Source: Campylobacterota bacterium
Lineage (GTDB): Bacteria > Campylobacterota > Campylobacteria > Campylobacterales > Sulfurimonadaceae
Reading direction: 5' to 3'
Assembly: GCA_040752835.1 (NCBI GenBank)
Contig: JBFMGG010000007.1
Span: 1-64,000, forward strand
Length of the DNA: 64,000 nt
Each line of letters starts with the position of its first letter. The first letter of the stretch is position 1. The notes under the pieces are model-generated. The model was not told where the DNA came from, did not search any database, and worked only from the letters and a program-made list of their open reading frames with translations. The position numbers and the translations under genes were made by a program. Below, one piece after another: positions 1 to 64,000 of the stretch.

Positions 1-118
1 GCTCTGGTGGCTATAGAGAGGGGGAAACGCCCGGCCCCATTCCGAACCCGGAAGCTAAGACCCTCTTCGCTCATAATACTGCACCTTTCAGGTGTGGAAA
101 CGTAGGTCGCCGCCAGGC
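1..118 (+). rRNA. rrf: 5S ribosomal RNA (left end at or near window edge)
   Basis: The sequence has the conserved 5S landmarks: the CCCATTCCGAACCCGGAAG core near 38-55 and a 3' strand ending CCGCCAGG near 110-117, which pairs with the TCTGGTGG-like 5' strand at about 3-10. The first one or two bases may belong to the upstream spacer. It is presumably the last gene of an rRNA operon that lies to the left. No strong T-tailed hairpin is seen straight after it. Confidence 0.93.
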
Positions 119-357
119 CGCAAGATTATTATTCCCCTAAAACCTCATAATAAAATACTTCTTGACTAACCATCAATCTTATAAATCATCAATTCTTATA
201 TTCTTCCTTTATTTACTGTCAAATCGTTTCACTTTAAATGATTGTATTCCCTTTGTAGCTGTCTTGCACAATTACCTAACGTTATAATCTTTATCCAAAT
301 ACAATAAAAAATGTTAAATTATGCTATAGTATATTTATCTTTGCACAAAGGTCTAAT
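119..357. other. AT-rich spacer after the rRNA operon
   Basis: This gene-free stretch is strikingly AT-rich compared with the rest of the window. I see no open reading frame with a plausible start. It carries the promoter of the downstream ComEA-like gene at its right end. A TATAAT at 283-288 has only a 13-base spacer to a TTGCAC and is probably not used that way. Confidence 0.6.
322..330 (+). promoter_or_regulatory. Extended -10 promoter of the ComEA-like gene
   Basis: TGCTATAGT is a TGn extended -10 element about 27 bases before the ATG at 358, preceded by A/T-rich sequence and followed by an AAAGG ribosome-binding site at 347-351. Sigma-70 promoters of this phylum commonly lack a clear -35 box, which fits. 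Confidence 0.5.
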
Positions 358-600
358 ATGCTCAAGCTGTTGTTTTTGTTATTCCTTCTGGTGTCGGTAG
401 CGTTTGGTGTCGTCAACATCAATAAAGCCAATTCGGCGCAGTTGCAGACGCTCAGGGGGATCGGGCCCACGAAAGCCCAGGAAATCATCAAGTACCGCAA
501 ATCGCACGGCGGCTTTAAAAACGTTTCCGAACTCATCAATGTCAAGGGGATCGGTCCGAAAACTTTCGAAAAAATGAAAAAAGAGGTATCGCTGCGTTAG
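358..600 (+). CDS. ComEA-like helix-hairpin-helix protein
   Basis: An 80-residue protein with a hydrophobic signal peptide (about residues 1-17) followed by a compact helix-hairpin-helix domain. The two GIGP turns at residues 34-37 and 64-67 are the non-specific DNA-backbone contact loops of the ComEA/ComE family. ComEA binds incoming double-stranded DNA in the periplasm or at the membrane during natural transformation. This short version lacks the N-terminal region of Gram-positive ComEA and looks like the single-domain form usual in Gram-negatives. It stands alone after the rRNA operon with its own promoter, and its stop overlaps the convergent pabB stop by four bases. A role in competence is inferred from family only. 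Confidence 0.85.
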   Translation: MLKLLFLLFLLVSVAFGVVNINKANSAQLQTLRGIGPTKAQEIIKYRKSHGGFKNVSELINVKGIGPKTFEKMKKEVSLR

Positions 601-1541
601 GGAATGTAGATCTTGTCGATCATTTCGTTGTATTCTCTTTCCCAGTCGCTCTCGGCGGTTATTCCGCCGCCGCTTTTGTAGAATAGCTCGCCGTCTTCGT
701 TGCGTTCGATATAGCGAATCGCAACGGCACTGTAAAGTTTCTCTCCGTCGTAGTAGCCGAATATCCCGGTAAAATATCCCCGCTCATACCCTTCGACTTC
801 TTCGATGATTTCGACCGTTTTTTTCTTCGGTGTGCCGCTGATACTCCCGGCGGGTAAAAGTGCACGAAGAATATCTCCCGCATGTTTTTTCCACTCTGCG
901 TCGAGTTGTCCGCTGATGTGTGAACTCACCTGATGAAGACGTTTGATCCCGGTGTCGATGGTTGTGATGTAGCGGAATTTTTCGACTTTTACATCGCGTG
1001 CGACAATGCCAAGATCGTTGCGCAGAAGATCAACGATCATTGTATGTTCCGCTGTCTCTTTCGGATCGTTGAGTATGGTTTCTATCGCGTTCGGAAGAGC
1101 GGCATCGATCGTCCCTTTCATGGGGTAGGTGTGGATACGTGAGGTTTCGTCGATCATGATAAAGGGTTCGGGTGAAAAACAGACGAAGCGATTCCCAAAC
1201 CGCATCTTGTAAGGGGCATGTGCCATAGCGTAGATCGAATCAAGCGAGTGGGGTGTTGTGATTTTGGTGGGTTGAGTCAGGTTAAGAAGGTAGGTGTTCC
1301 CGGCGCGGATATGCTCAAGAATCCGATCGAACCGGATTTTGTATGATTCCGGCGAAACGGGATGAAATAAGGGCTTGTGCGGTACGTTGCCCGTAGGAAC
1401 GCCAGCAGGGGAAAAACTAAATTCGATATCGTGTTCGCCAAGCGCTTCAAGGGGATAACAGCTTAAGTGTTCCCCTTTGAAGTCGGTATGGAAAAAAACG
1501 GGGATACCCTGTGCGATGAGCCGGGTGAAGCGCTCATACAT
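597..1541 (-). CDS. pabB: Aminodeoxychorismate synthase component I
   Basis: A 314-residue chorismate-binding enzyme, shorter than classical PabB (about 450) because the N-terminal subdomain is missing. It converts chorismate, with ammonia from a PabA glutaminase, to 4-amino-4-deoxychorismate for folate synthesis. PMKGT at 140-144 contains the lysine (142) that marks PabB rather than TrpE, which has Ala-Gly there. The SGTPK segment (about 235-239) and GGGIT (291-295) are the other chorismate-site motifs. No PabC lyase domain is fused, unlike some relatives. It is the last gene of the bioD-pyrB-pabB group and its ATG overlaps the pyrB stop, which suggests translational coupling. An anthranilate or isochorismate synthase role is less likely because of the lysine. 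Confidence 0.88.
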   Translation of the reverse strand: MYERFTRLIAQGIPVFFHTDFKGEHLSCYPLEALGEHDIEFSFSPAGVPTGNVPHKPLFHPVSPESYKIRFDRILEHIRAGNTYLLNLTQPTKITTPHSLDSIYAMAHAPYKMRFGNRFVCFSPEPFIMIDETSRIHTYPMKGTIDAALPNAIETILNDPKETAEHTMIVDLLRNDLGIVARDVKVEKFRYITTIDTGIKRLHQVSSHISGQLDAEWKKHAGDILRALLPAGSISGTPKKKTVEIIEEVEGYERGYFTGIFGYYDGEKLYSAVAIRYIERNEDGELFYKSGGGITAESDWEREYNEMIDKIYIP

Positions 1542-2410
1542 CAGGCGATTAGCGCCTTGAGGACGGCCATGCGGATCGCAACGCCGTTTTTGACCTGCTC
1601 GAGGACTTTACAGCGCGGGTCTTTGAGCATGGCATCGTCGATGTCGATGTTCCGGTGGACCGGTCCGGGGTGGAGGAGAATAAGATCGCGATCGCCGATC
1701 AGTTCCCGGGTAATGCAAAAATCGCTGGCGTAATCCTTCAGTGAACCGTATGTTTGATGAGAATGGCGCTCGGTTTGCGTCCGTAGGCTCATGATCGCAT
1801 CGACGTTGTCCACAACTCCGCGAAGGTTGTGGGTTGTGTTCAATCCCGTTTCGGGAAGAAAGTGAGGCGGTGCCACCAGCGTGATCTCCATACCGAACCG
1901 CGTGAGCAGTTCAATGTTGCTGTTGGCGACGCGGGAATTTTTGATGTCGCCGACAATGGCGATTTTTTTTCCTTTGAGATTTCCGAAATGGCGTTTCAGG
2001 GTAAAAAGATCAAGTAACGCTTGTGTCGGGTGTGCGTGTGCGCCGTCTCCGGCGTTGATAATCGAAGCGGCCGTGTGTTGCGCAAGGATGTTCGGAACCC
2101 CCGCATGCGCATGGCGGACGATCATGGCATGAGGTCCCATCGCATCGAGGTTCATAGCGGTGTCGACGAGGGTCTCCCCTTTTTTCGTCGAACTTTTCTG
2201 GACATCGAGGTGGATTACTTCGGCACCGAGCCGTTTGGCGGCGATTTCAAAAGAGCTTTTCGTACGGGTGGAATTTTCAAAAAAGAGGGTGATAATGATC
2301 TTCTCGCGCAGGATCGGATCGAACCGCCCTCCCAGATAGTGTTCCGCGTCGTGCAGGACAGACTCGATCTGTTCGGTCGAAAAATCGTCGGTTCGTATCA
2401 AATGGCGCAT
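1541..2410 (-). CDS. pyrB: Aspartate carbamoyltransferase catalytic subunit
   Basis: A 289-residue catalytic chain that joins carbamoyl phosphate and L-aspartate in the first committed step of pyrimidine synthesis. The carbamoyl-phosphate loop STRTKSS is at residues 47-53, the flexible lysine loop SSTKKGET at about 73-80, and HPTQ plus the late LHPGP motif are both present. Length is slightly below the usual 300-310. No regulatory PyrI chain lies nearby, so the enzyme is probably an unregulated trimer or partners with proteins encoded elsewhere. It sits 17 bases after bioD and overlaps the pabB start by one base, so the three genes are probably one transcript. Confidence 0.95.
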
Positions 2411-2427
2411 GCTCTCTCCTCTATGGC

Positions 2428-3078
2428 TTATGCAATTGTATCCAAAAGTGCGCGGGCTATCGCATCGATGTCGCGCCCTATAACGTATAGCTTGTCGAAA
2501 CGATCGGCAAAATAGGGAAGCGACGTTTGCTCAAAAGAGTAATCCTCGTCGCGGCAGTTGAATCCCCAGACATGGGGAAGGCGTGCTTCTTCAAGCGCTT
2601 TGAGATTGAGCAGAGTGTCGTTGATGCATCCCAGCCGGCAGTGGGTTACCAACAAGGTCACGGCATCGAAACGGCGCGGTAGATCGATCATCATCGTTTC
2701 CCGATCGATCGGAACAAACAGCCCTCCGGCCCCCTCGATGAGAACGATGTCGCAGAGGGATTCGATTTTTGCGAATGCGGCGTCGAGCTGCTCCAACGGG
2801 ATCGGTTGCGCGCCGCCGGCGACGTATGGGGCGGCCGGGAGCGGGAACCGGAGAGGAACGATCTCTTCGAGGCTGAGCGAACGAAGCGGCGGATTATGGA
2901 TGCATGCCGCATCCCACAGCGCTTTGCCGTCCTGGGGAATATCCCTTACACCCGTTTCAATCGGCTTGAATACCCCTACACGAAGACCCATGCGGCTGTA
3001 GGCGTCGATTAATAGCCGGGTAGTATAGGTTTTGCCGATGTCGGTGTTGGTGGCGGTAACAAAGATTCGTTTGGCCAA
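2428..3078 (-). CDS. bioD: Dethiobiotin synthetase
   Basis: A 216-residue P-loop enzyme that closes the ureido ring of dethiobiotin from diaminopelargonate, CO2 and ATP, the penultimate step of biotin synthesis. The P-loop NTDIGKTYT is at residues 11-19 with Lys16 as phosphate-binding residue, and EGAGG (115-119) is the second family motif. The loop begins ATNTD where most BioD proteins have GTDT, a mild variation. No other bio gene is adjacent; it heads the minus-strand group with pyrB and pabB. Its start lies back to back with the PLP-enzyme gene at 3164. Confidence 0.93.
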
Positions 3079-3095
3079 TGCAATTTCTTTTTCGT

Positions 3096-3101
3096 TATAA
3101 T
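3096..3101 (+). promoter_or_regulatory. -10 box for the sulfhydrylase-clpS-clpA-aat run
   Basis: TATAAT lies 62 bases before the ATG at 3164 in the divergent bioD/PLP-enzyme gap. The A/T-rich sequence here can also be read for a minus-strand -10 serving bioD. Confidence 0.4.
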
Positions 3102-3132
3102 TGCCGAAATTGTAATATAAAATTGATAAAAC

Positions 3133-3148
3133 ACGGCTATTGCGCCGT
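3133..3148 (+). promoter_or_regulatory. Short leader hairpin next to the ribosome-binding site
   Basis: ACGGC (3133-3137) and GCCGT (3144-3148) form a five-pair stem with a six-base loop, directly abutting the TAAGGA ribosome-binding site at 3148-3153. It could modulate translation of the sulfhydrylase gene, but it is too small to be a known riboswitch. Confidence 0.3.
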
Positions 3149-3163
3149 AAGGATGATACCGTT

Positions 3164-4399
3164 ATGCGTTTTGAAGAATTTACGACCCGGTTTGTTCAAC
3201 AGACAGGGAAAAAAGAGGGAGCCATCAGCCCCGTTATGGTCAATTCCGCGTCGTTCGGATACGGCAACAGTGAGACCGGGGAAGGGATATTCGACGGATC
3301 GGTCAAAAAACCTCTGTATGCGAGGGTCGGAAATCCGACGTCTGCCCAGCTCGAGCAGATTCTGGCGTCGATGGACGGAGGGATCGGGGCGATAGCCGCA
3401 TCTTCGGGCATGGGGGCAACCGCGATGGCGACCCTGAGTCTACTGCGCGCGGGAGATGAAATCATCAGCGTCGGCGGACTTTTCGGCGGCACATATTCGT
3501 ATTTTTCCGAGACGTTGACGCGTTTCGGGATCAAAACCCGCTTTTTTGACGTGGATGCGTTCGAAGCGATCGACGAAGCGGTGAATACGGCGACCAAGAT
3601 CATTTTTCTCGAAAGCGTGGGGAACCCCAACATGCGCCTTCCCGACATCGCCCGCATCGCTCATATCGCGGAGTGTCACGGCGTTGCGCTGATCGTCGAC
3701 AATACGATCACCCCGCTTAGCGTCTCTCCTTTGGCCCTCGGGGCCGACATCGTCGTTTATTCGACGACGAAAATCATTACGGGTAACGCTTCGGCGCTCG
3801 GCGGGGCGGTGGTTTTCCGTGCGATTTCGGAAGGCAACGACAAGTTCAAGACGCCCCGTTACCGTGACGTTGAACCTTTCATCCAAAAAATGGGGGCTAT
3901 GGCCCTTGTGGCCAATGCCAAAAAGCGGGCTCTCCGTGATTTCGGGATGAGCGCGAACGGTTTCGGGAGCTATCTGACGATGCTGGGGCTCGAGACGCTG
4001 CCGCTGCGTCTGGACCGAATCGTTTCATCGGTCGAAAAAGTGGCCGGGGCGCTCGATGCCAAAGGATTGAAAATCAACCACCCTTCGCTGGCGCATCATC
4101 CGCACCATGAACGTTACAAGACGCAGTTCGCCAACGGGTGCGGGACGCTGCTCACCGTCGATCTGGGGAGCAAAGAAGCGGCGTTCGAGTTCCTGAACCG
4201 TTCGAAATTGATTACCATCACCGCCAATATCGGGGACAGCCGAACGCTGGGATTGCATATGGGATCGACGATTTACCGTGATTTTGACGAACCGACGCGT
4301 GAGTTTTTGGGGATTACCCCGGGACTTGTACGTATTTCGATCGGTCTTGAAAGTCCTGAAGCGATTATCGACGATTTCATTCGTTCGGCAAATTTCTAA
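3164..4399 (+). CDS. O-acetylhomoserine sulfhydrylase / Cys-Met PLP lyase family
   Basis: A 411-residue fold-type I PLP enzyme of the Cys/Met metabolism family. The internal aldimine lysine is in STTK at residues 200-203, and SSGMGA (80-85) forms the phosphate-binding turn. Relatives include O-acetylhomoserine sulfhydrylase (MetY), methionine gamma-lyase and cystathionine gamma-synthase; length and the long insertion favour the MetY type, which would make homocysteine directly from sulfide in a sulfur-metabolising bacterium. The ATG at 3164 was chosen over the upstream start at 3140 because TAAGGA precedes it at good spacing. It lies 19 bases before clpS. The family is clear, the exact substrate is not. 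Confidence 0.8.
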   Translation: MRFEEFTTRFVQQTGKKEGAISPVMVNSASFGYGNSETGEGIFDGSVKKPLYARVGNPTSAQLEQILASMDGGIGAIAASSGMGATAMATLSLLRAGDEIISVGGLFGGTYSYFSETLTRFGIKTRFFDVDAFEAIDEAVNTATKIIFLESVGNPNMRLPDIARIAHIAECHGVALIVDNTITPLSVSPLALGADIVVYSTTKIITGNASALGGAVVFRAISEGNDKFKTPRYRDVEPFIQKMGAMALVANAKKRALRDFGMSANGFGSYLTMLGLETLPLRLDRIVSSVEKVAGALDAKGLKINHPSLAHHPHHERYKTQFANGCGTLLTVDLGSKEAAFEFLNRSKLITITANIGDSRTLGLHMGSTIYRDFDEPTREFLGITPGLVRISIGLESPEAIIDDFIRSANF

Positions 4400-4418
4400 A
4401 AATAGGGTATAGTTCAAT

Positions 4419-4712
4419 ATGGCGCTGAAACATGAGTTGGAAAACGAAACGACGCTCACCCATCCCAAACAGTACAAGGTCTTTTTGCTGAACGACGATT
4501 ATACGTCGATGGATTTTGTCGTCGATATTTTGATCCGTGTTTTTCGCAAAAACTTTCACGAAGCCCATGCGATCATGATGGAAGTTCATCAGAAAGGGCG
4601 CGGTCTGTGCGGCGTCTATCCGTATGAAATCGCCGAGATGAAAGTCTATCAGGTCGGTGTGGCGGCGCGTGAAAACGGTTTCCCCCTAAAAGCGATACTC
4701 GAGGAGGCGTAA
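4419..4712 (+). CDS. clpS: ClpS adaptor for N-degron substrates
   Basis: A 97-residue ClpS. The core YKVFLLNDDYTSMDFVV stretch near residues 18-34 contains the Asn-Asp pair that grips the alpha-amino group of N-degrons, and HQKGRG near 56-61 is also diagnostic. ClpS binds proteins with N-terminal Leu, Phe, Tyr or Trp and hands them to the ClpA N-domain. It is separated by two bases from clpA and followed by aat, so the recognition, unfolding and degron-tagging parts are made from one operon. Confidence 0.96.
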   Translation: MALKHELENETTLTHPKQYKVFLLNDDYTSMDFVVDILIRVFRKNFHEAHAIMMEVHQKGRGLCGVYPYEIAEMKVYQVGVAARENGFPLKAILEEA

Positions 4713-4714
4713 AA

Positions 4715-6895
4715 ATGGTCAGCAGCGAGCTTAACGCGATTTTTCAAAAAGCCCTGGCGTTTGCGAAACACCAGCGTCACGAATACCTGACGATCGAACA
4801 CGTTATGCTCGCACTTCTGAACTCTTCGGAAGGGGAAACCGTGATCCGCGAATGCGGCGGGGACGTCGAGAATATGAAAGAGGCATTGGGCACCTACCTG
4901 ATCCGGATGATCGAACCGCTTCCCGATGACGTGAACCAGGAACCGTTCGAGACGGTCGCCCTCGCACGGATGGTGGAGGGGATGATGCATCATGTCCGCA
5001 GTGCCCAGAAAGAGTACGCCGACGTCGGGGATTTGCTGGCGGCGATTTTTGAGGAAAACCATACCTATGCGTGCATCCTCCTGCACGAACAGGGGATTGA
5101 GCGGGTGGATGTCCTCGAAGCGATATCGCATCGGAACATCGGAAACGAACCTTCCGCAAACGACGGGATCGAAGGGGCGTTGGCGCAATATGCCCTCAAT
5201 CTGATTGCCTTGGCCAAAGAGGGGAAAATCGATCCGGTCATCGGACGCGTGAACGAGATCGAACGTTCGATTCAGACGTTATGCCGCCGTAAAAAGAACA
5301 ATCCTCTTTTGATCGGGGAACCCGGAGTCGGGAAAACGGCGATTGCCGAAGGGCTGGCGCTGCGCATCGTGGCGGGAGAAGTTCCTGACATCCTTGCAGA
5401 CGCGGAAATTTTTGCGCTTGATCTGGGGGCGATGCTGGCGGGGACGAAGTATCGGGGCGATTTCGAGAAACGGCTCAAAGCGGTCATGGACGAAGTGCAA
5501 GAACATCCCAACGCCATCTTGTTTATCGACGAAATCCATACGATTGTGGGTGCCGGAGCGGTCGGTGGCGGGAGTATGGACGCTTCCAACCAGCTCAAAC
5601 CGGCCCTGGCTTCGGGCCGGATCAAATGCATGGGAGCAACGACCCATGCGGAGTACCGCAACGTCTTTGAAAAAGACCGCGCCCTGAGTCGCCGCTTTGC
5701 CCGAATCGACGTCGGAGAACCGAGCATGGAAGAAAGTTTCCTGATCCTCAAAGGATTGCGCGGGCGGTATGAACAACATCATCGCGTGAAGTACACCGAT
5801 AAAGCGCTTCGCAGTGCGGTGGAACTTTCCAAAAAATACATCACCGACCGTTTTTTGCCCGATGTGGCGATCGATCTGATCGACGAGGCGGGAGCGTCGT
5901 TTCATCTGGCCAAGCACAAACGCCGTACGATCACTCCGCACGACATCGAGACGGTTATTTCGAAAATGACGGGTGTCCCGGTATCGAAAATGGGTGAGGA
6001 TGTCCGAGAGAAACTTTCCGGCCTCGAAGCGGAACTCAAATCATCGGTCATCGGTCAGGATCATGCCGTAACGCTGGTCGTCAAATCGATCAAGCGCTCT
6101 TATGCCGGGTTGAGTGCTCCGAACAAGCCGATCGCATCGTTTTTGTTTGCCGGACCGACGGGGGTGGGAAAAACCGAACTGGCCAAATCCCTGGCCGATA
6201 AACTCGGGATTTATTTTGAACGGTTCGATATGTCCGAGTACATGGAAAAACATGCGCTCAGCCGCCTCATCGGAGCCCCTCCTGGGTATGTGGGATTCGA
6301 GCAGGGAGGATTGCTGGTCGAAGCGGTGCGCAAACACCCTTACATGGTGCTCTTGCTTGATGAAATCGAAAAAGCCCACCCGGATTTGATGAACGTACTG
6401 CTGCAGGTGATGGACAGTGCCACCCTGACCGACAATACCGGTTTTAAAGCCAATTTTGCCAATGTGGTGTTGGTCATGACCTCCAACATCGGCGCGAGCG
6501 AGCGCAACGTGATGGGGTTCAATGCCGACAGCTCGATCTCCAGACACGAGGCACTCAAAGCCTTTTTTACCCCGGAGTTTCGAAATCGTCTGGACGCCGT
6601 CGTCGAATTCGGTGCCCTTCCGCCGACGGTTGTCGAGGGGATCGTGGACAAATTCATCGTGCAGCTCAATGCCCAGCTCAAACCGAAAAAAGTTTTCGTC
6701 GAGGTCGCACCCGCCGCAAAAGCCTATCTGGCGAAAACGGGTTACGACAAAGCAATGGGCGCGCGGCCTTTGGCCCGGATTATTCAGGAAAAAATCAAAG
6801 ACCCGCTGGTGGATGAGATGCTGTTCGGAAAATTGGCTGGTGGCGGAAAAGTTTTTGTGGACTATTCCGACCGACTGGAGTTCCGGTTCCTCTGA
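4715..6895 (+). CDS. clpA: ATP-dependent Clp protease ATPase subunit ClpA
   Basis: A 726-residue class I Hsp100 unfoldase. An N-terminal Clp-N repeat domain (about 1-145) docks ClpS. Two AAA+ modules follow, with Walker A motifs GEPGVGKT at 201-208 and GPTGVGKT at about 480-487. There is no long ClpB-type middle coiled coil between them, which separates it from the disaggregase ClpB. The MGF tripeptide in the D2 module (near residue 600) matches the hydrophobic-Gly-aromatic ClpP-docking loop. ClpP is not in this window. The stop codon shares one base with the aat start, indicating coupling. Confidence 0.96.
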
Positions 6896-7539
6896 TGATC
6901 CCCAAGCTTCCCCATCATCTTGCTTTCCCCGATCCCCGAAGCGCTTCGGAAGAGGGTATCGTCGCTTTTGGCGGCGATCTCTCGCCCTCACGGCTCATGA
7001 TGGCGTACCGGATGGGGATATTTCCCTGGTATACTGCGGGAGACCCGATTCTATGGTGGTCGCCCGATCCAAGGTTGATTCTCGTACCGGACGAATTCAA
7101 ACTGCATCGTTCCCTGCGCAAAAAACTGCACTCCTTCGACATACGTTTCGATACGGCCTTTTCTGAAGTGATTCGCGAATGCGCACGAATTCCTAGAAAA
7201 CGGCAAAAAGGGAGTTGGATCGTTCCCGAAATGGTCGACGCTTATGAAGAGCTTTTCGCACTCGGATATGCCCACAGTGTAGAGGCCTATCGCGAGGGGG
7301 AACTCGTCGGCGGGCTTTATGGCGTATTGGTGGGGAAAGTGTTTTGCGGCGAATCGATGTTTGCAAAGGTGAGCGATGCTTCCAAAGCGGCGCTTGCAAC
7401 ATTGATCGCGAAAACCGAAGAATGGGGGATCGATTTTATCGACTGTCAGGTCCCGACCGAACATCTTAAAAGCCTCGGTGCGCGGGAAGTGTCGCGCGAA
7501 GAGTTTTTAAAGCGGTTGGATGGGGCAAAAACGGCATAA
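6895..7539 (+). CDS. aat: Leucyl/phenylalanyl-tRNA-protein transferase
   Basis: A 214-residue GNAT-fold enzyme that transfers Leu or Phe from aminoacyl-tRNA onto proteins with N-terminal Lys or Arg, creating a degron read by ClpS. The early FPDPRSAS and GGDLSPSRLMMAYRMGIFPW segments and the later GGLYGV and GESMFA motifs are family hallmarks. The start codon overlaps the clpA stop. Being third in the clpS-clpA-aat set, it completes the N-degron pathway. Confidence 0.95.
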   Translation: MIPKLPHHLAFPDPRSASEEGIVAFGGDLSPSRLMMAYRMGIFPWYTAGDPILWWSPDPRLILVPDEFKLHRSLRKKLHSFDIRFDTAFSEVIRECARIPRKRQKGSWIVPEMVDAYEELFALGYAHSVEAYREGELVGGLYGVLVGKVFCGESMFAKVSDASKAALATLIAKTEEWGIDFIDCQVPTEHLKSLGAREVSREEFLKRLDGAKTA

Positions 7540-7691
7540 ATATTGTGCAGGTACGGTTTAAAATATTCAAATGTATGAAATGAACCATGATTTTTAATAA
7601 CTTTAAACATATCGTAATCTTTTTAAAAGTAGAATCAATTTAAGGAATACTTAATATTTCTAAAATACTCCTACAGAAGGATAGGTGAATC

Positions 7692-8249
7692 ATGCGCAAT
7701 CTTTTGTTTTCATCCGTTGCTCTCGCAAGCTTGCTACTATTGTCCGGTTGTGCGAATAAAGTTCCCAACTACGCAAGCTCTCCTCAAAATATCCGTGCGG
7801 TTAAAAATCTTCACAGCGAAGAAAAAACGACGGTCAAAATCGCTGCGTTCAAAGCCAAAAATGAAGGTGAAGCCAAGGTTATGTGCCGTTTGGCTACTCC
7901 GGTAGGAACCCCCGACGGCATGACATTCGCCAAATACGTCGAAGATGCATTGGCGGTTGAGCTCGAAATGGGCGACATGTACGATCCGAAATCGAACTTA
8001 ACGGTTTCGGGATATCTGGAAAATGTGTACGGCAGTACCGTCCTTGGGAATGCATACTGGGAGCATACGCTGAAGTTGACCTCCTCTAACGGGAAAAGCA
8101 TGAGTGTGACGTCACGTTACGATTATGAGTCGAGCTTCACTGCTTATTCAGCATGCAGTGAGATGCAGCGTTCGTATCTTCCGGCTGTGCAACAGTTGGT
8201 TCATCAAACGATCACCGACCCACGTTTTAAAGAACTGATTCGGAACTGA
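7692..8249 (+). CDS. Predicted lipoprotein of unknown function
   Basis: A 185-residue protein with a lipoprotein signal: basic Arg2, hydrophobic stretch, and lipobox LSGC with the lipidated cysteine at residue 20. The mature part contains two to three further cysteines and no catalytic motif I recognise. AAGGA at 7677-7681 supports the ATG at 7692. The preceding 150 bases are AT-rich and hold TAAAAT-type -10 candidates near 7663. It is a single-gene unit between aat and the DUF3015 gene. The protein is probably periplasm-facing on the inner or outer membrane; its function is unknown to me. Confidence 0.75.
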   Translation: MRNLLFSSVALASLLLLSGCANKVPNYASSPQNIRAVKNLHSEEKTTVKIAAFKAKNEGEAKVMCRLATPVGTPDGMTFAKYVEDALAVELEMGDMYDPKSNLTVSGYLENVYGSTVLGNAYWEHTLKLTSSNGKSMSVTSRYDYESSFTAYSACSEMQRSYLPAVQQLVHQTITDPRFKELIRN

Positions 8250-8307
8250 CTTTTTACTGTTTCTGCGGCTGTACTTAGTCCCGGAATTTTTTAAGTGGGT
8301 AAATTTA

Positions 8308-8330
8308 AGGTGGGATCACCTATACTTTTT
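8308..8330 (+). terminator. Weak terminator or leader hairpin before the DUF3015 gene
   Basis: AGGTG-GGAT-CACCT forms a five-pair hairpin followed shortly by a run of five T. It may end the lipoprotein transcript or act in the leader of the next gene. Confidence 0.35.
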
Positions 8331-8358
8331 GTGAATTCTTATGAAAAGGGGTTTTTAC

Positions 8359-8805
8359 ATGAAAAAGATCATTATTTCGATCGCTGCGGTTGCGGCGCTG
8401 AGTACGGCTGGCTTTGCAACGGTGAACAATCAGACGGGATGCGGCCTTGGATCGCAGATTATCAAAGACGACAGCTCGGCATTGATGTTGGCGCTTCAGG
8501 CGACTACCAACACGACACTGGGGAATCAGACGTTCGGGATTACATCGGGAACGTCGGGCTGTAAGCGTGCTAGACTGGTACTGAACGAACGTGCGGCCGA
8601 GTTCGTCGCGTCGAATATGGATCAGCTTTCCCGCGAGATCGCGATCGGTCAGGGTGAGAGCGTCGACACGCTGGCGGAATTGCTCAACGTTGAAGACAAA
8701 GCGGCATTTGCCGCAACTTTGCAGGCGAATTACAACGCCATTTACACAAGCGAAAAAGCCGATATGGCATCCGTGATGGATAACGTCGCGACGATCGCCG
8801 GCTAA
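8359..8805 (+). CDS. DUF3015 family secreted protein
   Basis: A 148-residue exported protein with a clean Sec signal peptide (about 1-21, ending GFA) and a short Cys-containing mature domain of the DUF3015 type. The mature N-terminus begins with a CGLGSQI motif, and a second cysteine lies in GTSGCK, so a disulfide is likely. The downstream ATG at 8359 was chosen over 8341 because AAAAGGGG precedes it and the signal peptide starts there. No function is established for the family as far as I know. A good Rho-independent terminator follows. Confidence 0.72.
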   Translation: MKKIIISIAAVAALSTAGFATVNNQTGCGLGSQIIKDDSSALMLALQATTNTTLGNQTFGITSGTSGCKRARLVLNERAAEFVASNMDQLSREIAIGQGESVDTLAELLNVEDKAAFAATLQANYNAIYTSEKADMASVMDNVATIAG

Positions 8806-8817
8806 TCTTTTTCGATC

Positions 8818-8845
8818 CTCCCGCGGATGCGGGAGCGTTTTAGTT
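8818..8845 (+). terminator. Rho-independent terminator
   Basis: CTCCCGC (8818-8824), a GGAT loop, and GCGGGAG (8829-8835) form a perfect seven-pair stem followed by CGTTTTAGTTT. It ends the DUF3015 transcript, only about 20 bases before the next start. Confidence 0.75.
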
Positions 8846-8862
8846 TGCAGTAAAGGTTTTTT

Positions 8863-10659
8863 TTGCCTCTTCTCGTATTTTTGTGTGCGATGAGTTTGGC
8901 GGTCTGGGGAACGCCGACCGATAAACTCATCGCACTCTCCCGTGATATGAATCTTTCCGATACCCGATACTGGCATCTGCTCATGCATGCCCCGTACCAG
9001 GAAAGCGAGATCGACGACCCGGCGTTTTTTCTTTCGCCAATGGGGAAAAACGATCCCCGCGCCGAGCTTGAAGCAACGATCCGCCGTCTCAACGACGACG
9101 TGAACCGTAGCGATGAAAGCCCTTTTTGCCGATTCCCCGCCCGGAGGGCGTGGCTGGAGAAAGAGCTACACGTCTCCTTCGGCCGGGGGGAATGCCGTGA
9201 ATACGAAACGCTGCTTGAAAAACTGGATCCCCAAAAGGTAACCCTCGTCTTTCCGAGTGCGCACATCAATTCGCCCGCGTCGATGTTCGGCCATACCTTT
9301 TTGCGGATCGATTCGTCGATGGAAAGCAAGCTGATGTCGTACGCGATCAATTATGCCGCCCATACGCAGGACACCAACGGATTGCTGTTCGCCTACAAAG
9401 GGTTGTTCGGCGGATACTACGGCTATTATTCGATGCTGCCGTATTACGAAAAACTCAAAGAGTACCGTGATACCGAGACCCGGGACGTCTGGGAATACGA
9501 TCTGAACCTCACCCGCGATGAGGTCATGGCGATGGTGCGGCACATCTGGGAACTCCAGCGGATCAATTCGTGGTACTATTTTTTTGACGAAAATTGCTCG
9601 TATCATATGCTCTGGCTGACGGAAGTGGCGCGACCGAGTGTGCGGCTGCGCGAACATTTCTTTTATTACGTGATCCCTCCCGAGACCGTACGGGCGTTCG
9701 AAGCCGAGGGACTGGTGGAAGCCAGACACTACCGTCCTTCCAAACGGACGAAACTGCTCGAATACGAGCGTCGCCTTTGCGCGGAGGGGATTTCAGCGGT
9801 ACACGCGCTGCAGGAAGGGAAAATGGAACCCGGCGACCTGGAAACATCGGGAATGTCGATCCAGGAACGACGTTACGTTCTCGAAGCGGCGGCCGAACTG
9901 GTCGAATACCGCTACATCGAAGGAAAAATCCCCAAAGAAGTCTATGCCAAACGCTATCATGCACTCCTCTCCCAGCGGGCTTTGCTGGGGAAAGGAGAAC
10001 CCTTGGTAGTCGATGAAAAAGCCAACCCCGATACGTCACATAACGCCGCTCGCATCCGGCTGGCCAAAGGGTGGGGGGATGAACGCTCTCCCGTGCTGAT
10101 CGGATGGCGGCCGGCGTTTCATGATCTTGAGGAAGACGATACGGGGCATCTGGCAGGTGCCCAGATCGAGTTTCTCGATACGCTTTTGGGGGTTGAGGAC
10201 TCGAAAGTGACCCTGGAAAAGTTTACCCTCCTTTCACTCGCTTCGATCGCTCCGGTGAGCCGCTTTTTCAAACCTTTTTCCTGGCGGATGAAAAGCGGGT
10301 GGGACCGCGAGTACGGCGGAGATCGCCTCAGTTTCGTCACCCGCGTAGGTGCGGGGGCGGCGCTGGGCGAGGATCGGCTCTACGGTTATCTGTTGAGTGA
10401 ACCGGAAGTGCGGCTCGGGTTTGATACGGATGCGGGGATCGGGTTGTGTGTCGGGGGAGGCATCACCTGGACGGGACGGATGAAAACATCGTTCGAAGCA
10501 GCCCGCATCGGTTACATTGAAGCCCCATGGAAGACGAAAATTTCGTTTTCGCACCTGTGGCAGTGGGGGAGCGGCGGGAATCTGTTCGCCGCCTATGAAA
10601 TCCACGATCAGCATACGCGTGAAGAGCGGATACGGTTCGGGACGAACCTCTATTTTTAG
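8863..10659 (+). CDS. Lnb-like (DUF4105) periplasmic protein with barrel-like C-terminus
   Basis: A 598-residue exported protein. The TTG start at 8863 follows TAAAGG at 8851-8856 and gives a short signal peptide (about 1-16). Residues about 120-270 carry the Lnb/DUF4105 domain, a permuted NlpC/P60-like thiol fold. SMFGHTFLR supplies His144 and DENCSYH supplies Cys245, the probable catalytic pair. Enterococcal Lnb moves an acyl chain within lipoproteins; Gram-negative members are not defined to my knowledge. The last 250 or so residues alternate polar and hydrophobic positions and end in an aromatic FGTNLYF, like an outer-membrane beta-barrel. It stands between the DUF3015 gene and tal. Acyltransferase activity is inference. 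Confidence 0.72.
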   Translation: MPLLVFLCAMSLAVWGTPTDKLIALSRDMNLSDTRYWHLLMHAPYQESEIDDPAFFLSPMGKNDPRAELEATIRRLNDDVNRSDESPFCRFPARRAWLEKELHVSFGRGECREYETLLEKLDPQKVTLVFPSAHINSPASMFGHTFLRIDSSMESKLMSYAINYAAHTQDTNGLLFAYKGLFGGYYGYYSMLPYYEKLKEYRDTETRDVWEYDLNLTRDEVMAMVRHIWELQRINSWYYFFDENCSYHMLWLTEVARPSVRLREHFFYYVIPPETVRAFEAEGLVEARHYRPSKRTKLLEYERRLCAEGISAVHALQEGKMEPGDLETSGMSIQERRYVLEAAAELVEYRYIEGKIPKEVYAKRYHALLSQRALLGKGEPLVVDEKANPDTSHNAARIRLAKGWGDERSPVLIGWRPAFHDLEEDDTGHLAGAQIEFLDTLLGVEDSKVTLEKFTLLSLASIAPVSRFFKPFSWRMKSGWDREYGGDRLSFVTRVGAGAALGEDRLYGYLLSEPEVRLGFDTDAGIGLCVGGGITWTGRMKTSFEAARIGYIEAPWKTKISFSHLWQWGSGGNLFAAYEIHDQHTREERIRFGTNLYF

Positions 10660-10707
10660 CTCTTTTTGGGCATAATAACTTCACTTTGCATTAGGGAGCC
10701 TTTTTTT

Positions 10708-11691
10708 ATGTACATCGCCGAATCACGTTTCGCCCTGTGGGCCGATTTTATCGAGCGGACCTTTCTGGATGAAGGGTTCAAAGATCTCATTTCGGGAGGG
10801 ATTATCAACGGTGCAACGTCCAACCCCGCGATTTTCAAAAGCGCGATCTTGACCTCTCCGGCGTACAAGGAACAGCTCTCGGGGCTGGGAGAACTTTCGG
10901 CAAAAGAGAAATACGAGGCCCTGGCGGTCTATGACATTCAAAAAGCGGCCGATATCCTGCGCCCCCTCTACGATGCGGGAGACGACGGTTACGTCAGTAT
11001 CGAAGTCGATCCGTTTTTGTGTGAGGATGCGGAGGGGACGATCAGCGAAGGGATCCGGTTGCATGCGACGATCGGTCGCCCCAACGTGATGATCAAGGTA
11101 CCGGCGACGGAAGCAGGTTATCAGGCTATGGAAGCACTCGCGGCGAGGGGCATTCCCGTCAACGCGACGCTGATTTTTTCGGTTTCCCAGGCGATCTCCT
11201 GCGCCCGTGCGTTTGAACGTGCGGCGGCAAAAGCGTCCGCGCCGGCCGACACGGTGATCAGCGTCTTCGTCAGTCGAATCGACCGCGCGATTGACGCGAT
11301 CCTCGCTTCCAAAGGGGTTGCTCCTGGGCTGACGGGGATCATGAATGCCGCAGACATCTATAACCGCGTCGAAGCGCTACGCGTCCCCAAATGCCGGGTG
11401 CTGTTTGCCAGCACGGGAGTGAAGGGAGAGGATATGCGGGCCTCGTATTACGTCGATGAACTGCTGGCTCCCGGAAGCGTCAACACTGCCCCCGTTCCGA
11501 CGATCGAGGCGTACGTTCGCGGGGGCGACAAAACGATGAAGCTGCCGCTGGCGGAATCGACGATCCAAGAACACATGAATGCGGTTGCCACCGCGGGGGT
11601 ATCGATGGAAAGCATCATCGACGCACAGATCCGAGAAGGGCTCGAAGCCTTCAAGATCGCATTTGACGAGATCCTAAGCGCACTGGAGTAA
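10708..11691 (+). CDS. tal: Transaldolase
   Basis: A 327-residue transaldolase of the longer type. It moves a dihydroxyacetone unit between sugar phosphates in the non-oxidative pentose phosphate pathway. SNPAIFKSAI (about 38-47) and MIKVPAT (128-134) are conserved; Lys130 is the Schiff-base residue. The ATG at 10708 was chosen over 10666 because AGGGAG stands just before it and the protein family begins there. A CATAAT at 10671-10676 may be its -10. pilT follows after seven bases. Confidence 0.93.
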   Translation: MYIAESRFALWADFIERTFLDEGFKDLISGGIINGATSNPAIFKSAILTSPAYKEQLSGLGELSAKEKYEALAVYDIQKAADILRPLYDAGDDGYVSIEVDPFLCEDAEGTISEGIRLHATIGRPNVMIKVPATEAGYQAMEALAARGIPVNATLIFSVSQAISCARAFERAAAKASAPADTVISVFVSRIDRAIDAILASKGVAPGLTGIMNAADIYNRVEALRVPKCRVLFASTGVKGEDMRASYYVDELLAPGSVNTAPVPTIEAYVRGGDKTMKLPLAESTIQEHMNAVATAGVSMESIIDAQIREGLEAFKIAFDEILSALE

Positions 11692-11698
11692 ACCGGAC

Positions 11699-12901
11699 AT
11701 GAACGAACAGATCCAACGTCTGCATCAAGTCGACGTCAACCAGCTCAATTTCGAGGTTTTGAAAAAGATCCGCGGCTACCTTCGACGGATGGTCGAAGCG
11801 GGGGGAAGCGATCTTCACGTAAAGGCCAATTCCGTCGTCCGTGCGCGGATCAACGGCGATATCGTTCCGCTTTCGGGGGAAATCCTGTCCAAAGACGACG
11901 CTCTGATTTTTGCCAAAGAACTGCTCCGTACCCGTTTCCCCGAGCTGGTCGAGAAAAAAGAGCTCGACCTGGTGTACCCGTTTGACGAAAATACCCGTTT
12001 CCGTATCAATATCTTTTTCCAGATGGAAGGGATTTCCGCCGTTTTCCGTCTGATACCGGTGAAGATCCTGACCATCGACCAGCTCAACATGCCCGAAGTC
12101 GTACACAGCTTTACCCAGATCGAACGGGGACTGGTACTGGTCACCGGGGTGACGGGGAGCGGTAAATCGACGACGCTGGCGGCGATCATCGACGAAATCA
12201 ACAACAACCGCCGCAAACACATCATTACGATCGAAGATCCGATCGAGTTCGTCCACAAAGACCGTAAATGCATCATCAACCAGCGCAGCGTCGGTCAGGA
12301 TACCCGGAGTTTCAGTTCGGCTTTGCGTGCCGCCTTGCGGGAAGACCCCGATATCATCCTCGTCGGCGAGATGCGTGACGTCGAAACGATCGAAATCGCG
12401 CTCCATGCCGCCGATACCGGTCATCTGGTTTTCTCGACCCTCCATACCCTCGATGCGAAAGAGACGGTGAACCGTATCATCTCGGTGTTCCCGCATGAAG
12501 AGCAAAACCGCGTGCGGATGACGCTCGCTTCGGTACTCAAAGGGGTCATTTCGCAGCGGCTCGTCCCGACGGTAGACGGAAAACGGGTTGCCGCCTTGGA
12601 AGTTTTGGTCCGCACTCCCCGGATCGAGCAGCTGATCGCGGAGAACCGCGATATCGAAATCCCCGATACGATCGCGGAAGGGAAAGAACTCTACAAATCC
12701 CAGACGTTCGACCAAGCGTTGCTTGACCTCTATCAGGCGGGACGGATCAGCCGTGAAGAGGCGCTGTCCTACGCAACGTCGTCGTCGGATCTGAAGCTCA
12801 AAATGGAAGGGCTGAGTTCCAAAGTCGACAAAGACAAACTGGGTGTCGACGATTCTCCCAAGGAGTTCCGAGAAGAAGACTACATCGGGCTCAAACGCTG
12901 A
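11699..12901 (+). CDS. pilT: PilT-type secretion/retraction ATPase
   Basis: A 400-residue GspE/PilT superfamily ATPase. The N-terminal domain begins with GGSDLHVKA (about 37-45), typical of PilT. The ATPase core has Walker A GVTGSGKSTT (about 150), an Asp box, Walker B ILVGEMRD and a His box HTLDA. The C-terminal part with the MQTFDQ-like sequence KSQTFDQALLDLY is the PilT retraction-motor signature. PilT powers type IV pilus retraction for twitching and DNA uptake, which would fit with the ComEA-like gene in this window. No other pilus gene is nearby. PilU is an alternative. Confidence 0.85.
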   Translation: MNEQIQRLHQVDVNQLNFEVLKKIRGYLRRMVEAGGSDLHVKANSVVRARINGDIVPLSGEILSKDDALIFAKELLRTRFPELVEKKELDLVYPFDENTRFRINIFFQMEGISAVFRLIPVKILTIDQLNMPEVVHSFTQIERGLVLVTGVTGSGKSTTLAAIIDEINNNRRKHIITIEDPIEFVHKDRKCIINQRSVGQDTRSFSSALRAALREDPDIILVGEMRDVETIEIALHAADTGHLVFSTLHTLDAKETVNRIISVFPHEEQNRVRMTLASVLKGVISQRLVPTVDGKRVAALEVLVRTPRIEQLIAENRDIEIPDTIAEGKELYKSQTFDQALLDLYQAGRISREEALSYATSSSDLKLKMEGLSSKVDKDKLGVDDSPKEFREEDYIGLKR

Positions 12902-12942
12902 CGCGGAACGAAAACTTTAGGATACGATAAGGTTTTTTTAAG

Positions 12943-12948
12943 TATAAT
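12943..12948 (+). promoter_or_regulatory. -10 box of the rplY operon
   Basis: A perfect TATAAT lies 32 bases before the chosen rplY start, preceded by a T-run, the typical promoter shape in this phylum. It probably drives the long rplY to fliH gene run. Confidence 0.55.
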
Positions 12949-12979
12949 CCGTCCCATTTTATTTTTGAAGGACATGATT

Positions 12980-13516
12980 ATGCTAGAAGGCATTGTAAGA
13001 GAGAGTATTGGCAAAAGCGCGACGAAAGCGTACCGCCGTGATGGTTATCTCATTGCCAACATCTACGGAAAAGGGCTTGAAAACGTTCACGCCGCGTTCA
13101 AAATGAACGACTTTATCCGTACCGTTCGCAACAAAGAGACCGTAGCGTTCCCCGTTAACGTCGGCGGAAAAGAGATGAACGTTGTCGTTCAGGGGTATGA
13201 GTCTCACCCGGTTTCAGGAAACCTGTTGCACGTTGATCTGATGGTAGCTCAGCCGGGTGTCGTCACCCACTATCATGTACCGGTTAAACCGTTCGGAAGC
13301 CCGGTCGGTTTGAAAAACAAAGGGATGTTGTACGTTGCGAAAAAACGCCTTCGCGTTAAAGCCGCGATCGAAAACCTCCCCAACGCGATCGAAATCGATG
13401 TTTCTCCGCTCGACCTGGGCGATTCCGTCCTCGTTCGTGACCTTCCGGTTATGGAAAACGTGAAATTCACCGATTCAGACCGCGTATCGGTTCTGAGCGT
13501 CATCAAAGCGAAATAA
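12980..13516 (+). CDS. rplY: 50S ribosomal protein L25/general stress protein Ctc
   Basis: A 178-residue L25 of the long, Ctc type: an N-terminal 5S-rRNA-binding L25 beta-barrel (about 1-90) followed by the C-terminal TL5 domain. It binds 5S rRNA in the large subunit. The start at 12980 (MLEGIVRES) was chosen because GAAGGA at 12967-12972 is seven bases away; upstream TTG 12965 and ATG 12974 are too close to or overlap that site. pth follows after two bases, an arrangement common in bacteria. Confidence 0.93.
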
Positions 13517-13518
13517 TC

Positions 13519-14067
13519 ATGCTGATCGTCGGTCTGGGCAATCCCGGCCCGGCGTATGAGCGTACCCGGCATAACGTCGGCTTCATGGTGATCGACGAAC
13601 TTTGCCGTCGCCGCAGCGTTCAATCCGTTTCAAAGAGCTCCTTCGAAGGGGAGTTGTTTAAAATGGGGGAACATTTTCTCCTCAAGCCTACCACCTACAT
13701 GAACCTTTCGGGCAAATCGGTCCTCTCCGTTAAAAATTTCTATAAAATCGACGACGTCATCGTCATCCACGACGACCTCGATCTTCCATTCGGTGCGCTT
13801 CGCTTCAAAAAAGGGGGCGGGCACGGCGGGCATAACGGGCTCAAGTCCACCGATGCGGCCATCGGGCCCGATTATATCCGCGTCCGGATGGGGATCGGAA
13901 AACCCGAACACAAATCGCAGGTGGCCGATTACGTCCTCCATCCGTTTACGGCCGATGAAAACCTTCGCCTTCCTGAATGGATTTCGAAAGCGGCGGACGC
14001 CGTCGAAATGCTTCTTCGCGCGGATTGCGCCGACGTGGCTTCCAAATGCTCCCTCAAGGGAATGTGA
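13519..14067 (+). CDS. pth: Peptidyl-tRNA hydrolase
   Basis: A 182-residue Pth that frees tRNA from peptidyl-tRNA released by stalled ribosomes. GLGNPGPAYERTRHNVGF near the N-terminus contains the catalytic His (about residue 20). HDDLDLPFG supplies the conserved Asp pair, and GGGHGGHNGLKS is the family signature. It lies immediately after rplY. Confidence 0.96.
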   Translation: MLIVGLGNPGPAYERTRHNVGFMVIDELCRRRSVQSVSKSSFEGELFKMGEHFLLKPTTYMNLSGKSVLSVKNFYKIDDVIVIHDDLDLPFGALRFKKGGGHGGHNGLKSTDAAIGPDYIRVRMGIGKPEHKSQVADYVLHPFTADENLRLPEWISKAADAVEMLLRADCADVASKCSLKGM

Positions 14068-14122
14068 GTTTTATAGCTTCGTTTGGATACAATAAAGCCT
14101 AACTTTTTGACATTGGGTTTTT

Positions 14123-15211
14123 ATGCTCGCTTTTACGACTTTATCGCTTTTGTACCTGCGCTATTTCTTTATCATTCTGATCGCTCTGGGGAGCTTCATG
14201 GTCGGATTCGACCTGATGGAAAATGCTTCGGAGCTGCCCGACTCCGCCAATCTGGTATTGATCTACATCATGTACAAGGCCTTTTACGCCGTGGATATGA
14301 TGCTGCCGATCTCTTTGGTCTTTGCAATGATCGCGACGTCGGTGGAGATGGTCCGTTCCAACGCGCTGGCGGCCTATTACGCGATCGGGTATTCGAAACG
14401 GCGGATTCTTGCGCCGTTTATCAGCGTAGCCGTACTGATGGTGGGGATCCACATCGTTCTGCACGCTACGAATTTCGCCCGCGCCAACGAATTCGCCAAC
14501 AATCTCCGGGAGACGTCGCAGTTCATCCGTCCCACCAGCAACCTCTTTTTTACCCATGAGGGGAATTATGTCTATTTCGGCAATCTCTATCCCCTGACCC
14601 GCAAGGCCGAAAAAATCCGCATTTTTACGTTTGAAAACGGGCGCCTCAAAGAGGTTCTCAGCGCTTCGGAAGCGGTGTACGACAACGGCTACTGGAACAT
14701 GGACAAAGCCCACGTCATCCGCCCCCCCGAAAGTCTGGCGCTGGACGCTGCGGGGATCGTTACGGAAGATCGGACGAATGTGCGCGCGCTGAAAGATTTT
14801 AAGCCGAAAATTCTCGATCAGGTGTACGAAGGCAAAGCCAATTTCACGATCGTCGACGGGTTCGAAGCCTTGGCACTGCTCGAAAACCAGAACGTAGACG
14901 TCGGCAAAATCGAAAGCGCGATGTTCCGGATCTTCGTGACGCCGTGGTTCGCGGTGATGCTGATCGTGATCTTTTTCTCATATGCCCCCATCAGCGCCCG
15001 TTTTTTGAACTTATCGGTCTTCAGTTTCGGAGCGATCCTCGCCACGCTGCTTGTGTGGGGATTTTTATTTATGATGGGAGAACTCTCGAACAACAAAACC
15101 CTTTCTCCTCTGATCGGCGTCGTGACCCCCGTCGGACTTTTGTTTGCGTTCATGCTGTGGCGGCTTGGAGGTCCCCTAAGGAGAGTTAGGGTAAAATCGC
15201 GACCAAATTAA
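14123..15211 (+). CDS. LptF/LptG family LPS-export permease
   Basis: A 362-residue YjgP/YjgQ-family inner-membrane protein. Hydrophobic segments near residues 8-30, 55-75 and 95-115 precede a periplasmic jellyroll-like domain (about 125-265), and three more membrane segments close the protein. This is the 3+3 LptF/LptG layout that, with the LptB ATPase, extracts lipopolysaccharide from the inner membrane. Whether it is the F or G partner cannot be settled here; its Campylobacter positional equivalent between pth and lysA is usually called LptG. A TACAAT about 14083-14088 could be an internal promoter. Confidence 0.85.
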   Translation: MLAFTTLSLLYLRYFFIILIALGSFMVGFDLMENASELPDSANLVLIYIMYKAFYAVDMMLPISLVFAMIATSVEMVRSNALAAYYAIGYSKRRILAPFISVAVLMVGIHIVLHATNFARANEFANNLRETSQFIRPTSNLFFTHEGNYVYFGNLYPLTRKAEKIRIFTFENGRLKEVLSASEAVYDNGYWNMDKAHVIRPPESLALDAAGIVTEDRTNVRALKDFKPKILDQVYEGKANFTIVDGFEALALLENQNVDVGKIESAMFRIFVTPWFAVMLIVIFFSYAPISARFLNLSVFSFGAILATLLVWGFLFMMGELSNNKTLSPLIGVVTPVGLLFAFMLWRLGGPLRRVRVKSRPN

Positions 15212-15228
15212 ACGAGAAAAGGATAACG

Positions 15229-16431
15229 GTGACCGATTTCAAAGCTTTGGCCCAAACGTACGGTACTCCCTTGTATGTTTACGATTTCGACGCGATGAGC
15301 GCGCAGTTCGAATCGCTGAAAGAGGCGTTTCGCGGACGTAAATCGATTCTGGCGTATGCCGTGAAAGCCAACTCCAATCTCAGTGTCGTCAAACACTTCG
15401 CACAGCTTGGAGCGGGTGCGGACTGCGTGTCGATCGGCGAGGTGCGCCGTGCGCTGATGGCGGGGGTTCCCAAATACCGGATTCTCTTCAGCGGCGTCGG
15501 AAAACGCGATGACGAGATTCGCGAAGCGATCGAAGCCGATATCCTCTACATCAACGTCGAAAGCGAAGCCGAACTCTCCCGCGTCGAAGCGATCGCGGCG
15601 GAACTGGGGGCAACCGCACGGATCAGTATCCGGGTCAATCCCAATATCGATCCCAAAACCCACCCCTACATCTCGACGGGACTGCATGACAACAAATTCG
15701 GCGTCGAGATCGATGCGGCGAAGCGGATGTACATCCTGGCCAAAAACTCTCCGTCGCTCGATCCGGTCGGTATCCACTTCCACATCGGAAGCCAGTTGAC
15801 CGAACTCGAACCGATCTACGAAGCGGCCGTCATCGTCGCCGACCTGCTCCGTTCGCTGCAGGCGATCGACATCGAACTCAAGTTCTTTGATATCGGGGGC
15901 GGACTTGGAGTACGCTACAACGACGAGACGACGATTGCGCCGTACGATTACGCGCAGGCGGTTCTTTCGGCGCTGCGCGGGCTGGATGTTACCGTCGTGT
16001 GCGAACCGGGCCGTTTCCTCACCGCCAATGCGGGGTATTTCCTGACCAAGGTGCTCTACGAAAAACGTAACGGCGAGAAGCGTTTTGTTGTCGTTGACGG
16101 GGCAATGAACGATCTCATCCGTCCCAGCCTCTACAAAGCGTACCACCGTATCGAGGCCCTCGGAAAAACAGGGGATGAGAATGCTGCCGATGTCGTCGGG
16201 CCGGTATGTGAAAGCGGCGATTTCCTGGCGAAAAACTATCCGCTTCCCCCGATGGAACACAACGATCTGCTGGTGGTTCACAGTGCCGGGGCGTACGGTT
16301 TCGGCATGGGAAGCAACTATAACACCCGCGGACGTTCCGCCGAAGTTGCCCTCGAGGATGGCAAGGACCGTCTGATCCGCCGCCGCGAAACTTTTGACGA
16401 CGTTATTGCGTGCGAGCGCGATTACCTGTAG
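15229..16431 (+). CDS. lysA: Diaminopimelate decarboxylase
   Basis: A 400-residue fold-type III PLP decarboxylase that makes L-lysine from meso-diaminopimelate. AYAVKAN (about 42-48) holds the PLP lysine. HFHIGSQ, the glycine-rich GGGLG, CEPGR and CESGDF, the last with the substrate-binding cysteine, are all present. The GTG at 15229 is preceded by GAAAAGGA and gives the family-typical N-terminus. It is followed after nine bases by the HAD gene. Confidence 0.96.
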   Translation: MTDFKALAQTYGTPLYVYDFDAMSAQFESLKEAFRGRKSILAYAVKANSNLSVVKHFAQLGAGADCVSIGEVRRALMAGVPKYRILFSGVGKRDDEIREAIEADILYINVESEAELSRVEAIAAELGATARISIRVNPNIDPKTHPYISTGLHDNKFGVEIDAAKRMYILAKNSPSLDPVGIHFHIGSQLTELEPIYEAAVIVADLLRSLQAIDIELKFFDIGGGLGVRYNDETTIAPYDYAQAVLSALRGLDVTVVCEPGRFLTANAGYFLTKVLYEKRNGEKRFVVVDGAMNDLIRPSLYKAYHRIEALGKTGDENAADVVGPVCESGDFLAKNYPLPPMEHNDLLVVHSAGAYGFGMGSNYNTRGRSAEVALEDGKDRLIRRRETFDDVIACERDYL

Positions 16432-16440
16432 GAAGGTCCG

Positions 16441-17220
16441 ATGTATTTTATCGATGTGCAGGGGACGCTGATCGAGGATAACACCAAGCAGCCCGTTCGG
16501 GGTGCCGTCGCTTTTATCGACCGCCTCAACACCGAAGGGACCCCGTACATGGTCATCACCAACAGTACGAAAAATCCCAGTGACGAGTTTTTGGGATACC
16601 TGAACGCAATCGGACTGGCGATACCCCCCGAGAAATATCTCGATCCCCTGATGATGCTTGAAAGCCGTATCGGCAAAAGTGAAAAAATCGCGGCATACGG
16701 TTCGGAGCCGTTTCTGAACGTCGTCCGCGCGATGGGGTACATGCTCGATTACCGCTGTCCCGATGCCGTCCTCATCGCGATCAAAGAGGATTTCACCGCC
16801 GAAGAATACGCGCAGATGATCGAATTCCTTCTCGCGGGCGCGCGTCTCATCGGCATGCACGAGACTTCGCTCTACGTCAAAAACCACAAACGCTATCCGG
16901 GGGTGGGGGCAATCCTGAAAATGCTCGAATTTGCGACTTCCGTCCCTTATGCCGTCGTCGGGAAACCGAGCGGGCCGTTTTTTGACGAAGCGCTGCGGCG
17001 TTTGCGCCTGCAGCACCCGGGAGCACGGTATGCTGACGTCACGATCATCAGCGACGACGTCAAAGGAGATCTGGTAGGCGCGCAGAAGCTGGGGATGAAA
17101 GGGGTGTTCGTTCTCAGCGGAAAAATCCGTAACGCCGATGAAATATTGCCCTCGCTCGACCCCGCCGAACGTCCGAGTGCCGTCTATTCTGATATGCAGG
17201 AAGTATTGGAGAAACTATGA
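16441..17220 (+). CDS. HAD-IIA family protein with altered motif I
   Basis: A 259-residue NagD/HAD-IIA-type protein. Motif I reads FIDVQGTL: nucleophile Asp5 is present, but the second Asp, the general acid/base in phosphatases, is Gln7. Motif II (ITNST, about 40-44), motif III lysine (VGKPSG) and motif IV (ISDDVKGD) look intact, and the IIA cap lies between II and III. Without the acid/base Asp, phosphatase turnover should be weak or the chemistry different. It sits between lysA and pheA, overlaps the pheA start by four bases, and has a positional counterpart in Campylobacter. Substrate unknown. Confidence 0.8.
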   Translation: MYFIDVQGTLIEDNTKQPVRGAVAFIDRLNTEGTPYMVITNSTKNPSDEFLGYLNAIGLAIPPEKYLDPLMMLESRIGKSEKIAAYGSEPFLNVVRAMGYMLDYRCPDAVLIAIKEDFTAEEYAQMIEFLLAGARLIGMHETSLYVKNHKRYPGVGAILKMLEFATSVPYAVVGKPSGPFFDEALRRLRLQHPGARYADVTIISDDVKGDLVGAQKLGMKGVFVLSGKIRNADEILPSLDPAERPSAVYSDMQEVLEKL

Positions 17221-18299
17221 ATACACTCGAAGAATGCAGAGCGCGGATCGACGAGATCGATAACGCCGTCGTCGAATTGCTGAACCGGCGGATGGAAGTC
17301 GTCCGCCGGGTCGGGGAGATCAAGCATGAAAGCAATACGGCGATTTACCGTCCGGAGAGGGAAAAAGCGATTATCGACCGTCTCACCCTCATGAGCGAGG
17401 AATCGGGAGGATTGCTCAACCGTCAGGCCATTGAAGCGGTCTTTTTGGAAATTTTTGCCGTTTCGCGCAATCTCGAACTTCCCGAACGGATCGCCTATCT
17501 GGGGCCGGAGGGGAGTTTTACCCATCAGGCCGCGGAGTCGCGTTTCGGGGCGATGAGCGATTACCTCTCGCTCGGATCGATCGATGCGGTATTCAAAACG
17601 CTCGAAGCGAAACGGGCGAAATTCGGCGTCGTCCCGATCGAAAACAGCCGTGACGGCGTTGTCGGGGAGACCCTCGATCTTCTGGGAAAAAGCACGGTGA
17701 AAATCGTAGCCGAACTCTACATGCCGATCCATATGGCGTTTGCCACGAAAGCCGAAAAGATTCACCATATCAAGCGGATCTATTCGAAAGACAAAGGGTT
17801 CGGGCAATGCCGTGAATTCCTGCTTGAACACGGTTTGGATACGGTGGAACACATTCCCGTCGAATCGACCGCCAAAGCGGCGATCCTCGCTTCCAAAGAT
17901 CCCGAAGCGGCGGCGATATGTTCGCATATCGCGGCGAAGCTCTACCGCGTTCCGACGTTGTTTGAGAACATCGAAGACACGCATAACAACGCCACCCGGT
18001 TTTTTATCCTCAGCGATTTTAAAAACGGTATCAGCGGTGAAGACAAAACCTCGATTCTCGTACGGCTCAAGGATGCCCAACGGGCGGGGGCGTTGGTCCA
18101 TTTTCTCGAGGATTTCAACAACGCCCAAATCAACCTGAGCAAGATCGAAAGCCGTCCTTCGCGCGACAACGACGGTTTCGGGTATTGGTTTTTCATCGAT
18201 TTTTTCGGACATATCGATGAACCGCGCATTCAGGAAGTAATCCAAAATCATGCAGACGAAGTAACGTGGCTGGGAAGCTACGTCAAGGGAGAATTATGA
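17217..18299 (+). CDS. pheA: Bifunctional chorismate mutase/prephenate dehydratase
   Basis: A 360-residue fusion that makes phenylpyruvate from chorismate for phenylalanine. An AroQ-type chorismate mutase occupies about 1-85 (Arg and Lys residues in [14 protein letters not shown]). The prephenate dehydratase domain begins at [11 protein letters not shown] (about 95) and contains ENSRDG. A C-terminal ACT domain (from about 275) holds ESRPS, the phenylalanine-feedback motif. Start and stop both overlap neighbours (HAD before, hisC after). Confidence 0.95.
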
Positions 18300-19390
18300 C
18301 TTTTAACACGACATTGGACAGTATCAAAACCTATGAAGCGGGAAAACCGATCGAACTGGTAGTGCGCGAATACGGAATCGCCCCCGACCAGATCGTGAAG
18401 CTTGCCAGCAACGAGAACCCTTTTGGGTGTTCGCCGAAAGTCAAGGAGGCGGTCCGTGCGATCATCGACAACATGGCCCTCTATCCGGACGATTCGATGC
18501 TCAAACTCAAAACCGCCCTGGCGGCCAAATACGGCATCGATCCCAAAGAACTCGTCATTGGTGCTGGGAGTGACCAGGTAATCGAATTCGCGATCCACGC
18601 CAAAGCGCATCCGGGAGCGAAAGTTCTGATGAACAGCGTCACGTTCGCGATGTACGAAATTTACGCCAAACAGGTGGGGGCCCAGATCGTCCGGACCGCT
18701 TCGCGTGTTCACGATATGGATGAATTCTACGCCCTCTATACCGAGCACAAGCCGCAGATCATTTTTCTGTGTACCCCCAACAATCCGACCGGGGACGCGA
18801 TCGATGCGGACGCCATGCTCTCGTTTATTGAAAAAATCGACAGCGATACGCTCGTGATCGTCGACGGCGCCTACATGGAATACGCCCGTTTCAAAAACCC
18901 CGCCAAAGCGGTCGAACCGCGCGATCTCATCGCACGTTTCGATAACGTGCTGTTTCTGGGGACCTTTTCCAAAGCCTACGGATTGGGCGGAATGCGCGTC
19001 GGATACGGGATCTCACGTGCCCCCATCATCGAAGCGCTTTACAAAGTACGCCCTCCGTTTAACATCACGACCCTCTCGCTGGAAGCCGCGTCGGTGGCCC
19101 TCGAAGACGAAGCGTTCGTGACCGAATGCATCGCCGACAACTTCCGCCAAATGAAGCGGTACGAAGCCTTTGCGGCGGAGAAGGGGATCGATATCATCGA
19201 AAGTTATACGAATTTCGTCACTTTATCCCTGCCTGAAGAAAAAAATTCGTCGAAAATTGCGCAAGAACTGTTAAAAAAGGGTATGATTGTACGTGATTTA
19301 AGCAGTTACGGTTTGAACGCAATCCGCGTTACCGTCGGTACCGCTGCACAGAACGACCGATTTTTTGAACTCACGAATTCTTTGCTATAA
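18296..19390 (+). CDS. hisC: Histidinol-phosphate aminotransferase
   Basis: A 364-residue fold-type I aminotransferase. SNENPFG is near the N-terminus, CTPNNPTGD near the middle, and the PLP lysine is in [16 protein letters not shown]. HisC converts imidazole-acetol phosphate to histidinol phosphate. In organisms like this it may also serve aromatic amino acids, which fits its position directly behind pheA. ATG 18296 overlaps the pheA TGA, is preceded by AAGGGAG, and is preferred over the upstream in-frame start at 18266. Confidence 0.9.
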
Positions 19391-19407
19391 AGTAGACACA
19401 GGTAAAA

Positions 19408-21129
19408 ATGGATTTTAAGGCCCTTTTCTCGCAACTCGTTGTTTTTTTCGGAAAGCTTAACCGTACCCAGAAGACCATCATCGGGGCGGCGGTAGCGGGG
19501 ATTATCGCTTTTTTGGTTTTTCTGGTCGTGTACACTTCCGGCGGAACCAAGGAGAGTGAAGACGGCTATCAGGTTCTTTTTGACCAGCTTTCGCCGCAAG
19601 ATGCCGCGAAAGTAATCGAACAGCTCGAAAAAGACCAGATTCCCTACCGAGTCCCGCGCGAGAACGTGATCGAAGTCCCCAAAGAGGTCGTGTACAAAGA
19701 GCGGATCGCGATCGCTTCCCAGGGGATTCCCAAAGAAGGGCATGTCGGATTCGAACTGTTCGACAAACAGGAGTTCGGGGCGACCAGTTTTGACCAAGAG
19801 GTTAAATTCCGCCGGGCGCTGGAAGGGGAACTGGCCCGCTCCATCGATTCGCTCGCGCCGGTCGAAAAATCGAGCGTGAGCCTCGCCCTGCCCAAAGAGA
19901 CGCTCTTCGTTTCCGAAGAGGTTCCCCCTTCGGCATCGGTTATGGTTCAGCTCTATCCCGACCGCAAACTGACACCCAAACAGATTACGGGGATCAAAAA
20001 ACTCGTCGCGTCGGCCGTACCGAAACTCAAACCCGAAAACGTCGCCCTCATCAACTCCGAAGGCGAAACGCTCGGTGATGACGAAGCGGCGGCGCAGATG
20101 GGCGAACTTTCCCAAATGCAGCAGCAGTACAAAACCAAGGAAGAGAAAAAACAGGAAGAAAAAATCATCAACGTTCTCGCCCCTTTCATCGGCGGCAAAG
20201 ACCGTGTCGTCGCCAAAGTGACGATCGAGTATGATTTTTCCGAACAAAGTTCCACTTCCGAGACGTTTGATCCCGAAAACGTCGTCCGCAGCGAGCAGAC
20301 CCTTGAAGAAAAACGTGAAGGCCCCGCACCCGCGCAGGTCGGCGGAGTTCCGGGCGCGGTGAGCAATATCGGCCCCGCAGAAGGGCTTGGCAACACGACG
20401 ACGGGCGAAAAATACGAAAAAACGCAGGGGACGACGAATTACGAGATCTCCAAGACCGTCTCGACCAAAAAAATGGAATTCGCCCGCATCAAGCGGATGA
20501 CGGCCGCGGTCGTCGTCGACGGAAAATACGAGCCCAAAAAAGACGCCAACGGAGAAGCGACGGACGAAATCGAATACATTGGACTCGACGAGACGCAGCT
20601 GCAGGCGATCGATGCGCTGGTCAAACAGTCGATCGGCATCGATGAACAGCGCGGCGACCAGGTGACGGTCCGAAATTTCGAGTTCCAGGCTTCGAAAGAC
20701 GGGATGCGGCCCAAAGATACGGCATCGAAGACGTCCGAGTTCATCGAAACGTATCTCAAACCGTTCTTCCCGGTCTTCAAATATCTGCTCGTTGCGTTGA
20801 TCCTCTACATCGCGTATCGTCAGATCATCATTCCGTTCGCCGAGCGGATGCTCGAATTCAGCCGTGAAGAAGAAGAGTTCGAGAAACCGAATCTCGAAAT
20901 CAGTGACGACGAGGATGAAGATTTGGCGGAAAAAGTGCAGCAGATGCGAAAAAAAGTGGAGAATCAGCTCGGTATCGGCGAAAACTTCAACGAGGACGAA
21001 CTCAAATACGACGTTCTTCTCGAAAAAGTTCGCGAAGTCGCCGAAGAGCATCCGGATGAACTGGCCTCTTTGATCCAGGCACTGATCGAAGAGGAATCGG
21101 CACCTGAGGGTGCCATGCACAAGCGATAG
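19408..21129 (+). CDS. fliF: Flagellar MS-ring protein FliF
   Basis: A 573-residue FliF. The first membrane helix is at about 25-47 and the second at about 450-470. The periplasmic YscJ/FliF ring-building modules lie between them, and a cytoplasmic acidic tail at the C-terminus docks FliG. The protein forms the MS-ring that anchors rotor and export gate. It opens a fliF-fliG-fliH set 18 bases after hisC; the same amino-acid/flagellar junction is known in Campylobacter. Confidence 0.96.
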   Translation: MDFKALFSQLVVFFGKLNRTQKTIIGAAVAGIIAFLVFLVVYTSGGTKESEDGYQVLFDQLSPQDAAKVIEQLEKDQIPYRVPRENVIEVPKEVVYKERIAIASQGIPKEGHVGFELFDKQEFGATSFDQEVKFRRALEGELARSIDSLAPVEKSSVSLALPKETLFVSEEVPPSASVMVQLYPDRKLTPKQITGIKKLVASAVPKLKPENVALINSEGETLGDDEAAAQMGELSQMQQQYKTKEEKKQEEKIINVLAPFIGGKDRVVAKVTIEYDFSEQSSTSETFDPENVVRSEQTLEEKREGPAPAQVGGVPGAVSNIGPAEGLGNTTTGEKYEKTQGTTNYEISKTVSTKKMEFARIKRMTAAVVVDGKYEPKKDANGEATDEIEYIGLDETQLQAIDALVKQSIGIDEQRGDQVTVRNFEFQASKDGMRPKDTASKTSEFIETYLKPFFPVFKYLLVALILYIAYRQIIIPFAERMLEFSREEEEFEKPNLEISDDEDEDLAEKVQQMRKKVENQLGIGENFNEDELKYDVLLEKVREVAEEHPDELASLIQALIEEESAPEGAMHKR

Positions 21130-21137
21130 GAGGGACC

Positions 21138-22163
21138 ATGACGCTCACACCGCAACAACAGGCCCATTTCGACGAAATGTCGATGGCGGAAAAAGTGGCC
21201 GTATTACTGGTACAGCTGGGCGAAGACGTGACCGCCACCGTTTTTTCTCGGATGAGCGTCGAAGCGATCACCGAGGTCTCAAAGTACATTGCCAACAATC
21301 GTTCGATCGAAAAAAATCTCGGCGCCGCCGTTCTCGAAGAGTTTTACGCCATCATCCAGTCCAACCAGTATCTCAATACCGGGGGTCTGGATTACGCCCG
21401 CGAAATTCTCTACAAGGCCCTGGGGCCGGATGAAGCGAAAAAAGTTCTCGAACGTCTCTCGAAATCGATGCAGAACATTCAGAATTTCTCGTATCTCGCG
21501 AAAATCAAACCGCAACAGCTGGCCGACTTCATCATGACCGAGCATCCGCAGACGATCGCCCTGATCCTCGCGCACATGGACGCTTCGGCGGCGGCGGAAA
21601 CGCTTTACATCTTCCCCGACGACCTTCGGGCGGAAGTGGCGATGCGGATGGCGAAACTGGGCGATATCTCCCCCTCGATCATCAAGCGGGTCAGCGCCGT
21701 ACTGGAGAGCAAACTCGAAGCGCTGGCGAGCTACAAAGTCGAGGTGGGGGGACCGCGTGCCGTCGCGGACGTCTTCAACCGCCTTGGGGCGAAAGCATCC
21801 AAAGCGACCCTGTCGCAGATCGAACAGCTCGATCAGGAACTCGCCGCGTCGATCAAGGAGATGATGTTTACCTTCGAAGATATCGTCGATCTCGACGGCG
21901 CAAGCGTTCGCGAGATCCTCAAATCGGTCGACAAAAACGATCTTATGCTCGCGCTCAAGAGTTCCGCCGACGAGCTCAAGGAGAAATTTTACGCGAACAT
22001 GTCGCAGCGGGCCAAAGACGCGTTTGTCGAAGAGATGCAGTTTCTGGGGGCGGTCAAGGTCAAAGAGGTCGAGGCCGCGCAGCGTAAAGTCGTCGAAGTG
22101 GTCCAGAACCTGGCCGAGCAGGGTGTCTTGCAGCTGGGTGAATCCGAAGAGATGGTGGAGTAG
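21138..22163 (+). CDS. fliG: Flagellar motor switch protein FliG
   Basis: A 341-residue FliG linking the MS-ring, the FliM/N switch and the stator. The N-terminal FliF-binding domain, the middle domain with EHPQTIALILAHM (about 134-146), and the C-terminal torque helix with charged residues are all present. An AGGAGGGACC ribosome-binding site lies just before the ATG. It is followed by fliH after five bases. Confidence 0.96.
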   Translation: MTLTPQQQAHFDEMSMAEKVAVLLVQLGEDVTATVFSRMSVEAITEVSKYIANNRSIEKNLGAAVLEEFYAIIQSNQYLNTGGLDYAREILYKALGPDEAKKVLERLSKSMQNIQNFSYLAKIKPQQLADFIMTEHPQTIALILAHMDASAAAETLYIFPDDLRAEVAMRMAKLGDISPSIIKRVSAVLESKLEALASYKVEVGGPRAVADVFNRLGAKASKATLSQIEQLDQELAASIKEMMFTFEDIVDLDGASVREILKSVDKNDLMLALKSSADELKEKFYANMSQRAKDAFVEEMQFLGAVKVKEVEAAQRKVVEVVQNLAEQGVLQLGESEEMVE

Positions 22164-22168
22164 TCTGA

Positions 22169-22951
22169 ATGGATGTCGTTATACCCAACGATCGTACCGG
22201 CGCCCATACGATCAGCAAATACCAGTTTAAAATCCTTTCGTCGCTTTCGGGGTCCAGCGTCGGTGAAGCGAGCGAAGAGATCGCCCGCTCAGCGGGGGAA
22301 ACGCCTTCGGCCCTTCCGCCGCAGACGGGGATCATGCACCCTTCGAACAAGGACGATCTGATCGAGTCGCTTCTCAAAAAAGCCGACGAAATGAGTTCCA
22401 ACGTCATCAAAATGCAGATGCGCCTCGAAGCGATGCAAGAAGAGCACGCGCAGGCGCTCGAAGAGGCTAAAAAAACGGCTTACGAAGAGGGGGTGGCCGC
22501 GGGAATCGAACAGGAAAAATCCCAAAACCTCCAACGGCAGGAACATTCGCACGATCAGCTGGGCGTTTCGGTGAAAACGCTTGAAAACGCCGCCAAAGAG
22601 TTTGTCACCGCGCTCGATGCGATCCAAAAAGAACTGACCCACACCGCGCTTGACATCGCCAAAGAGGTGATCGGGATCGAAACGCACGAGAACAGCGCGA
22701 AAATCGCCGCCAAACTCTCGGCCGATCTGATCGAAGACCTCAAAGACGCATCGAAGATTACCTTGCGGGTCAATCCGATCGATCACGGGTTTATTTCCGA
22801 GAAGGTGGGGTCGCTTTCTCACGTGGAAGTACTATCCGACCGGGCGATCAGCCCCGGGGGCGTCGTTGCGATCAGCGACGTCGGGAACATCGATTCGGAG
22901 ATCAAAAAGCGTTACGAAAGGCTTAAACGATCCGTCTTGCTTGAATCGTAA
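22169..22951 (+). CDS. fliH: Flagellar assembly protein FliH
   Basis: A 260-residue FliH, the regulator and scaffold of the FliI export ATPase. A long charged, coiled-coil stretch (about 65-145) precedes the V-ATPase-E/FliH C-terminal domain (about 150-255). The first 60 residues are low in conservation and should hold the FliN-binding segment. The ATG at 22169 follows GGTGGAG. It closes the flagellar trio before the dxs promoter. FliI is not in this window. Confidence 0.88.
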   Translation: MDVVIPNDRTGAHTISKYQFKILSSLSGSSVGEASEEIARSAGETPSALPPQTGIMHPSNKDDLIESLLKKADEMSSNVIKMQMRLEAMQEEHAQALEEAKKTAYEEGVAAGIEQEKSQNLQRQEHSHDQLGVSVKTLENAAKEFVTALDAIQKELTHTALDIAKEVIGIETHENSAKIAAKLSADLIEDLKDASKITLRVNPIDHGFISEKVGSLSHVEVLSDRAISPGGVVAISDVGNIDSEIKKRYERLKRSVLLES

Positions 22952-22974
22952 AGCCTTTTTCGAACCGATTCTCC

Positions 22975-22980
22975 TATAAT
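22975..22980 (+). promoter_or_regulatory. -10 box of dxs
   Basis: A TATAAT lies in the 61-base gap between fliH and dxs, 38 bases before the TTG start, so dxs may have its own transcript besides read-through. Confidence 0.45.
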
Positions 22981-23012
22981 GGACTAATTTCACCGATTTT
23001 CAGGATTTATCA

Positions 23013-24836
23013 TTGCCTATGGACATTAAAAATTTTACGCTACAAGAACTGGCCGAACTTTCCCAGAAAATCCGTGAACGGATTTTAGACGTGGTCAGTT
23101 CGAACGGGGGGCATCTGAGCTCGACGCTCGGGGCAACCGAGATTATCGTCGCGATGCACAGGGTTTTCGACGCGGACAAAGACCCGTTTATCTTCGACGT
23201 GTCGCACCAGTCGTATGCCCACAAGCTGCTGACGGGGCGGTGGGAAGCATTTTCGACGCTTCGCCAGTTCGGAGGGCTCAGCGGGTATACGAAACCCTCT
23301 GAATCACCGTTGGACTATTTCGTGGCGGGGCACAGCTCGACATCGATTTCGCTGGGGGTCGGAGCGGCCAAGGCGATCGCCCTCAAAAACGAGCAGTCCA
23401 GCCGCATCCCGGTGGTCCTCATCGGGGACGGGGCAATGTCGGCGGGGATGGTTTACGAAGCGCTGAACGAACTTGGAGACCGGAAATACCCGATGGTAAT
23501 CATCCTCAACGACAATGAGATGAGTATCGCCAAGCCGATCGGGGCCCTTAGCCGGATGCTCAGTTCCGCGATGGCCAGCCCCTTTTACCAGCGGTTCAAG
23601 CGCAAAACCGAGCAGTTCGTCGACAACTTCGGGGAAGGGGCCCACTACCTCGCCAAGCGATTTGAAGAGTCGTTCAAACTGATCACGCCGGGCATCATGT
23701 TCGAGGAGATGGGGATCGAGTACATCGGTCCCATCGACGGCCACGACCTCAAATCGTTGATCGAGACGTTCGAGACGGCCAAATCGATGGGCAAGCCGGT
23801 TCTCGTCCATGTCCAGACGATCAAAGGCAAAGGATACGAAATCGCGGAGGGAAAACACGAAAAATGGCACGGCGTTTCCCCCTTCGACCTTAAAAGCGGT
23901 ACCGCCAGCGCGAAAAGCGCCGCCAAAAGTGCGACCCAGATTTACACCGAAGCGTTGATGGCGGCGGCCGATGCCAATCCGAAAATCGTCGGGGTCACTG
24001 CAGCGATGCCCAGCGGTACGGGAATGAGCGAACTGATCGAAAAGTACCCTGAGCGTTTCTGGGACGTGGCGATCGCCGAACAGCATGCGGTGACCTCCAT
24101 GGCTTCGCTCGCCAAAGAGGGTTTCAAGCCTTTTTGCACCATCTACTCGACGTTTTTGCAGCGCGGATTCGACCAGGTCGTTCACGATGTCTGCCTGATG
24201 GACCTTCCGGTCGTTTTCGCTATGGACCGTGCCGGGATCGTCGGGGAAGACGGCGAGACGCACCAGGGGGCGTTCGATATCAGCTTTTTGCGGCTGATCC
24301 CCAACATGACCCTCTGCGCTCCCAGAGATGAACGTTCGTTTCATCAGGTGGTCGAGTACGCGGCGGCGTACGAACGCCCGTGCGCCATCCGTTATCCGCG
24401 CGGGGCTTTTTTCGCAGCGGATCTTCCCGAATCGGAGCCTTTTGAAACGGGGAAAGCACAGCTGTTGATCGAGAACGATTCGGACGTCCTTCTGATCGGG
24501 TACGGCAACGGTGTCGGACGCGCGGCGCAGACGATGGAGTACCTGGACGAAAAACCTTCACTCCTCGATTTGCGGTTTGTGAAACCGCTGGATACCCCGA
24601 TGCTGCGCAAGATGGCCCGAAAACACAAACGGTGGTACGTCTTCAGCGATTCGGTCCGCATGGGCGGAGTCGGGAGCGCACTGCTCGAGTGGCTGTCCGA
24701 AGAGAAAATAGCGGATGTTGCGGTCGTGAGTTTCGAATACGACGACGCATTTATCAAACACGGTAACACCCGCCTCGTCGAAGAATCGCTTGGATTGCTC
24801 CCCGAACAGCTGGCCCGCCGCGTCAGCGAAGCATAA
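23013..24836 (+). CDS. dxs: 1-deoxy-D-xylulose-5-phosphate synthase
   Basis: A 607-residue thiamine-diphosphate enzyme that condenses pyruvate and glyceraldehyde 3-phosphate, the entry step of the MEP isoprenoid pathway. GDGAMSAGMVYEALN (about 140) is the ThDP/Mg motif, and DRAGIVGEDGETHQGAFD (about 405) belongs to the pyrimidine-binding domain. A C-terminal transketolase domain is present. A TTG at 23013 has AGGA seven bases upstream; ATG 23019 is the alternative, with longer spacing. The 3' end overlaps the convergent pgeF by 14 bases. Confidence 0.95.
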   Translation: MPMDIKNFTLQELAELSQKIRERILDVVSSNGGHLSSTLGATEIIVAMHRVFDADKDPFIFDVSHQSYAHKLLTGRWEAFSTLRQFGGLSGYTKPSESPLDYFVAGHSSTSISLGVGAAKAIALKNEQSSRIPVVLIGDGAMSAGMVYEALNELGDRKYPMVIILNDNEMSIAKPIGALSRMLSSAMASPFYQRFKRKTEQFVDNFGEGAHYLAKRFEESFKLITPGIMFEEMGIEYIGPIDGHDLKSLIETFETAKSMGKPVLVHVQTIKGKGYEIAEGKHEKWHGVSPFDLKSGTASAKSAAKSATQIYTEALMAAADANPKIVGVTAAMPSGTGMSELIEKYPERFWDVAIAEQHAVTSMASLAKEGFKPFCTIYSTFLQRGFDQVVHDVCLMDLPVVFAMDRAGIVGEDGETHQGAFDISFLRLIPNMTLCAPRDERSFHQVVEYAAAYERPCAIRYPRGAFFAADLPESEPFETGKAQLLIENDSDVLLIGYGNGVGRAAQTMEYLDEKPSLLDLRFVKPLDTPMLRKMARKHKRWYVFSDSVRMGGVGSALLEWLSEEKIADVAVVSFEYDDAFIKHGNTRLVEESLGLLPEQLARRVSEA

Positions 24837-25575
24837 TCACTCCCGCGATCCGTCCGGTCCGCCGCGCATCCGCGCGGTACGAAAAGTAGGTATCGCATCG
24901 GCACGCCGTACACTCCGCAAGCACTTCAACCGCTTCGGCGTTCACTCCCGCCGTTTCGAGTTGCCGCAGCAATATCGCGTTGACGTCCAAAAAGACCTTT
25001 TCACCTTCTCGGCGCAGTGCACCCTGATAACCCAGCGTCGTCACTTCCGACGCGATGGCAGGGTTGATTTCATAGCAGCACCCCCCGATCGAGGGTCCCA
25101 TGCTGATCCGAATGTTTTCGGCGCGGGTGCCGTAGGCCTCTCCCATTGCGGCGATCGTTTTGGGGAGGATCGCCTTGAGCGCCCCTTCGCGTCCGGCGTG
25201 TACGGCTCCGATGGCGTGAGTGTGCGGATCGTGGAGTAAAATCGGGGTACAGTCGGCGCTCATCACCATGAGAGGCAGGCAGGAACGGTCGGTGATGAGC
25301 GCGTCGCATTCGGGAGGAGTATCGAACCCGAACGTCTCGTCGACCGCGACCACGTGGTCCGAATGGATCTGACGCATGTGAACGAGGCGGGAACGCTCAT
25401 ACCCCAGGTGCTGCGAGAGAAGGTCATGGTTTTGCGTGACCCGGAGCGGATCGTCACCGACGTGAAACGCCAGATTGGCGCTCTCGTAGGGGGCAGAGGA
25501 GACGCCTCCGCTGCGGGTGGTGAAACAGGCCAGAACAGCCGAAGAGTGCGAAAGGGCGGAAGGTAGGGTTTTCAT
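24823..25575 (-). CDS. pgeF: PgeF/YfiH family (polyphenol oxidase-like) protein
   Basis: A 250-residue DUF152 protein. YfiH/PgeF removes wrongly incorporated L-Ser from UDP-MurNAc peptides; relatives show laccase-like or purine-nucleoside activities. SADC (about 104-107), AVHAG and the GPSIGGCCYEI motif supply the Cys/His metal ligands. The usual HAGWRG reads HAGREG here, an unusual substitution at a strongly conserved spot. It faces dxs tail to tail and has its own promoter region (AGTATA 25583-25588 read on the minus strand as TATACT). Confidence 0.85.
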   Translation of the reverse strand: MKTLPSALSHSSAVLACFTTRSGGVSSAPYESANLAFHVGDDPLRVTQNHDLLSQHLGYERSRLVHMRQIHSDHVVAVDETFGFDTPPECDALITDRSCLPLMVMSADCTPILLHDPHTHAIGAVHAGREGALKAILPKTIAAMGEAYGTRAENIRISMGPSIGGCCYEINPAIASEVTTLGYQGALRREGEKVFLDVNAILLRQLETAGVNAEAVEVLAECTACRCDTYFSYRADARRTGRIAGVIMLR

Positions 25576-25612
25576 GCAAACGAGTATAACCCGATTTACT
25601 TTTAGGTGGGAT

Positions 25613-25629
25613 TAATCAAATTTTGATTA
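25613..25629. repeat. 17-base AT-rich palindrome upstream of tRNA-Pro
   Basis: TAATCAAA-T-TTTGATTA is perfectly symmetrical around one base. It lies between the divergent pgeF and tRNA-Pro starts. The symmetry suits a dimeric regulator site better than a hairpin, since the loop would be a single base. Confidence 0.45.
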
Positions 25630-25653
25630 TTCTTCCATTCCACTTTTTTACGT

Positions 25654-25731
25654 CGGGGCGTAGCGCAGTTTGGCTAGCGCACTACCTTGGGGTGGTAGAG
25701 GTCGCCTGTTCGAGTCAGGTCGCTCCGACCA
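25654..25731 (+). tRNA. tRNA-Pro (anticodon GGG)
   Basis: Acceptor CGGGGCG pairs with CGCTCCG before A-CCA at 25728-25731; CCA is encoded. The anticodon stem CTACC/GGTAG encloses the seven-base loop TTGGGGT, giving anticodon GGG at 25689-25691 with G37, as expected for proline tRNAs. The T-arm is GCCTG-TTCGAGT-CAGGT. A T-rich tail follows. Confidence 0.93.
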
Positions 25732-25832
25732 TTTTTCCTCTCTTTTAGCATTCTCCCACTATACTATCCGAAATCTATTTTCAAACCCGATTTTTATGCG
25801 TATTGTTTCGCAGGTTATCCAAAGGACTTTGA

Positions 25833-27767
25833 GTGCAAAGACAGATGAGATCGGTTCGGCTGGACGGGACGGACGTCGAGGCCAAACGCCGTGAACTCAG
25901 AGATTATTTTTACCAGAGCTACCAGCTGTTCGAATCGCTGTTCGAGTTATTCGCTTCGGACGAGGTGTTTTACCGCCAGTCCGAGCCGACGCGTCATCCG
26001 ATGATTTTCTATTTCGGCCATACTGCGGTGTTTTACGTTAACAAACTCGTCGCGGCGGGGGTGTTGAGCGAACGGATAAACCCCCGCTTCGAATCGCTTT
26101 TCGCCGTCGGTGTCGATGAAATGGTGTGGGACGAAGCGAGCGAGCGGTTCGCGTGGCCGGAGGTGTCGGAGGTGCGGGAGTATCGTAAGCGGGTCAAAGC
26201 GTTGGTCGAGGAGATGATCCTGACGCTGCCTATGCAATTGCCCATCACCCAAAACGATCCGTTCTGGGCGATCTGGATGGGGATTGAACACGAGCGGATC
26301 CATATCGAAACCTCCAGCGTTCTACACCGTCAGCTGCCGATTGAGCTGATCAAACCCCATGAAAACTTTTACCGTTGCACGAAAAGCGGCGCCGCGCCTG
26401 AGAATGGCCTTGTCCCCATACAAGGCGGGGATATCGTGCTGGGAAAAGGGGAAGCCGATTGGGGACTCTACGGATGGGACAACGAATACGGGGCGCGGTC
26501 TTGTGCCGTCGAAAGTTTTGAAGCGTCGAAGTACCTCGTCAGCAACGGCGAGTTTTTGCCGTTTGTACTGGACGGGGGATACGGCGACCTTCGCTGGTGG
26601 GATGAGGAGGGGCAAAAGTTTTTGCGCATCCGTAAAGCCGAGTGCCCGCCGTTTTGGATTCCGCAGGGGGATGGGACGTATCGGCTCCGGACGCTCTGCG
26701 AGGAGATAGCGTTTCCGGCGAACTGGCCGGTGGAGGTCAATGCCCTCGAAGCGCAGGCGTTTTGCCGGTGGAAAAGCGCGCGGGATGCTAAAGTTTACCG
26801 TTTGCCCGGTGAGGCGGAATGGTACCGGATGGTGCAGGTGTGCGGCATGGAGTCGCAGGTTTACGACGATGTGCGGGCCAATCTCAATTTTGCCCACTTC
26901 GCGTCATCGGTTCCGGTCGATACGTTTGCGCAGGGTCCGCTGTATGATGTCGTGGGGAACGTATGGCAATGGACGCAGACGCCGATCGAGGGATTCGAGG
27001 GGTTTGAAACCCATCCGTGGTATGACGATTTTTCCACGCCGACGTTTGATGGCAAACACAACCTGATAAAAGGGGGATCGTGGGCTTCGACGGGCAATGA
27101 GATCGTCGCCGCTTCCCGCTATGCGTTCCGTCGACATTTTTACCAGCATGCGGGTTTTCGGTACGTATGCGGAGGCCGCGTGGAAGAGAGGGAACACGCA
27201 GCGCTCATCGAGGACCCCGAAATCGTGGCGTTGTGCGAAGCGGGGTACGCGCAAGGGGACGGTTTCGCCGTTGCCGCCGGCGAGGCGATCGCGCCGTTCG
27301 CCGATGCGGGAAGCGTGCTGGAACTGGGGTGCAAAGCGGGGCGGTTGAGTCTCGAGCTTTCCCGCTATTTCGGGAACGTCGTCGGAGTCGACCGTTCCGC
27401 CCGCTTTATTGCGCCGGGGGTAGAGTTGTTGCGGGAAGGATCGATACGCTATCGCAGCGGGACGTCGATCCGAGAGATCGCGCTTGAAACGCTGGCTCTT
27501 CCTTCCGCTACGAAAAAGGTCGAGTTTTATCAGGCGGATATGCGCAATCTCAAACCCCACCTGCGGGGGTATGCATGCATCATCATCAATGCGGTTTACG
27601 AGCCGCTCGCCGATATCGAAGCGATTGCCCGTTCTTTGCTCCCGAGACTCACGGCAGGCGGGGCGGTGATCGCCCTCACCGATACCCCCGTGCGAAGCGA
27701 TGCGCGCGGCTTTGACTATGTCCGCGGTACAGAGACGGTGCGGGGGTACGTGAACGTATGGAACTAG
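25833..27767 (+). CDS. ovoA: Ovothiol synthase OvoA (sulfoxide synthase plus methyltransferase)
   Basis: A 644-residue fusion. The N-terminal DinB-like/iron part contains HERIHIE, an HX3HXE ligand set (His153, His157, Glu159). It is followed by a formylglycine-generating-enzyme-type sulfatase-modifying domain (about 190-445) with the NVWQW and KGGSW motifs. The C-terminal part (about 485-640) is a class I methyltransferase with VLELGCKAG. OvoA makes 5-histidylcysteine sulfoxide from His, Cys and O2 and later N-methylates the thiolhistidine. The methyltransferase fusion separates it from EgtB of ergothioneine synthesis. The GTG at 25833 has AAAGGA six bases upstream. It overlaps the OvoB-like gene by 10 bases, a strong operon sign. 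Confidence 0.9.
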   Translation: MQRQMRSVRLDGTDVEAKRRELRDYFYQSYQLFESLFELFASDEVFYRQSEPTRHPMIFYFGHTAVFYVNKLVAAGVLSERINPRFESLFAVGVDEMVWDEASERFAWPEVSEVREYRKRVKALVEEMILTLPMQLPITQNDPFWAIWMGIEHERIHIETSSVLHRQLPIELIKPHENFYRCTKSGAAPENGLVPIQGGDIVLGKGEADWGLYGWDNEYGARSCAVESFEASKYLVSNGEFLPFVLDGGYGDLRWWDEEGQKFLRIRKAECPPFWIPQGDGTYRLRTLCEEIAFPANWPVEVNALEAQAFCRWKSARDAKVYRLPGEAEWYRMVQVCGMESQVYDDVRANLNFAHFASSVPVDTFAQGPLYDVVGNVWQWTQTPIEGFEGFETHPWYDDFSTPTFDGKHNLIKGGSWASTGNEIVAASRYAFRRHFYQHAGFRYVCGGRVEEREHAALIEDPEIVALCEAGYAQGDGFAVAAGEAIAPFADAGSVLELGCKAGRLSLELSRYFGNVVGVDRSARFIAPGVELLREGSIRYRSGTSIREIALETLALPSATKKVEFYQADMRNLKPHLRGYACIIINAVYEPLADIEAIARSLLPRLTAGGAVIALTDTPVRSDARGFDYVRGTETVRGYVNVWN

Positions 27768-28936
27768 ACCCCTACAACGTCTTCATCGACCGCAGCGGCA
27801 CGAACGCCGAAAAATACACCCTTCGGGCCTCTTTGTTCGGTACCGAAGAGGTACGGCCGATGTGGGTGGCCGACATGGACATCGCGACACCCGAATGTGT
27901 CCTCGAAGCGATCAGGGAACGGCTTGCCCACCCGGTGATGGGATACGAGATTATGAGCGATGCGGCGTACGATGCCCAGATCGGATGGTTTGAACGTCGC
28001 CATGCGTTCACGATGGAGCGCGAATGGCTCAGCTACTCCCCCTCGGTCGTCGCGTCGATCGGGTGTGCGATCCGCGCGCTCAGCGGGGAAGGAGACGAAG
28101 TGATCGTGATGGACCCCGTCTATCCCCCTTTTTACACGATGGTCAAACACAATCGCCGAACCCTGATCGTCCATCCCCTCCGCCCGGACGAGACGGGGGT
28201 ATACCGCTTTGACCTTGATCGTCTCGCCTCGCAGGTCACCCCCAAAACGAAGATGCTGTTGCTGTGCTCGCCGCACAATCCGCTTGGGCGGGTTTGGTCG
28301 CGGGAGGAACTCGAAACGCTCGGTGCGTTTTGTCTTGAACGCGGGATCCGGATCGTCAGCGATGAGATACACTGCGATCTCGTCTACTCCCTCAACCGCC
28401 ATATTCCCACTGCGTCCCTTTCGCCTGCGCTGCGTGAGAATACCGTGATGCTCATCGGACCGGGGAAGACGTTCAACATGGCGGGATTTTCGATTTCGAC
28501 CGTCTGCATCCCCTCACATGAGCTGCGTGCGCTCTACGATGCAGAGCGTAAACGTCTGCACTGGGGAGAGGGGGCTTTGTTGTCCCACGTTGCCTTCGAA
28601 GCCGCTTATGCGCGGGGGGAGAGGTGGTATGCGGGGTTGATGGATCACCTGAATGCCAACGCCGAGGCGATCGTCACCTGGGCGTCATCCCGCCCGACGA
28701 TAAGCGTCGGCAAGCCCGAAGCGACTTACCTCGCCTGGCTTGATTGCCGCGCTTTGGGAATGGGGGACGGCGAATTGCGGGAATTTTTCGTCCGCGAAGC
28801 CAGACTGGGGCTGAGCCCCGGACTGGGATTCGGCAAAGAGGGGAGCGGGTTTATGCGGCTCAATTTCGCCGTCCCCAGAGGCGTTTTGGACGAAGCGCTC
28901 GAAAGTATGGGAAGGGCGATCGATGGAACGCGCTAA
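27758..28936 (+). CDS. PLP-dependent C-S lyase, probable OvoB
   Basis: A 392-residue MalY/PatB-type aminotransferase-fold enzyme. SPHNPLGR is the substrate/cofactor loop, and Lys237 in GPGKTFNMAG is the PLP lysine. MalY/PatB members are cystathionine beta-lyases. Directly behind ovoA and overlapping it, the best assignment is OvoB, which cleaves the OvoA sulfoxide to 5-thiolhistidine. Assignment rests on context, since the fold alone cannot tell the two. It overlaps the next gene by 14 bases. Confidence 0.75.
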   Translation: MELDPYNVFIDRSGTNAEKYTLRASLFGTEEVRPMWVADMDIATPECVLEAIRERLAHPVMGYEIMSDAAYDAQIGWFERRHAFTMEREWLSYSPSVVASIGCAIRALSGEGDEVIVMDPVYPPFYTMVKHNRRTLIVHPLRPDETGVYRFDLDRLASQVTPKTKMLLLCSPHNPLGRVWSREELETLGAFCLERGIRIVSDEIHCDLVYSLNRHIPTASLSPALRENTVMLIGPGKTFNMAGFSISTVCIPSHELRALYDAERKRLHWGEGALLSHVAFEAAYARGERWYAGLMDHLNANAEAIVTWASSRPTISVGKPEATYLAWLDCRALGMGDGELREFFVREARLGLSPGLGFGKEGSGFMRLNFAVPRGVLDEALESMGRAIDGTR

Positions 28937-29342
28937 AATCGATGCTTTTGTCGCCGAACATCATCTCCTCTCGCTCGCGACGTCGGGAGAGAGACTGTGG
29001 TGCTGCTCGGCGTTTTACGCGTATGATGCGGCGGGGGCTTCGTTCATTATCGCATCGGACGAAGCGACCGAACACATCGCGAATGTCTTGCGCAACCCCT
29101 CGGTGACGGGAACGGTGGCGCTGGAAACCAAAACGGTGGGAAAGATACGGGGGATACAATTTGCCGGGCGGATGGCTCGGGCGTCCGACGAGGAGGCCCG
29201 CCGTCTTTATTTCGGGAGGTTCCCGTACGCACGGGCGATGAATCCGACGCTGTGGCGGATCGAGCTCGATGAGGTTAAAATGACCGACAATACCCTCGGC
29301 TTCGGGAAAAAACTCACTTGGAAGCGTTCTGTTTCGGAGTGA
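28923..29342 (+). CDS. Pyridoxamine 5'-phosphate oxidase-like (YhbP/UPF0306-type) protein
   Basis: A 139-residue split-barrel flavin-binding protein of the PNPOx-like clan, resembling YhbP. Such proteins bind FMN, F420 or haem, and most have no proven substrate. It overlaps the OvoB-like gene by 14 bases, so it is translated from the ovothiol transcript and may act in thiol redox chemistry or PLP supply, which is inference. Its 3' end runs 29 bases into the convergent small cysteine gene. Confidence 0.65.
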   Translation: MERAKIDAFVAEHHLLSLATSGERLWCCSAFYAYDAAGASFIIASDEATEHIANVLRNPSVTGTVALETKTVGKIRGIQFAGRMARASDEEARRLYFGRFPYARAMNPTLWRIELDEVKMTDNTLGFGKKLTWKRSVSE

Positions 29343-29490
29343 AGTAGATACACTGTGCTCCGCTGGAGCTCAGGACGACCTGCGAGGGGATCATTCTCGA
29401 TTTGAAACCGTAGGCTTTGCAGCCGTGCGGCTGGTGCGCTTCCCACGTCACGAAATAATAGGCGCAGCGGTGACAGTTGATCTTTTGCAT
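29314..29490 (-). CDS. Small conserved Cys-rich protein (58 residues)
   Basis: Reading the minus strand from the ATG at 29490 gives 58 residues ending at a TGA at 29316. Four cysteines lie at positions 6, 9, 24 and 47. CHRCAYYFVTW, a PHGCKAYGFKS segment and PSQVVLSSSG...C resemble a small family seen in many bacteria, sometimes mislabelled as a uracil-DNA glycosylase. The Cys spacing suggests one zinc site. It overlaps the PNPOx-like gene tail by 29 bases in convergent orientation. A clean frame with ordinary codon use supports it as real. Function unknown. Confidence 0.75.
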   Translation of the reverse strand: MQKINCHRCAYYFVTWEAHQPHGCKAYGFKSRMIPSQVVLSSSGAQCIYFTPKQNASK

Positions 29491-29506
29491 GATTGGAAGT
29501 TTACCG

Positions 29507-29512
29507 TATAAT
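29507..29512 (+). promoter_or_regulatory. -10 box of dut
   Basis: TATAAT lies 24 bases before the dut ATG, with AAAGGA between them. Confidence 0.5.
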
Positions 29513-29535
29513 TAGAAACTTTTTAAAGGAACGCT

Positions 29536-30222
29536 ATGAATAAATTACTCTGCATGCTGGAACTGCAACAACGCCTCAACGACTCGACCAACGGCAAAGG
29601 ATGGGAAAAAGGGGTAACGAAAGACGGAAAACGGATCAACTGGCGCCGTTGCGTCTATATGGAGTGTGCCGAGATGATCGATTCGTTCGGATGGAAACAC
29701 TGGAAAAGCATCGCACAGCCCACCGATTACGCCAACCTGCAGATCGAGATCGTCGACGTATGGCATTTTATTATGAGCCTTGTCCTGGAGGACGGCATTT
29801 ACCGGGAGGGGGAAACTTTTGCCCAGATGGCGGAATGGATGTCCGAAACTGTAGGATATACCGAACTTTGCAAGGCGCGAGAAGGGGAATTCGATTCGGA
29901 CGAAGCATTGATGCTCAAAATCGAGATTCTGATGCGCCATGCCCTGCAGCCTGCGATCGACGGCGATCTGGAGAAAATGAGCGACGATTTTTTCAGGCTC
30001 GCGGCGATGGGAGGGCTCAACCTCGATACCCTCTATCGTCTTTACGTCGGGAAAAACATCCTCAACCAGTTCCGTCAGGACCACGGATACAAAGAGGGGC
30101 ATTACGTCAAGGTCTGGAACGGCGAAGAGGACAACAGCGTGATGAAACGCTCGTGGGAAGCCCATCCGGATATGACCCCGGATGAACTGTATGCGGCGCT
30201 CAAAGCCGTTTATCCGGCCTGA
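29536..30222 (+). CDS. dut: Dimeric all-alpha dUTPase
   Basis: A 228-residue dUTP diphosphatase of the MazG-like, all-alpha dimeric type found in Campylobacter and some phages, unrelated to trimeric Dut. The acidic metal-binding helix ECAEMIDSFGWKHWK (about 44-58) and EIVDVWHFI (about 71-79) are the diagnostic motifs. It hydrolyses dUTP to dUMP, lowering uracil incorporation and feeding thymidylate synthesis. It works in the same purpose as ung later in the window but is not linked to it. Confidence 0.9.
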   Translation: MNKLLCMLELQQRLNDSTNGKGWEKGVTKDGKRINWRRCVYMECAEMIDSFGWKHWKSIAQPTDYANLQIEIVDVWHFIMSLVLEDGIYREGETFAQMAEWMSETVGYTELCKAREGEFDSDEALMLKIEILMRHALQPAIDGDLEKMSDDFFRLAAMGGLNLDTLYRLYVGKNILNQFRQDHGYKEGHYVKVWNGEEDNSVMKRSWEAHPDMTPDELYAALKAVYPA

Positions 30223-30235
30223 TTACCGCGTTTCT

Positions 30236-31117
30236 TTATTTCCGGTAGATTTCCGGAAATTCCCCTTTCCACCGTTTGTGACACCAGAACCAGAATTTGG
30301 GATGCGCGCGGATGATCCGCTCAAGCGTCGTCACGAGTTCCTGCGTTGCTCCTACAAGCGCCTGCGGATCTTCACCCGTTACTTCAATCGGATCTTCAAA
30401 CCGGATCGTGTAGTGTTCATCGTCTTCGGTCAGGATATAGAGCGGGACGATCGGCGCTTCGTATTTGGACGAGAGGCTTGCCGGCGTCGAGGAGTGGTAG
30501 GTGCTGTGTCCGAAAAAATCGACGGCAACGCCGTGGCGTGCATTGCTGGCCTGGTCGATCATCAGTGAGACGCATCCGCCGCTTTTGAGCGTTCGGGCGA
30601 GGTGTTTGAGCGCCCCTTCTTTTTCGATCATCTCCATGCCGTGGCGGGTACGGGCTTCGAGCAGATAGGGGTTGAACTCGGGACGGTCGAAACTTTTGTA
30701 GATGGAAGTGGTGGGGACAATGAGCTTGGAAAGGGCGGTTGCCCCCAGTTCCCAGTTGCCGAAATGGGCGGAGATGAAGATGATCGGACGTCCCCCGGCG
30801 AGCAGGGCATCTACCGCTTCGCGGTTTTCGAAACGGACCGCTTTGCGAAAATCTTCGATCCGGTTGCGGCGGTTTTCCATCACCTGCAGAAAGTTCAAAA
30901 GGAGGTTCCGGTAGCAGTAGCGTTCGATGTGGAGGGTTTCTTGTTCGGAAAGTGTCCCGCCGAAGGCAAAGGCGAGGTTTTGGGAAATGACCCGGTTCCG
31001 CGAAGGTGCCAGCCGATGGGCCAGCCATGCCAGAAAAAGGAAAAAAGCTTTGCGCCATGACCCCGGCAGCGCCATCAGCAAACGCTCCAGCATTAAGAAA
31101 AGGCGAAAACGGGTCAT
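30236..31117 (-). CDS. Lipid A biosynthesis acyltransferase (LpxL/HtrB family)
   Basis: A 293-residue inner-membrane-associated acyltransferase. The N-terminal hydrophobic region is short. The catalytic HX4(D/E) motif is HFGNWE at about residues 120-125. LpxL/HtrB adds a secondary fatty acid to Kdo-lipid IVA. The start overlaps the heptosyltransferase stop by four bases, the same pair and order as in Campylobacter waaC-htrB, so core and lipid A steps are co-expressed. Confidence 0.88.
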   Translation of the reverse strand: MTRFRLFLMLERLLMALPGSWRKAFFLFLAWLAHRLAPSRNRVISQNLAFAFGGTLSEQETLHIERYCYRNLLLNFLQVMENRRNRIEDFRKAVRFENREAVDALLAGGRPIIFISAHFGNWELGATALSKLIVPTTSIYKSFDRPEFNPYLLEARTRHGMEMIEKEGALKHLARTLKSGGCVSLMIDQASNARHGVAVDFFGHSTYHSSTPASLSSKYEAPIVPLYILTEDDEHYTIRFEDPIEVTGEDPQALVGATQELVTTLERIIRAHPKFWFWCHKRWKGEFPEIYRK

Positions 31118-32112
31118 AGCAGTTCCTTGGCTTTTTGTACGATAAGGTCAGGGTCGATTTCGCGAATCGAGAAATCGTTGCGATCGATTTTGAGGATATC
31201 GACGGTCGAGGACGACTGGATCGCGACGTTCAACGACGTCGGGTAGATCATCCGTTCGTTGGTCGGCCCGAACAGCGTGATCGAAGCCCGGTTCATCGCC
31301 CAGGCCATGTGGGTCGGACCGGTATCGTTGCCGATCGTCAGGTCGCATTTCCCGATAAAACCGACCAGTTCTCTGAGTGACATTTTCGGGGCGACGAAGG
31401 CATTGGGGGCATGGAGGGCGATCCATTCGGCATCCTTCCGCTCGGCTTCGCTTCCCCAGATGAGGTGGCAGGTCGTCCCCTCCAGTCCCGAGCATACCTG
31501 CGAAAAGAGCTCTTTGGGATAGCATTTGCTGGGCCACGAAGCGCCGATGACGCAGGCGACGGCGGGGCGATCCGAAGGAGAAAGGATGCCCTCCGGTTCC
31601 GACGGGAAGAGGGGGGCTTTGTCCCGGATCAGTGTTTCGGCATAGGGGATGTCGAGCGCTTCGGTGACGACCCGGACGTTTCGGCGGACGACGTTTTCGT
31701 CGTAGGGGATGGCCGAAGCGGTGTCGTAAAACCATGCCGCCGCCGATTCCCTCGCGCTGCGGCGGTCGAAGCCGTGGACCGGCCCTTTGAGGAGCGAAGC
31801 GACGAGGGCCGATTTCATCAGCCCCTGGGCGTCGATGATGCGGTCGTAGGGCGCGCGCCCTTTGAGCCCTCGGAGCGTACGCATCAACAAACCGAAATCC
31901 CGGCTCTTTTTGATCCGTTTGATCGGGACGGGGACCGTTTCGTGGAGGAGAGGATGCCCCTCCAGCAGCGGCGCAAACGCCTCTTCGACAAACCAGTCGA
32001 TCAGGGCGTCGGGATAGCGTGCCTTGATGATCTGCAATACGACGGCGGTATTGACGATATCGCCCAGGGCGCTCAGCCGGACGATCGCGATTTTGGGACG
32101 GGGACTCTTCAT
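31114..32112 (-). CDS. waaC: ADP-heptose:LPS heptosyltransferase I
   Basis: A 332-residue GT9 glycosyltransferase. SALGDI near residues 14-19 is the start of the N-terminal Rossmann fold, and GNDTGPTHMAWA near 262 is the donor-binding signature of heptosyltransferases. It adds the first heptose to Kdo. Position next to the lipid A acyltransferase supports WaaC rather than WaaF. It is transcribed away from the PDC-sensor gene. Confidence 0.85.
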   Translation of the reverse strand: MKSPRPKIAIVRLSALGDIVNTAVVLQIIKARYPDALIDWFVEEAFAPLLEGHPLLHETVPVPIKRIKKSRDFGLLMRTLRGLKGRAPYDRIIDAQGLMKSALVASLLKGPVHGFDRRSARESAAAWFYDTASAIPYDENVVRRNVRVVTEALDIPYAETLIRDKAPLFPSEPEGILSPSDRPAVACVIGASWPSKCYPKELFSQVCSGLEGTTCHLIWGSEAERKDAEWIALHAPNAFVAPKMSLRELVGFIGKCDLTIGNDTGPTHMAWAMNRASITLFGPTNERMIYPTSLNVAIQSSSTVDILKIDRNDFSIREIDPDLIVQKAKELL

Positions 32113-32137
32113 AAGCGTAACTATAGCGCAACTAAGC

Positions 32138-32143
32138 TACAAT
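32138..32143 (+). promoter_or_regulatory. -10 box of the PDC-hisH-hisA operon
   Basis: TACAAT lies 36 bases before the ATG at 32179, in the divergent gap with waaC. Confidence 0.35.
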
Positions 32144-32178
32144 CCCCCTCAATAATCACCCGCCAAAAGGAGAAAGGG

Positions 32179-33087
32179 ATGGTCGTACAGGATATACAGC
32201 AATACGCGGAAGTCCGCCCGAAAGCACGAGCCTATTTTTGCTATCTGTTTCACAAAAACCTCCCTAACCACCTCCCCTCGGTATCGGTCGAAGCGGTTAC
32301 GGCCCGACTGCTGAAAATCCGGGGCGATCTCAAAGGGCTAGAGGCGGCCTATCTCCTCGACGCCAAGGGAAACCAGGTGGGGCCGACCTATCTGAAAGAG
32401 GGGAAAAAAGAAGAGGACGCGGGTACGAGTCGTTCGACGCGGGCGTACTATTACCGGGCGATGCACGAGCGGCGCTGCACGATCACCGACCCTTACCCGT
32501 CGCTGCTCAACGACGAACTGACGGTAACCGCTTCCCAGCCGATTTTCGACGAATACGGCGAAATCGTCTACGTCGCGTGTCTGGATATGCCGCTGGCCGA
32601 AGTGCTGCGGATCGCCCACCCCCTTGCGGCGGAGACCTATGCGGGCAAGTTTTTCCGGATCGTATACGCGATGTTCTCGGTGGCACTCACTTTCGTCGCG
32701 CTGCTGCTGTTCGTCAAAGGGATCGAGAGTTTCCTCTCGTACGGTTTGGGGCATTACGAACGGATCGAGATCAAGGACATCTTTGAAGCGACGATTCTTC
32801 TGACGTTGTCGCTCGCGACGTTCGATCTGGTCAAAACGATTTTTGAAGAAGAGGTGCTCGGGCGACCCAAACACGATCCTGCGTCGGATATCCACAAAAC
32901 GATGGTCCGCTTCCTGGGCTCCATCATCATCGCGCTTTCCATCGAGGCGCTGATGCTCGTATTCAAATTCGCGATGACGGCGCCGGAGATGCTGGTCAAC
33001 GCGATTTACATCATCGGCGGGGTGTCGATGCTGTTGATCGGACTGGCGGTCTATATCCGCTTTACCCATCAAAAGGAGAGAATGTGA
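32179..33087 (+). CDS. Membrane protein with N-terminal PDC/Cache-type sensor region
   Basis: A 302-residue protein. Residues about 1-155 resemble a single PDC/Cache ligand-sensing module, with YYYRAMHERR, TDPYPS and TASQPIFDEYGEIVYVACLDM. Four hydrophobic helices follow (about 160-185, 205-225, 245-265, 272-295). There is no HAMP, methyl-accepting, kinase or GGDEF output domain. The true start is the ATG at 32179 with GGAG/AAAGGG upstream; the frame stays open much further left but that part lies opposite waaC. It overlaps the hisH GTG by four bases. Role unknown; a Campylobacter-group positional counterpart is likely. Confidence 0.72.
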   Translation: MVVQDIQQYAEVRPKARAYFCYLFHKNLPNHLPSVSVEAVTARLLKIRGDLKGLEAAYLLDAKGNQVGPTYLKEGKKEEDAGTSRSTRAYYYRAMHERRCTITDPYPSLLNDELTVTASQPIFDEYGEIVYVACLDMPLAEVLRIAHPLAAETYAGKFFRIVYAMFSVALTFVALLLFVKGIESFLSYGLGHYERIEIKDIFEATILLTLSLATFDLVKTIFEEEVLGRPKHDPASDIHKTMVRFLGSIIIALSIEALMLVFKFAMTAPEMLVNAIYIIGGVSMLLIGLAVYIRFTHQKERM

Positions 33088-33695
33088 TTGCGATCGTCGA
33101 TTACAACATGGGGAACCTCGCGAGCGTCAAAAACGCGTTTGACTTGCTGGGTGAACGGGTCGTCGTCGAATCGGACCCCGAAAAACTCTCATCGTACGAC
33201 AAAGTGATTTTGCCGGGGGTCGGGGCGTTTGCCGACGCGATGGAACACCTCAGAACCCGGGGGATGGATGAGGCGGTCAGGGAATACGCCCGCAGCGGCA
33301 AGCATTTGCTGGGGATCTGCCTGGGAATGCAGCTGTTGTTCGATTCGAGCGAAGAGTTCGGGATTAACGAAGGACTCGGCCTCATTCGGGGACGGGTCGT
33401 CGCGTTCGATACGAGCCGTTTTCACACCCCCCTGAAAGTTCCCCACATGGGATGGAACCGGATGTTCACGAAACCCCATGCGCTGTTTGAAGGTCTGGAC
33501 GAAGCCCATTACCTCTATTTCGTCCACTCCTACCACGCCCTGTGCGAAAACGATGCCGACAGCATCGGCGAGAGCGTCTACGGCTACCGTTTTACAAGCG
33601 CCGTTGCGCACGAGAACGTCATGGGGATCCAGCCCCATCCGGAGAAAAGCCACCGGAACGGACTGAACATTCTCAAAAACTTTATCAACCTCTGA
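33084..33695 (+). CDS. hisH: Imidazole glycerol phosphate synthase subunit HisH
   Basis: A 203-residue class I glutaminase that supplies ammonia to HisF. The nucleophile elbow GICLGMQ holds the catalytic Cys (about 78), and the His/Glu pair is in QPHPEKSH. The GTG at 33084 overlaps the stop of the PDC-sensor gene and is preceded by AAAGGAG. hisA follows after 15 bases. HisF is not here. Confidence 0.95.
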   Translation: MIAIVDYNMGNLASVKNAFDLLGERVVVESDPEKLSSYDKVILPGVGAFADAMEHLRTRGMDEAVREYARSGKHLLGICLGMQLLFDSSEEFGINEGLGLIRGRVVAFDTSRFHTPLKVPHMGWNRMFTKPHALFEGLDEAHYLYFVHSYHALCENDADSIGESVYGYRFTSAVAHENVMGIQPHPEKSHRNGLNILKNFINL

Positions 33696-33710
33696 CAAGG
33701 ATAGACCAGC

Positions 33711-34409
33711 ATGACTATTTTTCCCGCGATCGACCTCAAAGACGGCAAAGCCGTCCGCCTCACGAAAGGGGCGATGGAGAGCGCCAAAATTTATTCGGAT
33801 ACCCCATGGGAACTCGTCAAAACGTTCGAAGAGATGGGCGCCGAATGGGTTCACCTCGTCGATCTCAACGGCGCGTTTGCCGGAGAGCCCAAAAACCTCG
33901 AACAGATCCGCCTGATCCGTGAAAACTGCAACGTCAAACTCGAACTCGGCGGAGGCATCCGTGACGAAGCGACGATCAAACGCTATCTGGAACTGGGGAT
34001 CGACCGGCTCATTTTGGGCTCTATCGCCGTGAAGGACCCCGATTTCGTCAAAGCGATGGCCGCGAAATATCCCATCGCCGTCGGGATCGATGCAATCGAC
34101 GGATATGTCGCCGTCGAAGGGTGGGGCGAAGTGAGTTCCATGAAAGCGACCGATCTGGCCCGCGCGTTTGCGGATGCTGGGGTCGAAGCGATCATCTGCA
34201 CCGATGTCGGGCGCGACGGTACACTTTCGGGCGTAAATGTCGATTTTACCCTTGAGATTGCCCGGGCGTCGGGAGTCGTGACGATCGCAAGCGGCGGCGT
34301 CCGCGACGAATCGGACATCGAAGCGCTCCGCGCGACGGGCGAAATCGAAGGGGTGATTGTCGGAAAAGCGTTTTATGAGGGTACAATCGATCTCAAACGC
34401 TTTTTTTAA
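33711..34409 (+). CDS. hisA: ProFAR isomerase HisA
   Basis: A 232-residue TIM-barrel isomerase opening the ribose of ProFAR in histidine synthesis. Asp8 in [11 protein letters not shown] and the second Asp in [10 protein letters not shown] are the catalytic pair. LGGGIR and ASGGV are phosphate-binding loops. Preceded by an AAGGA site, it ends the hisH-hisA pair. Confidence 0.96.
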
Positions 34410-34484
34410 ACTTCCCGCAAAGATGGATGCGTTATCATTGGGTATTAAATCCGCAAAAATTTTGAATCGACAAAAGGACGTACA

Positions 34485-34859
34485 TTGAAATTATTGGTAG
34501 TAGATGACAGTTCGACAATGCGCCGTATTATTAAAAACACCCTTTCACGGCTCGGGTACGAGGACGTGTTGGAAGGTGAAGACGGCGTGCAGGGATGGAA
34601 TGCGTTGAATGAAAATCCCGACATGGGGATGCTGATCACGGACTGGAATATGCCCGAAATGAACGGCCTTGAGCTGGTCAAAAAAGTGCGTGCCGATGCC
34701 CGTTTCACGGATCTGCCGATCATCATGGTCACGACGGAGGGGGGAAAAGCGGAAGTTATTACCGCCCTCAAGGCCGGGGTGAACAACTACATCGTCAAAC
34801 CGTTCACCCCGCAGGTCCTGAAAGAGAAGCTTGCCGCCGTTCTCGGTACTGAGGGTTGA
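34485..34859 (+). CDS. cheY: Chemotaxis response regulator CheY
   Basis: A 124-residue single receiver domain. The acid pocket Asp7-Asp8, phospho-acceptor Asp (about 53, in LITDWNMPEMNG), Thr (MVTTEG) and Lys (VKPF) are all present. Phospho-CheY binds FliM to switch motor rotation. It begins with TTG at 34485, with AAAAGGA six bases upstream; no ATG is available nearby. It overlaps prmA by one base and heads the cheY-prmA-ftsH block known from Campylobacter. Confidence 0.94.
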   Translation: MKLLVVDDSSTMRRIIKNTLSRLGYEDVLEGEDGVQGWNALNENPDMGMLITDWNMPEMNGLELVKKVRADARFTDLPIIMVTTEGGKAEVITALKAGVNNYIVKPFTPQVLKEKLAAVLGTEG

Positions 34860-35695
34860 TGCAAGATTTCTATTACATGCTGGTGGTCAAACCATCATCT
34901 CATCTTGAACTCTTCAGCGATTTCCTGGTCGATCTCCTTCCCGTCGGTTTCGAAGAGACCGAGGAAGGATTCATTGTCCGCAGCGAAGAAAACCTCGAAA
35001 CGGTCAGCTGGGGGATCGAACAATTTGCCGAAGCGCTTCAACGGGCGACCGGCGAGGTCGTCGACGTGGAACTTACCCTCACAAAAGAAAAAAACGACGA
35101 CTGGATTGCCCGTTACCAAGAAGCGGTAACCCCGGTCGAAATCGAACCGTTCTACATCCATCCCACGTGGGAAGAACCCAAAGAGGGGATGCTCAACATT
35201 GCCATCGATCCGGCCCTCGCCTTCGGGACGGGGCACCATCCCACAACCGCATCGTGCCTGCGCGCCGTCGCCAAATACGTTCGTGCGGGAGACACCGTTA
35301 TGGACGTCGGATGCGGCAGCGGGATACTGGCGATGGCGGCGCTTCGCAAAGGGGGCGTTGTGGATGCGTGCGATACCGATCCGCTATCGGTCGAAAACGC
35401 GGTTGCCAATGCTGCCCAAAACGGCCTCGAATACCGCCGTATCTGGGAAGGCCCCGTGCAGGAAAGTTCCGAACGTTACAACGTGATTATCGCGAACATC
35501 GTCGCGGATGTCCTTGTCTTCATCGCGTCGGACCTGAAAAAACGGTTAGAAGAGGGGGGTGTTCTGATCCTCTCAGGCATTATGGATAAATATGAAGATA
35601 AAGTGCTGCGCGCTTACAAGGCGATGGAGCTGACCGAGCGCATCGTCGAGAACGAATGGGTAACCCTCGTGATGACCCAAAAAGGAAATGGATAA
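34859..35695 (+). CDS. prmA: Ribosomal protein L11 methyltransferase
   Basis: A 278-residue PrmA. The N-terminal L11-recognition domain (about 1-85) precedes a class I methyltransferase with GTGHHPTT (the FGTGxHPTT signature, about 122-130) and motif I VMDVGCGSGIL. It trimethylates L11. The ATG at 34859 overlaps the cheY stop; an in-frame TTG stands directly before it. Confidence 0.93.
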   Translation: MQDFYYMLVVKPSSHLELFSDFLVDLLPVGFEETEEGFIVRSEENLETVSWGIEQFAEALQRATGEVVDVELTLTKEKNDDWIARYQEAVTPVEIEPFYIHPTWEEPKEGMLNIAIDPALAFGTGHHPTTASCLRAVAKYVRAGDTVMDVGCGSGILAMAALRKGGVVDACDTDPLSVENAVANAAQNGLEYRRIWEGPVQESSERYNVIIANIVADVLVFIASDLKKRLEEGGVLILSGIMDKYEDKVLRAYKAMELTERIVENEWVTLVMTQKGNG

Positions 35696-35697
35696 TT

Positions 35698-37644
35698 ATG
35701 AGCCAAAACGAGTCGAATCCGAACCCGGACAAAAACGGCAACTTTTTCAACAAAAATCCGCTGATCACGTTTGCCATCTTTTCGATCGTCATCATCATGC
35801 TCTTCAAAGCATTTATCGGCGACGAGAATGAGTTGGCGGGAAAAATTTCGGGTCAGAACGTTACGCGGACGCAGGAGATCAGTTACGCCGACCTCAAACG
35901 TCTGATCGAAAACAAAGAGGTAGAAAAGGTATCGATCGGCCAGACCTACATCCGCGCCATCGGCAGCGACGGTAACGGTAAAGTCGCCTATACGACGCGC
36001 CTCGTTGGGAACGATCCGGCCCTGATCGCGCTCCTGGACAAACAGGGGATCAATTACAACGGTTTCTCGGAGAGCAACTGGTTTACCGAAATGTTCGGAT
36101 GGCTCTTTCCGTTTCTGATCATCATCGCGATCTGGATGTTTTTCGCGGGGCGGATGCAACGGAACATGGGCGGAGGGATTCTCGGAATGGGGACCTCCAA
36201 GCGTCTCATCAACTCCGAAAAGCCCAAAACCAAGTTCGACGACGTGGCCGGTGCGCAGGAAGCGAAGGAAGAGGTACTCGAGATCGTCGATTTTCTCCGT
36301 TATCCGGACCGTTACGTCGAGTTGGGGGCCAAGATCCCCAAAGGGGTACTCCTGGTAGGAAGCCCAGGTACGGGTAAAACGCTGCTTGCCAAAGCGGTGG
36401 CCGGGGAGGCGGACGTTCCGTTTTTCTCCGTTTCGGGTTCCAGCTTCATCGAAATGTTCGTCGGGGTCGGTGCCGCACGGGTGCGCGATCTGTTCGAACA
36501 GGCCAAAAAAGATGCTCCGTCGATCATTTTCATCGACGAGATCGACGCCATCGGTAAAAGTCGCGCCGCAGGCGGCATGATGGGCGGAAACGACGAACGC
36601 GAGCAAACGCTCAACCAGCTGCTCGCGGAGATGGACGGTTTCGGCACCGATACGCCGATCATCATCCTCGCTGCGACCAACCGTCCCGAGATTCTCGATC
36701 CCGCGTTGCTCCGTCCGGGGCGCTTCGATCGCCAGGTTCTCGTAGACAAGCCCGACTTCCAGGGACGGATCGATATCCTGAACGTCCACGTCAAAGGGAT
36801 CAAAAAAGACCTCGACGTGGACATCGAAGAGATCGCGCGTCTCACCGCCGGACTCGCGGGGGCCGATTTGGCGAACATCGTCAACGAAGCGGCGCTCCTC
36901 GCCGGACGAAAGAACCAGAAAACCGTTACTCAGGCCGATCTGCGCGAAGCGGTAGAGCGGGCCATCGCCGGTCTTTCGAAAAAAAGCCGCCGTATCGATG
37001 AAAAAGAGAAAAAGATCGTTGCGTACCACGAAAGCGGTCATGCACTGCTGGCCGAGACGACGAAGGGAGCCAAAAAAGTTTCCAAAGTCTCGATCGTCCC
37101 GCGCGGTCTGGCGGCTTTGGGCTACACGCTCAACACCCCCGAAGAGAACAAATACCTGATGCAACGCCACGAATTGTGGGCCGAAGTGGACGTATTGCTG
37201 GGCGGCCGGGCGGCCGAAGAGGTCTTTATCGGGGAAATCAGTACCGGCGCGGCGAACGACCTCGAACGGACTACCGATATTATCAAAGCGATGGTACAGA
37301 TGTACGGTATGAGCGACGTCGCCGGGCTAATGGTCCTTGAAAAACAGCGTAGCAGTTTTCTCGGCGGCGGGATGACACAGTCCCGCGAATACAGCGATAA
37401 AATGGCCGAAGAGATGGATGCGTTCATCAAGCATTCACTGGCGGAACGTTACAATGCGGTCAAGGCCCGGTTGGAAGAATACCGCGGCGCAATCGAAAAA
37501 ATCGTCGAGCTGCTCTACGAAAAAGAGAACATCACCGGAGACCAGGTGCGTGAAATCATCGAGGCATTCGAAATCGAAAACGGCATCGAGACCAAACTCG
37601 AACCGCGTAAAGAACACATGGGCGAAACGACGATTTCCGAATAA
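35698..37644 (+). CDS. ftsH: ATP-dependent zinc metalloprotease FtsH
   Basis: A 648-residue membrane AAA+ protease. Two membrane helices (about 20-40 and 132-152) flank a periplasmic loop. Walker A GSPGTGKT is at 221-228, the second region of homology [20 protein letters not shown] follows, and the zinc site HESGH lies at 444-448. It degrades membrane and regulatory proteins such as unassembled subunits. ATG 35698 is chosen over 35656, which would extend into prmA. A C-terminal coiled coil is visible. Confidence 0.97.
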
Positions 37645-37668
37645 CCATTACGAAAGAAGGGGCACTGC

Positions 37669-38316
37669 ATGAATATTCAAAACGATACTTTTATCCTCTC
37701 CAAACGCGGCTGGCTCATCGCCGCCGTTGCGGGTGCGCTCTTTCTCTTTTTTACGATGACGGGGCTCCATCTGTTCCAGTTTATTTTCGGCGCATTGCTG
37801 ATTGCACTGCTGGCGATTTTCCGCAATCCCGAACGCAATACGGCGGCGTATGAACCCGATGCGATCATCAGCAGTGTCGACGGGGTGGTTCTGTCGGTTG
37901 AAGAGGTGAACGTAGAGGAGCAGAAAATGTTCAAAATGACGGTTCTCAATTCCCTTTGGGACGTATCCATTCTGCGGTCTCCGTTCGATGCGACGGTAGA
38001 GGGGTACAAGATTCGCCGCGGCGCATCGTTGCCGCTGTACAATCCTCTGGCCGAAACCCTGAACGAAAAAGCGGTGTTGTCGTTTCGTTCTTCCAAAGGG
38101 AATGAAATCTACGTCGAACACGTCAGCGAACAGAACTGTTTTCCCATCGGCATCGACGCCGAGGTGAGCCAGAAACTCAAAGAAGGAGCCCGTTACGGCT
38201 TCCTGGCCAAAGGTCGCAGCGTAATCTACCTTCCCGAAAACGTCCGCCTCTCGGTCAATGCCGGGAACAGCCTCCGCGCGGGTGAAAGCGTCATCGGCTA
38301 TTTCGCCGCCGCCTGA
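37669..38316 (+). CDS. Phosphatidylserine decarboxylase-related protein lacking catalytic residues
   Basis: A 215-residue relative of the short (PSD-B) phosphatidylserine decarboxylase, with an N-terminal membrane hairpin (about 13-50) and FRNPER. In working enzymes DVHVNR carries the catalytic His and FGSR is the self-cleavage site that forms the pyruvoyl group. Here the corresponding stretches read DVSILR (98-103) and LAKGRS (179-184), so both the His and the Gly-Ser pair are gone. It should therefore not be processed. It lies between ftsH and pssA, as a positional counterpart does in Campylobacter, suggesting a conserved non-enzymatic or regulatory role. Confidence 0.75.
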   Translation: MNIQNDTFILSKRGWLIAAVAGALFLFFTMTGLHLFQFIFGALLIALLAIFRNPERNTAAYEPDAIISSVDGVVLSVEEVNVEEQKMFKMTVLNSLWDVSILRSPFDATVEGYKIRRGASLPLYNPLAETLNEKAVLSFRSSKGNEIYVEHVSEQNCFPIGIDAEVSQKLKEGARYGFLAKGRSVIYLPENVRLSVNAGNSLRAGESVIGYFAAA

Positions 38317-38340
38317 GCCAACCTGGTGTAAGGCCGGCAC

Positions 38341-39069
38341 ATGATCCGCAAAGACCCCCCGCCACCGATCGCCTATCTTCTCCCCAACTTTTTTACCGCC
38401 GCATCGATTTTTACCGGTTTTTATGCGATCGCCCTGGCGCTAGAGGGATCGTTTTCCGCTTCGGCATGGTTTGTTTTCCTCGCGCTCATTTTTGACGGGC
38501 TCGACGGCCGCGTCGCGCGAATGACCAATACGGCCAGCCATTTCGGCGTGGAGTTCGATTCGCTGGCAGACATTGTCGCGTTCGGTGTCGCCCCGGCGTT
38601 TTTGATGTACCTGTATGTAGGGGAAGAGTACGGGCGGATCGGGTTTGTGGCCAGTGCGTTGTTCATCATTTTCGGAGCGGTCCGGCTGGCGCGGTTTAAC
38701 GTAACGACCTCACGGATCGAGCCGAGTGTTTTCATCGGCCTCCCCATTCCGACGGCGGCGATCATGATCGCGATTGCCGTATTGCTGCTCGAACGCTACG
38801 GCGAATACGTCGAGCTGAAATTTCTGATGCTGCCGCTGGGCATCGTGCTTTCCGTACTGATGGTAAGCAACATCCGGTATCCGAGCTTCAAAAAAATCAA
38901 CTTCAAATCGTTCCATTTCCTCCGTTTTCTCGTCGGAGTGATCGTCGTCGCAATGGGGATTTTCGTTTATCCCATCGAGGGGATGGCGCTTGTCGCCGCC
39001 TTGTACCTTGTTTACGGCCCCTTAAGGGCCTCGTTTTACCTTATCCGCCGGTTTCTTCACAAAGCATGA
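38341..39069 (+). CDS. pssA: CDP-diacylglycerol-serine O-phosphatidyltransferase
   Basis: A 242-residue polytopic membrane enzyme of the CDP-alcohol phosphatidyltransferase family. The DG-x2-AR-x8-G-x3-D-x3-D signature begins at FDGLDGRVAR (about 53) and ends in FDSLAD. It makes phosphatidylserine, precursor of phosphatidylethanolamine. Its 3' end overlaps the convergent TPR gene by 13 bases. Confidence 0.93.
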   Translation: MIRKDPPPPIAYLLPNFFTAASIFTGFYAIALALEGSFSASAWFVFLALIFDGLDGRVARMTNTASHFGVEFDSLADIVAFGVAPAFLMYLYVGEEYGRIGFVASALFIIFGAVRLARFNVTTSRIEPSVFIGLPIPTAAIMIAIAVLLLERYGEYVELKFLMLPLGIVLSVLMVSNIRYPSFKKINFKSFHFLRFLVGVIVVAMGIFVYPIEGMALVAALYLVYGPLRASFYLIRRFLHKA

Positions 39070-41402
39070 TATTTATGCGGCTCGTTCGCTAATTTGTCGG
39101 TATCGATCGCGAAATCGAAATAGCGCGAGACGAATCCGTTGTTCCCCAACCGGCTGAGCTGTCCCGCCCCGGCGGCATTGTTCTGTGCCTGAAGGTAAAG
39201 CAACCCAAGCGCGTAACGGGTTTCGGCAAAGGCGGGATTGGTTAGTTTGGAGAGTTCGAGGAGCGCAATCGCATTTTCGTAGTGTTCGGCTCCGATCGAG
39301 GCGCATGCGCCCAGGAAGAGGGTCTGGCCGTCTTTGATTTTGTGGGTATCGACGAGCTGATTGTAGAGCGCATAGGATTCTTCAAACTGCCGGTTGAACA
39401 GGTATGCCTGCGCCAGCGCGCCGGTGATGTCGACGGTATTGCCCCCCGTTGTCTGCAGTTGGCGTTTGAGCCGTTCGATCATCGGGGTGAGCTGACCCGT
39501 CATGACGCTCATCGTAACGGCCCGGTCACGGGTGATCTGGGGCCCGTAATAGAGGTCGTCGTAGCGGAAGTTTTTGGTTTTAAGATAGTTGATCGTCGAC
39601 GAGGCGAAGGCTTTGGGCTTTTGCCGTTTGAAATGGGCGTCGATGTAGAGCAGATGCGGCAGCATGTCCGAAGGTTGCATTTTAACCAGTCTTTCGGAGG
39701 CTTTCCGTGCTTCTTCGTCATCCCCGTTTTCGAGGGCGATGAGGGTTTTTAGGCCGATGTAGAACGGACGTTCCCTGTAACGGTTGTCGAGCCATTTCGA
39801 TGCTCCGGGGAAATTGTTCTGGGCGATTTCGAGAACGGTCCGGTAGAGCTCGAATTCCTCGCTCGCAGGTTCTTTCGAGAGGTTCTCTTTGAGGATGGAG
39901 GAGAGTTTGGCGTTGTGCCGGCCGATAAGATCGGAACTCATGAGGGCAAAGATCCCCGAGAGATAGTTGTCGGCATCGAGATGATAGGAACGGAGAAAAT
40001 GGTCGTATGCCTTGGCGAAATCGCCCATTTGCGCGTAAGTCAGCCCGAGATTGTAATGGAGGATCGAGTGTTTCGGATTGTTTTTGAGCAGGGCATTGAA
40101 CTGCACGTTGGCGTCACGGATCTGAAAATCGAGCGCTTTTTGGATGGCGAGGGCGATGCCGTGGTCAATGATTGAGAGGCGTGTGCTGTTCTCCAGATAG
40201 GATTTCGCCCCCTCCATGTTGTCGACGTAGATGCTGGCGTTCCCTTTTTGAATGTAATTGACGGCCTGCGAGGCATTGAAGATCTTGTAGGGCGCAAAAT
40301 AAAAAACCGTCTGGAAGTTTTTGGATTTCGCGCCGTGTTTCTGACTCCGGTAGATGTTTTGCGCCGCATCGGGCTCGAACAGCGAGGGTTTGAGAAAGAC
40401 TCGAATGGGATAAGGCGTATAGACCTGGTCGGGATAGGCCTGGGTCGTTTTGCGGATCAGACCGGCCGCCTCTTCCTGCAACCCCATTTTCAGGTTGACA
40501 AAGGCCAGCGCGAGGCTTTCTTGTACCGGTTCGGGGTTTTGCATCATCGCGTCGGAGAGATATTTTTTTGCGTTGCGAAGGTCTCCGGTGTTGGCATAAA
40601 GAAGACCCAGAGAAAACGAATCCTCCTCCTGCAGCGGATTTTCGAGTGCCTGGATGGCATCGGGATAATTGCCGTAAAGGGCGCTGATTTTCGCGCGCAG
40701 TTTGTTCTGGGTCGTGAGGTACTCTTCGGATGTGGGGTGCTTGAGGGCGCTGAGCGCCTCGGGATAATGCCCTTTGTAATAATGGATCAGGGTATAGTAA
40801 TACGAATACAGCGGTGAATTGGTCTCCTGGGGCAGATAGGCCAGCGCCAGGTCGATGTAATAGTTGAAATCTTTTTCCCGTTTGAGATGAAGCGAACAAA
40901 CCGCGGCATTGATCGCGCTGACGCATCGGTTTTCGCTGCTGGCGATGGAGCGTTTGAAGTTGTCGAGCGCCTGGGCGTATTTCCCCTCTTTAAGCTGGAT
41001 CACCCCCAGGTTATACTGGGAGATCGCTTCGGAGTAGAGGGCGATTTTCTGGTAGAGCTTGAGGGCTTCGGCCGTTTCCCCGTTGGCGTAGAGGGTATTG
41101 GCCTTGTCGATCATTTTTTCGAGTTCGCTGGGTTCGATGATCTCTTCTTTCGGGGTTGCGTGCGTTTCGTTGAGGGCGGGTATGCCCGAAGCGGCCGGGG
41201 CTTCGTGCGAAGAAAAGAGAATGTATCCGCCGCCTCCGGCGAGGGCCAGGAGCAAAGCGGCGGCGGCACCGATGACGATCCGTTTCTTTTTACGGGCGGC
41301 GGATTCGTCGGATGCCTCACCGGGTTTGGGTTCGTTCGGGGAACCTTCGTTCGGGGTCTCCCCCTCTTCGATGATGATAATCTCTTCTTGGTTATCGGCC
41401 AT
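39057..41402 (-). CDS. pflB: TPR-repeat flagellar motor protein, PflB-like
   Basis: A 781-residue protein. Residues 1-40 are acidic and rich in Glu, Gly and Pro; a single membrane helix lies at about 42-68; and the remainder is a large periplasmic array of TPR-type helical repeats. In Campylobacter, PflB (Cj0390) has this architecture, lies directly after serS, and forms the medial periplasmic disc that recruits stators. Gene position here is identical. Name is assigned by architecture and neighbour, because TPR sequence alone is not diagnostic. Confidence 0.75.
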   Translation of the reverse strand: MADNQEEIIIIEEGETPNEGSPNEPKPGEASDESAARKKKRIVIGAAAALLLALAGGGGYILFSSHEAPAASGIPALNETHATPKEEIIEPSELEKMIDKANTLYANGETAEALKLYQKIALYSEAISQYNLGVIQLKEGKYAQALDNFKRSIASSENRCVSAINAAVCSLHLKREKDFNYYIDLALAYLPQETNSPLYSYYYTLIHYYKGHYPEALSALKHPTSEEYLTTQNKLRAKISALYGNYPDAIQALENPLQEEDSFSLGLLYANTGDLRNAKKYLSDAMMQNPEPVQESLALAFVNLKMGLQEEAAGLIRKTTQAYPDQVYTPYPIRVFLKPSLFEPDAAQNIYRSQKHGAKSKNFQTVFYFAPYKIFNASQAVNYIQKGNASIYVDNMEGAKSYLENSTRLSIIDHGIALAIQKALDFQIRDANVQFNALLKNNPKHSILHYNLGLTYAQMGDFAKAYDHFLRSYHLDADNYLSGIFALMSSDLIGRHNAKLSSILKENLSKEPASEEFELYRTVLEIAQNNFPGASKWLDNRYRERPFYIGLKTLIALENGDDEEARKASERLVKMQPSDMLPHLLYIDAHFKRQKPKAFASSTINYLKTKNFRYDDLYYGPQITRDRAVTMSVMTGQLTPMIERLKRQLQTTGGNTVDITGALAQAYLFNRQFEESYALYNQLVDTHKIKDGQTLFLGACASIGAEHYENAIALLELSKLTNPAFAETRYALGLLYLQAQNNAAGAGQLSRLGNNGFVSRYFDFAIDTDKLANEPHKYHAL

Positions 41403-41420
41403 ACGGTCTCTTTATTCGCT

Positions 41421-42665
41421 TTAGAGGTATTTATGCAACACTTGCGGAATCCGGATCGAACCGTCTTCATTCTGGAAATTTTCCATGATGGCTATCATCG
41501 TCCGTCCGACGGCCAAACTTGAACCGTTGAGGGTATGGGCGAGAAGATTTTTCCCCTCTTCCTTGTAACGGATACGGGCGCGGCGGGCCTGAAAGTCGCG
41601 GGTATTGGAAACCGAACTGATTTCGCGGTAGGTGTTCTGTCCCGGGAGCCACACCTCCAGGTCGACGGTGCGGGCTGCGCCGAACCCGAGGTCTCCCGTA
41701 CATAGGGTCACGAGGCGGTGGGGGAGCTCGAGCGCTTTGAGCAGATCCGAGGCACACGCGACCATCTCGTCAAATACCGCGTCGCTTTGCGCTTGCGTGG
41801 TGATCGCGACCAGCTCTACCTTGTGAAACTGGTGCTGACGGATCATTCCCCGCACGTCGCGTCCGCCGCTTCCCGCTTCTTTACGGAAGCATGAGGTGTA
41901 ACCGGTCATTTTGATCGGGAGCTCGGAGGCGGAGAGGATTTCGTCCTGATACAGATTGGTGAGCGGTACTTCGGCGGTCGGGATCAAAAAGAGTTCTTCT
42001 TCTTCGACTTTGAAGAGATCCTCTTCGAATTTGGGAAGCTGTCCGGTCCCCTCCAGCGCGCGGCGGTTGACGAGTGCGGGGACGCTGACTTCTTCAAATC
42101 CGCGCTCGCGGTTGAAATCGAGCATGAAGTTGATGAGGGCGCGTTCGAGCCGCGCACCCATGCCGCTGACGACGCTGAAACGGCTTTTGGCGAGTTTGAC
42201 GCCGCGCTCGAAATCGATCCAGCCGTTTTGCTCGGCCAGTTCCCAGTGCTCTTTGGGGGTGAACGAAAAGGCGGGCGGGACGAGGACCTTGCGGATCTCG
42301 ACGTTGTCGTTCTCGTCCTCGCCCGCGGGGACGTCCGTATCGGGGAGGTTCGGGATTCTCATGATCAGCGCATCGAGCGCCTCTTCGGCCTCCCGCTGTG
42401 TTTCGAGGAGTTCGGCGACGAGGGCTTTGTTCGCATCGACCTGTTCTTTGAGTTCGTCGGTATTTTTCCCCTCTTTTTTGTACTGTCCGAAAAGGCGGCT
42501 GAGTTCGTTTTGTTTCGCCTGGGCGTTTTCGTACGCGGTTTTGGCCGCTTTGAGGGCTTCGTTGGCGCCCTGGAGCTCGCGGATCGTCTCGGCGGAGACT
42601 TTTTTGCGCATCAGCGCGGAGGCGGTTTCGTCAAAATTTTTCTGGAGAAGTTTTACATCGATCAT
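41421..42665 (-). CDS. serS: Seryl-tRNA synthetase
   Basis: A 414-residue class II synthetase. The N-terminal antiparallel coiled-coil arm (about 30-105) binds the long variable arm of tRNA-Ser. Motif 2 with [21 protein letters not shown] and motif 3 ending [10 protein letters not shown] are clear. It charges tRNA-Ser. The pflB-like gene follows after 18 bases, probably co-transcribed. Confidence 0.96.
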
Positions 42666-42696
42666 AAAGGATTATTCCTGCATTAAAAAGTGATCG

Positions 42697-42702
42697 ATTA
42701 TA
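42697..42702 (-). promoter_or_regulatory. -10 box of serS
   Basis: ATTATA on the plus strand reads TATAAT on the minus strand, 32 bases before the serS ATG, in the short gap behind the metF-like gene. Confidence 0.5.
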
Positions 42703-42719
42703 GCCAAAAGAGGCTGAAA

Positions 42720-43622
42720 TTAGCTCAAAATCGCCTTTGCCAGCTCGAACTGGTTCGCCGTCATAATGTGGATTTTGGGATGGAGCGCTTTGAGTTCGTC
42801 GAAAAGGTTTTTGCTTAGTTCGAAGCCGACGCGGTATTCCTCCTCCGGCCCCCTCAGCGATGCCGCTTCCAGGGCTTCGACCCATGTTCCGGGGACAAAG
42901 ATGCCCGGGACGTTTTCGTCCAGAAAACGGGCCGTGCGGAGTTTGGTGATCGGGAAATAGCCGAGAATGAGCACCGCATTTTTGCCGTGTTCGGCGTTGG
43001 CCTCTTCCATCATCGCCAGCAGTTTCCGCGCGTTTTCGAGGTCGTAAACGGGCTGGGAAATGATGCCGATCGCGCCGTGGGCGACTTTTTTGGACATCCT
43101 CTTCTGCAGCGTCGCCGCACTTTTGGCGTAGGCGTCGATGACGGCAAACGGGTAAATCTCCTGTACCGGGGAGAGGAGCTTCTGTCCGGCAAGATCGGTA
43201 CCCCCGTTGAGGGTCGAGATGATTTCGAGGAGGAGTTTGCTGTTGGCTTCGAAAACCCCTTTGGCGTGAGGCTGGTCGGAGTAGTGGGCGCTGTCGCCGG
43301 TGAGGGCGAGGATGGCGCGGACGTTTGCCTCGTTGGCCCCCAACAGGTCGCTTTGGAGCGCGATGCGGTTGCGGTCGCGCATGCTCATCGTGGCGAGCAC
43401 CGGCAGGCCGAAGCGGTTCTGGAGCATCTGCGCGGCGAAAAGGGCGTTGTATTTGAGTTTTGCCAGCGGGTTGTCGGTCGTACTGAAACCGTCGACGAGG
43501 TGCTGCAGGCCGAGCGATTCGATTTTATCGACGGTGGGGGCGAATCGGGCCGATCGCGACGGGGTGGTTTCCAGAGTGATGTAAGTGCCGGAGCGGAGTT
43601 TTTCGATAAAGGTGCCGAACAA
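42720..43622 (-). CDS. Methylenetetrahydrofolate reductase family protein
   Basis: A 300-residue TIM-barrel flavoprotein of the MetF family, with an early Glu (ETTPSR), an LTGDSAH motif in the middle (the LTGD of MetF), and an IISQPVYD segment. MetF reduces 5,10-methylene-THF to 5-methyl-THF for methionine synthesis. The sequence is divergent from E. coli MetF, so cofactor preference or partner may differ. It is divergent to serB with closely nested promoters. Confidence 0.78.
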   Translation of the reverse strand: MFGTFIEKLRSGTYITLETTPSRSARFAPTVDKIESLGLQHLVDGFSTTDNPLAKLKYNALFAAQMLQNRFGLPVLATMSMRDRNRIALQSDLLGANEANVRAILALTGDSAHYSDQPHAKGVFEANSKLLLEIISTLNGGTDLAGQKLLSPVQEIYPFAVIDAYAKSAATLQKRMSKKVAHGAIGIISQPVYDLENARKLLAMMEEANAEHGKNAVLILGYFPITKLRTARFLDENVPGIFVPGTWVEALEAASLRGPEEEYRVGFELSKNLFDELKALHPKIHIMTANQFELAKAILS

Positions 43623-43647
43623 AAGATGCCTTTAGGGGTAACAAAGA

Positions 43648-43665
43648 TATAATTGCGTCATTATA
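43648..43665. promoter_or_regulatory. Divergent -10 boxes of serB and the metF-like gene
   Basis: TATAAT at 43648-43653 faces serB, and ATTATA at 43660-43665, TATAAT on the minus strand, faces the metF-like gene. Only six bases separate the two, so the polymerases cannot bind both at once. Confidence 0.5.
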
Positions 43666-43684
43666 ACAAAGAGGATAAATTCTT

Positions 43685-44320
43685 TTGATTAAGTTAGCGG
43701 TATTTGATTTTGATTCGACCCTGATGGACGGGGAGACGATCGATTTTTTTGCGGAAGCGCTGGGGATCGGCGAAGAGGTTTCGGCCATCACCGAGCGGGC
43801 GATGAACGGCGAACTCGATTTTTTCGAAAGTCTGCAGCAGCGGGTAGGGCTTTTGAAAGGGCTGGAGTTTTCCAAGGTGGAAAAAATCTGCCACAACCTC
43901 CCTTACATGCCCGGAGCGGTCCAGACGATCGCCGATCTGAAAGCGCGGGGGATCAAAGTGGTCTGCTTTAGCGGAGGATTCCGCAGCGCGACGTCGTATG
44001 CGAAAGGAATTTTGGGGTACGATGCCGATTTTTCGAACGTGCTGCACGAAAAGCACGGGCACCTCACTGGGCTCGTCGGTGGCGACATGATGTTCGATTT
44101 TTCCAAAGGGGATATGCTGCTGCGGCTGCAGGGGCTTTTCGGAATCAGCCCCGAAGAGACGATGGTCGTCGGCGACGGCGCGAACGACCGTTCGATGTTT
44201 GCGCACGCGGGGACGAGGGTGGCCTTCTGCGCCAAGGAGATTCTCAAAAAAGAGGCGAACGTCATCGTCGAGACGAAAGATTTGACGCAGATCATTACAA
44301 AGGTATTTCAACCATGCTAG
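43685..44320 (+). CDS. serB: Phosphoserine phosphatase
   Basis: A 211-residue HAD phosphatase. Motif I is DFDSTL with Asp8 nucleophile and Asp10 acid/base. Motif II is FSGG and motif III/IV is VGDGANDRSMF. It makes serine from phosphoserine. Start is TTG 43685 after AGAGGA about ten bases upstream. Its end overlaps the next gene by seven bases. Confidence 0.92.
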   Translation: MIKLAVFDFDSTLMDGETIDFFAEALGIGEEVSAITERAMNGELDFFESLQQRVGLLKGLEFSKVEKICHNLPYMPGAVQTIADLKARGIKVVCFSGGFRSATSYAKGILGYDADFSNVLHEKHGHLTGLVGGDMMFDFSKGDMLLRLQGLFGISPEETMVVGDGANDRSMFAHAGTRVAFCAKEILKKEANVIVETKDLTQIITKVFQPC

Positions 44321-44655
44321 AAAATTCACTCTGGACCCAGTACAATCCCCAAAAAACGATCCGCGAGGTACTGGCGCGTATTTACGAATGCAGCGCCGTC
44401 GAGATCGGCGAGGACGAACGGGAGCTCTATGCGGCCCTTAAACGCCACCTGACCAAAAAAGAGCTTAAAATGGTAATCATGAACGAAGCCGGTTTCGCCC
44501 CCGAAGCGATCGCCGGGGAAGTCGGACTGGATGCGGAAGCCCTGCGGAAGGCTCAGTACAAAGCGTACCGTAAAATCCGGCAGGAGAAAATCCGGCGCGA
44601 AGTGAATACCGGAATGCCTCAGGAAGAACCGGAAGATAACGGTGATGAACAGTAA
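44314..44655 (+). CDS. Hypothetical protein with a helix-turn-helix-like segment
   Basis: A 113-residue acidic/basic protein. Residues about 45-90 (KRHLTKKELKMVIMN through EVGLDAEALRKAQYKAYRKIRQ) are spaced like a sigma-70 region 4 or FixJ-type helix-turn-helix. No N-terminal region 2 is seen. The tail is rich in Glu, Asp and Pro. It overlaps the serB end, hence probably co-translated. It could be a small DNA-binding or anti-sigma-type factor; I do not recognise a named family. Confidence 0.6.
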   Translation: MLENSLWTQYNPQKTIREVLARIYECSAVEIGEDERELYAALKRHLTKKELKMVIMNEAGFAPEAIAGEVGLDAEALRKAQYKAYRKIRQEKIRREVNTGMPQEEPEDNGDEQ

Positions 44656-44742
44656 CGTGAAGCTTTGATACAATTTTGATAAAATAAGCTGAAAAACTAT
44701 CACATTTACATAACATTAAACCTCTATTTACCCTTTATGGGA

Positions 44743-44748
44743 TATGAT
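44743..44748 (+). promoter_or_regulatory. -10 box of the cytochrome c gene
   Basis: TATGAT lies about 80 bases before the ATG, just upstream of the 12-pair hairpin. Confidence 0.35.
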
Positions 44749-44758
44749 GTCCGGCATC

Positions 44759-44800
44759 AAGACATCTTCACCGTTTTTTCGGAAACGTTGAAGGTGTCTT
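44759..44800 (+). promoter_or_regulatory. 12-pair stem-loop in the cytochrome c leader
   Basis: AAGACATCTTCA (44759-44770) pairs with TGAAGGTGTCTT (44789-44800), with one T-G wobble. The 18-base loop contains a second small CCG/CGG hairpin. No T-run follows, so it is not a simple terminator; it could stabilise the mRNA or bind a regulator. Confidence 0.5.
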
Positions 44801-44828
44801 AAACCATTAAATTTCGTAGGAGAACGAC

Positions 44829-45161
44829 ATGAAAAAGTCTGCTTCATGCTTTCTTGCTGCACTTGTAGCGGTAGGAATGATGAGTACAGCCGCATCTGCG
44901 GATGTCAAAAAAGGGCAAAAAGCCTATTTGAAAACCTGTAAAAACTGCCACGGAAGCGGTACAAAAGGTGCTGCGATGCACACACAGGACGAGTGGGACG
45001 ATCTTTTCGCCAACGGCGCGGCAAAAATCATCAAAGCGCACGCAAACGACAAATCGGCGGCTTACTTCAACGGCGATCTGTTCAAAAGCCAGGCTCAAGA
45101 CCTGCGCGACTTCCTGTTCGAATACGGTTCGGATTCAGGAAACGTGCCTTCTTGCGGCTGA
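44829..45161 (+). CDS. Periplasmic monohaem cytochrome c
   Basis: A 110-residue protein with a Sec signal peptide (about 1-24, ending ASA). A single haem site CKNCH lies at residues 37-41. Met50 is a possible distal ligand, though a second candidate is absent. The C-terminus ends SCG. Such small class I cytochromes shuttle electrons between bc1, oxidases or sulfur-oxidising enzymes. It stands alone with its own leader and terminator, so the partner cannot be read from context. Confidence 0.85.
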   Translation: MKKSASCFLAALVAVGMMSTAASADVKKGQKAYLKTCKNCHGSGTKGAAMHTQDEWDDLFANGAAKIIKAHANDKSAAYFNGDLFKSQAQDLRDFLFEYGSDSGNVPSCG

Positions 45162-45174
45162 TACCGCCTTCTTC

Positions 45175-45193
45175 GCCCCTTTCGGGGCATTTT
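45175..45193. terminator. Terminator between convergent genes
   Basis: GCCCC (45175-45179)-TTTC-GGGGC (45184-45188) followed by ATTTT. It ends the cytochrome transcript; the stem can serve the convergent NIF3-like gene as well. Confidence 0.55.
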
Positions 45194-45200
45194 CTCCCCT

Positions 45201-45527
45201 CTATTCGAAATCTTCCAGTGTTTTTAGTTCGATAACCCCATACGCCGGTTCCTCATAGGGATGGTTTTCTCTCAATGCGCGTAAAACTTTTTTGAGGCAT
45301 TCGGCCGTACAGACGGTTTCGATTTTCACTTCCGGGACGTATTCGACCGTCTCGATGCGCCCGATGGCGGGGTTGGCCCCCTGAAGCGGCCGGAACTGTC
45401 CCGTTCCGCCGCACTCCCAGCTGCAACGGTCGTAGTGTTTGTATTTTCCCGCACCTGCCGCGAACAACGCTTCTTTGAGATGCTCGGCATCCCCGGTGGG
45501 GACGTAGACGATCAACTGGTAAAGCAT
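45201..45527 (-). CDS. Small NIF3/YqfO-type (PII-like fold) protein
   Basis: A 108-residue protein similar to the extra domain inserted in long NIF3/YqfO proteins, with a ferredoxin-like, PII/CutA-related fold. GAGKYKHYDRCSWECGGTGQF is near residues 25-45 and NHPYEEPAYGVIEL near the end. Two cysteines (35 and 39) may bind metal. No dinuclear-metal NIF3 core is attached. It is expressed divergently from the epimerase gene across a strong inverted repeat. Function unknown; a small trimeric sensor is plausible. Confidence 0.7.
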   Translation of the reverse strand: MLYQLIVYVPTGDAEHLKEALFAAGAGKYKHYDRCSWECGGTGQFRPLQGANPAIGRIETVEYVPEVKIETVCTAECLKKVLRALRENHPYEEPAYGVIELKTLEDFE

Positions 45528-45549
45528 GACGATTCCTTTGTATTAGAAC

Positions 45550-45586
45550 AGGTTTAAAGTGTCGGATCAATTATAACTTTAAACCT
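45550..45586. promoter_or_regulatory. Operator-like inverted repeat around a -10 box
   Basis: AGGTTTAAAGT (45550-45560) and ACTTTAAACCT (45576-45586) are perfect 11-base inverted arms with a 15-base spacer. A minus-strand TATAAT lies in the spacer (45570-45575). This puts the NIF3-like promoter between the arms, while the epimerase -10 (TACAAT 45605-45610) lies just outside. Confidence 0.55.
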
Positions 45587-45642
45587 CCCATACCCCTTTT
45601 AAGTTACAATCTTTGCAAAGAGCACAAAGGGATAATGATCTG

Positions 45643-46506
45643 ATGAAAATAGTCATTTGCGGTATGAGCGGCTTTGTCGGGAGCGCTCTGGAAACCTATT
45701 TCCGGGAAAAAGGGGATAACGTAGAGGCTCTGAGCGTCCGAAGCGGCACAAGCCTCGATACGGTTGCTTCGGCGCTCGAGGGGGCGGACGTTTTGATTAA
45801 TCTGGCCGGAGCGAATATTCTGGGACGCTGGACCCCCGAGTACAAAAAGGTGCTCCGTCAAAGCCGTCTGGAGACGACGGGGAAAATTGTCGACGCGATC
45901 GGGCGGTGCATCCATCCCCCAAAAGTGCTCCTCAACGCCTCGGCCGTCGGGATTTACGACAGTTTTCACCAGCACGACGAACACTCCCGCCATCTGGCGG
46001 ACGATTTCCTGGCCGATCTGGTACGGAGCTGGGAGGGTGTCGCTCTGCGTGCCGCTTCGGAACGTACCCGTGTATGTCTGATGCGTTTTGGGGTAGTTTA
46101 CGGCCGGGGAGGGGGGGCGATGGCCAAGATGCTTCCTCCGTTTCGTTTCGGCTTTGGCGGAAAAATGGGGGACGGATACCAGATGATTTCGTGGATACAT
46201 CTCGCCGATCTGGTCCGAGCATGCGAATTTTTGATCGAACAGCCCCGGATCGAAGGGATTGTCAATTTCACCGCCCCCGAACCCATCAGCAACCTTGCAC
46301 AGACCAAAGCGATGAGTCGCATTCTTCAGCGTCCCGCTTTTTTCGACCTTCCCGCCTGGCTGGTGAAGCTCGTTTTCGGAGAGGGGTCAACGGTCATGCT
46401 TGATTCCAAAGAGGTGTATCCCCGCCGGCTGCAGGAAGCGGGGTTTACGTTTTTGTACCCTACCTTTGACAGCGCGATGGAAGAAATTGTCCGCGTCCGA
46501 GATTGA
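45643..46506 (+). CDS. TIGR01777-type NAD(P)-dependent epimerase
   Basis: A 287-residue extended SDR protein of the YfcH/TIGR01777 family. It starts VICGMSGFVGSAL, a GxxGxxG Rossmann motif, and has a LINLAGANI segment followed by a C-terminal DUF1731-like part (EVYPRRLQEAGFTFLYP). The reaction is not defined for the family, though some act in cell division or chloroplast processes. ATG 45643 chosen over the in-frame TTG at 45613, with AAAGGG upstream. Its end overlaps pfkA by 47 bases in convergent orientation. Confidence 0.82.
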   Translation: MKIVICGMSGFVGSALETYFREKGDNVEALSVRSGTSLDTVASALEGADVLINLAGANILGRWTPEYKKVLRQSRLETTGKIVDAIGRCIHPPKVLLNASAVGIYDSFHQHDEHSRHLADDFLADLVRSWEGVALRAASERTRVCLMRFGVVYGRGGGAMAKMLPPFRFGFGGKMGDGYQMISWIHLADLVRACEFLIEQPRIEGIVNFTAPEPISNLAQTKAMSRILQRPAFFDLPAWLVKLVFGEGSTVMLDSKEVYPRRLQEAGFTFLYPTFDSAMEEIVRVRD

Positions 46507-47443
46507 GAAGCTCCTCGTCGAGGCGGTAGGGGTGTAACGCGACCTCGTCGATCGTTCGGAAAACGAAATGGCTTTGGGTGTAGCAGATAACCGAATCGCT
46601 TTTGCCCGCAAGGAGAGCGTCGATCGCATAGGTGACGAAACGGTACGCCATGAGACGGTCGTATACACTGGGGTTTCCGCCGCGTTGGGTATGACCCAGA
46701 ACGTTCACCCGGGCTTCGAAGCCGAGTTCGCGTTCAAACCATTCGGCGACGGAGGAGGAACGCCCCAGCGCTTCGGATACGACCGCGATGAAATAATCCC
46801 TTCCCGCTGCGGTCTGGGATGCGAAACATGCTTTGTATTCGTCGATTTCGACGGGGATTTCGGGAATGAGGCACAGCTCCGCACCCGAAGTGAGCGCGGA
46901 GACGAGGGCGAGGTATCCGCAGTTGCGTCCCATTGTTTCGATGACGAAAGCCCGGCGGAACGACGCCGCCGTATCGCGGATCTGGTCGATGGCATTGCGG
47001 ATCACCCCCAGCGCCGTATCGACTCCCAGACAGTAATCGGTTCCGTTGATGTCGTTGTCGATGGTGGAGGGGATGCCGCAAAAGGCGATGCCGGTCTCTT
47101 TGTAAAACTGTTCCATGCCGCGAAAACTCCCATCTCCTCCCAGAACGACAAGCATGGATATTCCCCGTTTGCGGAGATTTTCGGCCGCAATGCTGCGGTA
47201 GGCGCTCTCTTTGAACCGCTCGGAGCGTGCCGAACCGATTTTCGTCCCCCCCCGGGTAATGATCCCCGAAACGTCCGGATACCCCGCCGCGACGATCCGG
47301 TCGTCGATGAGCCCTTCATAGCCGTGGTGGACGAAAAAAGGGTTCAGGTTGTTGGCAAACGCGTACTCAACGAAGCGTTTGAGGGCGGGGTTCATCCCCG
47401 AAACGTCCCCTCCCGAACAGAGGATCGCGATATTTCGATTCAT
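46460..47443 (-). CDS. pfkA: ATP-dependent 6-phosphofructokinase
   Basis: A 327-residue PfkA. SGGDVSGMN near the N-terminus, GGDGSF (the ATP-type GGDGS rather than PPi-type GGDDT), IPSTIDNDI and the catalytic Asp are present. It phosphorylates fructose 6-phosphate in glycolysis. Many parasitic Campylobacterota lack this step, whereas free-living relatives have it. ATG 47443 was chosen for its AGGAG site. It overlaps the lipoprotein gene by four bases, an odd partner for glycolysis. Confidence 0.92.
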   Translation of the reverse strand: MNRNIAILCSGGDVSGMNPALKRFVEYAFANNLNPFFVHHGYEGLIDDRIVAAGYPDVSGIITRGGTKIGSARSERFKESAYRSIAAENLRKRGISMLVVLGGDGSFRGMEQFYKETGIAFCGIPSTIDNDINGTDYCLGVDTALGVIRNAIDQIRDTAASFRRAFVIETMGRNCGYLALVSALTSGAELCLIPEIPVEIDEYKACFASQTAAGRDYFIAVVSEALGRSSSVAEWFERELGFEARVNVLGHTQRGGNPSVYDRLMAYRFVTYAIDALLAGKSDSVICYTQSHFVFRTIDEVALHPYRLDEELLNLGRGQFLPSRCQR

Positions 47444-48045
47444 GGTTTCTCCTGTAGGTAGTGCGCCAGCCATTCGGTGCTTTGGCGCGAAAGTTCGCGG
47501 GTAGCGCGGCTGAGGGCGTCGACGCCTCCCCTGGCATCTCCCGAGGCCGCGGCCGCGACGATTTGAAACCTTTTGGACGAGAGGGTCTGCTTGGTTTTGG
47601 GATCGATGAGCCGATAGGTCATATCGATGTAGCCTTCGCTTCCCCCCTCTTCGCGAAAACGGTGTTCAAAAGCATTGAGATCCGATTCAAGCAGGTGTGT
47701 CGCCCCGGCGGCCGAACCCGGGGGGAGGATTGCGGCGTAGAGTTTCCGATTTTGCAGCGATGCGACGAAGTTGCGTTCGATCAGCAGTGCGGGGGCGTCG
47801 CTCCACCGGCTGTAGAGGTATTCCCCCGATTCCCCGTGCGGACGGAGGTAGCGGAGGGCTTTCGAACCCAGCGAGGGAAGGGTGCGGGTCGGGGCGAGTT
47901 TGATCGTTCCCGCATGAAGGGGTGCGGAGGTATCGAGGGATGCAGCGGAGTTGGGAAGGATCGTGTAGACGCTGCTCGCGGGGGAGTTCAGCGAACATCC
48001 CGCAAAAGTCAATGCGCCGAGGGCGAAAAGGAGGAGGCGTAGCAT
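47440..48045 (-). CDS. ABC-transport auxiliary lipoprotein (PqiC/MlaD-associated)
   Basis: A 201-residue protein with lipobox FAGC (Cys17) and an ABC-type transport auxiliary domain, the PqiC/LpqX-type lipoprotein that works with MCE proteins. It presumably anchors the MlaD/MCE bridge at the outer membrane. It lies two bases after the mlaD gene and just before pfkA. Confidence 0.82.
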   Translation of the reverse strand: MLRLLLFALGALTFAGCSLNSPASSVYTILPNSAASLDTSAPLHAGTIKLAPTRTLPSLGSKALRYLRPHGESGEYLYSRWSDAPALLIERNFVASLQNRKLYAAILPPGSAAGATHLLESDLNAFEHRFREEGGSEGYIDMTYRLIDPKTKQTLSSKRFQIVAAAASGDARGGVDALSRATRELSRQSTEWLAHYLQEKP

Positions 48046-48047
48046 GG

Positions 48048-49016
48048 TTATTCTCCTGGACCGGGTTTTTGGGATGTTTTTTTGAAAAGAAGATCCGAAG
48101 GGCTCTCCCGCAGGCCGCGGATGGTTGTCTCCATCTCCTGGGTGAGCGTTTTGGTCTGGACGATCAGTTCGTTGAGTTCGGCGGCGGTGGGGGAAGCGAT
48201 CGATTTGAGGTCGTAATCGCCGCGGTCCAGCGACGCTTCGAGTTTTCGGATCAGTGCGTCGCTCCGGAGAGAAGTCTTGTGCAGCGAATCGAGCGTTACG
48301 GCCATTTTCGTCTGCACGAGCGTGTTGAGGTTGTCCGACGTTTGTTTGACACTTCCCGCGGCGTTTTTCATGCTTCCCAGCGCCTCCGAGGCGTTGGATT
48401 CAAGTGCCGCGCTGCGTTCGAGAATCGTCCGGACCTCTTTTTGGTACCCGTCGATCTGTTCGCTCAGCGAGCGGAGGTGTTCGAGGCTTTGACGGACGTT
48501 TTCGACGTTGCGGTCGTCGAAAAGGCGGTCGGCGTGCTCGAGGGTCTGGGAGAGCTTGTTGGCGACGTTGCTGAGCGACTCATCCAGTCGCGTGATCAGT
48601 GAAGGACGAGCGGGAATGACCGACGCGCGCTGACCGTTTTCCATCAGCAGCGGAGCGTTATTGGAACCTCCCGTAATCTCGATGAACGCCAGCCCCGTAA
48701 TACCGTAGAATTTCAGTACGGCGTACGAATCGGTTTTGATCGGCGTCTCTTTTTTGATTTTGAGGATGAGTTCCACCTCTTCGTTGTTGCGGGGGTTGAT
48801 GCGGATCGATTCGACTTTTCCGACATCGACGCCGTTGTATTTGACCGATGCTTCGGGGGCGAGCCCGGAGACCGATTCGGTGATGTAGACATGGAAACGG
48901 CGGTAGTCCCGTTCGTCCTGGCCGTATTTACCCAGCCAGAATGCGAACGCGATGAGCCCCATTGCGAAAATGACGACGAAAAGACCGGTAAAAGTGTAGT
49001 TATAACGAGATTCCAT
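48048..49016 (-). CDS. mlaD: MlaD/MCE family substrate-binding protein
   Basis: A 322-residue MCE protein: one N-terminal membrane helix (about 8-30), a MCE domain (about 38-115), and a long C-terminal coiled coil (about 150-300). MlaD hexamers receive phospholipids for the MlaFE ABC transporter. Start ATG 49016 (MESRYNYT) was chosen over the upstream 49091 start, which would lie inside the ATPase gene. A 17-base overlap with mlaF remains. Confidence 0.88.
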   Translation of the reverse strand: MESRYNYTFTGLFVVIFAMGLIAFAFWLGKYGQDERDYRRFHVYITESVSGLAPEASVKYNGVDVGKVESIRINPRNNEEVELILKIKKETPIKTDSYAVLKFYGITGLAFIEITGGSNNAPLLMENGQRASVIPARPSLITRLDESLSNVANKLSQTLEHADRLFDDRNVENVRQSLEHLRSLSEQIDGYQKEVRTILERSAALESNASEALGSMKNAAGSVKQTSDNLNTLVQTKMAVTLDSLHKTSLRSDALIRKLEASLDRGDYDLKSIASPTAAELNELIVQTKTLTQEMETTIRGLRESPSDLLFKKTSQKPGPGE

Positions 49017-49755
49017 GTGTCCCTTTCTGAAAAAAGTAATCCACGATCGGATGGGAGACGGCGAGTACTTCGGCAAGAGTCCCCTCGGCAATCGCCCGTT
49101 TGTCCCCCAGCAGGGTGAAACGGTCGACGATGTGGTGTATGGTATCCAAATCGTGGGTAACGAGGACCACCGTCAGCCCCAACAGGTCGCGAAGTTCCTG
49201 AATGAGCGCATCAAACTGGCGCGAGCTCAGCGGGTCGAGCCCCGATGTGGGTTCGTCGAGGAACAGTAGTTTCGGGTCGAGCGCCAGCGCCCGTGCGAGT
49301 GCGGCCCGCTTGACCATTCCGCCGCTGAGCTGGCCGGGATAGAGATGGATCGCGTGGGGAGGGAGGCCGACGAGATCGATTTTGAGCTTGACGAGTTCAC
49401 GGACGAGCCTGGGGGGAAGGCGGGTGTATTCATGGTAGAGCAACGCAATGTTTTCTCCGACGGTCAGGGAGGAGTAGAGCGCTCCGGACTGAAACAGAAC
49501 TCCCCAGCGGCTGCGAAGATCTTGGGCCTCTTCGTACGAGAGGTTCGCAAGATCGTAGCCGAGCACGTTGATACGTCCGCTGCGGGGGCGTTCGAGCATG
49601 ATCATCTCCCGTAAAAGGGTCGATTTTCCCGAACCGCTTCCCCCCAGCAGCGCGTAAATCTCATTTTCGTAGACGGTGCAGCTGACGTGATCGTGGACGA
49701 TGTTGTCATCGAATGCGGTGACGACGTCCCGGACGGTGATAACGGGCGTTTTCAC
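49000..49755 (-). CDS. mlaF: MlaF-type lipid ABC transporter ATPase
   Basis: A 251-residue ABC ATPase. Walker A GGSGSGKST (about 37-45), the signature LSGGMVKR, Walker B LLFLDEPTSGLDP and the switch His (VTHD) are present. It energises lipid transport with MlaE. The start is GTG 49755, overlapping the mlaE stop; an open frame continues upstream but that part lies inside mlaE. Confidence 0.92.
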   Translation of the reverse strand: MKTPVITVRDVVTAFDDNIVHDHVSCTVYENEIYALLGGSGSGKSTLLREMIMLERPRSGRINVLGYDLANLSYEEAQDLRSRWGVLFQSGALYSSLTVGENIALLYHEYTRLPPRLVRELVKLKIDLVGLPPHAIHLYPGQLSGGMVKRAALARALALDPKLLFLDEPTSGLDPLSSRQFDALIQELRDLLGLTVVLVTHDLDTIHHIVDRFTLLGDKRAIAEGTLAEVLAVSHPIVDYFFQKGTHGISL

Positions 49756-50870
49756 AGCTTCAGCTCCGTCAGAAGTACCGAGAAAAGGGCGTCGCAGGCG
49801 ATGACCAGGAAGATCGAGTTGACGACGCTCTTGGTGGTATAGTGGCCGATGCTTTCGGTATTCATCGACACCTGAAATCCCCGATAGAGGCTGGCCATCG
49901 CGATTAGAAAAGCGAAAAAGGGCCCTTTGACGATCCCGATGACGTAGTGTTTGAGCGCAAGGGCGTTTTGAAGCCGATGGATGAATTCGGGGAAGCTGAT
50001 GTGCGACTGGGTCGAGGCAATCACCATGCCGCCGAAAATACCGACGATGTCGGCAAAAAAAATCAGCAGGGGCATCACGAGCATCAGGGCGATCACCCTG
50101 GGCCATACGAGAAAGACGAAGGGATTGAACCCCATCGTTTTCATCGCGTCGATCTCCTGCGTCATCTTCATGGCTCCCACCTGCGCCGTAAAGGCCGACC
50201 CGCTGCGTCCCGCCACGACGATGGCCGTGATGAGGGGAGCGAGTTCCCGGGTGAGCGAGATGCCGATCGTATCGACAATAAAGATGTCGGCTCCGAATTT
50301 CTGTAGCTGTACGATGCTTTGGTAAGCGATTACCACCCCGATCAAAAAGGCGCTCAGGGCGATGATCGGCAGTGCCTGCAACCCCGTGGTCCGAACGTGC
50401 GCGCCGATCGCGTGCCAGCGGATTTTCGAAGGATGGCGGAGGGTGTGGACCAGCAGTACGAAGGCTTCGCCCAAAAAAGAGAGAAAGTTCGCCGCCCCTT
50501 GCGCATAACGGTGGGTTTCGCGCCCCAGGGAATAAAGCCATGAAGAATGGCCCGGAGGGGGAACTTCACCGATAGGATGGGGGTAGAGGAGGCGGTAAAG
50601 TTTGGTCTGGTTGTCGTCCGCGCCCGTGAGGGTCGATTCGATTCCGCTTTCGCGAAAAGAACGGTCGTGCAGATGCCACAGCGCCATTCCGGCCGAATCG
50701 ACGTCAAGCACCTCGCGCACGTCCCATTCGACGGCTGCAGGCGGACGGAACTGTTCCAGGGTGCGGGCGGCGCCGCAAATGTTGGGAAGCGTCCAGTCGC
50801 CTCTGCATATCAGCCGCGCTTTGGTACCTTCTATGACAACGGTTACGGTTGCCGGGGATGTGCTTCGCAT
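49752..50870 (-). CDS. mlaE: MlaE permease with N-terminal STAS domain
   Basis: A 372-residue protein. An N-terminal STAS-type domain (about 1-100) is fused to a five- or six-helix MlaE permease (about 130-370), where the conserved RSGSAFTAQVGAMK loop is visible. In E. coli the STAS part is the separate protein MlaB, so MlaB and MlaE are joined here. It is first in the mlaE-mlaF-mlaD-lipoprotein set. Confidence 0.9.
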   Translation of the reverse strand: MRSTSPATVTVVIEGTKARLICRGDWTLPNICGAARTLEQFRPPAAVEWDVREVLDVDSAGMALWHLHDRSFRESGIESTLTGADDNQTKLYRLLYPHPIGEVPPPGHSSWLYSLGRETHRYAQGAANFLSFLGEAFVLLVHTLRHPSKIRWHAIGAHVRTTGLQALPIIALSAFLIGVVIAYQSIVQLQKFGADIFIVDTIGISLTRELAPLITAIVVAGRSGSAFTAQVGAMKMTQEIDAMKTMGFNPFVFLVWPRVIALMLVMPLLIFFADIVGIFGGMVIASTQSHISFPEFIHRLQNALALKHYVIGIVKGPFFAFLIAMASLYRGFQVSMNTESIGHYTTKSVVNSIFLVIACDALFSVLLTELKL

Positions 50871-50877
50871 CCTTCAA

Positions 50878-51633
50878 TTATAACGCATTTGATCCTTTTT
50901 TGGCAGAGAATGCCAGTACGGATACCAGCGCTGAAAAGGCGCCGATAAAAACGATCGTATATCCAGTCGGAAGATCGGCATAGAATGCCGTGAGCATTGA
51001 CAGTATCCCGCACAGGCTTCCCAGGAATACCGCAAGGGGATACGGGGAAAACCGGCACTGCATCGATGCGACAAGAATCGGCCCGACAAGCAGTATGAAT
51101 ACGACAAGCACTCCTGCAAGCTGAACCGAAGATGTTACGGTTAACGCCAGCAGGGAGAAAAAAAGTGCTTCGCGCCCGAATCCACGGCTTCGGGGATAGA
51201 TCAATGCGATTGCCGCACCGATCGCTCCATAGAGGGGCAATGCTTCCAAAAATTGTTTTTGTGTTGTAAACAAAATGTCGTTGGCCAGCAAAGACTTGAA
51301 ATGTTCCATTCCTTCAGCCGAATGGGCCAACACAATCAATATGGCACTTGCGCCCAATACGTATATCAATCCGATGAATGCCTCGAGATGAAGGCGGCGC
51401 GTGGTGGCAAAAGCGATTAACAACCCTGTTCCGAGCGCAAATGCAAGAGTGATCGGATACAGGAATTCTCCATGAAAATATCCCAGGCTGATTGCAGACC
51501 CAAGTGCTGCAGCCTGTGCAATGGAGAGATCGGTAAAAATGATCCCCCGTTCGAGAATGCCTTTCCCGAACCAGGTGTGAAGCGCGACCAGGATAACGAT
51601 GAGTACGGCCGGCAGGAGAAACAGATCGGTCAT
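50878..51633 (-). CDS. znuB: Zinc/manganese ABC transporter permease (ZnuB-like)
   Basis: A 251-residue membrane protein of the ABC-3 family with about seven hydrophobic helices. It moves Zn2+ (or Mn2+/Fe2+) across the inner membrane with an ATPase and a binding protein. The start overlaps the binding-protein stop by four bases. No ATPase gene belongs to this locus; the neighbour ABC ATPase is of the Mla type. Confidence 0.87.
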   Translation of the reverse strand: MTDLFLLPAVLIVILVALHTWFGKGILERGIIFTDLSIAQAAALGSAISLGYFHGEFLYPITLAFALGTGLLIAFATTRRLHLEAFIGLIYVLGASAILIVLAHSAEGMEHFKSLLANDILFTTQKQFLEALPLYGAIGAAIALIYPRSRGFGREALFFSLLALTVTSSVQLAGVLVVFILLVGPILVASMQCRFSPYPLAVFLGSLCGILSMLTAFYADLPTGYTIVFIGAFSALVSVLAFSAKKGSNAL

Positions 51634-52505
51634 TGCAGACTTCCGATGAGGGAATCGAAGAGTGACGCAAGATTCCCTATCCCTTTTTGTGCCCCCACAT
51701 CATGGGGCAGAACGACGAGCCTGATGCCGGTTTTGGTATGCAGGAATTCGGCTGTTTTGGTCGGGTGGTAGACATCGTGCATGATGCAATACGGATTGCG
51801 TTCCTGTATCAGTGCGACGAGCTTCATCGTATGGGTGGCGGATGGGGGGATTCCGGCAAGAGGTTCGATCGTCCCGATGGGTTTTATCCCGTATGCACGG
51901 AGGAAATAGTTGAATACCGGGTGATATTGAATAATTTCTTTGCCTTTGAGAAATGCCATCTGCTTTTCCCATTGTTTCAGGCGGGCATTCCATTGCAGTT
52001 TGAATACGGTGAGGTTATTCTGATATCTGGATGCGTGCGATGGATCGTTCTTGCTTAGAAAAACGGCGATCGATTCGGCAAGAACGGGAATATTGCGCGG
52101 ATCGAGATGGAAGTGCGGATTTCCGTCGGCGTGAACGTCCCCGCCTGCGCGACTGGTATCGGCGGGAACGTCGATCAAGCGAATTTTTGAGGCCAGCGTA
52201 AGACGGCTGGAAGATGACGCGAGACGGGTATTCGCCGCACGCTCCAGTAGCGGCGGAAGCCAACCGATTTCAAGATCCGCGCCGTTGGTGATCAGCAGAT
52301 CGGCTTTGCGCACCTTGGTGATAAGGGAAGGTTTCGGAACCACGAAATGAGGGTCCCAGTTCCCTTGCGCCAGAGTCTCTACCCGAACGTTATCGCCGCC
52401 GATCGATTCGGTTAGCGAAGCGATGTAGGGATAGGTGACTGCAACTGTCAGCTCGGCATGTAGCCCCACGGCACACAGAGCCGATGCAAGAAGCCTTTTC
52501 AACAT
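51630..52505 (-). CDS. znuA: Zinc ABC transporter substrate-binding protein (ZnuA-like)
   Basis: A 291-residue cluster A-I periplasmic binding protein. Signal peptide about 1-18. Candidate metal ligands are His in DPHFV (about 53), His in HFHLDPR (about 134), His in QYHPVF (about 198) and a late Asp in HDVGAQ. The small HADGNPHFH loop is a short version of ZnuA's His-rich loop. It delivers Zn2+ to the ZnuB-like permease. Confidence 0.87.
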   Translation of the reverse strand: MLKRLLASALCAVGLHAELTVAVTYPYIASLTESIGGDNVRVETLAQGNWDPHFVVPKPSLITKVRKADLLITNGADLEIGWLPPLLERAANTRLASSSSRLTLASKIRLIDVPADTSRAGGDVHADGNPHFHLDPRNIPVLAESIAVFLSKNDPSHASRYQNNLTVFKLQWNARLKQWEKQMAFLKGKEIIQYHPVFNYFLRAYGIKPIGTIEPLAGIPPSATHTMKLVALIQERNPYCIMHDVYHPTKTAEFLHTKTGIRLVVLPHDVGAQKGIGNLASLFDSLIGSLQ

Positions 52506-52514
52506 TGTGTTCCT

Positions 52515-53933
52515 TTAAAATGAATGGGCCGCATGGGTGCCCAATGCAACATTGATTGAAAATATCAGCGAATCGAGAGTCCGGCGATTGCCTTCTTCGT
52601 CGAACAGTGCATTCGAATGAGTATACTGGAGACGATAACGGGCAAATTCACTGGTATTGTATTCAATCATCGCCGAATATTGATCCATGTGCTCCGGTTG
52701 TTCCTGATCGACACCGTTTTTTATGACGTCGTTACGGTAAATATTATCATAGCGCGCACCGATTTTCCAGGTCTGATCGGGTGCATAGACAAGCTGGGTA
52801 TAGTAGCCTGACTGTTTTTTATGCATTGTCGGCGATACCAGATTATTGGTCGTCACATCAGCATCGGGATCGGAAAACTGAGTCCCTTCCATGTCGCGGT
52901 AAAGCCATTCGCTCTGCCATGTCAGCGAACTGTAGCTGTCGAAATAGTGTTTGACCGTGAGATCGAGGCCGTAAAGATCGCTTTCTCCGGCAAAAGCATG
53001 AGGCGTTTCGTCGCTAAAATGGTCAATACGGCTTTTGCCGTTGGCGATGCTGGCGCCTGCGAGAATGGTGGTGTCTCCGATATCAGCGGAAGTTTTGACG
53101 TAGCCTATCAATAAGGAGGGTTGATGGGCGGAGCCGGCGAGGATCTCTTCTTCGTAACCTTCGCTTGGATTGTTAATGGCGGCTTGACCGAACATGGCTT
53201 CGTTTTTTCCTTGAAGCGCTTCGAATCCGACCATCAGGTAGTTACTCGTCGGTGCGACCCATTGCAGTTGTGCCCCGATTTCATTGATTCCGTGGTTTCC
53301 GAGAAATGCTTCGTATACCAGAGGCATATCCGAGAAATTCCAGGCATGGTGATGCTGGTTGTTCAGTCGCCCGAAATCACTCAGGAATTTCCCGCCGCGT
53401 GCCCGGAAATTGTAGGGAAGGGCACGCGTAGTGACGTAGGCTTCTTCGATTTCCACGGAATCTTCGGAAAAATGGAAAACAGCATTGGCGTCAAGATAAG
53501 GATCGACGGTGCTGTGAATTGCCAGCTCGGCGTAGTTAAGGTTGAACCCGTTGGAAGCGTTGTAGGTCGCGTGATCGTGTCCATCATGGGAATGGGAACC
53601 GATAAGACCGTGAGCGACGCCGGGAAGTTCAAGATGCTGAGTCACTTCGTCTTTTTTCGAGCGGCTTACGTAGGAAGCGTCGAGGATGAGGGAGAGATCG
53701 AGACCCGAAGTGGTTTTGGCGACCGCATCGACGAGTTTGGAGGTGGGCTTTTCCTCCGCCGCGGCCAGGGGGGCGGGAGAAGTCCGGGTACTTTCGAGAG
53801 TATCGATTTTGGCCTGCATGGCCTTCATCATCGCTTCCATCTGCGCCATCTGCGCCTTGAGGCTTTGAAGTTCGGTGCTGTCGGCCGACAAGGCCGCCGC
53901 CGCGAGGACGGACAATACAAGTTTATTCATCAT
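52515..53933 (-). CDS. Zinc-locus outer-membrane beta-barrel protein
   Basis: A 472-residue exported protein. A signal peptide (about 1-16) is followed by a short coiled coil (about 20-50, LQSLKAQMAQMEAMMKAM type), then a barrel with repeated amphipathic strands ending in HSF, a typical aromatic C-terminus. A loop contains His114, His116, His119 and His121 in SHSHDGHDH, a likely zinc-binding cluster, and NNQHHHAW adds more. It is not a TonB receptor, as no plug is seen. Location nine bases before znuA suggests zinc passage over the outer membrane. Start ATG 53933 has AGGA at 53944-53941. Confidence 0.78.
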   Translation of the reverse strand: MMNKLVLSVLAAAALSADSTELQSLKAQMAQMEAMMKAMQAKIDTLESTRTSPAPLAAAEEKPTSKLVDAVAKTTSGLDLSLILDASYVSRSKKDEVTQHLELPGVAHGLIGSHSHDGHDHATYNASNGFNLNYAELAIHSTVDPYLDANAVFHFSEDSVEIEEAYVTTRALPYNFRARGGKFLSDFGRLNNQHHHAWNFSDMPLVYEAFLGNHGINEIGAQLQWVAPTSNYLMVGFEALQGKNEAMFGQAAINNPSEGYEEEILAGSAHQPSLLIGYVKTSADIGDTTILAGASIANGKSRIDHFSDETPHAFAGESDLYGLDLTVKHYFDSYSSLTWQSEWLYRDMEGTQFSDPDADVTTNNLVSPTMHKKQSGYYTQLVYAPDQTWKIGARYDNIYRNDVIKNGVDQEQPEHMDQYSAMIEYNTSEFARYRLQYTHSNALFDEEGNRRTLDSLIFSINVALGTHAAHSF

Positions 53934-53940
53934 AAGGGTT

Positions 53941-53997
53941 TCCTGATCGTGTAATTGTTGGATATCGTAAGAATGAAATGGTGTAAAACGATCAGGA
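53941..53997 (-). promoter_or_regulatory. Long-range inverted repeat covering the porin ribosome-binding site
   Basis: TCCTGATCGT (53941-53950) and ACGATCAGGA (53988-53997) are perfect 10-base inverted arms with 37 bases between. In the minus-strand RNA the second arm contains AGGA, the ribosome-binding site of the barrel gene, and the first arm spans the stop of the small His-rich gene. Pairing would hide that site. Confidence 0.6.
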
Positions 53998-54267
53998 GAG
54001 GGGAGGGGAACGGTTTTTGAAAAGAGCGGGTGCGGTTAAGGGGTGCGGCGCCGGAGGAGCTTTATACGCTTCGAACGCAGCGGCGAGGTTCACCGGCGGG
54101 GTTTCATCGTTGAGGACGACCGGAGTATGCCCCAACAGGTAAAGGGGACAGCTCTCTTCGACGGATGCGTCGGCATGATGATCGTGATCGTGGATCACTT
54201 CGTGCAGGGCACCCAGAAGGGTCGATACGATGAACAAAACGGCAAATAAACGTTTGAAGCGTCGCAT
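53992..54267 (-). CDS. Small histidine-rich membrane protein
   Basis: A 91-residue protein with one N-terminal hydrophobic segment (about 6-21) followed by HEVIHDHDHH (His22, 26, 28, 30, 31) and a proline-rich tail. Cys40 is the only cysteine. Upstream of the barrel and zinc-transport genes on the same strand, it is likely a zinc-linked periplasmic or membrane protein, related in style to DUF2946. ATG 54267 was chosen over 54336, as GGGGAAAG precedes it and the hydrophobic stretch starts there. Confidence 0.65.
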   Translation of the reverse strand: MRRFKRLFAVLFIVSTLLGALHEVIHDHDHHADASVEESCPLYLLGHTPVVLNDETPPVNLAAAFEAYKAPPAPHPLTAPALFKNRSPPLS

Positions 54268-54289
54268 CTTTCCCCTTTTTTTGATGCGA

Positions 54290-54298
54290 ATTTTAGCA
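54290..54298 (-). promoter_or_regulatory. Extended -10 of the zinc locus
   Basis: The minus strand reads TGCTAAAAT, an extended -10, about 23 bases before the ATG of the His-rich gene. Confidence 0.4.
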
Positions 54299-54355
54299 CA
54301 GATGGCATAGGGTTTGCTTTCGTATGTCATAATCAAAAAGTTTTAAAGGAATCGG

Positions 54356-55159
54356 ATGATGATCAAACGTTTTAGCACCCTCTTATTTACTTTTTCACTC
54401 GCCCTCTACGGCGATATCAACAAAGCCGAACTGAACAAACTCGAAGTCGAGGCACTTATCGTCAAGGATCTCAGCGCCAAACAGACTCTTTATGCCAAGG
54501 AACCGTTCAAAGAAGTCCAGCCTGCCAGCCTGACCAAGGTAATGACGGCGATCCTGGCAATCGAGCGGGGGAATCTCGCGCAGCCCGTTACGATCACGCG
54601 GGAGATGACGCGGGTCGAACCGACGATCGCGGGGTACCGGAGAGGGGATGTGATCCGGCTCGAAGATCTCATCAAGGCGGCGATGATCAAATCGGACAAC
54701 GACGCGGCCAAAGCGATCGCGATCACCGTCGGGGGGAGCGAAGAGCGGTTCGTCGAGATGATGAACGCCAAAGCCCGGGCGATCGGGATGAAACACACCC
54801 GTTTCAGCAACCCTTGCGGATACGATACGAAAGGGCACTATTCGACCCCTAAAGACCTCCTTAAAATGACCGAATACGCGATCCAGAACCGTAAGTTCAA
54901 CGAAATCAGCAAAATGAACGAGCACCGCTACCGCGCGCTGAACAAAAAACGGGAGTTTTACGCCTACACCCACAACCGCCTGCTCAACCGCTACCAGTAC
55001 GCCGTCGGGGTCAAGACGGGGTATACCGCCAAAGCCGGGCCGTGTCTCATCGCCCGGGCGAAAAAAGACGGTAAAGACTGCGTGATCGTCATGATGAATG
55101 CGAAAGGGGACCGTTGGAAAACGGCCAAATCGATTTTTGAACAGGTCCTCAACAGCTAG
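54356..55159 (+). CDS. D-alanyl-D-alanine carboxypeptidase (S11 family)
   Basis: A 267-residue penicillin-binding protein of the PBP5/6/DacA type. Ser58-x-x-Lys61 (SLTK), Ser113-Asp-Asn115 and Lys220-Thr-Gly222 are the three active-site motifs. It trims the terminal D-Ala of peptidoglycan. A signal peptide (about 1-19) is present, but the protein lacks the C-terminal stalk and membrane-anchoring helix of PBP5, so it should be soluble in the periplasm. Ends four bases into the convergent glycosylase gene. Confidence 0.93.
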   Translation: MMIKRFSTLLFTFSLALYGDINKAELNKLEVEALIVKDLSAKQTLYAKEPFKEVQPASLTKVMTAILAIERGNLAQPVTITREMTRVEPTIAGYRRGDVIRLEDLIKAAMIKSDNDAAKAIAITVGGSEERFVEMMNAKARAIGMKHTRFSNPCGYDTKGHYSTPKDLLKMTEYAIQNRKFNEISKMNEHRYRALNKKREFYAYTHNRLLNRYQYAVGVKTGYTAKAGPCLIARAKKDGKDCVIVMMNAKGDRWKTAKSIFEQVLNS

Positions 55160-55650
55160 AGAATGCCGTTTTTTTCGAGGAATTCTCGGTAAAGTCTCTC
55201 TTTTTCTCCCCTTTTCATCGACGCGTGGGCCGGCGAGGTGGAGGGGAGCTGTATCACCCTTATCCCGATGTCGCCGTAATATTTCATAAACAGATCGAAG
55301 CTTTTTTTCCCCGTACATCCGATCGCTCGGATATCGGGATATCGGCTCAGCAGGGCGACGAAATCGTTGGGGAGGCAGTTTTTCAGATTGGTATCGCTTG
55401 AATTGCTTCGGACGCAGCTGCCGACCACGTCCCATAATCCGATCCCTTTTTCAAGGCAAAACGCCTTTTTGGCTTCGCCGGAGGGGAGCGCGACGCCGAA
55501 GATACTCTCCATGATCGGCCAGAAAGCGTTGCGGGGATGGGCGTAATAAAACGACTGCTCGAACGATGCGATACTGGGGAAACTCCCCAAAAACAAAACG
55601 CGCGTACGGTCATCGATGATCGGCTCAAAGGGGTGGCGTTGCGGGGTCAT
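55156..55650 (-). CDS. DNA-deoxyinosine glycosylase (UDG superfamily)
   Basis: A 164-residue UDG-fold protein resembling the deoxyinosine/hypoxanthine-DNA glycosylase group (TIGR04274). LFLGSFPS with a Ser-Ile start (about 19-27), the YYAHPRNAFW motif (35-44) and the C-terminal STSPAH (about 138-143) are visible. It removes hypoxanthine formed by adenine deamination. It is divergent to purH. Confidence 0.85.
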   Translation of the reverse strand: MTPQRHPFEPIIDDRTRVLFLGSFPSIASFEQSFYYAHPRNAFWPIMESIFGVALPSGEAKKAFCLEKGIGLWDVVGSCVRSNSSDTNLKNCLPNDFVALLSRYPDIRAIGCTGKKSFDLFMKYYGDIGIRVIQLPSTSPAHASMKRGEKERLYREFLEKNGIL

Positions 55651-55705
55651 GTTGAAACTTTACCTTACCTTAAAGCATATTCAGCTAAAATTCCGCCATT
55701 AATTC

Positions 55706-55722
55706 ACGGGCACACGACCCGT
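55706..55722 (+). promoter_or_regulatory. Leader hairpin of purH
   Basis: ACGGG (55706-55710) and CCCGT (55718-55722) form a five-pair stem whose 3' side ends three bases before AAAGGA. It may affect translation initiation; no known purine riboswitch shape is seen. Confidence 0.3.
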
Positions 55723-55735
55723 ACAAAGGAACTGC

Positions 55736-57271
55736 ATGAAGCGCGCTTTGCTCAGTGTAAGCGACAAAACCAATATCGCTCTGTTCGCGAAATCCCTGAT
55801 CGGACTGGGATATCAGATCATTTCGACGGGAGGAACGTACAAGCTTCTTCGCGAAGAGGGGATCGATGCGATCGAAATCGATGAGGTGACCAAATTCCCC
55901 GAATGTTTCGAGGGACGGGTTAAAACCCTCAACCCCTACATCCACGGGGGAATCCTCCACCGCCGTGACAAGCAGTCGCACCTTGACCAGGCCAAAGAGC
56001 TGGGTGTCGAGGCGATCGACCTGGTGTGCGTCAACCTCTACCCCTTCAAAGCGACGATCGAAAAAACCGACGATTTTGAAGAGATCATCGAAAATATCGA
56101 CATCGGCGGACCCGCGATGGTCCGTTCCGCGGCCAAAAATTTCGACAGCGTCGTGATCGTGACCGATCCATCGGATTATTCGCTCGTGCTCAACGCCATC
56201 GAAAACGGCCTCAACAGTGTCGAGTTCCGCCGCGATCTGATGATCAAAGCTTACGAGCATACCGCCGCTTACGACAGCATGATCGCCAACTATATGAACA
56301 AGCGCTTCAACAACGGCATGGGAGCCAAGCAGTTCATTGTCGGAAACAAGGTGATGGATACCCGATACGGCGAAAACCCGCATCAGAAAGGGGCCCTGTA
56401 CGAATTCGACGCGTTTTTCAGCCGCAACTTCAAAACCCTCAAAGGGGAAGCGAGTTTCAACAACCTCACCGATATCAGCGGCGCGGTCAAAATCGCCGCG
56501 GCGTTCGGGAATGAAAACGCGATCTGTATCGTCAAACACGGTAACCCCTGCGGTTTCGCGATCCGCGACAACCTGCTGGACGCTTATACCGAAGCGCTTA
56601 AATGCGATCCCGTTTCCGCCTTCGGCGGTGTCGTCGCGGTGAACGGCGTCGTGACCAAGGAACTCGCCGAAAAAATGAACGAGATGTTTCTTGAGGTAAT
56701 CATCGCCGGGCGCATCGACGACGAAGCGCGCGCGGTATTCGAACCGAAAAAACGGCTCAAACTCTTCGAATACGGTGCGGATCGGATCATCCTGAGCAAC
56801 GACCCGGTCGATTTCAAACACATCGACGGCGGATTCGTCTTCCAGGATGCGGACAGGGTTGCTGAGGATGAGGTGAAAAACGCCAAACTCGTCACCAAGC
56901 ACACTGCGAGTGCCCAGGAGATCAAAGACGCCGAAATCGCCTACAAAGTGGCCTCTTTGACGAAATCAAACTGCGTCGTTTACGTTAAAAACGGCGCGAT
57001 GGTCGCGGTAGGAATGGGGATGACTTCCCGTGTCGACGCGGCCCGCTGCGCCCTCAAAAAAGCCGAAGAGATGGGTCTGGACGTGAGCGGATCGGCGCTG
57101 GCCAGCGAAGCATTCTTCCCGTTCCGCGATTCGATCGACGCGGCGGCGGGCGCGGGGGTCAAAACCGTCATCCAGCCGGGCGGTTCCGTTCGCGATGACG
57201 AAGTCATCGCCGCCGCCGACGAGCACGGTATGGCCCTTTATTTTACCGGCATCCGCCATTTCCTCCACTAA
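55736..57271 (+). CDS. purH: Bifunctional AICAR transformylase/IMP cyclohydrolase
   Basis: A 511-residue fusion making IMP from AICAR. The N-terminal MGS-like cyclohydrolase domain contains [10 protein letters not shown] (about 27-36) and the C-terminal AICARFT domain contains the KHGNPCGFA and SAFGG motifs. Both last steps of purine synthesis are here. It is monocistronic with a seven-pair hairpin after the stop. Confidence 0.96.
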
Positions 57272-57277
57272 AAACAG

Positions 57278-57296
57278 TTGCGCCGCTCAGGCGCAA
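57278..57296 (+). terminator. Hairpin after purH
   Basis: TTGCGCC-GCTCA-GGCGCAA forms a perfect seven-pair stem. The T-run downstream is weak, so it may act as a transcript end stabiliser as well as terminator. Confidence 0.5.
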
Positions 57297-57344
57297 TGAG
57301 TGATTGCCTCTTTATCCCCTTTCCATCGTATCTCCTTGGTTTAA

Positions 57345-57365
57345 CTTGATTGACACGGACTCAAT
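57345..57365 (+). promoter_or_regulatory. HAIR-like HspR operator
   Basis: CTTGATT-N7-ACTCAAT matches the HAIR consensus CTTGAGT-N7-ACTCAAG at all but two positions. HAIR is the DNA site of HspR, and hspR is the second gene of the operon. The element overlaps the -35 hexamer. Confidence 0.75.
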
Positions 57366-57379
57366 GTTAGTGCTATAAT
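57350..57379 (+). promoter_or_regulatory. Sigma-70 promoter of cbpA-hspR-ung
   Basis: TTGACA (57350-57355), an 18-base spacer, and TGCTATAAT (57371-57379) form a near-consensus promoter with extended -10. The -35 lies within the HAIR-like site, so bound HspR would block RNA polymerase. Confidence 0.8.
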
Positions 57380-57420
57380 TTTTTCAGAAAAAAGAAACCG
57401 ATAAATTTTAGGAACCGATC

Positions 57421-58302
57421 ATGTCAAAAAGTTTGTATGCCACACTCGAAGTTTCACCCGGAGCCAGCGAAGCGGAGATCAAAAAAGCGTACCGGAAGCT
57501 TGCGCGCCAGTACCATCCCGACGTTAACAAAGACCCGAAAGCCGAGGAGAAGTTCAAAGAGATCAATGCCGCCTATGAAGTGCTCAGCGACAAAGAAAAA
57601 CGGGCCAAGTACGATCAGTACGGTGATGCCATGTTCGGTGGCCAGAATTTTCACGATTTCGCCCGCGGTCAGGGCGCCAATGTCGATCTTGACGACATCC
57701 TGCGCAACATTTTCGGACAGGGCGGCGGTTTCGGCGGCGGCGGTTTCGGGGGAGGTTTCGGCGGATTTGGCGGCGGTTTCGGGGGAGGTTTCGGCGGCAT
57801 GAACCTCGACATCGATGCCAACGTAACGGTTCCTTTCGCGGTTGCGGTTCTCGGCGGCAAACATACGATCAGCCTCTCGGGAGAAAGTTTCGACATCAAG
57901 ATTCCCGCCGGGATCAAAAGCGGTGAAAAATTGCGCGTGCGCGGCAAGGGCAAACGGGGAGGAGGCCAGGTCGGTGATCTGTACCTGCGCATCGACGTCG
58001 CCCCCAATCCCGAATATGAACGCGAAGGGGACAACCTGGTCAAAACGTTCAACGTACCTCTCTATGCGGCATTGTTCGGCGGGAAGGTGAGCGTCCAGAC
58101 GCTGGAAAAAGAGGTGACGCTCAAAGTGCCCGAAAACACCAAAAACGGCCAACGGTTCCGTCTGAAAGAGATGGGGGTCACAAACCGCCAAAGCGGCGTC
58201 CGCGGCGATCTGTACCTCAAAGCCAACATTGTCCTCCCCCCGCTGGAGAAAATCGATCCCGAGCTTGTCGAACAGATGAAAAAATCGCTTCCGCAGGAGT
58301 AG
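57421..58302 (+). CDS. cbpA: DnaJ-type co-chaperone CbpA
   Basis: A 293-residue J-protein. J domain 1-70 with HPD at 32-34 that triggers DnaK ATPase. A glycine/phenylalanine-rich linker (about 95-125) made of FGGGFGG repeats follows, then the two substrate-binding C-terminal modules. It has no CXXCXGXG zinc domain, so it is CbpA-type rather than DnaJ. In Helicobacter cbpA and hspR are likewise adjacent and HspR-controlled. Confidence 0.93.
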
Positions 58303-58305
58303 AAG

Positions 58306-58692
58306 ATGCACCACTACGACGAACCCGTATACATGATCAGCATCGTTGCCAAAATCCTCGATATTCATCCGCAGACGCTGCGGCAGTACGAGCGGGAAAA
58401 TCTCATTTCCCCCTCGCGCTCGGACGGACGGATCCGGCTGTATTCGCAGCGTGACATCGAAAAGATCAAAACGATCCTGCGCCTGACCCGCGAACTGGGC
58501 GTCAACCTCGCCGGGGTCGACGTAGTGATGCGGCTGAAAGACAAAATGGAAGCGATGGAGCAGGAGATGGCCGAGATGCGCATGGAGCTTTCCCGCCTTC
58601 GCAACAGCACCACGGTCCCTCCTGAAAAATCGCTCGTGGCCAAACGGAGCATTTACGAGATGGTCATTTTCGAAGACGACATTCTCAAATAA
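58306..58692 (+). CDS. hspR: MerR-family heat-shock repressor HspR
   Basis: A 128-residue MerR-type repressor. The winged helix-turn-helix starts at about residue 9 with [22 protein letters not shown], the HspR signature. A coiled coil follows (about 75-105). HspR binds HAIR sites and represses chaperone genes until heat or unfolded proteins engage DnaK. It is three bases behind cbpA and shares one base with ung. Confidence 0.93.
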
Positions 58693-59366
58693 TGGCACTC
58701 GATCCCCAAATCCACGAGAGCTGGAAAGAGGCACTCAAAGAGGAATTCGCCCACAGCTATATGGGCGAGCTGAAAACTTTTCTGCTCGAGGAAAAAACGT
58801 TTCATACGATCTATCCGCGCGGGAGCGAGATATTCAACGCGTTTAATTCCACCCCATTTGAGCGGGTCAAAGCGGTCATCTTGGGACAAGACCCGTATCA
58901 CGGGCCGGGACAGGCTCACGGCTTGTCGTTTTCCGTCCGTCACGGTGTGGCCCTGCCGCCGTCACTGCAAAACATTTTCAAAGAGCTGGTGGACGATATC
59001 GGCTGCGGGTATCCCCAGAGCGGGGATCTGACCCACTGGGCGCAAGAGGGGGTGTTGCTGCTCAATACTCTCCTCACCGTCCGCGCGGGGGAAGCGTTTT
59101 CGCATAAAGAGCGGGGGTGGGAACGTTTTACCGACCGTGTGATACAAACCCTCAGCCAAAGACGCGAGCACATCGTGTTTATCCTCTGGGGTGCACCGGC
59201 GGGGAAAAAAGCGGCTCTGATGGATGGGAACAAACACTGTATCCTGCGCGCGCCTCACCCTTCTCCGCTCTCGGCTTACAGGGGTTTTTTCGGTTCCAAG
59301 CCCTTTAGCCGCACAAACGAGTACCTGATCCGAAACGGCATCACCCCGATCGACTGGCGTCTTTAA
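58692..59366 (+). CDS. ung: Uracil-DNA glycosylase
   Basis: A 224-residue family 1 UDG. GQDPYHG at 65-71 gives Asp67, and HPSPLSAYRGFFGS near 195 is the catalytic His/DNA-intercalating loop. It excises uracil from DNA. Starts on the last base of hspR, so its expression is tied to the HspR promoter, which would link repair to heat stress. Ends 26 bases inside the convergent CHAD gene. Confidence 0.96.
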   Translation: MALDPQIHESWKEALKEEFAHSYMGELKTFLLEEKTFHTIYPRGSEIFNAFNSTPFERVKAVILGQDPYHGPGQAHGLSFSVRHGVALPPSLQNIFKELVDDIGCGYPQSGDLTHWAQEGVLLLNTLLTVRAGEAFSHKERGWERFTDRVIQTLSQRREHIVFILWGAPAGKKAALMDGNKHCILRAPHPSPLSAYRGFFGSKPFSRTNEYLIRNGITPIDWRL

Positions 59367-60087
59367 GCGCTTTGAGCTCCTTTTTCCGCTCCCGCAGCAA
59401 TTCGGCGGTTTCGGAGGAAGGAGAACGTTTGTACACTTTTTTCAGCCATTCGACCTGATTGTAGGCATCCTGAACTCTCCCCAGCCGGTTTTGTATCTTT
59501 TTGCATTCGGCAATTTTCCGGTGCTCTTCTCGGAGTTCCGCGGCGGCGAGAAATTCGAGGCCGTAACGGGCGTTTTTGAAGCGCACCCGCAAACGGTGGA
59601 GCTCTTTTTGGGAAGTCTTCGGCCCGATCGACGCGTAATCGGAGAGTGCCGAAGCGTAATAGCGCTCGACGGTATCGATCAGGTGCGCGGAGGAGATGTC
59701 GGGGTCGGCGTCGCACAGGGTGTCATAGTGATTTCGTATCGCATTAAGCGTCTGCGCTTTGAATTCGGGGCTCAACGTCGCGTCGGCGTATCTGCTCCGC
59801 AGCAGGGAGAGCGTCCGGCAGGTTTTTGGGTAACGTTTGGGTTTGAGGGATTCGATCAGGACGTCGAGTTCACGGATCGCATTCGTCGATTTGACGGCCG
59901 CTTTGAGTTCGGGGGGGAAGGGGACGCTTTTGCTGAGGAAGAGGGCCGTGACCGAACGGACACGGCGTATCGCAATTCTGAAATCGTGGACGTCTCCGCT
60001 TTGGCGGCTTTGCATCAGCACACCCAGGAGTGTGCTGGCGTGATAGAGCTGATACGTCAGATAGCGGGTCAGTACATTCAGTCGCAT
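59341..60087 (-). CDS. CHAD domain protein
   Basis: A 248-residue helical protein of the CHAD family. HDFRIAIRRVRS (about 34-45) is the conserved His/Arg motif, and a second basic pattern HRLRVRFKNARYGLEF (about 165-180) forms the other half of the polyphosphate-binding face. CHAD proteins bind polyphosphate; many have an N-terminal CYTH triphosphatase, absent here. Runs in minus orientation before the nuclease gene. Confidence 0.85.
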   Translation of the reverse strand: MRLNVLTRYLTYQLYHASTLLGVLMQSRQSGDVHDFRIAIRRVRSVTALFLSKSVPFPPELKAAVKSTNAIRELDVLIESLKPKRYPKTCRTLSLLRSRYADATLSPEFKAQTLNAIRNHYDTLCDADPDISSAHLIDTVERYYASALSDYASIGPKTSQKELHRLRVRFKNARYGLEFLAAAELREEHRKIAECKKIQNRLGRVQDAYNQVEWLKKVYKRSPSSETAELLRERKKELKALKDASRSG

Positions 60088-60110
60088 CCGACCATTATAA
60101 CCGATTTGGA

Positions 60111-61121
60111 TTACAGTTTAAAGACCGCCGCGATCGGAAGGTGATCGGAATATCCCTCACCCATATGGTGGCGGGGTTTTTTTCGGGACTGTTGCCAGCG
60201 GTAGGGTTTGCCTTTGTAAAAAAGATAGGGTTTCTCAAAACGTTTGAAACTGCCGCGAACGTATTCGATCCCCTTCCCGTCCGCCAGCGCGGGAGAGATG
60301 ATCATATTGTCGAGCGCTTCGCTGTTGCCGCGGAATTCATGGCTCCAGCGCTCCGAACCGTCCACTTCATACCAGAGGTTGTAGAGACACTCCCTGCACG
60401 TTTTGAGCGAATGGTAGGTGATCGGATTGTTGTCGGCGTCAACCGTTCCGAGAATGTGGTTGATCCCCGTAATCCCCCCCGTATCGTTGTGTTTTCGGCT
60501 GCGGAGGAAAGTACGGTACTCCTCATAGTCGGAGTTGAAATCGCCCAGCAGTACGAAGGGTTCGTTTTTCTCCAGGGCGGCGAGGCGTTTTTTGAGTGCT
60601 TTGGCACTCAGGATCCGCATGCTCTCCGGACCGCTTTTGGATTTCCAGTGGTTGACGAATACCCGCAGGCTTTTGCCTTCAATGTCGAGTTTGACCTCGA
60701 GGATGTCCCGATAGGCGCGGTGGGAACTGACCGAATGGCTGAGGGCGCTTTTGATGGGGTAACGGCTCAGCAACGCGGTAGCGACGGTGGTATTTTTAGC
60801 CCGTGCAAACGCGTGGTAAGGATAATAGAGTCCCTGACGCTTCAGTTCGGTTTTGAGTGCTTTGAGGGCGGTTTCGGATTCGATCTCCTGCAGTCCGATG
60901 ACGTCGGCGCCGATGTCACGGATTACCTGAGCGGTATTGTGAAGTTTGATGCGGTACATCTCCTCGTTCCACCCCCACGAGGTGTTGGGAATGTATTGCT
61001 CGTACTCGTTTCCGTCATCGTTCATGTCGAACAGGTTTTCGACGTTATAGGATGCGATCTTCACTTCGGTACCTCCCAGCAGAGCGTAAAAAAAGAGCAA
61101 CAGAACCAGCAGCTTCATCAT
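60111..61121 (-). CDS. Exported endonuclease/exonuclease/phosphatase-family protein
   Basis: A 336-residue EEP-fold protein, with signal peptide (about 1-18) then IASYNVENLFD containing the Asn-Glu metal motif. QEIE, LGDFNSDY and the late SDHLPI motifs complete the DNase I-like active site. It could be a secreted DNase or a phosphatase. Start is ATG 61121, overlapping the M3 peptidase stop. Confidence 0.85.
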   Translation of the reverse strand: MMKLLVLLLFFYALLGGTEVKIASYNVENLFDMNDDGNEYEQYIPNTSWGWNEEMYRIKLHNTAQVIRDIGADVIGLQEIESETALKALKTELKRQGLYYPYHAFARAKNTTVATALLSRYPIKSALSHSVSSHRAYRDILEVKLDIEGKSLRVFVNHWKSKSGPESMRILSAKALKKRLAALEKNEPFVLLGDFNSDYEEYRTFLRSRKHNDTGGITGINHILGTVDADNNPITYHSLKTCRECLYNLWYEVDGSERWSHEFRGNSEALDNMIISPALADGKGIEYVRGSFKRFEKPYLFYKGKPYRWQQSRKKPRHHMGEGYSDHLPIAAVFKL

Positions 61122-63070
61122 TCGATCCCGCTGAGGCGCAACAGATGTTTCGTCTCGCATTCGCGCCCCATCATTTCGACAAAGAGCTCCTGCATGCTTC
61201 GGCTTCCCCCTTTGGCGAGTATCACCTCTTTGTACCGCCGGGCGAGTTCGGAACCGAAAATCCCTTCGTCCACGATCGCGTAATAGGCGTCGGCACTGAG
61301 AACTTCAGCCCATTTGTAGCTGTAGTATCCGGCACTGTAACCGCCGCTGAAAATATGGGAAAACCCGTTTTGGAATTTGTTGTAGGAAGGCGGGCGGATC
61401 AGCGACGTCCGCTCTCGAACCCGGTCAAGAAGGCTCTGAATCTCGTCCCCCTGATAGAGGCGCGAATGGAGTTCGAAATCAAAAAGGGCAAATTCGAGCT
61501 GGCGGAGCATGAAAAGAGCGCTTTGGAAGTTTTTGGCGCGGATCAGCTTGGCGATCATTTCATCGTCGAGAACCTCCCCGCTTTCATGGTGCCGGGCGAA
61601 AAGTTTGAGCACTTTGGGCTCGTAGGCGAAATTTTCCAGAAACTGCGAGGGAAACTCGACCGCATCCCATTCGACGCCGCTCACTCCGCTCACCCCGCGC
61701 TCGCGGACGCGGCTGAGGAGGTGGTGGAGGGTATGGCCCATTTCGTGGAAAAGGGTGACGACGTCGTCATGGCGCAGCAGCGAAGGGGAGGTGTCGCCTG
61801 AGGGGGGGAAGTTGCAGACGACGAAAGCGCTCGAGAGACGGGTATTGCCCTGCGGGTCTTCGCAATGGCTTTCAAAATTGTGCATCCAGGCACCGCCGCG
61901 TTTGTGTTTCCGGGCTTCGAGATCGAAGTAGACCCGCGCGAACAGGCGGTCGTTTTCATAGATGTCGTAGGCGCTGGCCTTCTCGTCCCACAGAGGGATA
62001 TCGATCTTGACGAAACGGATGCCGAAGAGGTCGTGCAAAAAGGCGAACATCCCTTCCATGACCGAGCGTTGTTCGAAATAGGGGCGATACTCCTCCTCGT
62101 CGATGTCGTAGCGCGCTTTTTTGAGAATTTCGCCGTAAAAGGCGGTGTCGTAGCTTTGCAGCTCGATCCCCCCGGCGATCTCGCGGAGTTCGGCAATCTC
62201 CTGCTCCGCCTGTGGGCGAGACGCGTCGATCAGTTCGTGGAGGAATTTGAAAACGGCATCCGTATCGGGGGCCATTTTGGAAGCCAGGGAATACTGGGCG
62301 TAATTGTCGAATCCGAGCAGCGCCGCGCTCTCCTGGCGCAATGAGAGAAGCTCGTCGATGATCGTCCCGTTTTGCGGCGCGCGCGTCGTATAGGCCCGGT
62401 AGAGCTCTTCTCGCACCGCGCGGTTGGGGCCGTAGGTCATGTAGGCGATGTAAGAGGGCATCTGGAGCGTAAAACGGTATTTGACGACCCCCTCTTCTTC
62501 GAAGCGGGCGTTTTCGAGGTCACTTTCGGGGATCCCCTCCACGTCGGCTTCGTCGGTGATGATTTTCTCATAGGCGTTGGTCGCGTCAAGGAGGTTTTGC
62601 GAAAAGTCGTTCGTCAGGGTGCTTTTGCGGAGATTGATTTCGGCGAGACGGGCTTTGGCCGTCTCGTCAAGGTGGGCGCCGGCAAGTTCGAAATGGAGGA
62701 TGTTCAGATCGAGCAGGCGCTGTTGTTCGGGGTCGAGAACGTCGTATTCGGCGGCCTTGATCTGTTTAAACGCTTCGTAGAGGCCCAGGTTTTGCCCCAC
62801 ATAGGTCGAATATTCCGTCAGAATCGGCAGCGCTTCGGCGTAAATTTTTTGGGTCGCTTCGGAGTTTTTGACGGCATTGATGTGGGAGAGGGGGGTAAAG
62901 AGCAGCTCGAGTTCTTCTTCCATAAAATCGAAGGGGCGCACGAAGTTGGCGTACGTCTTTACGGGAACATCCAGCAGCTCTTCGACGGTGTGGCGGTTTT
63001 GCGCGATCAGCGCGTTGAGATCGTCGATAAAGGTATCCAGGTTCAGCTTGAAATCGTTAAAGGGGGTCAT
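61118..63070 (-). CDS. M3-family oligopeptidase
   Basis: A 650-residue cytosolic zinc metallopeptidase of the thimet oligopeptidase/OpdA (PrlC) type. HEMGH at 442-446 is the zinc motif, followed by a third ligand Glu about 25 residues later. It breaks down short peptides, possibly signal-peptide fragments. Promoter candidate ATTGTA 63094-63099 reads TACAAT on the minus strand. The downstream exported nuclease overlaps its stop. Confidence 0.9.
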   Translation of the reverse strand: MTPFNDFKLNLDTFIDDLNALIAQNRHTVEELLDVPVKTYANFVRPFDFMEEELELLFTPLSHINAVKNSEATQKIYAEALPILTEYSTYVGQNLGLYEAFKQIKAAEYDVLDPEQQRLLDLNILHFELAGAHLDETAKARLAEINLRKSTLTNDFSQNLLDATNAYEKIITDEADVEGIPESDLENARFEEEGVVKYRFTLQMPSYIAYMTYGPNRAVREELYRAYTTRAPQNGTIIDELLSLRQESAALLGFDNYAQYSLASKMAPDTDAVFKFLHELIDASRPQAEQEIAELREIAGGIELQSYDTAFYGEILKKARYDIDEEEYRPYFEQRSVMEGMFAFLHDLFGIRFVKIDIPLWDEKASAYDIYENDRLFARVYFDLEARKHKRGGAWMHNFESHCEDPQGNTRLSSAFVVCNFPPSGDTSPSLLRHDDVVTLFHEMGHTLHHLLSRVRERGVSGVSGVEWDAVEFPSQFLENFAYEPKVLKLFARHHESGEVLDDEMIAKLIRAKNFQSALFMLRQLEFALFDFELHSRLYQGDEIQSLLDRVRERTSLIRPPSYNKFQNGFSHIFSGGYSAGYYSYKWAEVLSADAYYAIVDEGIFGSELARRYKEVILAKGGSRSMQELFVEMMGRECETKHLLRLSGIE

Positions 63071-63122
63071 ATTCTCTCCTAATATAGGACGTTATTGTAG
63101 TGCAGCGTTTCAAAAAATATTC

Positions 63123-63128
63123 TATAAT
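63123..63128 (+). promoter_or_regulatory. -10 box of the DUF502 gene
   Basis: TATAAT lies 28 bases before the ATG at 63156 in the divergent gap. Confidence 0.45.
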
Positions 63129-63155
63129 TTGACAATTTGTTATCAAGGCCCAACC

Positions 63156-63767
63156 ATGCGCGCGACCCTTCGAACCAAAATCCAGCAGCTGCTCCGCTAC
63201 ATCTTTGTCGGCGGGCTTTCGATGTTCCCGCTGATCCTGGTGCTCATCGTCGTCAATTTCATCAAGGATCTGGGAATAAGCGCGTTTTCTTCGCTTCACC
63301 AGTACACCCATTCGTTCGGCGTGACCGTCGCGCTGATCGTCATCGTGATCGTTTTGTTCGCGGTGCTGGGGTATTCGATCGAAAAATACGGCCGTTCGAT
63401 GTTCGTCTCCATCATCGACAGCCTGTTCGAGAGAATCCCGGCGATCCGATCGGTCTACTCGGTCTCCAAAAAACTGGCAACCATGCTCTCCGGCGGCGAA
63501 GACGGGGGAAAAAAGGAAGTGGTGCTCGTCGAATATCCCAAAGAAGCAGTCTGGGTACCGGCCTACCTGCTCAACCGCCAGGGGAACATCTGCGTTCTGT
63601 TCATCCCCACGTCGCCCAATCCTACAAGCGGTTACACGGTGATTGTGGACGAGAAGCTGACGATCAAAACGACCCTGACCCTTCAGGAAGCGTCGTCGTT
63701 CATTATCAGCATGGGGGCCGATTTCCCCAAAAAAGAGGAGATCGCCGAAAAACTCAACGTCCGCTGA
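63156..63767 (+). CDS. DUF502 membrane protein
   Basis: A 203-residue protein with two N-terminal membrane helices (about 14-36 and 50-72) and a cytosolic or periplasmic C-terminal domain. The conserved pattern with PAIRSVYSVSK, VLVEYPKEAVWVPAYL and FIPTSPNPTSGYT is the DUF502 hallmark. No function is known. ATG 63156 was chosen, because upstream sequence in this frame lies opposite the peptidase gene. Confidence 0.88.
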   Translation: MRATLRTKIQQLLRYIFVGGLSMFPLILVLIVVNFIKDLGISAFSSLHQYTHSFGVTVALIVIVIVLFAVLGYSIEKYGRSMFVSIIDSLFERIPAIRSVYSVSKKLATMLSGGEDGGKKEVVLVEYPKEAVWVPAYLLNRQGNICVLFIPTSPNPTSGYTVIVDEKLTIKTTLTLQEASSFIISMGADFPKKEEIAEKLNVR

Positions 63768-63768
63768 G

Positions 63769-64000
63769 TTATTCGAATTCGTCGTATTTGGGTTCGAGGG
63801 CTTTGAAGCGTTCGATGAGAAGTTTCTGGTAGCGGGGCGCTTCGCGATAAAGCTTTTCGAGCGCTTCGGTCCCATGGTGCAGGGTGAGCGAAGAATCGAC
63901 GACGATGTAGGAGAGGAAAACCGTGTTCTCGTTGATCGAGAACTGCAGCCGTTGTAAAAGACCGTTCTCCTCCAGCAAAAAATCGTAGAGTGCGTCGATG
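63769..64000 (-). CDS. Hypothetical protein, 5' part cut by window edge
   Basis: The minus-strand frame is open from the window edge to a TAA at 63771-63769 and gives the last 76 or so residues: a mixed alpha/beta stretch with hydrophobic SINENTVFLSYIVVDSS followed by a charged helix ending YDEFE. It begins upstream outside the window. I do not recognise the family. Confidence 0.55.
   Translation of the reverse strand, partial: IDALYDFLLEENGLLQRLQFSINENTVFLSYIVVDSSLTLHHGTEALEKLYREAPRYQKLLIERFKALEPKYDEFE

Follow-up and report, generated by a model that had tools for sequence, protein, structure and literature searches.

An ovoA-ovoB operon of Sulfuricurvum with a trimmed methyltransferase domain and 5-thiohistidine as its probable product

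Does an operon that carries ovoA and a lyase gene end in ovothiol when the methyltransferase (MT) domain fused to its OvoA has been trimmed? The question is raised by three genes of the window, as we call the whole stretch of 64,000 nucleotides analysed here (contig JBFMGG010000007.1 of assembly GCA_040752835.1). The initial annotation had described them as a compact ovothiol operon of a Campylobacterota genome and suggested that its pathway is complete. The open reading frames were located on the forward strand with the overlaps that had been proposed, namely 10 nt between ovoA and the lyase gene (27758-27767) and 14 nt between the lyase gene and the gene for a PNPOx-like protein (28923-28936; Table 1). 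The source genome, that of a sulfur oxidiser, comprises 2.13 Mb and is 99.5% complete; its Campylobacterota origin was borne out by named relatives, and it is placed by sequence in Sulfuricurvum, because the named OvoA relatives are from Sulfuricurvum spp.

Table 1. Features of the ovoA locus, in window coordinates
Feature	Position	Strand	Basis
ovoA	25833..27767	+	ORF, GTG start, 644 aa
ovoA sulfoxide synthase domain, residues 1-446, DinB_2 and FGE-sulfatase	25833..27170	+	TIGR04344, PF03781, PF12867, PDB 8khq
ovoA C-terminal MT, residues 456-644, trimmed: SAM core present, putative substrate lid gone	27198..27764	+	TIGR04345, alignments, models
SAM motif I ELGCKAG, residues 497-503	27321..27341	+	alignment
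Approximate site of ~46 missing MT residues (SPYTW...WLGGY...VIRETxRKxQH in full-length relatives)	27672..27713	+	alignments
ovoB, PatB-family PLP-dependent C-S lyase, 392 aa	27758..28936	+	TIGR04350, co-occurrence with OvoA
YhbP-like (PNPOx_N split-barrel) protein, 139 aa	28923..29342	+	NF002900, PF01243
tRNA-Pro (GGG), directly 5' of ovoA	25654..25731	+	ARAGORN
dUTPase_2 gene, outside operon proper	29536..30222	+	profile matches, gene order in relatives

Sulfoxide synthase and lyase

The profile of the OvoA N-domain (TIGR04344) gave 645.8 bits against a cut-off of 400, and the HX3HXE iron motif, noted early on at 153-159, was confirmed as H153, H157 and E159, without variation across 23 aligned relatives. 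The best PDB match of the window OvoA is OvoA_Th2 (8khq, 624 bits), with which the window model was aligned over 616 residues at a Z score of 44.3, and which has the domains, HX3HXE and the pocket segment SRYAFRR in common with the sulfoxide synthase half; OvoA_Th2 differs in having a full methyltransferase with a lid, which the MT domain in the window is without. Judged by these features, residues 1-446 are a sound OvoA sulfoxide synthase, which would, going by family and gene linkage, join histidine and cysteine to form 5-histidylcysteine sulfoxide. Structures of type IV EgtB (8vig and 8vih) lack an MT and match the window protein at 341 and 323 bits, as would suit a type IV EgtB in an operon for ergothioneine synthesis. 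This alternative is very improbable and was rejected, since the match to OvoA_Th2 is much stronger, SRYAFRR is present in the window as in 8khq whereas the alignment gives YRNWFRP for EgtB-IV (8vig), and EgtD was found in none of 41 Sulfuricurvum genomes.

The second gene encodes a PatB-family C-S lyase (TIGR04350, 526 bits, cut-off 340), which is very likely OvoB, because it tracks OvoA across 200 genomes of the family: it was found in 178 of the 187 OvoA-positive genomes, a class in which some OvoA matches are weak or fragmentary (e.g. G176 and G196, E ~5e-4), versus one of the 13 OvoA-negative genomes, and it is absent from all four OvoA-negative genomes of high quality (at least 90% complete and at most 5% contaminated). 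Two OvoA-negative genomes, G158 and G166, carry pieces of OvoB at a contig edge, so that gaps in the assembly may account for the missing ovoA; the count of four out of four is independent of them. At E<=1e-40, nearly all positive family genomes have one such lyase each, and the next-best relatives of the lyase in the window genome are 22-27% identical. Furthermore, ovoA and ovoB are immediate neighbours in the same orientation at all 36 other Sulfuricurvum loci read (36 of 40 other genomes), a pairing that is not due to chance. Both the coupling of an OvoB to ovoA and the existence of such an operon in Campylobacterota, as originally suggested, are thus upheld. The window lyase shares family, adjacency to ovoA and co-occurrence with OvoA with the OvoB of the ovothiol pathway, and from its predicted substrate it would, again by family and gene linkage, release 5-thiohistidine, an antioxidant amino acid.

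The YhbP-like neighbour

The product of the third gene reaches 29.0 bits with PF01243 (PNPOx_N, cut-off 28.1) and 140.9 bits with NF002900 (YhbP); as the latter score lies under the curated cut-off of 176, the protein is called a relative and not a member of the YhbP family, which we take to be UPF0306. Compared with the PDB by sequence, it gave only chance-level matches to proteasomes (E 0.23-0.71). The gene follows ovoB in the same orientation within 150 nt at 29 of the 36 other Sulfuricurvum loci, a DUF4010 gene is inserted between the two at five more, and at the other two no YhbP-like gene was found; in most relatives, the dUTPase_2 gene is the next one after it. Such proximity to ovoB would be in line with a dedicated enzyme of the ovothiol pathway, for example, a sulfenate or disulfide reductase. 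However, this is improbable, and the protein was rejected as a pathway partner, because the gene is present in 9 of the 13 OvoA-negative genomes, including all four high-quality ones, because it stays right after dxs at two loci (L096 and L097) from which ovoA and ovoB are absent, and because it lies ~1.4 Mb away from ovoA in G010. Since it persists at its site even in the absence of ovoA and ovoB, the YhbP-like gene is, by its distribution, a conserved neighbour that is carried by gene order, and the dedicated partner that had been envisaged has to be given up. At one further locus (L095, in G003), the gene caller shows none of the genes, though G003 has a YhbP match.

The trimmed methyltransferase domain

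The initial annotation was right in recognizing a fused methyltransferase, but its description was incomplete: the match to TIGR04345, at 100.1 bits, falls short of the cut-off of 170 and covers only positions 4-168 of the 242 in the profile. Compared with 26 full-length fused MTs and stand-alone OvoMs, the window MT is without the FGVxNF N-terminal loop, a short loop after the YRSG stretch, NLIDR (NLIDRL), SPYTW, WxGGY and the VIRETxRKxQH lid, and it retains ELGCKAG, the VDRSARFI strand, FYQAD, NLKP and the final VW strand; the exact junction of the gap of ~46 residues varies with the alignment. Among the 87 columns that are invariant in the 26 full MTs, 28 are preserved; the SAM-binding stretch retains 16 of its 25, and the remainder of the domain 12 of 62 (Fisher p 1e-4, with columns that are not independent). 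By their conservation and position, the lost segments are putative substrate-binding parts. The same trimmed form is present in three further genomes (G094, G088 and G096), and thus it is not an assembly error.

The domain modelled alone has a pLDDT of 90.8 (pTM of the whole-protein model, 0.71) and a predicted seven-strand core, and its top PDB matches are OvoA, OvsM and a Sulfuricurvum OvoM with Z scores of 20.5-22.6, the next match following at 14.1. This OvoM, from Sulfuricurvum sp. STB_99 (9bxl, 9bxm and 9bxn, identified by PDB titles and sequence alignments), has the fold and the SAM motifs in common with the window MT; 187 residues of the model were aligned with 9bxl (244 residues) at a Z score of 22.0 and an rmsd of 2.4, and together with ELGCKAG and the pLDDT this identifies a class I SAM-binding core fold. 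Unlike the window MT, the OvoM of strain STB_99 is a stand-alone protein in which the lid motifs are kept. The window genome has no other OvoM, the only non-fused matches being two of 26.1 and 25.6 bits.

In the trimmed clade (the window genome, G094, G088 and G096), dN of the MT is 2.0-3.2 times that of the N-domain in five of six pairs and 1.1 times in the closest pair; for full-length OvoAs, 15 pairs gave ratios of 0.76-1.34. The dN/dS of the trimmed MT (NG86) is 0.16-0.27 at a dS of 0.9-2.3, which is partly saturated. Taken together, these values show that the constraint on the trimmed MT is relaxed, yet not gone, and that the SAM-binding Rossmann core is under purifying selection.

Methyltransferase states and the end product

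The best explanation, to which we assign a probability of about 0.6, is that the Sulfuricurvum ovoA-ovoB operon makes 5-thiohistidine and that the trimmed domain has most likely ceased to act as a 5-thiohistidine N-methyltransferase, because its substrate-side segments are gone. The fused MT, which otherwise makes ovothiol A, has lost the substrate-side loop, NLIDR and the whole C-terminal lid, and the surviving core is predicted to fold. Since the parts thought to grip the substrate are lost, the pathway would end with 5-thiohistidine, or with a derivative formed by another enzyme, and probably not with ovothiol. The claim of a complete ovothiol pathway is therefore unsupported: the MT is without its putative substrate-binding segments, and a second OvoM is missing from the genome.

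The distribution of MTs in the genus bears on this explanation. Four of 41 Sulfuricurvum genomes have the trimmed MT only, one (G116) has the trimmed MT and a stand-alone OvoM, 19 have OvoM only (a stand-alone OvoM over the cut-off and no fused MT; partial in G132), and 17 have neither. These 17 retain ovoA and ovoB, nine of them are at least 97% complete, and the 3' end of ovoA was read in 15, being at or near contig edges in G104 and G112; the genus thus does without this methylation elsewhere. The N-domain tree places the window clade as sister to all other Sulfuricurvum (99/96) and pairs G116 with an OvoM-only clade as its sister group, whereas the genomes that have neither MT are nested among OvoM lineages. 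In the MT tree, G116 and the window clade are joined at 100/98, and deletions are common to both, which suggests that the trimming predates their split.

What speaks against loss of the original activity is that an MT domain with an open frame, a predicted fold and purifying selection (with saturated dS) is odd for a lost function; deletion of the whole MT domain did happen in sister lineages. The retained SAM motifs, the fold, the open frame and the low dN/dS would all be expected if the trimmed MT had kept its 5-thiohistidine N-methyltransferase activity with a minimal pocket, ovothiol A then being the product of the operon, and the four trimmed-only genomes contain no stand-alone OvoM that could relieve the trimmed domain. 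We regard this as possible though unlikely, since nearly all positions outside the SAM site that are conserved between OvoM, OvsM and OvoA are gone, and since G116 has an intact OvoM in addition to its trimmed copy, which is what one would expect of a trimmed copy unable to methylate. Short of full activity, the retained SAM motifs leave room for residual or altered methylation as a possibility, and the reaction could instead be carried out by a distant methyltransferase encoded at another place in the genome.

Trimming is not confined to the window clade, as similar domains are seen in other Campylobacterota. An MT that exceeds the cut-off occurs in 148 of the 200 family genomes, and 11 have only a match under it at E<=1e-12, including a contig-edge fragment (G032) that was not counted as trimmed. 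Trimmed MTs with real stops were found in G107, G142, G109, G018, G017 and G040, and the MT at locus L185 is also trimmed; in all of these, as in the window clade, the same three segments are lost and the SAM core is kept. The ovoA of G011, with 449 aa and a real stop, is the one MT-less case seen outside Sulfuricurvum. On the N-domain tree, five changes of MT state are needed among 37 MT-bearing rows (G009 and G113, with the ovoA reading frame at a contig edge, are excluded from these counts), and the N-domain data reject a single clade of the 12 trimmed rows (p-AU 3e-10), a test that is hard on a single origin because G116 is separated from the window clade by MT-less Sulfuricurvum rows. When the MT tree is used, a single clade of trimmed rows is not rejected (p-AU 0.196, with long branches), and the apparent repetition may thus reflect fewer events plus recombination; both this and repeated trimming fit the sequences.

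The same outcome of trimming in all these lineages, the rejection of one clade by the N-domain data and the purifying selection would also be consistent with a new job for the trimmed domain, either as a compact enzyme that uses SAM to methylate another acceptor or as a SAM-sensing regulator of the sulfoxide synthase. However, the single clade allowed by the MT tree weakens the case for repetition, and relaxed constraint is equally consistent with decay. A new job is considered unlikely. Tentatively, and with a low chance of being correct, this idea may be extended to several Campylobacterota lineages, in which the MT would have been pared down to a compact, conserved SAM core that has given up the methylation of 5-thiohistidine for a new role, and 5-thiohistidine or an undescribed derivative would replace ovothiol.

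For 5-thiohistidine as an end point, or as the precursor of a derivative, there is a precedent of bypassed methylation: according to PMC12631010, some truncated OvoAs without an MT occur, mostly in Bacteroidota, beside a 5-thiohistidine N-acetyltransferase (5THNAT), and N-methylation appears to be likewise bypassed or in competition there. Unlike that system, the window retains a trimmed SAM domain, and no OvoA-linked GNAT relative was found; an OvoA-adjacent GNAT of Draconibacterium, chosen as the query by its position, had no match in the window genome at E<=0.001. The same query gave two weak matches near 2e-4, in G057 and G106, which were judged generic. A literature search, which had most subscription journals outside its scope, revealed no paper joining Sulfuricurvum with ovothiol or ovoA with yhbP, and OvoM in the ovothiol sense was not found among the matches listed; the OvoM structures are public in the PDB.

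The operon represents a variant of the known ovothiol pathway. A genome with ovoA is usually taken to make ovothiol, an inference that probably fails in the window species and in much of the genus, and the findings point to 5-thiohistidine, or a derivative, as an end product. With full, trimmed, stand-alone and missing MTs, Sulfuricurvum offers a natural comparison on the role of the methyl group of ovothiol.

A PF03747 gene beside stand-alone OvoM

In other Sulfuricurvum genomes, a gene of the ADP-ribosylglycohydrolase family (PF03747; about 356 aa) lies immediately 5' of the gene for OvoM, the stand-alone 5-thiohistidine N-methyltransferase (loci L076, L078, L079 and L085). It is present in 16 of the 41 Sulfuricurvum genomes. 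All 16 belong to the 20 genomes that encode OvoM, whereas the 21 OvoM-free genomes lack it; in G029 the two genes are joined as a single ORF of 613 aa. The PF03747 protein is a possible candidate for an ovothiol-related enzyme.

Variation around ovoB and the YhbP-like gene

In genome G090, the OvoA sulfoxide synthase and OvoB form one ORF, in which the OvoB part lacks approximately its first 49 residues; this could be a natural fusion or an assembly join. In five Sulfuricurvum genomes (L040, L045, L057, L060, L061), a gene for a DUF4010/MgtC-like membrane protein of 424-429 aa separates ovoB from the YhbP-like gene. The small antisense ORF of the window belongs to cluster c3, which has 39 members among the fetched loci.

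Coordinates of the two ORFs
Feature	Position	Strand	Genome
58-aa ORF, contains cysteine, antisense between YhbP-like and dUTPase genes	window 29314-29490	-	
OvoA sulfoxide synthase-OvoB single ORF, 795 aa	L039:577-2961	-	G090

GNAT-linked OvoA in Bacteroidota

A GNAT resembling 5-thiohistidine N-acetyltransferase was found near OvoA at 7 of 80 loci, all seven from Bacteroidota (L176, L181, L186, L193, L194, L197, L199). The OvoA methyltransferases encoded there are full-length and lack the RKxQH lid motif; its absence might mark a changed methylation.
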